Shown in pieces: positions 1 to 33,689 of a stretch of 33,689 bases of DNA. Numbering within the stretch: the first letter of the stretch is position 1; each line of letters begins with the position of its first letter. Origin of the DNA: a virus. Under the pieces are notes generated by a model. That model was not told the DNA's origin. It did not search any database and was given only the letters and a program-made list of their open reading frames with translations. The stretch covers positions 1 through 33,689 of IMG/VR virus record IMGVR_UViG_3300036835_000397; one strand, written 5' to 3'. The translations under genes were made by a program, and so were the position numbers.

Positions 1-520
1 GGGCCCCCGCGTCGCGTCGCGAGGGGGCCTCCCCCACCGCCGGGCGGCCGCCCGCGCGCGCGGCGCTCGCGCTCGACGACGAGCTCGAGCCGAGGGTCGC
101 GCCGGTGTGACGCGAACTCGACTCGACGTTCGAGCCTGCGGGCGAGGCAGGCCTGCCGTGGTCGAGCAGCTCGCGGTCGCGTTGAGTCTTGACGTGATGG
201 CACGGGGTGCACAGCAGCTCGAGGTTGTCGAGCTCGCTCGGCCCGCCTGCCGCCATCGGCACGATGTGATCGACAGCGCCGCTGCGCGGCGGCACGTGGG
301 CGCCGCAGTTCTCGCATCGGTGTCGAGCTCGAGCTCGGACGTCGGCGCGTAACCGGTCGAGTGTCCTGCCTCGGGGTAGCCCGCGGGCGATGCGCTTTTC
401 GCGTGAGCCGTGCCACGGTGCGGGTGCGTGTGCGTGGCAGCGGCCCCGGCGGGTGGCAGGGTGCGGGCAGCCGGGCTCGGCGCAGACGGTGGCGGCGCGC
501 GCCCCTCCCCCCCGTGTCAG
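1..520 (-). CDS. HNH endonuclease, C-terminus off the left edge
   Basis: Seen: the minus-strand frame is open from about 538 to the window edge. It encodes a first zinc site, CAEPGCPHPATRRGRCHAH (about 480-425), a basic linker, then CENCG (about 316-302), DHIVPM with the HNH histidine, LDNLELLCTPCHH with the HNH asparagine and histidine, and KTQRDR. Known: phage HNH proteins of this type sit next to the terminase genes and assist genome packaging or cos cleavage. Context: it lies at the left edge while the terminases lie at the right edge in the same orientation, so on a circular map HNH would precede the small terminase. Odd: there is no ATG, GTG or TTG between the in-frame stop at 539-541 and the first zinc motif. 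CTG at 520 is the only near-cognate start, with GGAGG shortly downstream of it rather than before it. The C-terminal tail past the HNH fold is low complexity (Ser/Ala/Arg), so the true end may be disturbed. The HNH identity is sure and the limits are not. Confidence 0.8.
   Translation of the reverse strand, partial: MTRGGGARAATVCAEPGCPHPATRRGRCHAHAPAPWHGSREKRIARGLPRGRTLDRLRADVRARARHRCENCGAHVPPRSGAVDHIVPMAAGGPSELDNLELLCTPCHHVKTQRDRELLDHGRPASPAGSNVESSSRHTGATLGSSSSSSASAARAGGRPAVGEAPSRRDAGA
2..29. other. GC-rich inverted repeat at the left edge
   Basis: GGCCCCC (2-8) and GGGGGCC (23-29) are perfect inverted repeats around a GCGTCGCGTCGCGA loop. This could be a terminator-like hairpin or part of a packaging/end site, but the HNH reading frame passes through it. 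No T-tract is visible. Confidence 0.3.
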
Positions 521-637
521 CGTGGATCCCCCCTGCCGTCACGACCCCCCCGCCCTCCCGTCGACGCGCACCCCCTGGCGTCGCCCCCTCCCCCCGTCCC
601 GGTCGACGGGCGCGACGCCCTCGCGACCCCCCCTGCC
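503..637. other. Cluster of C-runs (G-runs on the minus strand)
   Basis: This mostly non-coding stretch upstream of the HNH gene carries repeated C-runs of 5 to 7 bases on the plus strand (C4TC7, C6, C7, C5, C5TC6, C7). The unit CCCCCCTGCCGT occurs twice, near 528 and 631. On the minus strand, which is the coding direction, these are G-runs spaced closely enough to form quadruplexes. Its position beside HNH and, on a circular map, near the terminase suggests a packaging or regulatory site, but that is inference. Confidence 0.45.
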
Positions 638-668
638 GTGCCGCAGCTCGTGGGCGGGACGGGCACGC

Positions 669-971
669 TCAGCGCCGGCGGCGGCGCGCCTTCGATGCCG
701 GCCGCGTCGCGCCACCCCGGGCGCCCGGCTTCACGCTCGCCACCTTGCCGCCCGACCGGCGCCGCACCACCGGCCCGACCCTCGCGTAGCTGCCGCTTGT
801 CCCTGACTGCGCGGCGCGTGAGAGCGCGTTGCGGTGCAGGCCGAGACGCTGCCGTTCGCTGATCCCCGCCTTGCGCGCTTGCGCTTTCGTCGGCACCGGG
901 TACTTGCGTGTCGCCGGGTAGACGAACGCCGAGGAAGGGAGAGCCCGCCGCTGCCTGGCCGTGAGCGCCAT
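669..971 (-). CDS. Small phage protein, DUF6582-like
   Basis: 100 aa from ATG at 971 (an in-frame GTG lies two codons earlier). The centre reads RRALPSSAFVYPATRKYPVP, followed by KAQARKAG, HRNALSRAAQSG and VGPVVRRRSGG. This matches the pattern of a small phage domain (ALPDSAFALPG...RYPIPDEAHARNALAR...VRRRFP) that I associate with DUF6582. In this copy an insertion separates the KAQAR part from the NALSR part. The family has no established role; it is found near head genes or on its own. The C-terminus is Arg/Lys-rich and could bind nucleic acid. No convincing ribosome site precedes the start. It is transcribed toward HNH, away from the toxin-antitoxin genes. Confidence 0.6.
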   Translation of the reverse strand: MALTARQRRALPSSAFVYPATRKYPVPTKAQARKAGISERQRLGLHRNALSRAAQSGTSGSYARVGPVVRRRSGGKVASVKPGARGGATRPASKARRRRR

Positions 972-1062
972 GCGCACTCGCGAATGCTAACGGCCGCGCT
1001 CGACACCGTTCATCGGGGCCGCCGTGCAGGTCGCGACGCTCAAGTCTCGCGCTCACTCTGCC

Positions 1063-1111
1063 GATACCCAGAAGGTATCTAGCCATCTTGATATCTTGAT
1101 GCTACGATACC
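1063..1111. promoter_or_regulatory. Operator/promoter of the toxin-antitoxin pair
   Basis: A perfect inverted repeat GATACC-CAGAA-GGTATC occupies 1063-1079, followed by a perfect tandem repeat ATCTTGAT ATCTTGAT (1085-1100). The palindrome GATATC spans 1090-1095 and another GATACC sits at 1106-1111. A plausible -10 (TACGAT) lies at 1103-1108. Short symmetric boxes repeated before an RHH antitoxin gene are the usual layout for autoregulated toxin-antitoxin operons; binding here is inferred. Confidence 0.6.
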
Positions 1112-1145
1112 GGCAGTCCCAGAGAGCGGAGAAGGAGTGAACACC

Positions 1146-1355
1146 ATGAGCAAGGCGATGACGCTTCGGCTCACAGACGAGCAAGCGCGCGAGGTCGAGG
1201 CAGTCGCGCGCGCCGACCGCATCCCGGTGTCCGAGCTGATCCGGGACGCCATCGACTCGCACATCGCGCACCGTCGCGAGGACAACGAGTTCCGGGCGCG
1301 CCTCCGACAGATGATGGAGGAAGACCGCGCGATCCTCGACAGGCTCGCGCGATAG
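1146..1355 (+). CDS. Ribbon-helix-helix antitoxin
   Basis: 69 aa from ATG at 1146. GGAG at 1133-1136 gives good spacing to this ATG, while the upstream GTG at 1137 directly abuts the Shine-Dalgarno sequence and is less likely. The N-terminal strand KAMTLRLTDEQAREVEAVA followed by VSELIRDAIDSHI is a CopG/MetJ-type RHH fold that dimerises to bind DNA. The C-terminal helix (DNEFRARLRQMMEEDRAILDRL) is charged and would be the toxin-neutralising tail. It is the first gene of a two-gene operon; its stop overlaps the start of the Doc-like toxin. It is probably autoregulated through the repeats at 1063-1111. Confidence 0.85.
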   Translation: MSKAMTLRLTDEQAREVEAVARADRIPVSELIRDAIDSHIAHRREDNEFRARLRQMMEEDRAILDRLAR

Positions 1356-1747
1356 CCGACGAGGTCGCATACCTCGAACTCGGCGACTTCCTGCTCATCG
1401 CCGAGGCGGTGCTCGGGATCGCGGCCGAGGCCATCGCCCGCTTCGATCGCGTCGCGCTCGCCGAGTCGGCGCTCGCCGCACCAGCGGCGGGCTTCGCCGG
1501 GGTTGAGGCGTACCCGGACTTCGCGGACAAGGCGGCCGTCCTGTGCTCGCGGCTGATCCGGAACCATCCGCTCCCGGACGGCAACAAGCGAACCGGCTAC
1601 CTGTGCCTGCGCGAGTTCGTCGCGCGCAACGGTCACGCCTGGCACCCGGCCGGTGACGACGAGACCGCGGAGGTCATCGAGCGGGTCGCCGCCGGGACGA
1701 TGAGCGAACGAGCGCTGCGCGACTGGATCATCGACAGGCTCAGCTGA
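1352..1747 (+). CDS. doc: Doc-family toxin (Fic fold), near-cognate start
   Basis: The protein carries NHPLPDGNKRTG at about residues 71-82, the Doc form of the Fic motif (HxFxDxNKR), with catalytic His72 and phosphate-binding Asn78, Lys79 and Arg80. Known: Doc phosphorylates EF-Tu and halts translation; its antitoxin covers the active site. The N-terminus EVAYLELGDFLLIAEAVLGI aligns with the usual Doc start. This segment lies upstream of the first GTG (1409), so the real start should be near 1352, where the codon is ATA inside ATAG, overlapping the antitoxin stop by four bases. From there it is 131 aa, close to the usual 126 for Doc. The ATA start could keep toxin output low, or it could be a mutated ATG. 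Starting at GTG 1409 would remove 19 conserved residues. Confidence 0.8.
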   Translation: MADEVAYLELGDFLLIAEAVLGIAAEAIARFDRVALAESALAAPAAGFAGVEAYPDFADKAAVLCSRLIRNHPLPDGNKRTGYLCLREFVARNGHAWHPAGDDETAEVIERVAAGTMSERALRDWIIDRLS

Positions 1748-1754
1748 ACCACCA

Positions 1755-2183
1755 TCAGTCGAGCTCGACGACGACGAGGTGCGCGCACGGGATGCCGTAG
1801 TGCTTCTCCGCTCGGACGACGGCGAGTTGGGCGTCGTCGCGGTAGATGATCCCGGTCAGCGCGTCGCCGATCGCGCGGACGAGCTTGTCGAGGTCGGGCC
1901 TGGTCGAGACGAGTGCTGGTGCTGACAGCTTGACCTTCCCCGCGTTCCTGCCGGTGCCGTAGTGGGCGGCGGGCCGGCGGAAGACGAAGGTTGCGCGGAG
2001 CTCGAGCGGGCCGGCGAGCATCGGGCCGGCTGCTATCGCCTGTGTGGCGGCGGCGGCGACTGCCTGCCGCCACGGTTCGAGGTGGTCGCGGTTGGCGGCG
2101 ATGGTCGGGCGGCCTGCTCCGAGGGAGCGCATCGACCCTTGGGGTATGGGCTCGCCGAGGACGGTGAAGGTGATGCGAGTCAG
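1755..2183 (-). CDS. rusA: RusA-family Holliday junction resolvase
   Basis: 142 aa when read from CTG at 2183. The N-terminus TRITFTVLGEPIPQGS is the typical RusA opening, and RPDLDKLVRAIGDALTG with IIYRDDAQL supplies the conserved aspartates of the metal site. Known: RusA is a small dimeric nuclease that cuts Holliday junctions, used by phages to resolve recombination and replication intermediates before packaging. The only in-frame ATG (2132) would delete the conserved first strand. The better start is CTG, which forms a CTGA overlap with the stop of the upstream gene, exactly like the ATGA overlaps elsewhere in this operon. It is the last gene of the early minus operon and converges on doc. 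Confidence 0.87.
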   Translation of the reverse strand: MTRITFTVLGEPIPQGSMRSLGAGRPTIAANRDHLEPWRQAVAAAATQAIAAGPMLAGPLELRATFVFRRPAAHYGTGRNAGKVKLSAPALVSTRPDLDKLVRAIGDALTGIIYRDDAQLAVVRAEKHYGIPCAHLVVVELD

Positions 2184-2788
2184 AACGGGTTCTCTTCGGT
2201 GGCGGTCCAGGCGGGCTGGTCGGAGTTCGGGGAGTTGTGCGTGGCGGAGTTCTGGGAGGCGTGTGTGGCGACCCAGGTGGCGGCGAGTTCGGATTCGCTG
2301 GCGAGGCCGGCGAGGACGTCGGCGATGGGGAGCCGGTCGGGGTCGGGGTCGGCGTGCTCGGGGGTCTGGTAGGCGCCAGCGTTGGGCTTCGGCTCGGGCT
2401 GGTCTTGGGGTTGCGCGCTAGCGCGTTCCTCTTCTCTTCTCTTCTCTATCGCGCGCGCGCGCGCGTGAGACAGCGCTAGCGGCTTGCTAGCGACGAGGTC
2501 GAGGAATCCGGCATGGTTGAGCCGTTCGAGTGAGCGCATGATGTTGCCGAAGCGGTTGCCATGGTGGTCACCCCATGCCGTCATCATGGCGTTGACATGG
2601 AGTACACCATCAGTGCTCGCATAGAGCAGCCACGCGGTCGCCAGGACGCCCCGATCGTGAAGGCTGAGCTGCCGGTATTCGTGCTTGTCGAGGAGCTCGA
2701 TATAGACCTTGATCCACACTGGCCGCCGGTGGCTGTAGTGCTGGAACTTCGACCAGTTCCGGACGACGATCCAGCGGTCGTCAGCCAT
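2180..2788 (-). CDS. Phage replication initiation/organiser-like protein
   Basis: 202 aa. The first 100 residues (WIVVRNWSKFQHYSHRRPVW, IELLDKHEYRQLSLHDRGVL, WLLYASTDG, then FGNIMRSLERLNHAGFLDLV) look like the winged-helix N-terminal domain of phage replisome organisers and DnaD/O-like proteins, which melt or mark the origin and load the host helicase. The remainder is a Pro/Glu/Asn-rich, probably disordered tail ending EENPF. The stop overlaps the RusA start by four bases. No helicase, primase or polymerase gene is visible in the window, so this protein would depend on the host replisome. The exact family is uncertain. Confidence 0.6.
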   Translation of the reverse strand: MADDRWIVVRNWSKFQHYSHRRPVWIKVYIELLDKHEYRQLSLHDRGVLATAWLLYASTDGVLHVNAMMTAWGDHHGNRFGNIMRSLERLNHAGFLDLVASKPLALSHARARAIEKRREEERASAQPQDQPEPKPNAGAYQTPEHADPDPDRLPIADVLAGLASESELAATWVATHASQNSATHNSPNSDQPAWTATEENPF

Positions 2789-2933
2789 CGCGTCGCTTCC
2801 ACCAGGCTGTCGTCGTGGGCTGGTACGCCTCGCGGGCGTAGCGCGGGTCGAGCGCGAGAAGGCCGAGGTGCGCGCGGCAGGCGAGCTTGCCGGCCGTCGG
2901 GGTGCCGCAGTAGACGCACCGGTGGTCGGTCAT
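2781..2933 (-). CDS. 50-aa zinc-finger protein
   Basis: A small open frame starting at ATG 2933 and ending in a TGA that overlaps the next gene by eight bases. It contains CVYCGTPTAGKLACRAH, a CxxC...CxxH zinc knuckle at residues 6-22, followed by LGLLALDPRYAREAY and a basic end. Such tiny zinc proteins are common between phage replication genes and their role is unknown. The overlap with the following gene and the conserved cysteine spacing argue that it is real. Confidence 0.65.
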   Translation of the reverse strand: MTDHRCVYCGTPTAGKLACRAHLGLLALDPRYAREAYQPTTTAWWKRRDG

Positions 2934-2961
2934 CGGTCGGCTGGGTCTGGGCCGGTCACGG

Positions 2962-4101
2962 CTAGAACGGGGTGTCGTCGTCTTCGGGCGTGTGCGCCTC
3001 CTCCGCGGTCGCTACGGGCTGACCGGGCTCGGCCCGCGGGTCGCTGGTGGCGTCCGGGTCGGCAGAAGCGCTCACAGCGGCTTCGTTGGCTGCCAGGCCT
3101 TCGGCGGCCATCTGCTCGAGCTCGGCGACGACGACGGCTTCGTTCGCGCCGAGCATCCGCGCGGGCCGCTCCGACTCGGGGAGCTTGATGATCTCCTCGA
3201 GGTCGTTGTTGACCATGTCGGCTTCGCCGATGAGGAGCTCGTTGGCGCTCGCGATCTGGCGGCCGATGATGCGGGAGGCGTAGGCGAGCCTGGCGTCGCG
3301 GTCGCCTTCGGTGAAGCCGGCGTCGCGCATGAGTGCGAACATGCGGCGCTTCTGCCCCTCCGTCCAGCCGGGCTCGGTGGCACCGCCGGGTTCCGGCTGG
3401 TCTTGGGGCGGCGGCGGCGCCTGGGCTGGACCCGCGGCCGGGCCCGGCTTCGGCGCCGCACGCCTCCGCCGCGTCCGACCGGTCGCCGGCGCGGGGATGG
3501 CGTCCGACGGTGGCGGTGGCGGCGGTCCGTGTTGATAGCCGTTCTCCTCCCCCTCGAGTTCCTCCGCGGCGGGGATGCCGAGGGTGACGTCGGCGAACAT
3601 CGCGCGCGCCAGGGCGGCGCTCGCGCGGGCGCGGAGCATCTCGGCGGGGTAGCGGCGCCACGCTTCGCCGCCGGCGATCCCGGCGCGCTTGGCGTCGTCC
3701 ATCGTCCAGGTGACGCGGCCGATCCGGTCGGAGTCGACCCTGCGGCCGCACGCGATCGCGCGGGTGGTGGTGGACTCCTCGAACCAGAGCTCATGGCCGC
3801 GGGCGGTGACGAGCCCGCGCTGCGCCTCGGAGGTCAAGGTGGGGCGGCCGCGGATGATGGCGATGACGCGGAGCGCGACCATCTTCTTGAGCCCGAGCTC
3901 GTCGCCGGCGAGCAGCGCGGCGGTGATCGCGGCTGGCCGGCCGCGGAGCGTGTCCGGGACGAACTCGGTGTCGCCGATGTAGGCGGCGTATTCGGCGGCG
4001 GCGCGGAGCCTGGCGACGTCTCCGCGCGGGCCGGGCTCGAGCTCCTGGCCTGGCAGGCTGGGCGGGAGCGGCTCCGGCTGTTCGTACTGGACGACGGTCA
4101 T
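2962..4101 (-). CDS. RecT-like single-strand annealing protein with SSB-type tail
   Basis: 379 aa. Residues about 45-180 (DTLRGRPAAITAALLAGDEL, then RVIAIIRGRPTLTSEAQRGL, RVTWTMDDAKRAGIAG, WRRYPAEMLRARASAALARA and FADVTLGIPAAEEL) follow the plan of RecT-like proteins of actinophages. These anneal complementary strands after an exonuclease exposes 3' ends. A Pro-rich linker (about 190-245) leads to a helical domain (WTEGQKRRMFALMRDAGF) and an acidic tail ending EDDDTPF. That ending resembles the C-terminal tip of bacterial SSB, which recruits host repair proteins, and is unusual for RecT. It overlaps the previous gene by ATGA and is encoded two genes after the exonuclease, as expected for a RecE/RecT-like pair. 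Confidence 0.75.
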   Translation of the reverse strand: MTVVQYEQPEPLPPSLPGQELEPGPRGDVARLRAAAEYAAYIGDTEFVPDTLRGRPAAITAALLAGDELGLKKMVALRVIAIIRGRPTLTSEAQRGLVTARGHELWFEESTTTRAIACGRRVDSDRIGRVTWTMDDAKRAGIAGGEAWRRYPAEMLRARASAALARAMFADVTLGIPAAEELEGEENGYQHGPPPPPPSDAIPAPATGRTRRRRAAPKPGPAAGPAQAPPPPQDQPEPGGATEPGWTEGQKRRMFALMRDAGFTEGDRDARLAYASRIIGRQIASANELLIGEADMVNNDLEEIIKLPESERPARMLGANEAVVVAELEQMAAEGLAANEAAVSASADPDATSDPRAEPGQPVATAEEAHTPEDDDTPF

Positions 4102-4403
4102 CGGAAGCGATCCTTCGGGGTGCTGATGGTGATGCGCGTGGTCGGCTCGGTCTCGAACGAGACGCTGCGCGCGTCGATGTCGCGGGCGGTGACGACGAAC
4201 CGGCCGACGCGGAGCGGGACGTCGGTGTTGAGCTGGTGCCGCTCGAGGTGCGCGCGGGCGGCGTCGTTCGCCTTGGCGTAGGCCTTGCGCGCGTCGCGCG
4301 CCCTGGCCTTCATCCGTTCGCGCGCTTCGAGCGCCTGCTCGAGCATCTCGTCCTCGACGACGTTCTCGTCGAGCGCGGTCTGGGCGTGCGCTGCAACGGT
4401 CAT
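4098..4403 (-). CDS. Hypothetical protein of the recombination operon
   Basis: 101 aa with no recognised enzyme motif. The first two thirds form an Ala/Glu/Arg-rich helix likely to be a coiled coil (LEQALEARERMKARARDARK, then AYAKANDAARAHLERHQ). The end is a small beta-rich segment (VGRFVVTARDIDARSVSFE). It overlaps the exonuclease before it and the RecT-like gene after it by four bases each, so the three are translationally coupled. Proteins of this size and place between phage exonuclease and RecT may be accessory factors; that is inference. Confidence 0.75.
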   Translation of the reverse strand: MTVAAHAQTALDENVVEDEMLEQALEARERMKARARDARKAYAKANDAARAHLERHQLNTDVPLRVGRFVVTARDIDARSVSFETEPTTRITISTPKDRFR

Positions 4404-5197
4404 GCGGCTTCCTCCTCCTCCTTCGGTTCGGGTCTGAGCACGTCGCCGATCCAGGTGTCGCGTGGCGCGTTGAGGAACTGGTGGACCTGCTGCACCGCGC
4501 CGAAGATCTCGGCGACTTCGTGGTCGGCCTTGTACGGGTAGAGCACCGCTTCGTCAGCCTTGACGTGGACGATCCCCGCGCGGTCGATCTTCGGCATCGG
4601 GTGCTCGATCGCCTGGCCGTCGTCGTCGAGCTCTCCCGGGACGATGTAGAAGTCCGCGTACCGGTAGGCGGCGAGCTGGAGTGCGGACTCGATGAACGGG
4701 CCCTTTGCGTGCGTCTTCCAGTCCAGAAGCCAGAGCTCGGGCTGGCCGCCGAGGCGGGCGAGAGCGTCGGGGCGGCCGGCGTAGCCGAACTCGCGCGAGA
4801 AGACGGGGAACTCGACCAGGAGCTCCTCGAGCTCCCACTCCTCGACGAACTTGATCGCGGCGTCGACGTGCCCCTCCAGGCCGAACGGCGGGACGACGGG
4901 CTCGCCGGCGAGCCACCGCTGAATCTGCTTGTGGACCTCGGTGCCGCGCTCGGACGCTTCGCGGAGCGTGTCGAAGCGGGCGCCCTCCATGCGCTTGATC
5001 CGTTCGGAGAGCGGGAGCGCGGAGAGCTCGTCCCAGTGGTCGATCGCGTAGCGCCAGGTTTCGTCCGCGGCCCACTTGATCAGCCCGGGCTTCGCGACCG
5101 CGTTCATGATGCCCGTGACGTTCGGGACCTTCTCGCTGTCGAGGTAGTAGAGGTGCCCCGCCGGCGTCATCCGGGTCGCGGGCTGGTTCTTCGTCAT
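4400..5197 (-). CDS. PD-(D/E)XK exonuclease (Cas4/RecB-like)
   Basis: 265 aa. Visible nuclease motifs: RGTEVHKQIQRW (His89), EFPVFS with Glu129, GYAGRPDALARL with Asp144, LWLLDWKTH with Asp159 and Lys161, and ALQLAAYRYAD (Gln174, Tyr178). This order is that of phage RecB/Cas4-type exonucleases. Known role: resection of double-stranded ends to give 3' tails for a RecT-like annealing protein, encoded two genes downstream. It overlaps both neighbours by ATGA. There is no Cas4-type iron-sulphur cysteine cluster. The C-terminus is a charged Glu tail. Confidence 0.85.
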   Translation of the reverse strand: MTKNQPATRMTPAGHLYYLDSEKVPNVTGIMNAVAKPGLIKWAADETWRYAIDHWDELSALPLSERIKRMEGARFDTLREASERGTEVHKQIQRWLAGEPVVPPFGLEGHVDAAIKFVEEWELEELLVEFPVFSREFGYAGRPDALARLGGQPELWLLDWKTHAKGPFIESALQLAAYRYADFYIVPGELDDDGQAIEHPMPKIDRAGIVHVKADEAVLYPYKADHEVAEIFGAVQQVHQFLNAPRDTWIGDVLRPEPKEEEEAA

Positions 5198-5424
5198 CGG
5201 CTCCTCCGGTGTAGGGCGGCGTTCGGGCAGGTGGCGAAGTGCGACCGGTAGTGCGGCTCCTCCTCGAACACCGATGGCGGCACCGCGATCGCGACGCCGT
5301 CGCGGATCACGAACTGGCCGTTCGGCTCCGGGCCGGTGTATGGGTCCGGGTCGAGCGGCATCCGCCGGCCCTTCTCGGTGAGCGCCCAGTTGAGCGGCGC
5401 CCCGCAGGAGCGGCAGCGGCTCAT
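5194..5424 (-). CDS. 76-aa zinc-binding protein
   Basis: Starts MSRCRSCGAPLNWALTEKG at ATG 5424. CxxC at residues 4-7 pairs with HFATC near residues 62-66, giving a four-ligand zinc site around a short beta domain (MPLDPDP, GQFVIRDGVAIAVPP). Proteins with this opening and an HFATCP end recur in actinobacteriophage replication/recombination clusters and have no defined function. It overlaps the exonuclease by ATGA. Confidence 0.75.
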   Translation of the reverse strand: MSRCRSCGAPLNWALTEKGRRMPLDPDPYTGPEPNGQFVIRDGVAIAVPPSVFEEEPHYRSHFATCPNAALHRRSR

Positions 5425-5449
5425 CGGCAGCCGACGGGGTAGAAGCGGG

Positions 5450-5968
5450 TCACGGCTTGCAGCTCCACTGGCGCCAGCCGCCGTCATGGCGGACGGTGAG
5501 CGCCGCCGAGAGCGCGTTGGCGACCGGGTCGAACGGGCTGAACCCGAACGGCGACCAGCCGAGCTGGAACAGGCCGAGGTAGCGGCCGTTCGACGCGAAC
5601 GGGTTGAACGTGCTCTCGCACCTGGCGACCGCGGAGAGCTCGCCGATCGGGACACCCGTCACCGCGGCGGCGAGCCGGAGCGCGTAGCTGACGGTCGGCG
5701 CCCACCGCCGGCGAACGTGCGCGCGCTCCTGCTGGAGCTGCCGGGTGCGGTGCCGGTAGCGGTGCTGCCACTCGCGCGCGGTGCGCCCCTGGTAGCGGCC
5801 TGGGACGGTGACCGTCCTCTGCGCCGTGACGGTGAGCGCGGTGGTAACCGTGAGCGTCGTCGCCGTGGGCGTCGTCGTGCCGGGGTCGTCCGCGCTCTTG
5901 ACCGCGGCGGCGACACCGACCAGGCCGAGGAACCCGGCCGCGAGCACGGTCGCGCTCACTCGCGCCAC
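5450..5968 (-). CDS. Secreted lytic-transglycosylase-like protein
   Basis: 172 aa from GTG 5968, with GGAGG eight bases upstream. Residues 1-23 are a signal or anchor segment (VLAAGFLGLVGVAAAV). A Thr-rich stretch and an Arg-rich helix follow, then a C-terminal domain AVARCESTFNPFASNGRYLG-LFQLGW with Glu in CEST as the likely catalytic acid, ending GGWRQWSCKP. This is the layout of small SLT/Rpf-like wall-cleaving domains in actinobacteria; the two cysteines could be disulphide-bonded outside the cell. Such enzymes normally belong to lysis or tail functions, yet here it sits inside the early recombination operon, directly after a membrane-protein gene. It may be a wall-modifying or superinfection-related factor. 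Its start overlaps the upstream stop by one base. Confidence 0.75.
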   Translation of the reverse strand: MARVSATVLAAGFLGLVGVAAAVKSADDPGTTTPTATTLTVTTALTVTAQRTVTVPGRYQGRTAREWQHRYRHRTRQLQQERAHVRRRWAPTVSYALRLAAAVTGVPIGELSAVARCESTFNPFASNGRYLGLFQLGWSPFGFSPFDPVANALSAALTVRHDGGWRQWSCKP

Positions 5969-6279
5969 TACGTGTCCTCCTGGGCCTGGCCGCGGGCCAC
6001 GGGATCACCCGCGAATGGCATTCCCAAGGTGCCTGGGGCAGAGCCCGTTACGGCCGGATCGCCCAGCCCGCGGACAGATTCTTCGTCGCGCTCGAGCTCG
6101 CCCAGGCGCATCCGTAGCCGGCGCATCCGCGCCTCGATGAGCGCGGCCTGGAGCTCGCGCGCGGTGAGCCGCCGTCGGCGTCGCCGGCGATCGCGGACCC
6201 ACCACCGGGACCAGACGACGCAGCACGGGATCGTGACCGCGACGGCCGCGACCGCCAGGCTGAGACCGAACACGGTCAC
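5968..6279 (-). CDS. Small membrane protein with basic coiled segment
   Basis: 103 aa from GTG 6279. It begins TVFGLSLAVAAVAVTIPCCV, one transmembrane helix, then WSRWWVRDRRRRRRRL, a strong positive-inside signal, then a helix (ELQAALIEARMRRLRMRLGE) and a disordered tail. The first 14 coding bases are identical to those of the gene at 7295-7483, which encodes a similar single-span protein. It overlaps the 32-aa gene before it (GTGA) and the transglycosylase-like gene after it (TAGTG). The role is unknown; it could partner the neighbouring wall-lytic protein. Confidence 0.7.
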   Translation of the reverse strand: MTVFGLSLAVAAVAVTIPCCVVWSRWWVRDRRRRRRRLTARELQAALIEARMRRLRMRLGELERDEESVRGLGDPAVTGSAPGTLGMPFAGDPVARGQAQEDT

Positions 6280-6374
6280 GCGACCGCCTCGTCGAGGTCG
6301 TCCTCGAGCTCCTCGTCCTCGAGGTCGGCGAGCTCGAGCTCCTCCGCGAACCGCGCGGTGAGGTCGATCGTCAC
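6276..6374 (-). CDS. 32-aa acidic peptide
   Basis: GTG 6374 to TGA 6276, encoding TIDLTARFAEELELADLEDE followed by more Glu/Asp. It has four-base GTGA overlaps on both sides, which supports translation by coupling. It is very acidic, with no motif beyond a possible amphipathic helix. No function can be given. Confidence 0.55.
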   Translation of the reverse strand: MTIDLTARFAEELELADLEDEELEDDLDEAVA

Positions 6375-6898
6375 GCGCGCGTCTCCTTCCGCCAGCGGCG
6401 TCGGTACGCGTTCTTGTCCTCACCCTCGAGCCGGGTCGACCGGGCCCGGTTCGCGGCCGCGGTCGCGGCCCGCTGGTTGCGCACCTCGAACCCGCGGTCA
6501 CGGAGCAGCTCGGTGAGCGCCGACGCGCAGGCGTTCGCGTTCGCGTACCCCCACTGCCGCCAGCCGCGCCGCGCGAGCTCCCGGACGCTCACCCCGTAGA
6601 CGACGTGGAGCCGGTGGAGCGCCTCGAGGCGTTCCTCGCTGAGCTTCGCCCATTTCCCCTTCGGCTTGCCGCCACCGCGCGGCAGCGGGCCCAGCTCGGG
6701 CCGGTGGTGGGCGGCGGGGCCGCGTGCGCTGCAGACGGGGCAGAGGCGGCGGCGGATGAGCGGCCCGGCGTAGGCGTACTCGAGCCCCTCCAGTCCGCAC
6801 ACGGTCCACGTGTCCGACGGGGCGTTCCGGCGTGGGAGGTGCCAGAACTGCTCGACACCGGCGACGAGCACGATCGGCGCGCCCACCTCGACCCTCAC
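6371..6898 (-). CDS. Hypothetical protein, zinc-ribbon N-terminus and HTH-like C-terminus
   Basis: 175 aa from GTG 6898 (GTG 6931 would add 11 low-complexity residues and span an 8-bp GC hairpin at 6903-6923). N-terminal half: GVEQFWHLPRR, VCGLEGLEYAYAGPLIRRRL and CPVCSA, three cysteines that may form a zinc site. C-terminal half: KLSEERLEALHRLHVVYGVS, VRELARRGWRQWGYANANAC and LTELLRDRGFEV, resembling a helix-turn-helix with a wing, then a basic tail. It is probably a DNA-binding protein. It is the first gene after the tRNA-like element, and neither start has a clear ribosome site. Confidence 0.65.
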   Translation of the reverse strand: MRVEVGAPIVLVAGVEQFWHLPRRNAPSDTWTVCGLEGLEYAYAGPLIRRRLCPVCSARGPAAHHRPELGPLPRGGGKPKGKWAKLSEERLEALHRLHVVYGVSVRELARRGWRQWGYANANACASALTELLRDRGFEVRNQRAATAAANRARSTRLEGEDKNAYRRRWRKETRA

Positions 6899-6995
6899 CG
6901 GGCCGCCGCCTGACGGGCGGCGGGGGCGCACGAGATCAGGCTGGCAACAGCCCAGCGCTCGTTAAGGCGCGGCCGCCCACGCCCCCGCACGGATC

Positions 6996-7114
6996 CCCTC
7001 GCGGGCGGAGTCGAACCGCCGCCGCGCGCGCCGCGCCGCAACGCGGTCGTCTCGGTGTCGAGTCGGTGCCCGACAGGGCACCGGGAAGAGGCGCGGCACC
7101 GCTCTTTCGCGAGG
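6996..7114 (-). other. tRNA-like folded element
   Basis: On the minus strand, CCTCGCG (7114-7108) can pair perfectly with CGCGAGG (7003-6997). Just inside lies GGCGG-TTCGACT-CCGCC (7020-7004), a textbook T-arm with the TTCGA loop correctly placed five pairs from a seven-pair acceptor. A D-arm-like hairpin AAGAG/CTCTT follows the 5' acceptor strand, then a perfect 8-bp hairpin CGGTGCCC-TGTC-GGGCACCG (7083-7064). The element is about 119 nt, too long for a normal tRNA, and the central hairpin has a 4-nt loop with no usable anticodon. No CCA follows. It could be a decayed or inserted tRNA, a tRNA mimic, or a captured host tRNA 3' end. There is no protein gene from 6932 to 7121. Confidence 0.4.
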
Positions 7115-7121
7115 AGAGCTG

Positions 7122-7298
7122 TCACGAGCTTCCGTCCTGCTTCTGGACGAAGGAGCTGTCGACGTCGGCGCTCCAGCGGCGACCGTCCTCGGTCTGCACA
7201 ACCATCTTGTGACCACGGACGACCTCGATGCGGCCGGACAGCACCTCGCCCTCGCGGAGGTTCACGAGGGTGCAGGGATCACCAGGCTTCCACGTCAT
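7122..7298 (-). CDS. 58-aa small beta-barrel-like protein
   Basis: Starts MTWKPGDPCTLVNLREGEVL at ATG 7298. The pattern of short strands (SGRIEVVRGHKMVVQTEDGR, RWSADVDSSF) suggests an SH3-like or KOW-like barrel. It overlaps the upstream membrane-protein gene by ATGA. It is a common kind of small early-region phage protein with no known role. Confidence 0.6.
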   Translation of the reverse strand: MTWKPGDPCTLVNLREGEVLSGRIEVVRGHKMVVQTEDGRRWSADVDSSFVQKQDGSS

Positions 7299-7483
7299 CG
7301 GCGCCGCTCCTTGACGTCGAGCCGGGCGCGTCGGCGGACCTGCTCGAGCTCGGCCGCGCGTGCTCGGCGGCGCTCGGCGAGCTCGTCCCGGCGGCGGGTC
7401 ATCCTGGCGTCGAACACGGCCACGCCGATGAGCACCGCGACCAGCGCGGCCGCAGTGGCGGCCACGATCCCGAACACGGTCAC
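7295..7483 (-). CDS. 62-aa single-span membrane protein
   Basis: GTG 7483. The N-terminal segment TVFGIVAATAAALVAVLIGV is one transmembrane helix, followed by an Arg/Glu-rich coiled region (ARMTRRRDELAERRRARAAE) that should lie in the cytoplasm. Its first 14 bases match the start of the gene at 5968-6279, so the two look paralogous. Four-base overlaps join it to both neighbours. Its function is unknown; single-span peptides with basic tails include holin-like and exclusion proteins. Confidence 0.65.
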   Translation of the reverse strand: MTVFGIVAATAAALVAVLIGVAVFDARMTRRRDELAERRRARAAELEQVRRRARLDVKERRR

Positions 7484-7668
7484 CGGGCCGCGCGCTCCTC
7501 ACGCTTCAAGGCGACGAGGTAGTCGCCGAGCGACACGATCGAGGCGGCGAGGAAGTCGAGCCGGTGCGAGAGCTCGGGGTCGCCGACCTGCTCGGCGGTG
7601 CCGGCGGCGGCGTCGCAGGTCATGCGCATGTTCGCGACGAGCTCGAGCGTCTCGTCGAGCACGCTCAC
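7480..7668 (-). CDS. 62-aa hypothetical protein, first gene after the attP-like region
   Basis: Read from GTG 7668: SVLDETLELVANMRMTCDAA, then EQVGDPELSHRLDFLAASIV and SLGDYLVALKREERAAR. It is all-helical with no recognised family. It overlaps the next gene by GTGA. No ribosome site is evident, so it might be leaderless or start differently. It would be the first gene transcribed from any promoter in the adjacent non-coding region. Confidence 0.6.
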   Translation of the reverse strand: MSVLDETLELVANMRMTCDAAAGTAEQVGDPELSHRLDFLAASIVSLGDYLVALKREERAAR

Positions 7669-8044
7669 CGCGTCGCCGACCGGCCCCGGGGAGAGAGCGG
7701 CCCCCGCGGCGAAGCCACGCCCGGGGGCCCGGCGGCCGGGGAGATAGCCCGGCCGCCCGCCCATCCTGCCCGCCGCACCGGCAGATGGGAAGCAATGTGT
7801 GCCACGGACCCGGCGTGGCACAAATTCGTGGCACACGGGCCCCGAAACCGGGTGTTTCGCGGCCCCGCACGGCTGCGGCCGTTCGCCTCGGTTGCGAGCA
7901 GGAACTCCCTGCTCAGACCCGTGAAACAGACCCGCTGTGAACCGTTCCGGGCCACCCCGGCCCGACCACGGTTCCTATGCGGATGAGAGGAACAGTTCCC
8001 TGCAAAACGGGGGGTTGTGGCACAGCTCGTGGCACAAACGATGC
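7669..8044. other. attP: Non-coding region, candidate attP
   Basis: This 376-bp gap between gene groups holds five GTGGCACA boxes: 7798-7805 (inverted), 7815-7822, 7828-7835, 8017-8024 and 8029-8036. The first two form a perfect inverted repeat with a 9-nt spacer. The pairs at 7815/7828 and 8017/8029 are direct repeats 13 and 12 bp apart, about one helical turn. Two clusters flanking about 180 bp is how arm-type integrase sites surround an attP core. Between them lie CGAAAC-CGGGT-GTTTCG (7843-7859), a direct repeat CAGACCCG (7914 and 7927, 13 bp apart), GAAC-C-GTTC (7939-7947) and GGAAC-A-GTTCC (7989-7999). The integrase is encoded 0.8 kb away. The core itself cannot be fixed without the host site. 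Confidence 0.55.
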
Positions 8045-8422
8045 TCACGCGTCGCCCTCGCAGCCGCGGCGGAACTTCTTCAGCTCGGGGTCGTACTGGT
8101 ACCAGCAGACGAGCTCGTTGAGCGGCATCGTGTCGAGCGAGTCGGGGTCGAGGCCGGCCGGTCGACCGCAGTGCTTGCACTGTGCGCCGTCGACGAGCTG
8201 CTCGAGGAGGCGCGACACTGCGACGAGTGGGTTGTGGCCGGCGGCGACTTCCCAGAGCGTCTGGTCGTCGTCGTGGATCGAGACGGCCATCCAGATGACC
8301 GGCGTTTCGTCGTCTGACCAGCGGAGCTGGAACTGCTTGCTGCCGGTGCGCTGCACCATCTCGACGCCGGCGAGGAAGCGCTCCTCGAACTCCTTGGGCA
8401 CGTTGCCGGGAATGTCACTCAC
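8045..8422 (-). CDS. Hypothetical actinophage protein with CxxC motif
   Basis: 125 aa. A mixed alpha/beta N-terminus (QFQLRWSDDETPVIWMAVSI) is followed by AVSRLLEQLVDGAQCKHCGR and ELVCWYQYDPELKKFRRGCE. The CKHC pair plus two later cysteines suggests a zinc site. The ending WYQYDPELKKFRRGCE is familiar from small proteins in actinobacteriophage early regions; their function is unknown. It overlaps the gene before it by ATGA and is the last gene of the integrase operon before attP. Confidence 0.7.
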   Translation of the reverse strand: MSDIPGNVPKEFEERFLAGVEMVQRTGSKQFQLRWSDDETPVIWMAVSIHDDDQTLWEVAAGHNPLVAVSRLLEQLVDGAQCKHCGRPAGLDPDSLDTMPLNELVCWYQYDPELKKFRRGCEGDA

Positions 8423-8634
8423 GGGAGCTCGTCCAGCGGCTCGATGGTGATCCGAACGGGGCCGACGTAGTTCTCGGAGAGGTCATCTACGAAGCTGAGG
8501 AGCAGCCCGGCGAGCGTGACGCTCTCGGTGCTTTCCCGGTCGACGACGAGCGGCACGAGACCGTCGACCTCGACGAGTTCGAGCTCGGCCTCGAAGGTGA
8601 GCCAGCGGCCGGGGTTGCACGACGTCGTGCTCAC
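8419..8634 (-). CDS. 71-aa hypothetical protein
   Basis: GTG 8634, inside a GTGA overlap with the upstream stop. It reads STTSCNPGRWLTFEAELELV, VDGLVPLVVDRESTESVTLA, GLLLSFVDDLSENYVGPVRI and TIEPLDELP. Its predicted mixed alpha/beta fold has no motif I recognise. The upstream ATG extension to 8673 would enter the preceding gene and is not preferred. Confidence 0.6.
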   Translation of the reverse strand: MSTTSCNPGRWLTFEAELELVEVDGLVPLVVDRESTESVTLAGLLLSFVDDLSENYVGPVRITIEPLDELP

Positions 8635-8828
8635 GTTGTCCTTCGTTCGGCGATGCGGATACAGCGCCGGCACGTCCGCTCGGGCCTGCTAGGGCCGTGC
8701 GTGCGCTCCACCCAGGGCAGGAGGCGGGCGCCGCAGAGCGCTCGGTCGACGGCCGGCGTCATCGAGTAGTGCACCACCGTGCCGGCCGCAGCCACCCGGT
8801 TCATGAACAGCACGCCGCGCACGTTCAT
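8631..8828 (-). CDS. 65-aa zinc-binding protein downstream of integrase
   Basis: ATG 8828 overlaps the integrase stop (ATGA). The sequence carries TVVHYSMTPAVDRALCGARL and ERTCRRCIRIAERR. One His (residue 20), Cys32 and the CRRC pair (53-56) form a likely zinc site seen in many short actinophage and actinobacterial proteins. The function is unknown. Its coupling to integrase means it is probably co-expressed during integration or excision. Confidence 0.7.
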   Translation of the reverse strand: MNVRGVLFMNRVAAAGTVVHYSMTPAVDRALCGARLLPWVERTHGPSRPERTCRRCIRIAERRTT

Positions 8829-9928
8829 CCGGCCCGCCTGAGCGGGGTGGGCACGGTCGGCCGCTTGGCGTAGGCGGCGCGGATGCGGTCGCGCGCGAGC
8901 GCCTCGTCGGCGTGCCCGTAGGTCGTCCTGATGAGCTCGCCGCCGTCCTGGTGGCCGAAGTGCAACGCGATGTCGCGCTCGTCGAGCTCGAGGACGTTCC
9001 ACGCGTACCAGCCGAAGTAGTGGCGCGTGGCGTCGTAGAGGCGCGTGTTGCCGATCCCGGCGGCAGCCCGGACGCGGTTCCAGTGCCAGGCGCGCGAGTT
9101 GGGCCGGTAGTGCGTGCCGCGCAGGGTGGTGAAGCAGAACTCGGACTCGCGCGGCAGTCTGAGCAGCCGCTCGCGCGCGGGATCGGTGAGCGCGATCGTC
9201 CTGATGTGCCAGTGCTTGGGCGGGGTGAACGTGTGCGTCTTGGCGTTCCACTGCTCGTCGACGAGGATCGTCCCGTTCTGGAAGTCGACCTTCGTCCAGC
9301 GGAGCGCGTCCAGCTCGCCGGGGCGCATCGCCTCGTGCACGGCGACGTCGAGGTAGCCGGCGAACGAGGGAGGCGCCAGCTCGTCGCCGAGCTGGATGAG
9401 GCGGATGATGTCGGCCTGCCCCGGCGGCATCGTCTTGTTGCGACGCTTGGCCGCAGCGGCCCTCCTGCGCGCGAGGCCGAGGTTGTCGAACGGGTTGACG
9501 GTGATGATGCGGCCGGCCTCGGCGGTCTTGGCGTCGTTGAAGAAGAGCCGGAGCTTGTCGATCGTGCCGAGGTTGCGGCCGCCCTTGATCCACTCGGCGA
9601 CCTGCTCGTCCCCGACGGCGCGCATGGGCAGGCCGCCGTACTCGGCGACGAACCGCACTGTGCGCTCGCGGTTGTGGATGTTGGTGCTCTCGGCCGGGCG
9701 GAGGTAGAGCGGGCTGGTCGTCCACTCGTTCCAGAACTCGAGGACGGTGAGACCGGCGCGCGCGTTCTCGGCGAGCAGCGTGGCCGCCTCGACCTCGGCC
9801 TCGAGCGCGGCCTCACGGGTCGGGTAGGTGGCTGGCCCGCCGATCACTGCCTGCGGGTTGAGGTGCTTGCGCGTGCGCGGGTGGCGGATGCGGGGACGCC
9901 ACTGGCCTGACGGAAGCTGGCTCGGCAT
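8825..9928 (-). CDS. int: Tyrosine recombinase (integrase)
   Basis: 367 aa from ATG 9928, with AAGGAG before it. The first 55 residues form a basic arm-binding-like domain (SGQWRPRIRHPRTRKHLNPQ). A SAM-like core-binding domain follows (about 60-160), then the catalytic domain: Arg202 in EAMRPGELDALRW, a Lys near 238, Asp299-Ala-Thr-Arg302 where HxxR is usual (the first His is replaced by Asp), His326 in LHFGHQDGG and nucleophile Tyr337 in TTYGHADE. Known: such enzymes join attP and attB and, with an excisionase, reverse the reaction. The excisionase-like gene ends five bases upstream, and the candidate attP is 0.8 kb downstream. Confidence 0.93.
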   Translation of the reverse strand: MPSQLPSGQWRPRIRHPRTRKHLNPQAVIGGPATYPTREAALEAEVEAATLLAENARAGLTVLEFWNEWTTSPLYLRPAESTNIHNRERTVRFVAEYGGLPMRAVGDEQVAEWIKGGRNLGTIDKLRLFFNDAKTAEAGRIITVNPFDNLGLARRRAAAAKRRNKTMPPGQADIIRLIQLGDELAPPSFAGYLDVAVHEAMRPGELDALRWTKVDFQNGTILVDEQWNAKTHTFTPPKHWHIRTIALTDPARERLLRLPRESEFCFTTLRGTHYRPNSRAWHWNRVRAAAGIGNTRLYDATRHYFGWYAWNVLELDERDIALHFGHQDGGELIRTTYGHADEALARDRIRAAYAKRPTVPTPLRRAG

Positions 9929-9933
9929 CGAAG

Positions 9934-10188
9934 CTATCTCCTTCGGTTGTCGGTCCCGGACGGCGTGGCTTCGCCGTCCCGGGGTTCGCGCATCGTAGAG
10001 CGCTCGCGCGCCCATGTCATCGCCTGCGAGGGGAGGAAGCGGCGGGTGCGGCTCATCCCCCACGTCTCCGACGGCATCCCGGCGGCGATGAACCGCTTGA
10101 TCGTCGACGTCGACACGCCCATGATCTCGGCGAGCTCCTCGCGGTCGACGTACCGCTCCGGCGGCTCGATCGTGCGCATGGGGCTCAT
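9934..10188 (-). CDS. xis: Excisionase-like MerR/AlpA HTH protein
   Basis: 84 aa from ATG 10188. RYVDREELAEIMGVSTSTIK followed by RFIAAGMPSETWGMSRTRRF and LPSQAMTWARER is the winged helix-turn-helix of AlpA/excisionase proteins, which select a site by reading the bend near attP or a promoter. It lies just upstream of int and overlaps the RHH gene before it by ATGA. Its stop codon overlaps the ribosome site region of int, so the two are coupled. It may act as recombination directionality factor, as a transcription regulator, or both. Confidence 0.75.
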   Translation of the reverse strand: MSPMRTIEPPERYVDREELAEIMGVSTSTIKRFIAAGMPSETWGMSRTRRFLPSQAMTWARERSTMREPRDGEATPSGTDNRRR

Positions 10189-10373
10189 GCGGCTCCGGTC
10201 GCGAGGTGGCTCTCGACGTAGACGCGGACGGCGCGTCTGACCTCGGCTCCGAGCGTCCGGTCGTGCGCCGCTGCGAGCTTCAGGATCGCGTCGCGGAGGC
10301 TCGGCTCCAGCTTGGTCGAGACCGTGACGAGCCGCTGCGCGAACTCGGGTTCGCTTGACGAATCGGCTGGCAT
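10185..10373 (-). CDS. Ribbon-helix-helix regulator
   Basis: 62 aa from ATG 10373, preceded by GGAGG at a good distance. VTVSTKLEPSLRDAILKLAA, AHDRTLGAEVRRAVRVYVES and HL form one RHH unit (strand, helix, turn, helix) of the Arc/CopG class. It is the first gene of the leftward integrase operon and faces the repressor, so it is a good candidate for a second switch regulator acting on the operators at 10397-10474. Confidence 0.75.
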   Translation of the reverse strand: MPADSSSEPEFAQRLVTVSTKLEPSLRDAILKLAAAHDRTLGAEVRRAVRVYVESHLATGAA

Positions 10374-10504
10374 CGCTGATCCTCCGAATCCCCCTCGCAC
10401 GGTAAATCTGTGCGGCACGGAGTCTCCACAGAGAAGGCACGGAAATCAACCCGCACAGGAAAACCTCGGCGCGGAAATCCCGCTCTTTGCGTACGTTCCT
10501 GCTC
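10374..10504. promoter_or_regulatory. Divergent operator/promoter region
   Basis: This is the gap between the leftward RHH-xis-int operon and the rightward repressor. Five related boxes occur on the plus strand: GCACGG at 10397, 10415 and 10437, GCACAGG at 10453 and GCGCGG at 10469, several followed by AAAT. Spacings are 18, 22, 16 and 16 bp. This is the layout expected of a lysis/lysogeny switch. On the minus strand, TTGATT followed 17 bp later by GAGACT is a weak promoter candidate. Confidence 0.55.
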
Positions 10505-10913
10505 ATGGCCGGGCTGGACAGGGACGCGATCAAGCTGCGGCTCGCCCAGGCCCGGTTGGAGGCGGGCCTGACCCAGGAGGAACTCGGCGACCTGATGGAG
10601 CCCTCCGTGCACCGGCGGACGGTTCAGGATTGGGAGAGCCTCAGGATCGCGACGATCCCCGTTCCGGCAGATGGCGAACATTGCGCGTGCCACCCACCGA
10701 TCCGTGGAGTGGCTACTGCATGGGGTCAACGAGCCCGCCGCGTCTACGGCACCACTTGCAGAGCAGGGCGAGCTGCTCGAGGGGATTCACGCGCTGATCG
10801 AGCGGATAGATCGCTTCGAAGCTCAGCAACAGCAGCTCTCAGACGAGCTTGCTGCGCTTCGAGCCGATCTAGACGAGAGCATTCGGCGTCGAGCGTCTGG
10901 CGAGCAAGCCTGA
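10505..10913 (+). pseudogene. XRE-family immunity repressor, frameshifted
   Basis: The frame from ATG 10505 encodes KLRLAQARLEAGLTQEELGD and VHRRTVQDWES, a Cro/CI-type helix-turn-helix. It then runs into unrelated sequence. The natural continuation, PFRQMANIARATHRSVEWLL-HG and a coiled coil (FEAQQQQLSDELAALRADLD) ending at 10913, is in the next frame (an in-frame ATG lies at 10671). Joining them needs one base skipped around 10633-10645, for example in AGCCTC. Explanations are a single-base error, a real inactivating insertion, or a programmed +1 shift. The protein would be the phage immunity repressor binding the operator boxes just upstream. No ribosome site precedes ATG 10505, so the message may be leaderless. 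Confidence 0.75.
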
Positions 10914-11112
10914 GCGGCGAGTGACGCCGCTCGACCACGACCCGGTTGCAGTGGTCACAGAGCTCCCACTCGACTTCCTCGCGGGGCGCCCACGGGTGGT
11001 TGGCCTTCACGATCCGGGTGGATTCCTGCCAGGGGCAGGCGCAGTCGAGGCCCAGCTGGCGGGCCGCCGTCGCTCGAAGCTCGGCGGCGTCTCCCGGCTG
11101 CGGTATCGCCAT
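10744..11112 (-). CDS. 122-aa zinc-site protein, antisense to the repressor end
   Basis: ATG 11112 is preceded by a strong GGAGGAGGGG ribosome site. The N-terminal two thirds look protein-like: MAIPQPGDAAELRATAARQL, LDCACPWQES, EEVEWELCDHCNRVVVERRH. The CAC and CDHC pairs suggest a zinc site. The last 56 residues are antisense to the repressor coiled coil and may merely reflect its codons. The gene may be real with a long antisense overlap, which could also influence repressor expression, or it may end earlier in a variant. Confidence 0.5.
   Translation of the reverse strand: MAIPQPGDAAELRATAARQLGLDCACPWQESTRIVKANHPWAPREEVEWELCDHCNRVVVERRHSPLRLARQTLDAECSRLDRLEAQQARLRAAVAELRSDLSARSARESPRAARPALQVVP
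10912..10932 (+). terminator. Hairpin after the repressor
   Basis: GAGCGGCG-AGTGA-CGCCGCTC is a perfect 8-bp stem at the repressor stop codon. No T-tract follows. It may end the repressor transcript, although the antisense gene also reads through this sequence. Confidence 0.45.
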
Positions 11113-11211
11113 CCGCTCTCCCCTCCTCCTGCCGCAGACGACTCGCTCATTCCGCCGGCTTCCCCGAGTTGCAAGGCTTATCGCATTCACGCGACGACTG
11201 CAACGGAGTCA

Positions 11212-11343
11212 GTAACAATTCACCGTCACCGACCCCCTGCTGCCGCGCACAAGGCTGAGGAGGAGGGAGTGAGCCTCAACCAGTACGTTGCGACCACGCT
11301 CGCGGGCGCGGTCGGCTGGCAGCGACGCCGAGAGCTCGTCTAG
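11212..11343 (+). pseudogene. Remnant of a HicB/RHH-type antitoxin
   Basis: The last 43 codons before TAG 11343 read HKAEEEGVSLNQYVATTLAG followed by AVGW, the C-terminal signature of HicB-like and Arc-like proteins (usually LH..LA..A..EGVSLNQYV). Upstream sequence in this frame does not show the expected strand. A GTG within the motif (11269) follows GGAGGAGGGA and could yield only 24 residues. It is probably a decayed fragment, though a very short peptide cannot be excluded. Confidence 0.45.
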
Positions 11344-11398
11344 GAGGGCGGGGCGCGGTAGTGGGCTGGGCTGGTTTGACAGTACGCTGAACTGATAC

Positions 11399-11427
11399 TT
11401 GACGCGCGCTATAACAGGTGCTAGCGT
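11399..11427 (+). promoter_or_regulatory. Promoter of the ParB-like operon
   Basis: TTGACG (11399-11404), a 17-bp spacer and TAGCGT (11422-11427) make a plausible vegetative promoter. A second -35-like TTGACA lies at 11376-11381. This is the most promoter-like stretch in the window and lies about 75 bp before the parB-like start. Confidence 0.55.
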
Positions 11428-11441
11428 TCGCGCACTGACTA

Positions 11442-11484
11442 GCGGTGGCGGCCTACCCCACTGGAAGGAGACAGCCGCCACCGC
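11442..11484 (+). promoter_or_regulatory. Strong 5' UTR hairpin
   Basis: GCGGTGGCGGC (11442-11452) and GCCGCCACCGC (11474-11484) are perfect 11-bp inverted repeats around a 21-nt loop that contains GGAAGGAG. The true ribosome site AAGGAGGG follows within ten bases. It could be a translational control hairpin, an attenuator, or a DNA site bound by the ParB-like proteins encoded just downstream. Confidence 0.55.
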
Positions 11485-11502
11485 ACCAAGGAGGGTAGCC
11501 TC

Positions 11503-12483
11503 ATGGCCCCAGCACGTGACAGCGTCAAGCACGACGCCATCACCCGTGTGCTCGTCGGGATCCTCGACGAGTACGACCTCGACTACACCGAGGATCCCCA
11601 GTACGTCCTCGCGAACCTGCGCCGCAGCCAGGTCCGTGACGCCCGGAACGTTGCACCGGCCGAGACAGTTCAGTGGCTCCGCGCGAAGCTGCAGGCTGGC
11701 GACCCGCTCCCGGCGATCGTCTCGACCGCCGACGGCGAGATCGTGGACGGGAACACCCGCGCCGCCGCCTACCAGAAGGAGAAGCGGCAGAACGGGTACG
11801 TGATCACGACCCGCAAGACGGCCGAGCAGATCGGGCCGGCGCTGATGAAGATCCTCGGCCAGCGGATGAACGACCACGGCAAGCGGCTCTCGCGGGCCGA
11901 GACCGAGGCGAGCATCCGCGTCCTCATCACCGAGGGTGCGACGACGGAGCGGATCATGCAGCACCTCTCCGTTCCGCAGTCCCGCGTGCACGAGCTCCGC
12001 GCGATCATGAAGGCCGAGTCGAAGATGGCCGAGCTCGGCCTCGGCAGGAACGGGTTCAAGACCGCGCACATGAAGGCGCTCGGCCGGATCGACCTGCTGG
12101 CGAAGCCGTTCGCCGAGCTCGTGAAGCTCAGCCACGACGCCGGGCTCAGCTCGGGTGACCTCACGAACCTGGCCAAGCGGGTGAAGGCGGAGAACTCCGA
12201 GGAGGCGCAGCTCCAGGCGCTCGCCAGCGAGCGGAACGCGCTCTCCGACCAGATCCGGCAGCACAAGCTGATGGGGAACGGGAAGCCGCCGGCCGCCCGC
12301 CGCGCGAAGCAGTCGCTCAGCCAGTTCCTGTCCGTCACCACCGCTCCCGAGACGGTCGTCGAGCGGGCTCCGGAGCGGATGGAGGAGCAGCTCAGCGTGC
12401 TGCGCCAGTCCAGGCAGCGGCTCGAGGCGCTGATCGAGGCTCAGGAGGCCGCCGCCGCCGAGGCCGGCGTGACGCTCCTGTGA
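11503..12483 (+). CDS. ParB-like protein 1
   Basis: 326 aa from ATG 11503, with AAGGAGGG upstream. A ParB/Srx-type core contains LPAIVSTADGEIVDGNTRAA, the counterpart of the GERR-type nucleotide-binding motif. A helical DNA-binding middle follows (SRAETEASIRVLITEGATTE, HLSVPQSRVHELRAIM), then a C-terminal helical region likely to dimerise (ERMEEQLSVLRQSRQRLEAL). Known: ParB proteins are CTPase clamps that load at parS, and many phages carry ParB-like proteins of uncertain role. No ParA partner is visible. It is the first gene of a three-gene operon on the opposite strand from the late genes, joined to the next by a GTGA overlap. It could act in prophage maintenance, gene regulation or DNA protection. 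Confidence 0.75.
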   Translation: MAPARDSVKHDAITRVLVGILDEYDLDYTEDPQYVLANLRRSQVRDARNVAPAETVQWLRAKLQAGDPLPAIVSTADGEIVDGNTRAAAYQKEKRQNGYVITTRKTAEQIGPALMKILGQRMNDHGKRLSRAETEASIRVLITEGATTERIMQHLSVPQSRVHELRAIMKAESKMAELGLGRNGFKTAHMKALGRIDLLAKPFAELVKLSHDAGLSSGDLTNLAKRVKAENSEEAQLQALASERNALSDQIRQHKLMGNGKPPAARRAKQSLSQFLSVTTAPETVVERAPERMEEQLSVLRQSRQRLEALIEAQEAAAAEAGVTLL

Positions 12484-13868
12484 GCCGCGACCTTCTCGCT
12501 CAGTCGCTCAGGGACTTCTCGAGCGACGCCTGGTGGGCGATCTGCGACTCGTTCGTGGATGGGGACGCTTCGGCGTCCCCATCCGAGCTCGCAGCCCGCG
12601 TCCGCCAGCGGGTCCGTAAGGGCGACCTGCTCCGCGCCTCCGCCAGCTACGGCGACGACCGGGGCGAGGACGAGGGAGCCCGCCTGCTCACCGAGAAGAT
12701 CCTGCGGGCGCTCGCCGACCAGCACGTCATCGAGCCGGACGGCGACAACTGGCGGGTCACCCGCGCCTACCTCGAGCTCCACGACCTCGCCGGTGGCGGC
12801 ATCCGGTTCGCCTACAACATCGACGGGAGCTGGACGACCTACGACGCGCTCCCGCGCGAAGCCCGCGAGGCTCGCCGGCAGGCGGACACCGACCGGCTGA
12901 ATATGTCCGCTGCGATCGCGAACGCCGCCAACTACCGGCGGCCGGTCCAGACCGGCGAGGAGCGCCCCCCCAGGTATGCGACCGCCCGGCAGGCCGCCTA
13001 CGACCTGTACACATCGCTGCGCGAGTACGGATACCTCGACGCGTTCCCCGTCACTCTCGACCGGGACGGCCGAGTCGTGTCCGGCAACCACCGGATGCGG
13101 TTCGCGGAGCTCGCCCGCGCCGATCTCGCAGCCGAGCTCGCCGACGTGCAGACGAACGGGAGCGACCCGATCGTGGTCGCCGATCTCGAGCGGCGGATCG
13201 CCAGCCTCGACCGGGACCGGATCCTCAGCCGCGCGGTCGTCGTGACCAACGACGCCGACGAGATCCGGGTCACGACCGCGAGCGAGGTTCAGATCCCCTG
13301 GACAGCTCACGAACGCCAGCAGCTCGCCAAGCGGCTCCTCATCGAGGACGGCCTGTCCGTCGCCGAGGTCGCCGAGCGGCTCCGGGTGAGCGAGCAGACA
13401 GTCCGCGAGTGGACGCTGGAGGAACGCGTCGACGTCAAGCTGATCCAGCAGGCCGAAGCCAGGCGACTCCTCGACGCCGGCTGGTCACAACGGCGGGTAG
13501 CAAAGCACCTCGGAGTGACCGAAGGGGCGGTCCGGCATTGGGTGCGTAATTCTGCGGGTACCCGCGAAATTACGCAGATAACGGAGGAGCATCATTCCAC
13601 GCCGGATTCCGTCGAGGATTCCACGGTGGAAATGACACCGTCGGCGGTGAAGCAGCGGGTCGCGGAGCGGAACAGGCAGGCCCAGGAGGTCGACCCGGAC
13701 ACGGGGCTCCACTACCGCGCCGGCGGGATGCGACCCTCCCGCACCCAGGCGAGCACCCGAGACGAGGAGCTCCTGCTCGAGTACGTCGCCCAGCTCGAGC
13801 AGGAGAACACGGTGCTCCGAGCTCGGGTCTCCCAGCTCGAGCGAGAGAACGCCGAGCTCAGACGGTGA
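12480..13868 (+). CDS. ParB-like protein 2 with HTH domains and leucine-zipper tail
   Basis: 462 aa from GTG 12480. The order is: an N-terminal helical/winged domain (about 1-110), a ParB-like core with DGRVVSGNHRMRFAELA near residue 200, one helix-turn-helix LSVAEVAERLRVSEQTVREW near 300, a second GWSQRRVAKHLGVTEGAVRH near 340, a linker, and a C-terminal coiled coil LLLEYVAQLEQENTVLRARV continuing SQLERENAEL. The core plus two sequence-reading HTH units suggests binding at specific sites and spreading or bridging. It overlaps ParB-like protein 1 and the coiled-coil gene by four bases each, so the three should be made together. It is much larger and differently built than a plasmid ParB. Confidence 0.78.
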   Translation: MSRDLLAQSLRDFSSDAWWAICDSFVDGDASASPSELAARVRQRVRKGDLLRASASYGDDRGEDEGARLLTEKILRALADQHVIEPDGDNWRVTRAYLELHDLAGGGIRFAYNIDGSWTTYDALPREAREARRQADTDRLNMSAAIANAANYRRPVQTGEERPPRYATARQAAYDLYTSLREYGYLDAFPVTLDRDGRVVSGNHRMRFAELARADLAAELADVQTNGSDPIVVADLERRIASLDRDRILSRAVVVTNDADEIRVTTASEVQIPWTAHERQQLAKRLLIEDGLSVAEVAERLRVSEQTVREWTLEERVDVKLIQQAEARRLLDAGWSQRRVAKHLGVTEGAVRHWVRNSAGTREITQITEEHHSTPDSVEDSTVEMTPSAVKQRVAERNRQAQEVDPDTGLHYRAGGMRPSRTQASTRDEELLLEYVAQLEQENTVLRARVSQLERENAELRR

Positions 13869-14077
13869 CAACGGGTCTGACTGATCAGGTGGCAGATCTC
13901 GAGGCTCGCGTCGAAGCGCTCGAGGAGCGGCTGGCGCGACAGGAGGCGGCAGCGGCCGAGGCGATCGCGGCGCTCGCCGCGGCGGCGGCGAGCCTCGAGG
14001 AGGCCGAGGACGCGCTCGCGGTCGTGCACCGCGCGCTGCTCACGTTGTACGCGGCGAAGAGCCCGTCCCTCTTCTAG
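13865..14077 (+). CDS. 70-aa coiled-coil protein
   Basis: GTG 13865, overlapping the ParB-like protein 2 stop (GTGA). VADLEARVEALEERLARQEA starts a nearly continuous heptad pattern, which continues through an Ala-rich section to ALLTLYAAKSPSLF. It probably forms a dimer and could pair with the leucine-zipper tail of ParB-like protein 2. No catalytic motif. It is the last gene of the operon, facing the hairpin at 14081. Confidence 0.7.
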   Translation: MTTGLTDQVADLEARVEALEERLARQEAAAAEAIAALAAAAASLEEAEDALAVVHRALLTLYAAKSPSLF

Positions 14078-14080
14078 AGC

Positions 14081-14108
14081 AGCTCGACTGACCCCTACCG
14101 GTCGAGCT
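14081..14108. terminator. Bidirectional hairpin between convergent operons
   Basis: AGCTCGAC (14081-14088) and GTCGAGCT (14101-14108) form a perfect 8-bp stem with a 12-nt loop, placed exactly where the rightward ParB operon meets the leftward late operon. There is no long T-tract, but position and symmetry favour a two-way terminator. It overlaps the last codons of the leftward membrane-protein gene. Confidence 0.6.
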
Positions 14109-14376
14109 CTCGGCGACGAGCTCCGCGACGCTCCCTGACGATCAGCACGAGGCCGGCCGCGGCGACCGCGTAGCTGGCGAGCGTCAGGGCCCGGTAGCCG
14201 GTCGACGCGTCCACCTCGAGCTCGAGCACGACGTTCGTTGCGACCGAGAGCAGGATGCCGGCGCCGATCAGCAGGTAGCCGGGCCGCGCCGCCGGCTCGA
14301 ACCGCGTCGTGAACCAGGCGGTGTAGAGGAACGAGCCGAGCAGGAACCCGCCCACGCTCAACTCGACCCACGCCAT
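14095..14376 (-). CDS. Three-span membrane protein, holin-like
   Basis: 93 aa. Hydrophobic segments: VGGFLLGSFLYTAWFTT, PGYLLIGAGILLSVATNVVL and ALTLASYAVAAAGLVLIV, then a basic tail RERRGARRREL. Its ATG immediately follows the stop of the two-span holin gene. Phage lysis cassettes often carry two membrane proteins, holin and antiholin; which is which cannot be told from sequence. It is the last gene of the late operon. Confidence 0.65.
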   Translation of the reverse strand: MAWVELSVGGFLLGSFLYTAWFTTRFEPAARPGYLLIGAGILLSVATNVVLELEVDASTGYRALTLASYAVAAAGLVLIVRERRGARRRELDR

Positions 14377-14547
14377 CTAGCCAGCCTCGGTCGCCTTCTG
14401 CGTGAACAGCCAGCCGCACACGACGGTGAGCAGCGGCGTCGTGACCCGGAGCACCGTGAGCCCGTCGTACACGGCCACGATGACGCCGACGAGCCAGGCG
14501 GCGAGCACCGCGAGCGCGACGACGAGCTGCAGCCGCTCGCGCGTCAA
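14377..14547 (-). CDS. Putative holin, two membrane spans
   Basis: 56 aa from TTG 14547, which overlaps the endolysin stop (TTGA). It has a short basic N-terminus (TRERLQ), a first span LVVALAVLAAWLVGVIVAVY, a turn DGLTVLRVT and a second span TPLLTVVCGWLF with a charged end. Size, two spans and position right after the endolysin fit a class II holin, which permeabilises the membrane to release or activate endolysin. The longer upstream start would run inside the endolysin gene and is rejected. Confidence 0.7.
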   Translation of the reverse strand: MTRERLQLVVALAVLAAWLVGVIVAVYDGLTVLRVTTPLLTVVCGWLFTQKATEAG

Positions 14548-15437
14548 GGAACGAGCGCCGGCCGCACCACGACGAGCAGGTCGCCGCGGTAGTAGAGCGC
14601 CACGCTGTAGGGGGCGGCCTCGGAGCCGTGCGAGCACCAGACGCTGGAGGCGGCGTCACCACCGACGTAGCAGGTGCAGACGTGCTCGGTGCTCGAGGTC
14701 GAGGCGCCGTAGATGGCGAGGTCGCCGACCTTGTACGGGGAGCCCGCCTTCGGGTTGTCGATCAGCGTGCCGGTGTAGCCGTAGCCGTTGTAGCCGGAGC
14801 CGTTGGGGTCGGGGACGGCGATCCCGGTCTGCTGGCGCGCCCAGTAGTACGCCTCGGTCGCGTGCTCCGAACAGTCGGAGTGGTGCGTGCTTGAGGGCGG
14901 GGTGCCGAGGTACTCCATCGGCCGCTGCTGCACGTAGTGCCAGGCGGGCTCGGCGCCGATCGAGTCGCGGCAGAACCGGGCGATGGCGTCGCGGACCCGG
15001 TCGGCGGCGTCCGGAGGCGGCTGCGACTGTTCCTGCACGTACTCCTCGAGCAGGTTGACGGCGGCGGCGTCGAGCAGCGGCTCGCCGGCGTGCGGGAACA
15101 CGTCTGGGACGAGCGCCGAGCGGATCGCGTTGGCGGTCGCCTTGCCGATGTAGCCGGTCGGCTGAATACGCATCTGGCGCTGGAAGCCGGCGATGCCGGT
15201 CTCGCCGACGTTGCCGCTCTTGCCGTGCGCGAACGCGTTGCTGTAGGCGTCGTCGAACCCGGATGCTGGTCCTTGCCAGCGGCCGCCGCGCCACACGGCG
15301 CGTTTCCAGGCAATGACGTCCTTGCCGTCCTTCGACGGCGTGTAGGCGGGCGCGGCGTCAGGCGGGTACAGCGGGCGCGGCAGGTCCGGGCCTTGCATGG
15401 GCCCGCCGCGGTAGGGCTTCTCCCACCACTCGGACAC
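14544..15437 (-). CDS. Endolysin: peptidoglycan-binding plus cysteine peptidase domain
   Basis: 297 aa. Residues about 65-110 (HGKSGNVGETGIAGFQRQMR, then YIGKATANAIRSAL) match the peptidoglycan-binding 1 fold, normally following a short processing segment. The C-terminal half has HHSDCSEHATEAYYWARQQT with likely nucleophile Cys189, then GDLAIYG and STEHVCTCYVGG with likely His252. This is the order of NlpC/P60 or CHAP-type peptidases that cut wall peptides. There is no signal peptide, so export should depend on the holin encoded next. It is coupled to the holin through TTGA. Confidence 0.85.
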   Translation of the reverse strand: MSEWWEKPYRGGPMQGPDLPRPLYPPDAAPAYTPSKDGKDVIAWKRAVWRGGRWQGPASGFDDAYSNAFAHGKSGNVGETGIAGFQRQMRIQPTGYIGKATANAIRSALVPDVFPHAGEPLLDAAAVNLLEEYVQEQSQPPPDAADRVRDAIARFCRDSIGAEPAWHYVQQRPMEYLGTPPSSTHHSDCSEHATEAYYWARQQTGIAVPDPNGSGYNGYGYTGTLIDNPKAGSPYKVGDLAIYGASTSSTEHVCTCYVGGDAASSVWCSHGSEAAPYSVALYYRGDLLVVVRPALVP

Positions 15438-15445
15438 GCGCTGGT

Positions 15446-15763
15446 CTAGCTGCCGGGCTCGAGCTCTTCGTCGCGCGCCTCGTCGGGCTCGTCGACGGCG
15501 GAGTCGCGGTCGCCCTCCTCGTCGTGCTCGCGCTTGAGCTCTTCGCGTTCGCGCGCCTCGCGCTCGGCGTCGGGGTCGTGCTGCGTCTCTTCGTGCATGG
15601 AGGCCTCCTCGCTCATGGCGGTTAACGGGCCCGGGGAGGCCTCTATCCCGGGCACCGCCCGCGAGTCTAGATGCTCACCCGGCTGCTGGCCGGTGGCGAG
15701 CGCCCGCAGCTTCGCGAGCCAGTCGAGGACGCGGGCGAGCATGCGCTCGGCGACGGCGCTCAC
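15446..15763 (-). CDS. 105-aa charged protein before the endolysin
   Basis: GTG 15763 overlaps the previous stop (GTGA). The N-terminus SAVAERMLARVLDWLAKLRA is an amphipathic helix. A linker follows, then an extremely charged tail rich in Glu, Asp and Arg (EREAREREELKREHDEEGDR). A short internal start (MSEEAS) would give only the tail. No family is recognised. The position between a tail-associated protein and the endolysin suggests a lysis or tail accessory role, which is not demonstrable. Confidence 0.55.
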   Translation of the reverse strand: MSAVAERMLARVLDWLAKLRALATGQQPGEHLDSRAVPGIEASPGPLTAMSEEASMHEETQHDPDAEREAREREELKREHDEEGDRDSAVDEPDEARDEELEPGS

Positions 15764-16521
15764 GAGAGCTTCCCTGCGAGCCGCTTCGCGGTCTCGGCGA
15801 GCACGTGCGCGTCGCCGAGCATCTTCTCGCGCAACTCCCGCCGCGTAGGCGCCGGCGGCGGCGGCTCGGCACGGCCGATCACCTCGCCGCCCCAGCACGT
15901 CCAGTCGGCCGGGCTCATCGTCTCGGCCGCCCACACGCAGCAGGCGTCGACGCCGTACACGTCGCGGTAGCTCGCGAGCGGGTAGCCGTAGTAGGCGCCC
16001 GGCGTGCAGACCACGTACTCGTAGCCGCGCCGGTCGGCCTCGCCGCACATGACGTCAGGGGTCGCGCCGGGGTTCTCCTGCACGTAGCTTTCGGGCAGGC
16101 ACGACGCGCCGAGCTCCAACAGAGCGGGGTCGAGTGTTGGATCGACGCGCGACGGGCCAAGGTCAGTTACAAGCGCGAGCGTGATCGACGGGGCGGCGGC
16201 CCGGCAGCCGCGCAGCGCGGCAAGCGCTTTTTGGCCGCGGTCGCGCGCGACCTCGTCGCTGTCGCCGGCCTGCTCGGCCTGGCAGATGTAGAACGACGGC
16301 CCGAAGCTGGCGGCGATCGCGCCGTGGTCTGCCTCCGGCCAGGCGTCCCAGAGGCCCCACATCATTCCCTGTGCGTCGCACGCGGTCTTGAAGTCGAGGC
16401 CTCGCTCGCGGCCGTACTGGACGGGCAGCCACCCGTAGCCCGACTCGAGCGCCTGGCGGACGAGCGCGTCGGGCTCGCGGTGGCCGATCTCGTAGTCGCC
16501 GGTGTCGGCGCCCCAGGTTAC
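15760..16521 (-). CDS. Tail-associated protein, possibly TIM-barrel hydrolase-like
   Basis: 253 aa if read from GTA 16521. VTWGADTGDYEIGHREPDAL, VRQALESGYGWLPVQYG and MMWGLWDAWPEADHGAIAAS alternate strands and helices as in a TIM barrel. EQAGDSDEVARDRGQKALAA and SITLALVTDLGP follow, then a cysteine-bearing region, a PPPPAPTRRELREKML linker and a helix. I suspect a glycosidase-like fold, but no catalytic pair is certain. There is no ATG, GTG or TTG near the start. GTA lies in GTAA, overlapping the stop of the 74-aa gene by four bases; the nearest ATG (16704) would add 61 residues with an implausible Arg-rich sequence. The protein may act on host surface glycans. Confidence 0.65.
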   Translation of the reverse strand, partial: VTWGADTGDYEIGHREPDALVRQALESGYGWLPVQYGRERGLDFKTACDAQGMMWGLWDAWPEADHGAIAASFGPSFYICQAEQAGDSDEVARDRGQKALAALRGCRAAAPSITLALVTDLGPSRVDPTLDPALLELGASCLPESYVQENPGATPDVMCGEADRRGYEYVVCTPGAYYGYPLASYRDVYGVDACCVWAAETMSPADWTCWGGEVIGRAEPPPPAPTRRELREKMLGDAHVLAETAKRLAGKLS

Positions 16522-16742
16522 GAATAGTCCGCGTCGGAGAAAGGGCTCGCCTCCGCTGCCACCGCCTCTCCGCCCGCGTCGTGATCCTGCTGCAGGATTA
16601 GCAGCGTCCTCTCGAGCTTGTCGATGCCCTTGTAGGTGGAGACGTCGCCGTCGACGCGGTTCGGGTTCGTCCACTGTGGCCAGAGGCCGCGCCAGTTGTT
16701 GCACATCGCGGTGATGCCGTGCTGCGAGCCAATCGTGTCCAC
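16518..16742 (-). CDS. 74-aa tail-region protein
   Basis: GTG 16742 with GGAGGG six bases upstream. It reads DTIGSQHGITAMCNNWRGLW and PQWTNPNRVDGDVSTYKGID, then a helix KLERTLLILQQDHDAGGEAV. No family is recognised. It lies between tail-fibre-like genes and the hydrolase-like gene, whose start it overlaps, so it is probably a small tail-tip component or a separate N-terminal module of the next protein. Confidence 0.6.
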   Translation of the reverse strand: MDTIGSQHGITAMCNNWRGLWPQWTNPNRVDGDVSTYKGIDKLERTLLILQQDHDAGGEAVAAEASPFSDADYS

Positions 16743-16756
16743 CGACGGCCCTCCTC

Positions 16757-17545
16757 TCAGTTGATCCGGTAGGGGGTGACCCGTAGCCACCTGTTGCCGA
16801 AGCTGCCGGTGCCGCCGCCGACCCGGTACTTGAGCGTTACGGCGTCGTTGGTGGCCAGCGTCTTCCTGTACTGACGGCTGGCGCTGGTGGGGGTTTGCCC
16901 CTGCCCGATGATGCCGTCGGCATCGAGCGCCCCTGCGGCCCCGAACTGGGGCGCCATGATGTTCCCGACCCCGGTATTCGCGTTGTACGAGTAGACGCCG
17001 AACGCGATTTCGTAGTCGCCCCCACGCGGAACCGTGACGGTCGGGCCGACGGTGCCGCTGGGGAGGTCAGCGAAAGAGGTGAGAGTGGTGTTCTGGAGCG
17101 TGGCCACCTCGCTGCCCAGCGCTGCCCCACCGATGAATTCCCATTTCCACGGTGACGCCGACGCGGCCCGGTGGACGAGATGCCATTCAAGTCCCAGGGT
17201 GGCGTCCACGATGAGCCGGACGCGCATAGAGTCGTACTGGTTGCCTGTCCACGGTGGGCCTCCGAACTGAGCGACGGTGATGGCGGGGGCGCCGTGTTCG
17301 ACCAGCACCCAGTTGGTGCCGTCGCTGCGCCAGGCGCCCAGCGTGTCGGTGGCGAAGTAGACGACACCGACGGCGACGGTGTTGGCGGCGGGACGGGCGG
17401 CGTAGGTGCCGGCGTAGGACGGGACGACCGTGAACGTCTTGAGCTTGTTCTCGACGTCGAGCGCGAGCTCGTGAATGTCGGTCGGGACGTCGTCGACGTC
17501 GTCGGGCTCGGGGTACCGAAACGCATAGGTCGGGGTCGTGCCCAC
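16757..17545 (-). CDS. Tail fibre/receptor-binding-like protein A
   Basis: 262 aa from GTG 17545, with GAGGAGG before it. The N-terminus TTPTYAFRYPEPDDVDDVPT followed by DIHELALDVENKL is a short structural opening common to phage fibre proteins. ARPAANTVAVGVVYFATDTL and WRSDGTNWVLVEHG resemble small beta-fibre repeats. The C-terminal domain (WKWEFIGG, VTVPRGGDYEIAFG, ending RWLRVTPYRIN) is shared with the next upstream gene, so the two are paralogues in their last 130 residues. It likely binds receptors or decorates the tail tip. Confidence 0.7.
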   Translation of the reverse strand: MGTTPTYAFRYPEPDDVDDVPTDIHELALDVENKLKTFTVVPSYAGTYAARPAANTVAVGVVYFATDTLGAWRSDGTNWVLVEHGAPAITVAQFGGPPWTGNQYDSMRVRLIVDATLGLEWHLVHRAASASPWKWEFIGGAALGSEVATLQNTTLTSFADLPSGTVGPTVTVPRGGDYEIAFGVYSYNANTGVGNIMAPQFGAAGALDADGIIGQGQTPTSASRQYRKTLATNDAVTLKYRVGGGTGSFGNRWLRVTPYRIN

Positions 17546-17556
17546 TCTGAGCCTCC

Positions 17557-18378
17557 TCAGTTGATCCGGGCGGGAGTGACACGCAGCCATCGCATTTGCG
17601 CGTGCCCGTCGATTCCGGTCGGCAGTTCGACAATGTTGGTCTTGAGGTTGAGTCCGGTGCCGGCGGCGATGCTTGCGACCCTGTCGGCGGCGGTGGCGGC
17701 CGTCCACATGTCGGTCGTTCCCGTTGAGATGGCGATCCGCTGCCAGACGGTCGGGGTGACGCCGACGGCCGCGACGCCGAGCCCGAAGCTGATCCGGCCG
17801 CCGCTGCCGCCCCCGACGTGCGCGTAGAACGTGCACCCGCCCTCGAGGTCGTAGTCGCCGCCGCGGGCGACGGTGATCCGCGGCCCGTCGAGGTCGTTCC
17901 ACGACCCGGCCGCGATTGTCGCGTCGGCGGTGAGGAACGCGTAGAGGGGCGGCCCGCCGACGTACTCCCACTTATACGCGCTCGCCGAACCGGCGTTGTA
18001 GCGGAGCATCCACGTCACGCCGGCCGCGGCCGGGTAGAGCCAGTAGTCGCCGTCAGTCGGTGACACGGGCGGCGTCGCCGACGGCGTGAACTTCGTCCCG
18101 GCGCTCGCGGCGGCGGCCCGCACCGATCCGACCGCGACGGTGTAGCCGGCGCCGGTGATGATCGCGCACGGCTCACCCGGGATCGGGGCGACATACGACG
18201 TGAGCCGCGGCACGGTGACGTTCGACCCGCCGATGTTCACGACCACGTGCACGTTGTCGGGGGCGGACACGACGGTGCCGAGCAGCATCCGCGCCGTGTC
18301 GGGCGGAATCCCGAGCGACTGTCGGAGCACGTTCGGGAGCGTCCGGACCGGGGTGACAGGACGGATCGGCTCTGTCAT
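17557..18378 (-). CDS. Tail fibre/receptor-binding-like protein B
   Basis: 273 aa. Residues 30-75 (LLGTVVSAPDNVHVVVNIGG, VPRLTSYVAPIPGEPCAIIT) resemble the OB-like attachment domain used by actinophage tail-tip proteins. A small middle module follows (PTDGDYWLYPAAAGVTWMLR), then a C-terminal domain with YKWEYVGGPPL and ITVARGGDYDLEGGCTFYAH, ending RWLRVTPARIN. That end is homologous by eye to protein A, indicating duplication of the distal domain. It overlaps the DUF5047 gene by ATGA. Confidence 0.7.
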   Translation of the reverse strand: MTEPIRPVTPVRTLPNVLRQSLGIPPDTARMLLGTVVSAPDNVHVVVNIGGSNVTVPRLTSYVAPIPGEPCAIITGAGYTVAVGSVRAAAASAGTKFTPSATPPVSPTDGDYWLYPAAAGVTWMLRYNAGSASAYKWEYVGGPPLYAFLTADATIAAGSWNDLDGPRITVARGGDYDLEGGCTFYAHVGGGSGGRISFGLGVAAVGVTPTVWQRIAISTGTTDMWTAATAADRVASIAAGTGLNLKTNIVELPTGIDGHAQMRWLRVTPARIN

Positions 18379-19565
18379 GGCCGCACCGTCGCCGCCTGGA
18401 GCTCGCGCCAGGCGGCGGCGCCGCCGAACACCCTGAACGCGCGGCGAGAGCTGCGCCGGCGGGTGAGCGTGTCGGGGTGATAGTGGCCGGTCACGGTGAG
18501 CTCCATCGCGCTCGTGGTGTCGAGCGCGAGCTGCACTGCGTTGATCCTCAGCGGCTCTTCGCGGCCGTCGGGGTAGCTGGCGAGGATGACGTCGTCGGGC
18601 TCGAGCGCCGGGTTCGGGACGCCGCGCAACGTCACGGTGCGCGCAAGCCCGAGCCGCAGGTTCAAGAGGCTGGCGGCGGTCGAGTCGGCCTGCGCCTGCG
18701 ACTGCACCGCGTTAAGCGAGACGATCATGGCGACCTTGCCGAACGGGCCGCCCCACATGGTCGGCGAGCTCGGGTCGGCGTCGACGGCGAGACTGTAGAT
18801 CGGCGCGCTATCGGCGGCCGCCTGCCCGCGCACCGCTATCCCGTTCCGGACCGCGGAGCGGTCGAGGTTCTCTTGCACGTCGACGAGCGTGCCGCCCTCG
18901 CCGGCGTCGAATTCCCACACGGGCTCGACGGTGTCCGCGTCGGGCGGGTTCGGCGCGAGCACGAAATCGCCGAGCGCGTCGAACGAGGCGGTCGCGCCGA
19001 CGCTCGAGGCGAGGTCGGACACGGCCTGCCCGCGGTCCTGATCGAACACGGTGTCGACGAGCGGCGTCTCGGCCGCCGGGTTCGTGAGCACGTGATACTC
19101 GATATCGGGGCCGAACACGTCCTCGATCGTCTCGACGATCGCCGTCGACGGCGGGATACCGTTCGGCGCCCACGGGGTCGGGAACGGCTCATCCTGAACC
19201 TGCGCCATCCGGTCGGCGAGGTCGAGCGTGGCGGTCGCCTGAGTCTGCGACCACGACACGTTATTGACGCGGAGCGTGGCGATCACGGGCCGCTCGAGCA
19301 CGCCGTCCGCGTACAGGATGCCGCGGGCGAGCTGCACGTAGCCGCCGAACGGGAGCGCCCTGACGAACTCGAGGTTCGTGTCGAGGTCGAACCCGACGGT
19401 GAGCGACCCTTGCCGGCGCACGCGGGCGTCGCGGTCGAGGCGTAGCTGCCCGCCGATCACCTCGGCGACGACGGCGGGCCCGGTGGGCGGCATGATCGTC
19501 GCGGCGATCGAGACGCGGTGCGACTCGGCGACGGCGGCGAGGAAGCGCGGGGTTACGTCGAGCAT
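18375..19565 (-). CDS. Minor tail/baseplate hub protein, DUF5047-like
   Basis: 396 aa beginning MLDVTPRFLAAVAESHRVSI. It has a GGQLRLDRDARVRRQGSLTV segment, then WSQTQATATLDLADRMAQVQ and a long alternating beta region (DTVEPVWEFDAGEGGTLVDV). This architecture, with an attachment-like first domain and two hub-type beta domains, matches the DUF5047 proteins common in actinobacteriophage tail tips, which should correspond to the hub beneath the tape measure. It is encoded between two tail-tip genes. Confidence 0.8.
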   Translation of the reverse strand: MLDVTPRFLAAVAESHRVSIAATIMPPTGPAVVAEVIGGQLRLDRDARVRRQGSLTVGFDLDTNLEFVRALPFGGYVQLARGILYADGVLERPVIATLRVNNVSWSQTQATATLDLADRMAQVQDEPFPTPWAPNGIPPSTAIVETIEDVFGPDIEYHVLTNPAAETPLVDTVFDQDRGQAVSDLASSVGATASFDALGDFVLAPNPPDADTVEPVWEFDAGEGGTLVDVQENLDRSAVRNGIAVRGQAAADSAPIYSLAVDADPSSPTMWGGPFGKVAMIVSLNAVQSQAQADSTAASLLNLRLGLARTVTLRGVPNPALEPDDVILASYPDGREEPLRINAVQLALDTTSAMELTVTGHYHPDTLTRRRSSRRAFRVFGGAAAWRELQAATVRP

Positions 19566-19569
19566 CGTG

Positions 19570-20433
19570 TTAGACGTCGTCGGGGAGCCACGGCGGGATC
19601 GGGTCGATGCGGTCGGCCGGGAACGTGTAGGCGAGCTCCTGGTAGCTCTTGCCGGTGGCGGTGGCGTCCCTGTATTTCGGCCAGGTGGCGAGCCGCTCCG
19701 AGTAGGTGAGCGGCGGCTCGGGCACGAACACGGTCGGGTCGGGGCGGGCGACCTGCACGACGTCGGCGACGAACCGGCGGTCGTCGTGCAAGGCGAGCCG
19801 GGAGAGCCGCTGCTCGCGCAGCCCTGTGACGCCGAGGTACATGTTGCCGACGCCCTCGGCGGGCGGGGTGCGGAGGAGGAACGCGACGCCGCCGCCGAGG
19901 ATCGTGCGGGCCCGGTCGCGCTCCGACCGGGTCGCGGTGACGATGCTCAACGCGCCCGACGGCGTCCACAACGGCGCCTGCGTGAGGATCGGGTCTCTGC
20001 GGTCGAGCACGCGGTGCACGCCGGTCGGCCCGTCGAACTGCAGCTCGGGCAGCGCCTCGACCGTGATCGGGAACGTGTTCGTGGGACGTGCGAGGTCGAC
20101 GAGCCAGTCGCGCGTATCGGTGAGCGTGAGCGGCGCCGTCGACCCGACCGCCGACACGGGCAGCGGCGCGAGCGTCTGCGCGTAATAGACGAGCGCAACA
20201 CCGAGCGGCGCCTCCCAGTCGAACAGCAGCACCGTCGTCTGCGAGCCCGACAGCGCCCCGGCCTCCCATCCGCGCACATAGGCGGCGTGCCCGGTCGCGG
20301 TCGACACGCGCCACACGGCGAGCGAGGTCGTGCCGGCCGGGACGGTGACGGTGAGCCTGACGCCCATCCGGCCGGGGTCGACCGTCGCGGTGATCGTCGG
20401 GGCGACGAGCGGGTCGACGGCGGGGTCGCTCAT
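19570..20433 (-). CDS. Minor tail protein (distal-tail-like)
   Basis: 287 aa. It opens with an immunoglobulin-like beta fold (ITATVDPGRMGVRLTVTVPA, TTSLAVWRVSTATGHAAYVR) and continues into a beta-sandwich (WTPSGALSIVTATRSERDRA, VAFLLRTPPAEG), ending in a YTFPADRIDPIPPWLP tail. Its place directly after the tape measure is that of the distal tail protein, which closes the tube. Its stop precedes the DUF5047 start by only a few bases. The exact family is not certain. Confidence 0.72.
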   Translation of the reverse strand: MSDPAVDPLVAPTITATVDPGRMGVRLTVTVPAGTTSLAVWRVSTATGHAAYVRGWEAGALSGSQTTVLLFDWEAPLGVALVYYAQTLAPLPVSAVGSTAPLTLTDTRDWLVDLARPTNTFPITVEALPELQFDGPTGVHRVLDRRDPILTQAPLWTPSGALSIVTATRSERDRARTILGGGVAFLLRTPPAEGVGNMYLGVTGLREQRLSRLALHDDRRFVADVVQVARPDPTVFVPEPPLTYSERLATWPKYRDATATGKSYQELAYTFPADRIDPIPPWLPDDV

Positions 20434-23396
20434 CGGGCGCCTGCGAGCACGATCCGGGCGGTGGCGTCGTCGATGTAGCCGACCTCGGTGCGGACGATCC
20501 CGCGTAGTTCCTCGTCGCCGATGTAGACGCGGACGACGGTCGCGGCCGGCTGCGTGTCGGCCGGGCCGGCGGCGATGCTCGAGAGCGTCCGGGTGAACGC
20601 GTCGAACGGTGAGCGTGTCCCGTACAGGGTGCCGCCGGCGGGCGCGCTGCCGAGCGGCGCGGCCGCGCGAAGCCCCGCCGACGCCGATGCCGGCGGCGCC
20701 GGGCCGGGCACGCTCTTGCCTCCCGCCTTCCCGGCCGCCCCCGAGACGACGTCGACCCCTGATTTCATGGCCTTCTTCACAGCGTCGGCGAGGTCCTTGG
20801 CGGCGTCCACGACACCCGCCGTCGCCTTCCGAATCCCCTTCTCGAAGCTCGTGCCGAGGAGCTCGCCCATGCTCGACATGTCGATGCCGAACTGCTTCGC
20901 GAACGCGTTGATCCGCTTGCGCGACCCCTCGGCGGTCGCCTCCGCGCTCCCCAGGTAGGTCTGCAGCCGCTTGAGCGCGTCGTCGAACTGCTGCTGCCGG
21001 ACGAACTGCCGGCCCTCCTGCGCCTGCTTCTCCTGGTCGGCCTGCTTTTGCAGCGCGGCGACCTGAATGGCGTATTGCGCATCAGCGAACGCCTGGTCGG
21101 CGGCGAGCCGCTCCTGATCGTTCGTCGCGGCCGCCTGCTGCTGTTTCGCGTCGGCGAGCGCCTGCTGCCGGGCGGCCTCGTCGTGCGCGGCGGTGACCGC
21201 GGCGAGCCGCTTCTCGGCCGGTGTCTGCTCGGCCGACTGTTTGGCGCCGAACGCCTGCTCGAGATAGCTCGAGAGCTTGTCGGTCGCCGCCTTGAGCGGC
21301 CCCTCGGCCGCCTCGACGCTTTTCGCGGCCATTTCGTAGGCGGCCTTGGTCGCTTTCGGCGTCGACTCTTTGATGCCCTGCGCGAACCCCTCTGCAGTGT
21401 CGACGCCGAGCTCGTAAGTCACCTTCGACGGCGAGCCCGGAATGATCGCGTCCTTGACAGCGCCGATCGCGCTCCCGGCCATGTGTTTCGCGGCCGACAC
21501 GACCGAGCCGACCGCACTGGCGATACCGGACGCGAACCCCTCCGCCACTTGCACGCCGGCCTGGACAAGCCACGAGGCGGCCCCGGAGAACGCGCCCACG
21601 ACGGCGCCCTTGACGGCGTTCGCGCCTGCCGTGACGGCGCCGACCGCGCCGCTGATCCCCTGCACGAACCCTTGCACGAGCGCCCGCCCGAAGTTCACGA
21701 CCCAGGTGGCGGCGCTCGAGAACGCGTTCATCACGGCGCTCTTGACGGCGCCGACCGCGCTCGTGACGGCGCCCACTGCGCCGCGGATCGCGTTCGAGAA
21801 CCCCTGCACGAGCCGGCTGCCGGCGCTCGAAACCGTCGAGACGATCGTGTTGAACACGCTCGTTACGGTCGAGCTGACGGTTTGCAGCGCGCCGCGCACG
21901 GCGCTCGAGAGCGCGTTGAACGCGCCTTTGACGAGCCCGGTGATCGCGTCGACGCCGGCCATCACCCCGTTCTTGATCGCGTCGCCGACCGCGTGGGCGC
22001 CCGCGCCGAGCAGCCCCTTGTAAATGTCGAGGATCGATTTCGCGAACTCGAGTTGCGCCTTGACGATGTCGACGAACCCGGTCACGACCTTCTTCGCGCC
22101 GTCCCACGCCATCGACCAGTCGCCGGTGAGGATGCCGCGGACGATCTTCACTACGCCCTCGACGACCTCGAGGACGCCCTTGAACGTGTCGACGATCCGC
22201 CGGACGTGCGCGACCGCCGCGTCCGCGAACGCCTGCCATACCGGGGTGAGCGCTTTCGCGATCGCGACGAGGTCGTCGAACATGGGGCCGAGGTCCTTGA
22301 TCGCCGGGCCGAGCTCCTGGGTGAGCCGCTGAATGAGCGGCCCGGCGTTCTCGTTGACGTACTTCATGCCGTCGCCGACCGCGGTGAACAGCGCCTCGGC
22401 GGCCGGCGCGACCGCGACCGCCACCTTGTTCTGGAAGATCTGCCACTGCTCCGAGAAGTCGGAGGTGTCCTTCCCGGCCTGCAGCACCGTCTCGCGGCCG
22501 CCCTTGATCGTCTTGACGAGATCATCGATCGAGAACCGGCCCTCGCGGATCGCGGCCGCCATGTCCGGGCCGGCGCGAGCCCCGAACAGCTCGATCGCCT
22601 TCTTGTTCGCCTCGGCCTGCGAGCCCGTGTCGTGGATCGCGGTGAGCGTCTCCCGGAGCGCCTTCACCGGTTCCTTGCCTTCCTTGGCGAACTTGCCGAG
22701 CGCGATCCGCATCGACCCCATCACGAGCTCGGTGTTCACGCCCTCCTTCTCGAACTTGCCGAGCAAAGCGGCCTGCTCCTCGAACGAGAACCCGAGCTGC
22801 CGCATGGGGCCGCCGAACTTCGTGAGCAGGTCGGCGAGCCGGGTGACCGGCACCTGCGTCGCCTGCGAGGCACGCCACAGCTCGTCGATCCCCTTCGACG
22901 CGTCGGCGCCCTTCAGTCCGGCGTCGCCGAGCATCCTGGTCACGCTGTTGAGCGCCGTCGGCAGGTCGCTCCCGGACAGCCTGGCCAGCTCGAGCATCTG
23001 GTCGGAGAGCGTCCGGAGCGGCTTGCCGGTGACACCGAGCCGAGTCGAGAGCGTCGCCACCGCCTTGCCCGCGTCCTCGAACGAGGTCGGCACGTCGGTG
23101 CCCACCTTCTTCGCGGTCTCGACCAGCACGTCGAGCTGCTTGCCGGTCTTGCCGGTCGACACGCGGATCGTGTCCGCCATGTCGTCGAACTGAGCCCCGA
23201 TCTTGTACAGGTACTTGCCGGCCACCACGGCGCCGGCGATCGCGGCTCCGAACCCGCTGGCGGCGGCGATGCCCCACTTGCCGCCGAACTTCCCGAACGC
23301 CCCCTCGACCTTCCCGGACATGCCGCCGAGCTGACCCTGAATCTGCTTGGGGTCGAACGCGACGTCGACGAACGCGGTGCCGATCGAGTCAGCCAC
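20430..23396 (-). CDS. Tail tape measure protein
   Basis: 988 aa, the longest gene. The N-terminus ADSIGTAFVDVAFDPKQIQG begins a typical tape measure domain with a glycine-rich hydrophobic segment (GAAIAGAVVAG), then a helical PhageMin_Tail-like region (to about 330). The middle has repeats rich in AVGAVTSAVGAVKSAVMNAF, each about 40 residues with a large aromatic, at least three copies. Then follow GSPSKVTYELGVDTAEGFAQ, a coiled-coil region (about 700-800) and a flexible Gly/Ala/Pro tail. Known: tape measure length sets tail length at about 1.5 angstrom per residue, so roughly 150 nm. It starts within the end of the chaperone frame. Confidence 0.93.
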   Translation of the reverse strand: MADSIGTAFVDVAFDPKQIQGQLGGMSGKVEGAFGKFGGKWGIAAASGFGAAIAGAVVAGKYLYKIGAQFDDMADTIRVSTGKTGKQLDVLVETAKKVGTDVPTSFEDAGKAVATLSTRLGVTGKPLRTLSDQMLELARLSGSDLPTALNSVTRMLGDAGLKGADASKGIDELWRASQATQVPVTRLADLLTKFGGPMRQLGFSFEEQAALLGKFEKEGVNTELVMGSMRIALGKFAKEGKEPVKALRETLTAIHDTGSQAEANKKAIELFGARAGPDMAAAIREGRFSIDDLVKTIKGGRETVLQAGKDTSDFSEQWQIFQNKVAVAVAPAAEALFTAVGDGMKYVNENAGPLIQRLTQELGPAIKDLGPMFDDLVAIAKALTPVWQAFADAAVAHVRRIVDTFKGVLEVVEGVVKIVRGILTGDWSMAWDGAKKVVTGFVDIVKAQLEFAKSILDIYKGLLGAGAHAVGDAIKNGVMAGVDAITGLVKGAFNALSSAVRGALQTVSSTVTSVFNTIVSTVSSAGSRLVQGFSNAIRGAVGAVTSAVGAVKSAVMNAFSSAATWVVNFGRALVQGFVQGISGAVGAVTAGANAVKGAVVGAFSGAASWLVQAGVQVAEGFASGIASAVGSVVSAAKHMAGSAIGAVKDAIIPGSPSKVTYELGVDTAEGFAQGIKESTPKATKAAYEMAAKSVEAAEGPLKAATDKLSSYLEQAFGAKQSAEQTPAEKRLAAVTAAHDEAARQQALADAKQQQAAATNDQERLAADQAFADAQYAIQVAALQKQADQEKQAQEGRQFVRQQQFDDALKRLQTYLGSAEATAEGSRKRINAFAKQFGIDMSSMGELLGTSFEKGIRKATAGVVDAAKDLADAVKKAMKSGVDVVSGAAGKAGGKSVPGPAPPASASAGLRAAAPLGSAPAGGTLYGTRSPFDAFTRTLSSIAAGPADTQPAATVVRVYIGDEELRGIVRTEVGYIDDATARIVLAGAR

Positions 23397-24038
23397 GCGG
23401 CCCCCACTCGGCCGCGAACTGCGACGCGGTCAGGACCGGTGGCCGCGGGAACCCGTCCCGGTCGGGCCGGATGACCGGCTGCCACACGGGCAGCCGCTTC
23501 GCCCCGTGCGCCTGCAACCACGCTAGCCAGAACGCGTTGAGCGTGTCGACGAGCAGCGCGGCGAGCTCGTCCTGCACGAGCCAGTTCCCGGACCAGCGCG
23601 GCGCGGCGCGGCGCTCGAGCGCTTCGAACATGTCAGGGTCGAGGTCGAGCAGCGCGGCCGGGTCGATCCCGCAGGCGACGCTCACACGGGCGACCCTGTC
23701 TCGGAGCTGATCGGCCACCCGTCCACCGGCTCGAGCACCTCCGTTACGGGCAGCGTCGCCGGCGGCCCGGTAGGGGGGCCGTCGAGCTCGGCCCGCATGG
23801 CAGCGACGACGTCGTCCTCGCCGGTGAGCTCGTCGAGCGTCTCGACCCACTGGTCGAGCGGCTGCTCGACGCGGAGCGCCCGGTGCGCGAGCCACGCGAG
23901 CTCGCGGATGGCGTGCGGCTCGCTCGGGGCGAGCTTGTCGAACTTGTCGGCGAACGCGATCAGGTCGGCCGGCCGGCCGACGCTCACGACCTCCTTGCGC
24001 CCGTCCACGTAGACGAGCGCGATATCGATCCTGGGCAT
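23389..24038 (-). CDS. Tail assembly chaperone fusion made by -1 frameshift
   Basis: Two overlapping frames precede the tape measure. The 5' frame (24038 to 23682, 118 aa, IDIALVYVDGRKEVVSVGRP, DELTGEDDVVAAMRAELDG) ends alone. The second frame, -1 relative to it, reads VADQLRDRVARVSVACGIDP, LLDLDPDMFEALERRAAPRW, LVDTLNAFWLAWLQAHG and ends at 23389. This is the G/GT arrangement of siphoviruses, where ribosomes occasionally slip to make a fusion needed for tail tube assembly. The slip site is the CCCCCCT heptamer at 23772-23778. The fused protein would be about 216 aa. Coordinates given are for the fusion. Confidence 0.83.
23682..24038 (-). CDS. Tail assembly chaperone, short (unshifted) form
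   Basis: 118 aa from ATG 24038 to TGA 23682. It is the product made when ribosomes do not slip at the CCCCCCT heptamer; it ends GWPISSETGSPV. Known: in siphoviruses the short form is made in excess over the fusion, and both bind the tape measure during tail assembly. The start follows directly after the major tail protein stop (24040), consistent with strong coupled expression. Confidence 0.85.
   Translation of the reverse strand: MPRIDIALVYVDGRKEVVSVGRPADLIAFADKFDKLAPSEPHAIRELAWLAHRALRVEQPLDQWVETLDELTGEDDVVAAMRAELDGPPTGPPATLPVTEVLEPVDGWPISSETGSPV
23772..23778 (-). promoter_or_regulatory. -1 ribosomal frameshift site CCCCCCT
   Basis: Minus-strand CCCCCCT, read in the chaperone frame as GGC CCC CCT. 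It fits the X XXY YYZ rule, so both tRNAs can re-pair after slipping back one base. The -1 frame is open from here to 23389. It lies 30 codons before the unshifted stop. Confidence 0.75.
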
Positions 24039-24039
24039 G

Positions 24040-24753
24040 TCACGCCGCCACCGGTGCAGCCTGTGCGGCCTGGATCGCCGCGATCACGGCGTCCTTGTTC
24101 GGCAGGCTCGCCGGGTCCGGGATGCCGGCGGCCGTGGCCTCGGCGTTGAGCTCGTCGCGGGTCATCCCCTCGAGCCTGGCCTGCTCGGCCATGAGGCCGG
24201 CCACCGCGCCGAACCCCGGATGGTCGGAGATGATCTGCCACTTCACCGATGCGGCGAGCACGTTGAACGTGAGTGGCAGCCGCACCGCGTCGGAGCGGAC
24301 GAGCGCGAACGCGACGTCGTCGGAGATCTGCACGCGCGGGAACGCGAACCGGAAGTGGTAGGTGCCGTCGACGGCGTCGATGCAGAGAGCGCGCACGTCG
24401 CTGGCGCCGGCGTCCGGGGGCGTGTACGTGTACGGCGACGCGGTGCCGGTGAAGGTGCCGCCGCGGAACGCGAGCTGCACGGTCGTGCGGTCGAACTGCT
24501 CGAGCTCGAACTCGATCGTGATCGGCTCGTTGGTGACGAGCACCCGGACGGGCGTGGACACCTGCCACGCGTTCACTTCCTCCTGGTCGCGGGAGAACGT
24601 GAACTGGACGCCGTCCTCGGAGATGTAGCCGACGTCGACCCATCCGGACGGGAGCGGCGTCACGAGGTCGGCGGGGAGCGTGGTGCCGTCGGGCGCGACG
24701 TAGACGGCGCCGGTGCCGGCGACGACAACGTCCTGCGCGTTCATTCCAGCCAT
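24040..24753 (-). CDS. Major tail (tube) protein
   Basis: 237 aa from ATG 24753, with GGAAGG upstream; the longer upstream ORF is low complexity. MAGMNAQDVVVAGTGAVYVA, then SGWVDVGYISEDGVQFTFSR, EVNAWQVSTPVRVLVTNEPI and TIEFELEQFDRTTVQLAF are the beta-sandwich strands of phage tube proteins of the gpV class. The last 45 residues (LEGMTRDELNAEATAAGIPD, KDAVIAAIQAAQ) form a small HeH/LEM-like helical domain, a known C-terminal addition in phage structural proteins, possibly exposed on the tail surface. Confidence 0.85.
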   Translation of the reverse strand: MAGMNAQDVVVAGTGAVYVAPDGTTLPADLVTPLPSGWVDVGYISEDGVQFTFSRDQEEVNAWQVSTPVRVLVTNEPITIEFELEQFDRTTVQLAFRGGTFTGTASPYTYTPPDAGASDVRALCIDAVDGTYHFRFAFPRVQISDDVAFALVRSDAVRLPLTFNVLAASVKWQIISDHPGFGAVAGLMAEQARLEGMTRDELNAEATAAGIPDPASLPNKDAVIAAIQAAQAAPVAA

Positions 24754-24770
24754 GCGGGGACCCTTCCTTT

Positions 24771-25208
24771 CTAGGCTGCGCCGGCGAGGACCACGCCGGC
24801 CGGTTTCACGGTCACGTCCACGTCCGAGATGTAGCGGGGCCGCGGCGGCCGCCACGTCTCGTCCGGTAGGTAGCGGAGCGGTCCGATCACGACGCCGCAC
24901 ACGTTGCCGCTCGCGTTCGGCTGCTCGCCTTGCCACACACTGAGCGCCGCCCGGCAGGTCGCGGCGAGCTCGTGCGCCTGCGCCTGCGGGCCGCCGTACG
25001 CGTCGAGCTGCAGCGTCGCGAGGTCGATGACGAGCGGCCGGGACAGCGGCGGCAGACCACCGATCCGCTGCACGAGCACGAACCCGGCCTGCTCCGGGAG
25101 CTGCTTCGGGAACGCCGTGTAGACGCGGTCGCCGACAATCGCCCGTACCTCCGGGACCGTCCGCAGGTAGGCGGACACGAGGCGCGAGACGTCGGGCAGC
25201 AAGATCAA
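24771..25208 (-). CDS. Tail terminator/completion protein
   Basis: 145 aa from TTG 25208, overlapping the upstream stop (TTGA). LLPDVSRLVSAYLRTVPEVR, IVGDRVYTAFPKQLPEQAGF, VLVQRIGG and LVIDLATLQLDAYGG give the mixed fold of the DUF3168/gpU-like tail terminator that caps the tube and joins it to the head. The order between an HK97 gp10-like protein and the tube protein supports the call. Confidence 0.78.
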   Translation of the reverse strand: MILLPDVSRLVSAYLRTVPEVRAIVGDRVYTAFPKQLPEQAGFVLVQRIGGLPPLSRPLVIDLATLQLDAYGGPQAQAHELAATCRAALSVWQGEQPNASGNVCGVVIGPLRYLPDETWRPPRPRYISDVDVTVKPAGVVLAGAA

Positions 25209-25504
25209 TGCGCCTCGTATCTGAGGCCGAGCGCGCTCACGCAGTTCTGCACGGGCCGGTAGGCGGGGTTGAACCGCGTCCCGTACTCCATCCAGTGCCA
25301 GAACGGCGACCCGACGAGCACGTGCATGCTCGTCTCGGCGTCGTCGATGGTCGGCTTGTAGGTGCGCTGCATCACGCCCCTGACGACCGGGACGAACGAG
25401 GGGAGGCTTTCGGCGATCGCCTCGGCAGCCGGCCGCAAGCCGGGCTGCCCGAGCTTCTGCACCGTCTCGACGGCATCGGGCGCCGGCACGAACACGGTCG
25501 GCAT
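25205..25504 (-). CDS. HK97 gp10-like neck protein
   Basis: 99 aa from ATG 25504. VETVQKLGQPGLRPAAEAIA, ESLPSFVPVVRGVMQRTYKP and SPFWHWMEYGTRFNPAYRPV show the helix plus beta pattern of the HK97 gp10 family, including the typical WHWMEYGT segment. It forms a ring at the head-tail junction. It overlaps neighbours on both sides (TGATG, TTGA). Confidence 0.82.
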   Translation of the reverse strand: MPTVFVPAPDAVETVQKLGQPGLRPAAEAIAESLPSFVPVVRGVMQRTYKPTIDDAETSMHVLVGSPFWHWMEYGTRFNPAYRPVQNCVSALGLRYEAH

Positions 25505-25866
25505 CAGGGGCTCGCCTGCCCGTAGTCGGTGAGACGCACGATCGCCTCCACCACCGCGACCCCGGTGAGCGGCGACCGGGCCTCGCGGGCGTCGCCCTCC
25601 AGCTCGAGCAGCTCGCCGGTACTCACGAGCCGAACGGCGTCCCATCCGCGGAGCGCCGTCCCGGCGGGCAGGAACACGCGGTAGGTGGTGATCTGGACGG
25701 CGCCGCCCTGCTCCTCGCGCGAGCCGGCCTGCTGCAGCTCGCACGCGAGCCCCGTCTCGACCGTCTCGACTGGCTGCTGCACGCCCTGCTCGTCCGGCTG
25801 CTCGCCGTAGACGCGACGCACGAGCTCGCACGGGATGGTGAGCAGGTGGTCGACGGTGACGCTCAC
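25504..25866 (-). CDS. Head-tail stopper/adaptor protein
   Basis: 120 aa from GTG 25866, overlapping the connector stop (GTGA). It reads SVTVDHLLTIPCELVRRVYG, ETVETGLACELQQAGSREEQ, VQITTYRVFLPAGTALRGWD and LVSTGELLELEGD. Strands with a PAGTALRGWDAV turn fit the phage head-tail joining (stopper) family that plugs DNA in the neck. The upstream extension to 25902 would lie inside the connector gene. Confidence 0.75.
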   Translation of the reverse strand: MSVTVDHLLTIPCELVRRVYGEQPDEQGVQQPVETVETGLACELQQAGSREEQGGAVQITTYRVFLPAGTALRGWDAVRLVSTGELLELEGDAREARSPLTGVAVVEAIVRLTDYGQASP

Positions 25867-26750
25867 GCCGGTACCGCCACGGGCACGTCGACGAGCAGCC
25901 ACAGCGCGACGCGCTGCGCGACCAGCGGCTCGCCGACGTCGATCACGGCGAGCGGCAGCTCGAAGTAGTCGGTCTTGTCGACGGGCGCGCCCGTGGTCTT
26001 GTAGCGGGCGAACCGGGTCGAGTCGTCCAGGTCTTGCAGGTACAGTCGCGACCCGGCCGCGACGAGGCTGAGCACCGCGGTCGCGTCAGCCCCGTCCACG
26101 GTCGACGTTCGTGCCCACATGCGAGTGGCGAGCGGCGGTTCGGCGTCGAGCCGCAGCTGCGACCCCGTGGGCGGCTCGGTCGTCGAGGCCGAGAACTGGT
26201 ACTGGAGCGACACGCTCGCGGGGCCGGGCGGCCCTTCCGGGCCCGGCGGCCCCTGCGGGCCGGGCGGACCGGTGGTCGCCTCGAGCGTCGCCTCGTCGTA
26301 GGCGGCGAGCAGGTTGTCGAGGTCGCGCTGCCACCAGTCGGCCGGCCACACCGCGAGCCCGCCGCGAAGGTCGACCTCGTACGCGGTCCAGTGCATCGGC
26401 GCCCACGGCATGAGCGTGTCGGCGAGCCCTGGGCCGAGCGTCGCGAGCACCTGGTCGAGGGTGAGCGGCGACGCTAGCCGGTAGCTGTAGCTGCCGAGAG
26501 TCTCGCTCGTGATCGCCCCAGCCTTCGTGAGCTGGGCGCCCGCGAACCTGCCCGCCAGGGCGAGCCCGACGGCGTGCACGGGCGGCGGCACCGGGTCGGT
26601 GAACACGGTCGGGTAGCAGTACGCCTCGACCGTGATCTGCACAAGCTGGGAGACCCGCTCGGCCTCTGCCGGTTCGAGGCCGAGCAGCGTCTCGAGCTCC
26701 TCGGGAGTGACGATCGTCGCCGACGCGACCCGTGACACGACCGGCGTCAC
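25863..26750 (-). CDS. Head-tail connector with collagen-like stalk and beta domain
   Basis: 295 aa. Residues 1-155 are a helical connector of the gp6/adaptor type (TIVTPEELETLLGLEPAEAE, RVSQLVQITVEAYCYP, RFAGAQLTKAGAITSETLGS). A collagen-like stretch follows, TTGPPGPQGPPGPEGPPGP, with five Gly-Pro-Pro-type repeats near 160-180. The C-terminal beta domain (about 185-295) reads QLRLDAEPPLATRMWARTST, LYLQDLDDSTRFARYKTTGA and ERVALWLL-like strands. The adaptor would place twelve or so trimer-competent stalks around the neck; collagen repeats in phages usually appear in fibres. A neck fibre or decoration is inferred. Confidence 0.78.
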   Translation of the reverse strand: MTPVVSRVASATIVTPEELETLLGLEPAEAERVSQLVQITVEAYCYPTVFTDPVPPPVHAVGLALAGRFAGAQLTKAGAITSETLGSYSYRLASPLTLDQVLATLGPGLADTLMPWAPMHWTAYEVDLRGGLAVWPADWWQRDLDNLLAAYDEATLEATTGPPGPQGPPGPEGPPGPASVSLQYQFSASTTEPPTGSQLRLDAEPPLATRMWARTSTVDGADATAVLSLVAAGSRLYLQDLDDSTRFARYKTTGAPVDKTDYFELPLAVIDVGEPLVAQRVALWLLVDVPVAVPA

Positions 26751-26751
26751 C

Positions 26752-27624
26752 TCATGCGGTCCAGTCGGCGAGCTTGAACGGCGAAATCGCCGTCCCCTTG
26801 GCGTTGAGCGGCGTCCCGACCGCGACCCCGACCCGCATGTAGCACTTCATCCCGGTCAGGTTGTCCTGGAACATGTTCGCGATGATGGCGCCGGTGTTGT
26901 CCTGCAGGATCGCCTCGGTCGACACGTCGAACGTGATGTCCTCGCGAACACCGACGAGCAGGTACTCCCAGGCGCCGACCAGCGCGTCGCCCTTCGTCGA
27001 GTCCCAGGCGGAGGTGACCGCGACCGGCCACCCGTACAGGTTGAGCGGCGCCGCCTGATCGGGTGATGCCATGACGGCGCCCCAGGCGGCGCGCAGCGCG
27101 GCGTAGACGTTGGGGCCGCCGGCGATCCCGTCCACGATCGCGCCGGACGCCTCGACCGCGGCAGCGGCCTTGTCGATCGCCTCGGTGGCGGTGGCGCCGG
27201 TGAGCGCCGCGCCGGCGATCGCGGCCAGCCCGCCGGTCGGGAACGAGGCGGGAGCCCCAGTGCCGAACAGCACCGCGTCGTCGAGCGCCTTGGCGATCGC
27301 CGACGCCATCGCCGGCTTGACGTTGTCCCACAGCGGAGCGCCGGCGTCGTCGATGAACGCGGTCGGGACCGCGAGCACGCACGCGATCTCCTCGGCGGTG
27401 ATGTTGAGCGCCGACCACTCGATCTTGGTGGCCGGCTTACGGCCCCCGTAGGCGGGGTTCACGAACCCGGCAACCGGCATGAACGAGACGACCGGGACCG
27501 ACTCAAGCCCCGACGCCATCACCTGCCGGTTGCCGAGCCGCAACGTGATCGACTCCAGGAACGCGGCCTCGAGCACCGCCTGCGAGATGGTGCGAGGGAC
27601 GAGACTTGCGTAGTTCGTAGCCAC
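26752..27624 (-). CDS. HK97-fold major capsid protein
   Basis: 290 aa. LVPRTISQAVLEAAFLESIT, PVAGFVNPAYGGRKPATKIE, NITAEEIACVLAVPTAFIDD and ALDDAVLFGTGAPASFPTGG give the HK97 N-arm exit, E-loop, long helix and A-domain. The C-terminal strands DITFDVSTEAILQDNTGAII and MKCYMRVGVAVGTPLNAKGT complete it. There is no long N-terminal delta domain, so assembly should depend on the separate scaffold encoded just upstream. GAGG-type ribosome sites are visible before ATG 27624. Confidence 0.9.
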   Translation of the reverse strand: MATNYASLVPRTISQAVLEAAFLESITLRLGNRQVMASGLESVPVVSFMPVAGFVNPAYGGRKPATKIEWSALNITAEEIACVLAVPTAFIDDAGAPLWDNVKPAMASAIAKALDDAVLFGTGAPASFPTGGLAAIAGAALTGATATEAIDKAAAAVEASGAIVDGIAGGPNVYAALRAAWGAVMASPDQAAPLNLYGWPVAVTSAWDSTKGDALVGAWEYLLVGVREDITFDVSTEAILQDNTGAIIANMFQDNLTGMKCYMRVGVAVGTPLNAKGTAISPFKLADWTA

Positions 27625-27755
27625 GACAGCGGACCTCCTCGGGATGCAGGGAAGGGGTCCGGCCCGAAACCCGTCGTGACCGGGTATGGGAGTGCGCGGG
27701 CGGCTCCCGGCCGCTCAAGGCGCCCTCAGCGGGAGAGTCTAACCCGGCCGGTCGG
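27625..27755 (-). other. Gap between scaffold and capsid with hairpin
   Basis: 131 bp without a gene. CTCCCG (27704-27709) and CGGGAG (27730-27735) form a hairpin with an imperfect inner stem. A ribosome site (GAGGAGG) stands before the capsid start. The hairpin could be an attenuator or processing site that raises capsid over scaffold output; no clear promoter is seen. Confidence 0.4.
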
Positions 27756-28316
27756 TCAGCGTTCGCCGCGCGCGCGAGCGCGGATCCACGCGTCGGGGTC
27801 GTCCTGGCTCATCGACGTCGACCGTCCCGAGCGCGGCCCCTGCGTGACCAGCGGCGGTGCGCCGTCGGTGCCGTTGCCGCCGGCGGCCAGGTACGGCTTC
27901 GCCTTGAGCAGCTCCGTGAACGCGTCCTCGAGCTTGTCCGGGTGCCCGACCAGCTCGTCGAGCGGGAGCAGCCGGACGGCGTCCTCGGGGTCGCGGAAGC
28001 GGCCGGCTGCCCGGGCGATCACGGTCGCCTCAAACAGGCGCCGCTCGTACTTCGCGGTCGTCTCGGTGACAGCCTGGTCAACCGCCTCGCGGACACGCTT
28101 GTCGCTGTCCGACTCCGACTGCACGCGCAGCTTCTCGAGCTCGGCGCGCAGCTCGTCGGCCTGCTGCTGAGCGGCGCGCGTCTCGCGACGCCGCGTCTGC
28201 GCCTCCCGCTTGAGCCGGAGCTCTCGCTCGGAGAGCTGGTCGTCGGGCGGATCGTTCGGGTCCGGCGGCGGCGGGTCCGGCGGTGTCGGGTCCGGTGCGG
28301 GCGGCGTCTCAGCCAT
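27756..28316 (-). CDS. Capsid scaffolding protein
   Basis: 186 aa from ATG 28316. A Pro/Asp-rich N-terminus (DPTPPDPPPPDPNDPPDD) leads to a long charged coiled coil (LSERELRLKREAQTRRRETR, ADELRAELEKLRVQSES) and a helical end ending DPDAWIRARARGER, a basic tail that could contact capsid subunits. This is the layout of phage scaffolds next to the capsid gene. No protease motif is present. It overlaps the 72-aa gene by eight bases. Confidence 0.85.
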   Translation of the reverse strand: MAETPPAPDPTPPDPPPPDPNDPPDDQLSERELRLKREAQTRRRETRAAQQQADELRAELEKLRVQSESDSDKRVREAVDQAVTETTAKYERRLFEATVIARAAGRFRDPEDAVRLLPLDELVGHPDKLEDAFTELLKAKPYLAAGGNGTDGAPPLVTQGPRSGRSTSMSQDDPDAWIRARARGER

Positions 28317-28527
28317 CGGAGCCGAGCTCGATCGCGCCGGCGTACGGGCTCTCGCCGAGATGCTCAGGCGAGCCGGGCGCGGCGCCCTCGACGTCGGCCC
28401 CCTGCTCCGTCGGCTCGTCGGCGTACGGCCGCTCGCCGAGATGCTCGGGCGAGCCGGGCTCCGCGCCAGCGTCGGCCTCGACGGCCTGCGTCGCCTTGGC
28501 CTCTGCGGCTTTGCGTGTTCCTGCCAT
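28309..28527 (-). CDS. 72-aa protein with two copies of a PGSPEHLGE repeat
   Basis: ATG 28527 with GGAGAGGAG upstream. After a charged Ala-rich start (RKAAEAKATQAVEAD) the motif EPGSPEHLGERPYA occurs, then a linker DEPTEQGADVEGA, then APGSPEHLGESPYA. It is acidic, probably disordered and of no known family. Its location between the MuF-like gene and the scaffold suggests a small capsid, portal or scaffold partner that presents two identical binding peptides. Confidence 0.7.
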   Translation of the reverse strand: MAGTRKAAEAKATQAVEADAGAEPGSPEHLGERPYADEPTEQGADVEGAAPGSPEHLGESPYAGAIELGSDG

Positions 28528-28531
28528 GCGG

Positions 28532-29125
28532 TTACTCCTCTCCTGCCAGGACCGGGCTCACCGAGCACCGGTCACGCTCGTGGAACGGCACTGTGTCGGC
28601 TGCCTTGTAGATGCGCTCGGCCCCGACGAGCTGGCACCAGTCGCAGCAGCCGGGGTCGAGCTCCTTGCGCCACCCGACGATCCTTTCGCCGGCGACGCGG
28701 GCGCCCTCCTCGAGGCCCGCGTGCTCGGCCACCTGGAGGTCGTTCGAGGCGAGTGCCTCGGCGTAGCTGCCGGCCGCCACGGCGGCCTCCTGGGCGGGCT
28801 GACCGTGGTCGATGAGCGACCACATGCGCAAGATCGGGGACCGGGTGACCGGCGAGTCGCCGGTCACGAGCACGCCGCGGAGCGCCCTGTCGACAGAGGC
28901 CGGCGTCCGCGGTGCCGCGACGGCGGCGAGGTAGGCGAGCGCCAGTTGCGCGGAGCGGTGCTGGCCGCCGGCCACGATCGGGACGGCCGCTGTGTTGTAG
29001 GTGTCCATCGCTGTCTGGTCGCGCGGGTCGGGGAGCGCTGCGATCACGGCCTTGAGGCGGGCGGCGGTCAGCTCGCCGAGCCAGCGCTGCGCGCGCCGGT
29101 GCGTCTGGTCAGCCTGGCGGGACAT
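28532..29125 (-). CDS. MuF-like head morphogenesis protein
   Basis: 197 aa. The helical body (AQLALAYLAAVAAPRTPASV, LRGVLVTGDSPVTRSPILRM) ends in a cysteine-rich segment CCDWCQLVGAERIYK and PFHERDRCSVSPV, the zinc-like end typical of phage minor head proteins of the SPP1 gp7/MuF group, which ride on the portal and enter the cell with DNA. It overlaps the portal gene by 17 bases, as is usual for this pair. Confidence 0.82.
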   Translation of the reverse strand: MSRQADQTHRRAQRWLGELTAARLKAVIAALPDPRDQTAMDTYNTAAVPIVAGGQHRSAQLALAYLAAVAAPRTPASVDRALRGVLVTGDSPVTRSPILRMWSLIDHGQPAQEAAVAAGSYAEALASNDLQVAEHAGLEEGARVAGERIVGWRKELDPGCCDWCQLVGAERIYKAADTVPFHERDRCSVSPVLAGEE

Positions 29126-30539
29126 TCGCGAGCGCCGCGAGCTGCGCGGAGGCCTGCTCCAGCGTCCAGGCGTCGACCTGTTGCGGGGTGGCGCCGACGT
29201 ACTGCCACAGGGCGCGTTGCGGCACTCCGATCGACTGCAGCTTGACGGCGGCGTCGGCGACCTGGGCCGGGTTGCGCATCTCGGCGTCCGCCCAGACGAC
29301 CTCGAGCTGCGCTCCGTCGGCGCCGGCGAGCTCGAGTGCCAGGCGGAGTGCCCGCTCCCACGCCTCCCCGAACCTGCGCTGCCGCTCCCGCACCTTCGCG
29401 ACCAGCCCCGACTCGGCCGCGATCAGCGACTCCGCCGAGGGCGGGTTCGCGAGCGAGCTCTGCACCAGATAGTGCGCCGGCACCCGCGAGATGGCGGCGA
29501 GCGCCGAGATCTCCGCATCGATCGCCGACAGATACGGGGCCAGGTCGCTGGCGTCGAAGGTGCCGAACCGGCCCTCCGCGCTCGTGTTGATCCACAGCTT
29601 GTCGACCGCCGCCTTGAACGGCTCCACCCGCTTCCCGGTCTCGGGGTCGACGGGCACCTCGAGCCCGGTCGCCCACTTCTGCTTGAACGACGCGAACTCG
29701 GAGGTCATCAGCTTGTCGAGCGTGAGCTTGTCGATGCGCCGCAGGATCGGGATGCAGTCCTCGAGCTCCGAGACGCCGCCGCCGAGCACGGTGGCGCGGT
29801 TCTCGAACGGGACGATCGTGACCTCGCCCAGCGGGTTGGTGACCGTGAACGGCTCCGACTCCTCCCAGGTGATCGTCTCGGGCCGCCACGCCGTGTCGAG
29901 CGGATGCGCGTCCGGGTCGACGCGCCGCCCCGAGGTGTCGGCGTACAGCCACCTGTAGGTCGCCTCGCGACGGTAGAGCTCGACCGACCAGGGGCCGTCC
30001 CAGTCGAGCGGGTACATCTTCAGTGCGGCGCCGACCTGGCGGCGGTTGCCGGGTGTCGGCTCGTGCGTCATCTCGAGGCCCGACTCGGCGGCGAGCCGCG
30101 GCGTCCCGTCCTCGACCGCGCACGACACGTATCCGACCCCGGTGATGAGCGCCTCGGTGTAGACGAGCCACTCGTCGGCGTCCATGCTCGACCCCTCGTA
30201 CACCTGCCAGGCCGCCTGCTCCTCGCCGACCGCGTCGCCGACCGGCATGGTTCCGGACCGGAACCCCTGCACGTGCAGCCGCTCGGCGATCGTGTCGACC
30301 ACGAGCCGCGCCCACGGGGTGCGGGCGATCCCGAGCAGCAGCCGGTACTGGTCGCGGTAGCGGCCCGCCACCGCGGGGTCCGGTTGCAGCCCGTGGTACC
30401 AGCCCCACAGGTCGAGCGAGTGCCGCCGTTGCACCGCGAGCCGGGCGAGCAGCCGGTCGCGCTGCCGCTCCAGCAGCGCGAGGTCGTCGGCGGCGGCCCC
30501 CGCGAGGGACGTGGCCTTGACGACTTCGAGCGCGCTCAC
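29109..30539 (-). CDS. Portal protein, SPP1 gp6-like
   Basis: 476 aa from GTG 30539. LLERQRDRLLARLAVQRRHS, LDLWGWYHGLQP and RYRDQYRLLLGIARTPWARL, VVDTIAERLHVQGFRSG open the portal clip and stem. Beta crown segments and TVLGGGVSELEDCIPILRRI, LVQSSLANPPSAESLIAAES, GLVAKVRERQRRFGEAWERA follow, the standard end. It forms the dodecameric DNA channel and the docking site for the terminase. Confidence 0.9.
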   Translation of the reverse strand: MSALEVVKATSLAGAAADDLALLERQRDRLLARLAVQRRHSLDLWGWYHGLQPDPAVAGRYRDQYRLLLGIARTPWARLVVDTIAERLHVQGFRSGTMPVGDAVGEEQAAWQVYEGSSMDADEWLVYTEALITGVGYVSCAVEDGTPRLAAESGLEMTHEPTPGNRRQVGAALKMYPLDWDGPWSVELYRREATYRWLYADTSGRRVDPDAHPLDTAWRPETITWEESEPFTVTNPLGEVTIVPFENRATVLGGGVSELEDCIPILRRIDKLTLDKLMTSEFASFKQKWATGLEVPVDPETGKRVEPFKAAVDKLWINTSAEGRFGTFDASDLAPYLSAIDAEISALAAISRVPAHYLVQSSLANPPSAESLIAAESGLVAKVRERQRRFGEAWERALRLALELAGADGAQLEVVWADAEMRNPAQVADAAVKLQSIGVPQRALWQYVGATPQQVDAWTLEQASAQLAALANVPPG

Positions 30540-30551
30540 CTGTGCGGGAGT

Positions 30552-30565
30552 GTAACGCCCGTTAC
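30552..30565. promoter_or_regulatory. Palindrome upstream of the portal gene
   Basis: GTAACGCCCGTTAC is a perfect 6-bp inverted repeat with a 2-nt centre, 13 bp upstream of the portal start and downstream of the secreted-protein gene. It is too short for a terminator and resembles an operator half-site pair. Function unknown. Confidence 0.4.
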
Positions 30566-30584
30566 GGTCGTGCCTAGGACGCGG

Positions 30585-30911
30585 TCAGGGAAGCGCCCAC
30601 GGGAACGCGCGGATCGTGCAACCGCTGCCCGAGTCGTCCGGGCACGAGACGGTGACCTTGAACGTCTCCGTCCCGTCGGGACCGGTCGCGGCAACCGCGC
30701 AGAAGATGCGGCCGACGCCGCCCTTGGCGCAACCGACCGAGCGGACCCGGTAGCGGCGGTGCGTCTTGCGACGCTCAAGCGAAACGAACTCCTTGGCGAC
30801 CGCCCGCTCGGTCACTGACCGGTCACGGAACCTGTAGGGGTCGGCGCTGGCGGTGCCGGCGCACGCGAGCGCCGCGAGGGCGCCTGCGGCGACGAGCGCG
30901 AGCCTACGCAT
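30585..30911 (-). CDS. Secreted small protein (moron)
   Basis: 108 aa from ATG 30911. MRRLALVAAGALAALACAGT then ASA-DP is a signal peptide with likely cleavage after ASA. The mature part (RFRDRSVTERAVAKEFVSLE, RRKTHRRYRVRSVGCAKGGV, RIFCAVAATGPDG, VTVSCPDDSGSGC) has four cysteines, enough for two disulphides. It resembles secreted proteins of actinobacterial hosts more than virion parts. It sits between the terminase side and the portal gene with its own flanking hairpins, as morons do. It may alter the lysogen surface. Confidence 0.65.
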   Translation of the reverse strand: MRRLALVAAGALAALACAGTASADPYRFRDRSVTERAVAKEFVSLERRKTHRRYRVRSVGCAKGGVGRIFCAVAATGPDGTETFKVTVSCPDDSGSGCTIRAFPWALP

Positions 30912-30950
30912 CACGCCGCGAGTATGCCCTACCCGGGACGAACGAAGAGC

Positions 30951-30984
30951 AGGAGGGCGACGGCCCCGGAGCCGCCGCCCTCCT
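30951..30984 (-). terminator. Intrinsic-type terminator hairpin
   Basis: AGGAGGGCG (30951-30959) and CGCCCTCCT (30976-30984) form a perfect 9-bp stem with a further GGC/GCC inside. Read on the minus strand, the stem is followed by GCTCTTCGTTCGTCC. It lies just after the membrane-protein moron gene (31040-31345) and before the secreted-protein gene. Confidence 0.6.
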
Positions 30985-31039
30985 CGGCGGGACGAGCGCC
31001 GGGCTACCACGCTGGGCGCCCGCCGCCGCAGCCAGCGCC

Positions 31040-31345
31040 TCAGCGCTGGATGTTCGTGTTGCCGAACTCGTCGATCGTGATGACGAGGTGCTGCTCGCGC
31101 TTGCGGAAGATCGCGAGCCCGATCCAGACGAACACCCATAGCCCCAGCGTGATCAGGGTCAGCAGCAGGTGAAGGAGGTGGTTCGTCTTGGTGCCGTGCT
31201 CGACCATGACGGCCTGGAACTCGGACTGGCTCTCGACGCTCCAGCCCTGACGGACGTGGTTGGCGATCGCCTGCGCGAGCGCGTGCCGGCGGGTCTCGCC
31301 GGAGACGGTGAGCGTCTGCTCGGAGGTGGTGATGGTGTCGCTCAT
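31040..31345 (-). CDS. Conserved actinobacterial membrane protein (moron)
   Basis: 101 aa from ATG 31345, with GAAAGGG upstream. TLTVSGETRRHALAQAIANH, VRQGWSVESQSEFQAVMVEH, then TNHLLHLLLTLITLGLWVFV-WIGLAIF (one long or two short transmembrane spans) and HLVITIDEFGNTN. I recognise this pattern (GWxVESxSxFQAVxV, a membrane segment, then a DEYGN-like end) from small proteins of actinobacterial chromosomes and phages. Its function is unknown; phage copies may block superinfection. It is flanked by hairpins and lies between the large terminase and the portal. Confidence 0.7.
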   Translation of the reverse strand: MSDTITTSEQTLTVSGETRRHALAQAIANHVRQGWSVESQSEFQAVMVEHGTKTNHLLHLLLTLITLGLWVFVWIGLAIFRKREQHLVITIDEFGNTNIQR

Positions 31346-31436
31346 GGTGGTAGCCCTTTCGTGATGTGGTAGCCGATGCTGCCCCATCCATCGGCGCACG
31401 CGGGCGACGGCCGCATAGTCCATCTGCACCCATCGC

Positions 31437-33005
31437 TCAGAACGTGATCAGCGTCGCGGGCGGCTTCGCCGGCTGCCGCTCGAGCGCCCCCGAGGCGATC
31501 GCGTCGCCCCTGGCCTCCCACGACAAGACGGCGGCCATCGCTCCGTCGATCTTCCGCGGCGAGTCGGGCGTGTCCTTGGCCAGCACGTACAGCTGCCGGT
31601 GCTCGTCGTCGAACACGTTCACGGTGCGCCGCCGCGCCTGCTTCACGTGCCGGGCGAGCAGCTCGTCACCCGAATGTGAGACGTCGCCGCCGGCGAACGC
31701 CTCCGCGTAGGTGCGGACCGCCCAGGCGGTCGCCCGCGTCCTCGAGGTGTGCCAGGCGTAGACGCGCTGGTCGCCCCACCGGCCTCGCCAGCGGTCGACG
31801 AGCGGGTCGATCCACTGCGGGTCGACGTAGACGCGCCACACCTCGAACCGCTCGAACACGTCGACGAGCGCCGCGTCCGCCTCGTCGAGCGGGTGCTCGT
31901 AGTCGTGGGCCGCAGCAGGCGGCCGCTCCCAGATCCCGAGCGGCCACTGGTAGCCGGTCTCGACCTCGGTGGCGACCATGGCGAGCGCGTCCACGAACCG
32001 GGCGCCGTCGACACCGACCACGAGGAGCGCTCCCTCGTCGGGCTCGTGCTCGCGATCGGCGAGCTCGTCCCACCGGTCGCCGTCGAACCCGGCGTCGGCG
32101 GCCGCCCGCTTGCGGTTCAGGAAGTACCGCTCCGCCTGGGCGGGGTCGCGCTCGAGCAGCGCCACGATCTCGGTGTCGACCCGGTCGAGGTCGACCCACC
32201 ACGAGTCGCCGTACACCTTGCGGAGCATCCGGCGGCGCTCCCGCTTGTTCCGGGCCGAGCCGGCGCCCGGGTCGACGTCGTCACGGTGCACGCCCGGCTC
32301 GCCCGCCTCGCTGGTCTGCTGCGCCACCGACTCCTCGGTCGGGTCCCACGCGTTCGTCGTCTCGAGCCAGCGGCCGCCGATCCCTGCCAGGTTCCGCCGT
32401 TGAGTGTCGGCGAGCGCGCGGCCGCCGTTGCGGCGCGTCCATGCCTCGGTCTGGTCCTGCACGGCGAACGTGAGCCGCTGCCCGAGCCGTGACTGCGCCG
32501 AGCTCGTGACCGGCTCGATGCGGCCGCCGCCCGGCAGGTTGATCCGCGTCTCACCCGTGTCCGTCAACACCGCCGACAGCGGGCCGAGCTCGATCATCGG
32601 CACCAGCGCCCGCCACACGTTGTCGGTCTGGTCCTCGCTGCCGGCCGTCACCTGAACCCACGGCGTCGACCACGGCCTGCCGACCGGCTCGCCCTTGGCG
32701 TCCCAGCCGGCGAACACGACCGGCCCCTCCGGGTCGACCTCCGCGCAGATCATCGCCGCCGCGAACGGCGCCTTCCCCCACTTCTGCGGCCGCACGAGCT
32801 GCGAGCCGCGCTCGAACACGAACCTGCCCGACTCGGGGTCGAGCCGGTAGTGCCACAGCAGGAATCGAATCATCTCGTTCGTGAGCAGGTACGGCTCGCC
32901 TGCGTGGTCGCCGTCCGGGACGACGCATCGCTCCTGCACGAGCTCCGCGACCGCGTAGCCCAGAGTCGGGAATTCGCCGACGTAGCTAGGGCCGCGCCAC
33001 GGCAC
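31437..33005 (-). CDS. terL: Terminase large subunit
   Basis: 522 aa from GTG 33005, five bases after the upstream stop. The ATPase half carries the Walker A-like VRPQKWGKAPFAAAMICAEV; the residue after Lys78 is Ala rather than Ser/Thr. A Walker B-type LTFAVQDQTEAW follows. The nuclease half shows DDVDPGA, VVGVDGARFVDALAMVATEV (a metal Asp) and WHTSRTRATAWAVRTYAEAF. Known: TerL powers DNA packaging and cuts the concatemer. The longer upstream ORF is Ser/Arg junk over the 59-aa gene. Two moron genes separate it from the portal. Confidence 0.92.
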   Translation of the reverse strand: MPWRGPSYVGEFPTLGYAVAELVQERCVVPDGDHAGEPYLLTNEMIRFLLWHYRLDPESGRFVFERGSQLVRPQKWGKAPFAAAMICAEVDPEGPVVFAGWDAKGEPVGRPWSTPWVQVTAGSEDQTDNVWRALVPMIELGPLSAVLTDTGETRINLPGGGRIEPVTSSAQSRLGQRLTFAVQDQTEAWTRRNGGRALADTQRRNLAGIGGRWLETTNAWDPTEESVAQQTSEAGEPGVHRDDVDPGAGSARNKRERRRMLRKVYGDSWWVDLDRVDTEIVALLERDPAQAERYFLNRKRAAADAGFDGDRWDELADREHEPDEGALLVVGVDGARFVDALAMVATEVETGYQWPLGIWERPPAAAHDYEHPLDEADAALVDVFERFEVWRVYVDPQWIDPLVDRWRGRWGDQRVYAWHTSRTRATAWAVRTYAEAFAGGDVSHSGDELLARHVKQARRRTVNVFDDEHRQLYVLAKDTPDSPRKIDGAMAAVLSWEARGDAIASGALERQPAKPPATLITF

Positions 33006-33009
33006 GGCG

Positions 33010-33189
33010 TTACGGCGCGTCGGCGTCGTAGCGGTCGAGCGCCGCGCGCATCCCGCGAGCGAAGTCGACCATGATCGGGTCGAGCTCGCCGGCGTCGGCG
33101 GCGGCCTCGAGCTCGGCGAGCGGCTCACGTATCCGGTCGACGAGCTCGTCGAACGTGAGCGCGTGCACCTCGAGCTCGTCCTCGCTCAC
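33010..33189 (-). CDS. 59-aa protein between the terminase genes
   Basis: GTG 33189 overlaps the small terminase stop (GTGA). It reads SEDELEVHALTFDELVDRIR, EPLAELEAAADAGELDPIMV and DFARGMRAALDRYDADAP; all helical and acidic, no family recognised. Its tight coupling to both terminase genes suggests a packaging accessory or a split-off piece of the small subunit. Confidence 0.65.
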   Translation of the reverse strand: MSEDELEVHALTFDELVDRIREPLAELEAAADAGELDPIMVDFARGMRAALDRYDADAP

Positions 33190-33653
33190 GACGCGGTCGC
33201 TCGCGGGTCGACCGCGCGCAACCGACGCACGCTCGACGCCGCGCTCGAGCTCGCCGCCGCCGATGCCGCCGGCGCGTCCTGCCCCGCACCCTGCGCCAGC
33301 ACCTGCCACTGCAACACCTGCCGGGCCCGCGGCGACAGGCCGAACCGATCCTCGAGCTGCCGGATCTCAGCGAGCCCCGACGAGTTGAGCTCACGCCTCG
33401 CGTTCAACTCGACGAGATCGGCGAGCCGGTGCAACGCGCCCAGGTCGGCCTCGATGTACGCGGCCGCCATCGGCGCCTGCCACACGCGCCGCCACCACGC
33501 ACGCGTCGACGACGACCAGCCCGGCGACCGGGACGGCAGTGGCGGCACGCGGCCATGCCGCCGACTGCCGACCGGGAACGTGCGCCACTGAGTCTGCCCG
33601 AGGTTCCGGCGGCGACGCTGACCCGGCGGCTTCGGCGGCACGCTCGCCGGCAT
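33186..33653 (-). CDS. terS: Terminase small subunit
   Basis: 155 aa from ATG 33653, with AAGGGA upstream (ATG 33680 would add nine residues). The N-terminus is very basic (KPPGQRRRRNLGQTQWRTFP). The core reads SSTRAWWRRVWQAPMAAAYI, EADLGALHRLADLVE and EIRQLEDRFGLSPRARQVLQ-W, the pattern of actinophage small terminases (P27-like). It recognises the packaging site and stimulates TerL. First gene of the late operon in this window; 36 bases remain to the edge. Confidence 0.83.
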   Translation of the reverse strand: MPASVPPKPPGQRRRRNLGQTQWRTFPVGSRRHGRVPPLPSRSPGWSSSTRAWWRRVWQAPMAAAYIEADLGALHRLADLVELNARRELNSSGLAEIRQLEDRFGLSPRARQVLQWQVLAQGAGQDAPAASAAASSSAASSVRRLRAVDPRATAS

Positions 33654-33689
33654 CACGCGTTCCCTTGGGCGTACACACATCGAGCCGTA

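What the first reader, a model, noticed from the sequence alone, without database searches (positions are those of the whole stretch)
11399..14077. Independent operon of two ParB-like proteins plus a coiled-coil protein, with no ParA
Two differently built ParB-like proteins (one with a ParB/Srx core, one with the core, two HTH units and a leucine zipper) and a coiled-coil partner are coupled by GTGA overlaps on the strand opposite to the late and early operons. They have their own promoter and an 11-bp perfect hairpin in the leader. Plasmid-type partition would need a ParA. The set could be a lysogen-expressed clamp/bridging complex, a transcriptional silencer, or a defence module. This is the best candidate for an undescribed system here.
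Basis: partly seen in the sequence, partly recalled or inferred. Interest (0 to 1): 0.68.

Follow-up and report, generated by a model that had tools for sequence, protein, structure and literature searches.

The report
Accessory phage pair of ParB-like proteins
A temperate phage, probably of an actinobacterium, carries a self-contained two-gene unit encoding two very different relatives of the DNA-clamp protein ParB, shared with one otherwise unrelated phage and lacking the motor protein used for DNA partition, so it is more likely a gene-control or protection module of the dormant phage than a DNA-segregation system.

Summary
P1 (326 aa), P2 (462 aa) and P3 (70 aa) are real genes coupled by GTGA overlaps on the strand opposite the structural genes, with a promoter-like site and an 11-bp leader hairpin. 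P1 and P2 are distant members of the ParB/Srx (ParB-CTPase) fold: Pfam's ParB model misses both, but PHROG ParB profiles find both, in both phages that carry them, and both keep the GxxR nucleotide-binding motif. Only one other record (G001, 28.3 kb) has them. There the P1-P2 order, GTGA coupling, promoter geometry and hairpin (two compensated pair changes) are conserved, although the rest of the genome shares almost no DNA similarity. P3 and the P2 C-terminal zipper are absent there, so the conserved unit is P1-P2. Neither phage has a ParA match; both have tyrosine integrases and XRE repressors. A relative sharing the window's xis-int region runs from lysin to integrase without P1/P2, so the pair is an optional insert. 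Best reading: a lysogen-expressed accessory ("moron") encoding two co-translated, NTP-gated DNA-binding regulators acting together on transcription, KorB-like in working but not KorB. ParB fold and mosaic nature are well supported; function is inferred. New variant of a known kind.

The parts
11399..11427 (+). promoter-like site TTGACG-17-TAGCGT; TSS expected about 11434
   Evidence: sequence; same geometry in G001 (TTGACA-17-TACTGT, 14 nt to hairpin); not flagged by the strict consensus scan
11442..11484 (+). 5' leader inverted repeat/hairpin, 11 bp stem, 21-nt loop, just before the ribosome-binding site
   Evidence: two compensated stem changes in G001
11485..11502 (+). Shine-Dalgarno region (AAGGAGG) of P1; may pair with the hairpin loop (CTACCC:GGGTAG)
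   Evidence: suggestive only
11503..12483 (+). P1, 326 aa: ParB-like core (GNTR motif, R86) + HTH + helical/coiled C-terminus
12480..13868 (+). P2, 462 aa: winged-helix-like N-domain, ParB-like core (GNHR motif, R205), two HTH units, C-terminal coiled coil
12557..12584 (+). perfect 12-bp stem with cUUCGg tetraloop inside the P2 5' coding region; role unknown
13865..14077 (+). P3, 70 aa predicted coiled coil; absent in the other carrier

Best explanation
P1-P2 is an accessory, self-contained transcription unit ('moron') of temperate phages that encodes two co-translated proteins of the ParB/Srx (ParB-CTPase) fold. P1 (ParB core plus HTH) and P2 (winged helix, ParB core, two HTHs) probably work together as nucleotide-gated DNA-binding regulators. 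They would load at specific sites and slide or assemble on DNA to silence or modulate transcription in the lysogen (prophage, host or incoming phage genes), much as KorB/KorA or VirB do. The leader inverted repeat probably sets expression, either as an mRNA hairpin next to the ribosome-binding site or as an operator. Shown: gene structure, ParB relationship, P1-P2 co-occurrence, conserved leader, optional presence, absence of ParA. Inferred: complex formation, NTP binding, DNA target, transcriptional role, expression in the lysogen.
For: phrog_1033 (ParB-like) matches P2 at E=4.7e-7. In the six-frame searches all six phrog_1033 matches in the two genomes lie in P1 or P2 (E 4.4e-6 to 1e-2). With the HTHs removed, the only named families hit by the cores are ParB-like ones (phrog_1033, phrog_620) and phrog_498, annotated DNA methyltransferase and hit at its N-terminal part. 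Both keep GxxR, whose Arg-to-Ala change abolishes NTP binding in tested family members (PMC12704722). HTH units in P2 are strong. P1-P2 order, GTGA coupling, promoter and hairpin are conserved in G001, which otherwise shares almost no DNA similarity. Nearby genes are lysogeny genes: tyrosine integrase, excisionase-like, XRE. P1/P2 are absent from G005/G006, where lysin-XRE-xis-int is contiguous.
Against: No operator or parS-like repeat was found in both genomes. AlphaFold2 models are poor (pLDDT 47 and 56) and the fold searches are inconclusive, with Spo0J recurring only weakly. 17 of 28 tested family members bound no NTP. Only two carriers are known. An XRE repressor is already present, so a main repressor is not needed.
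Confidence: 0.4

Rival explanations
1. Anti-phage or superinfection-exclusion module: the lysogen-expressed pair recognises and silences or blocks incoming phage DNA.
For: Moron-like organisation: own promoter, opposite strand, mosaic presence. Another apparently lysogen-type module, RHH plus Fic/Doc, lies on the same strand at 1137-1747.
Against: PADLOC gives no system match, only a generic HTH (mad1) and coiled-coil noise. No nuclease or toxin-like domain was found in P1-P3.
Confidence: 0.17
2. Regulator of the phage's own lytic/lysogenic programme or replication, without cooperative ParB-type clamping: two separate transcription factors that merely share an operon.
For: P2 carries strong HTH matches including phage regulators. 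The module is next to the lysogeny genes in both carriers.
Against: Both ParB-like cores keep GxxR and are constrained, and both genes are kept together across otherwise dissimilar phages.
Confidence: 0.25
3. ParB-type partition or plasmid maintenance without an own ParA, possibly using host ParA.
For: The nearest family (phrog_1033) is annotated 'ParB-like partition protein'.
Against: No ParA-family match in either carrier while all 14 control genomes ring. Both carriers have tyrosine integrases. No parS-like repeat. No ParA-binding motif (L/F/I)G(K/R)G(L/F/I) in P1 or P2 (sequence). The module is dispensable.
Confidence: 0.06
4. The ParB fold is a scaffold or small-molecule sensor here (as in PadC/SerK/Srx-type uses) with no DNA clamp.
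For: The divergent branch of the fold includes non-clamp uses (PMC12704722).
Against: HTH motifs in P2 and an HTH predicted after the P1 core argue for DNA binding.
Confidence: 0.12

Closest known systems
Orphan ParB-like proteins of phages and prophages (ParB-CTPase fold survey, PMC12704722)
   Same: ParB/Srx-type core with GxxR P motif, fused to DNA-binding domains, on a mobile element, no ParA
   Different: P1 and P2 fall below PF02195, the model that survey used, and occur as a tandem pair of two differently built members with a conserved leader
KorB (with KorA) of plasmid RK2 (PMC11790492)
   Same: ParB core plus HTH; partner DNA-binding protein; long-range transcriptional silencing by CTP clamp is the proposed analogy
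   Different: No detectable KorB sequence match, partner is itself a ParB-fold protein, no operator found, phage not plasmid
VirB of Shigella (PMC10770331)
   Same: ParB-type fold reused for transcription rather than segregation
   Different: Antisilencer acting alone; no family-level sequence relation shown here
phrog_1033 'ParB-like partition protein'
   Same: Best profile match to both P1 and P2 apart from HTH families
   Different: Remote match; function of that family is annotation only

Membership tests
ParB/Srx (ParB-CTPase) fold | profile similarity of the core | tested here: met
   phrog_1033/phrog_620 hits for both proteins in both phages; PF02195 not reached
ParB/Srx (ParB-CTPase) fold | P motif GxxR in box II | tested here: met
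   P1 D82-GNTR86 and P2 S201-GNHR205, invariant in G001
ParB/Srx (ParB-CTPase) fold | three-dimensional fold | tested here: inconclusive
   Low-confidence models; strand/helix order as expected; Spo0J among weak hits
ParB/Srx (ParB-CTPase) fold | NTP binding and hydrolysis | not testable with these tools
   needs DRaCALA/ITC and CTPase assay
ParABS partition system | ParA ATPase | tested here: not met
   PF13614 absent from G000 and G001, 14/14 controls positive; fragments possible
ParABS partition system | parS repeats | tested here: not met
   no shared or repeated parS-like palindrome
ParABS partition system | ParA-binding motif (L/F/I)G(K/R)G(L/F/I) | tested here: not met
   absent from P1 and P2 sequences, read by eye
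KorAB-type silencing system | operator (OB-like) sites and KorA partner | tested here: not met
   no repeated operator found; partner is a ParB-like protein, not KorA
Known anti-phage defence system | match to PADLOC system genes | tested here: not met
   only generic HTH/coiled-coil matches
Prophage moron | own promoter, opposite strand, optional presence among relatives | tested here: met
   expression in the lysogen not tested

The most novel reading that the evidence does not exclude
P1 and P2 form a heteromeric, NTP-gated ParB-ParB clamp that loads and spreads on prophage or foreign DNA to silence it, with translation of P1 controlled by the leader hairpin, possibly through an SD-pairing pseudoknot: a two-component ParB silencing machine of temperate phages.
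Probability: 0.17. Interest if true: 0.72.

Novelty: new variant of a known kind. Interest (0 to 1): 0.42.

Why it matters
Orphan ParB-like proteins on mobile elements are abundant, but very few have a known job. A compact, conserved pair of divergent members in one operon, with an optional-presence comparison (G005/G006) and clear mutation targets (R86, R205), is a tractable place to ask whether phages use ParB clamps for gene silencing or DNA surveillance instead of segregation.

Tried and rejected
Partition system: rejected as main reading (no ParA, no parS, integrases present). Conserved three-gene set: rejected, P3 absent in G001. Defence-system membership: no PADLOC match. Relatives in isolated phages, plasmids and GTDB genomes: none. 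Motif scans of IMG/VR gave only G001 and one chance match, L010. AlphaFold2 with two-sequence alignments gave poor models; Foldseek inconclusive. PDB sequence searches gave only weak Spo0J lines. hhalign of P1 versus P2 aligned only the HTH. Genome relatives cannot be drawn for a virus record. Rfam: no credible match.

Full report
WHAT IS THERE. The window is a 33.7-kb IMG/VR virus record, a temperate siphovirus: tape measure, portal and terminase; portal relatives are almost all actinobacteriophages; a tyrosine integrase lies at 8825-10063. Structural and early genes run on the minus strand. On the plus strand lie P1 (11503-12483), P2 (12480-13868) and P3 (13865-14077), joined by GTGA overlaps. 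Codon-position GC supports all three as genes.

WHAT THE PROTEINS ARE. Pfam finds no ParB domain in either protein, even at loose thresholds; only the P2 HTH units reach Pfam cut-offs. PHROG profiles do find ParB. phrog_1033 (ParB-like) matches P2 at 4.7e-7, although this alignment includes the first HTH. With the HTHs cut off P2, and with a P1 piece that keeps its predicted HTH, the P1 piece hits phrog_1033 (1.7e-4 for the G001 copy, 3.7e-3 for the window copy) and the P2 core hits phrog_620, another ParB-like family (2.7e-3 window, 0.056 G001). In six-frame searches of both genomes all phrog_1033 matches fall in P1 or P2. Both keep GxxR: GNTR ending at R86 in P1, GNHR ending at R205 in P2, invariant between the two phages. 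In the PNAS 2025 survey this arginine is needed for NTP binding (PMC12704722). P1 also fits box I (SQVR) and box III (N123, LSxAE) by eye, from general knowledge of ParB; box III of P2 is unclear. Structure models are poor, so the fold rests on profiles and motifs. Secondary structure suggests an N-terminal winged helix in P2.

CO-OCCURRENCE. Among 2.9 million viral contigs, the close-relative and motif scans found one other carrier, G001 (IMGVR_UViG_3300045141_000232, 28.3 kb). It has P1 at 81% identity, and P2 cut by the contig ends, the two parts lying at opposite ends as expected of a circularly permuted genome. Apart from P1-P2 and their leader, the only DNA match between the genomes is one marginal 49-nt stretch. 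P2 there ends without a zipper and is followed by a terminator-like repeat and an integrase, with no P3. So P1-P2 is the unit and P3 is an addition. dN/dS is 0.27 (P1) and 0.48 (P2). These scans reach close relatives only; more distant pairs may exist unseen.

LEADER. The promoter-like TTGACR-17-TAnnGT and a 14-nt gap to an 11-bp hairpin are identical in layout in both phages. The stem differs at four positions, forming two compensated pairs (chance about 8e-4 under a simple model), while the loop differs at 8 of 21. The symmetry is therefore selected, as an RNA hairpin or as a dyad operator; two sequences cannot separate these. In each phage the loop can pair with the Shine-Dalgarno region (6 and 7 nt, permutation p 0.02 and 0.009). 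This was seen after the fact, uses different registers, and the window version leaves no room for a pseudoknot loop, so it is only a lead.

MOBILITY. G005 and G006 share the window's xis-int segment (67% protein identity in int) but run lysin - XRE - xis - int with no P1/P2. G002, whose tail and lysis genes are mostly 76-83% identical in DNA to the window's (70% in part of the tape measure), also shows none, although a gap between its contig ends cannot be excluded. The A1/A2 models were not run on a known positive in the same call, but the single-sequence searches find G000 and G001. P1-P2 is thus an optional insert near the lysogeny region.

PARTITION. No AAA_31/ParA match in either carrier while all 14 control genomes ring, no parS-like repeats, no ParA-binding motif, and an integrase in both. 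Partition is unlikely.

MECHANISM. The simplest reading is a lysogen-expressed pair of ParB-fold, HTH-bearing regulators acting together on DNA, analogous to KorB/KorA silencing (PMC11790492) or VirB (PMC10770331). Expression in lysogens, complex formation, NTP binding and targets are not shown. Defence or superinfection exclusion is the main functional rival.

NOVELTY. Orphan ParB-like proteins in phages are known (PMC12704722). I found no description of a tandem pair with two differently built cores in the held library, which omits most subscription papers. I rate this a new variant of a known kind.

Noticed in passing
window 10505-10913 (+): XRE-type repressor gene appears frameshifted near 10650-10670: the HTH in one frame continues as the C-terminal part in the next. 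Assembly error or a real break.
   Followed up: partly
window 12557-12584: Perfect 12-bp stem with a UUCG tetraloop inside the P2 coding start; expected 0.18 per window. The DNA alignment to G001 breaks there.
   Followed up: partly
window 1137-1747 (+): Ribbon-helix-helix protein followed by a Fic/Doc-family protein (PF02661 E=1.6e-11): a likely toxin-antitoxin pair, on the same strand as P1-P3.
   Followed up: partly
window 11453-11498 and G001 27079-27120: Loop of the P1 leader hairpin is complementary to the Shine-Dalgarno region in both phages (6 and 7 nt), in different registers; possible pseudoknot.
   Followed up: partly
window 11215-11343 (+): Frame ending in EEEGVSLNQYVATTLAGAVGW looks by eye like the C-terminal remnant of a HicB-type antitoxin, just upstream of the P1 promoter.
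   Followed up: no
window 10744-11112 (-): Small protein with CxC and CxxC cysteine pairs (possible zinc site) overlapping the XRE gene on the other strand.
   Followed up: no
G001 16465-16494 (L006:2465-2494): 30-bp perfect palindrome GGTCAGGGTGGTGGCGCCACCACCCTGACC in the structural-gene region of the other carrier.
   Followed up: no
G001 contig ends: The contig is cut inside the P2 gene, so the record appears circularly permuted and nearly complete, although its ends carry no repeat of 10-199 bases.
   Followed up: yes
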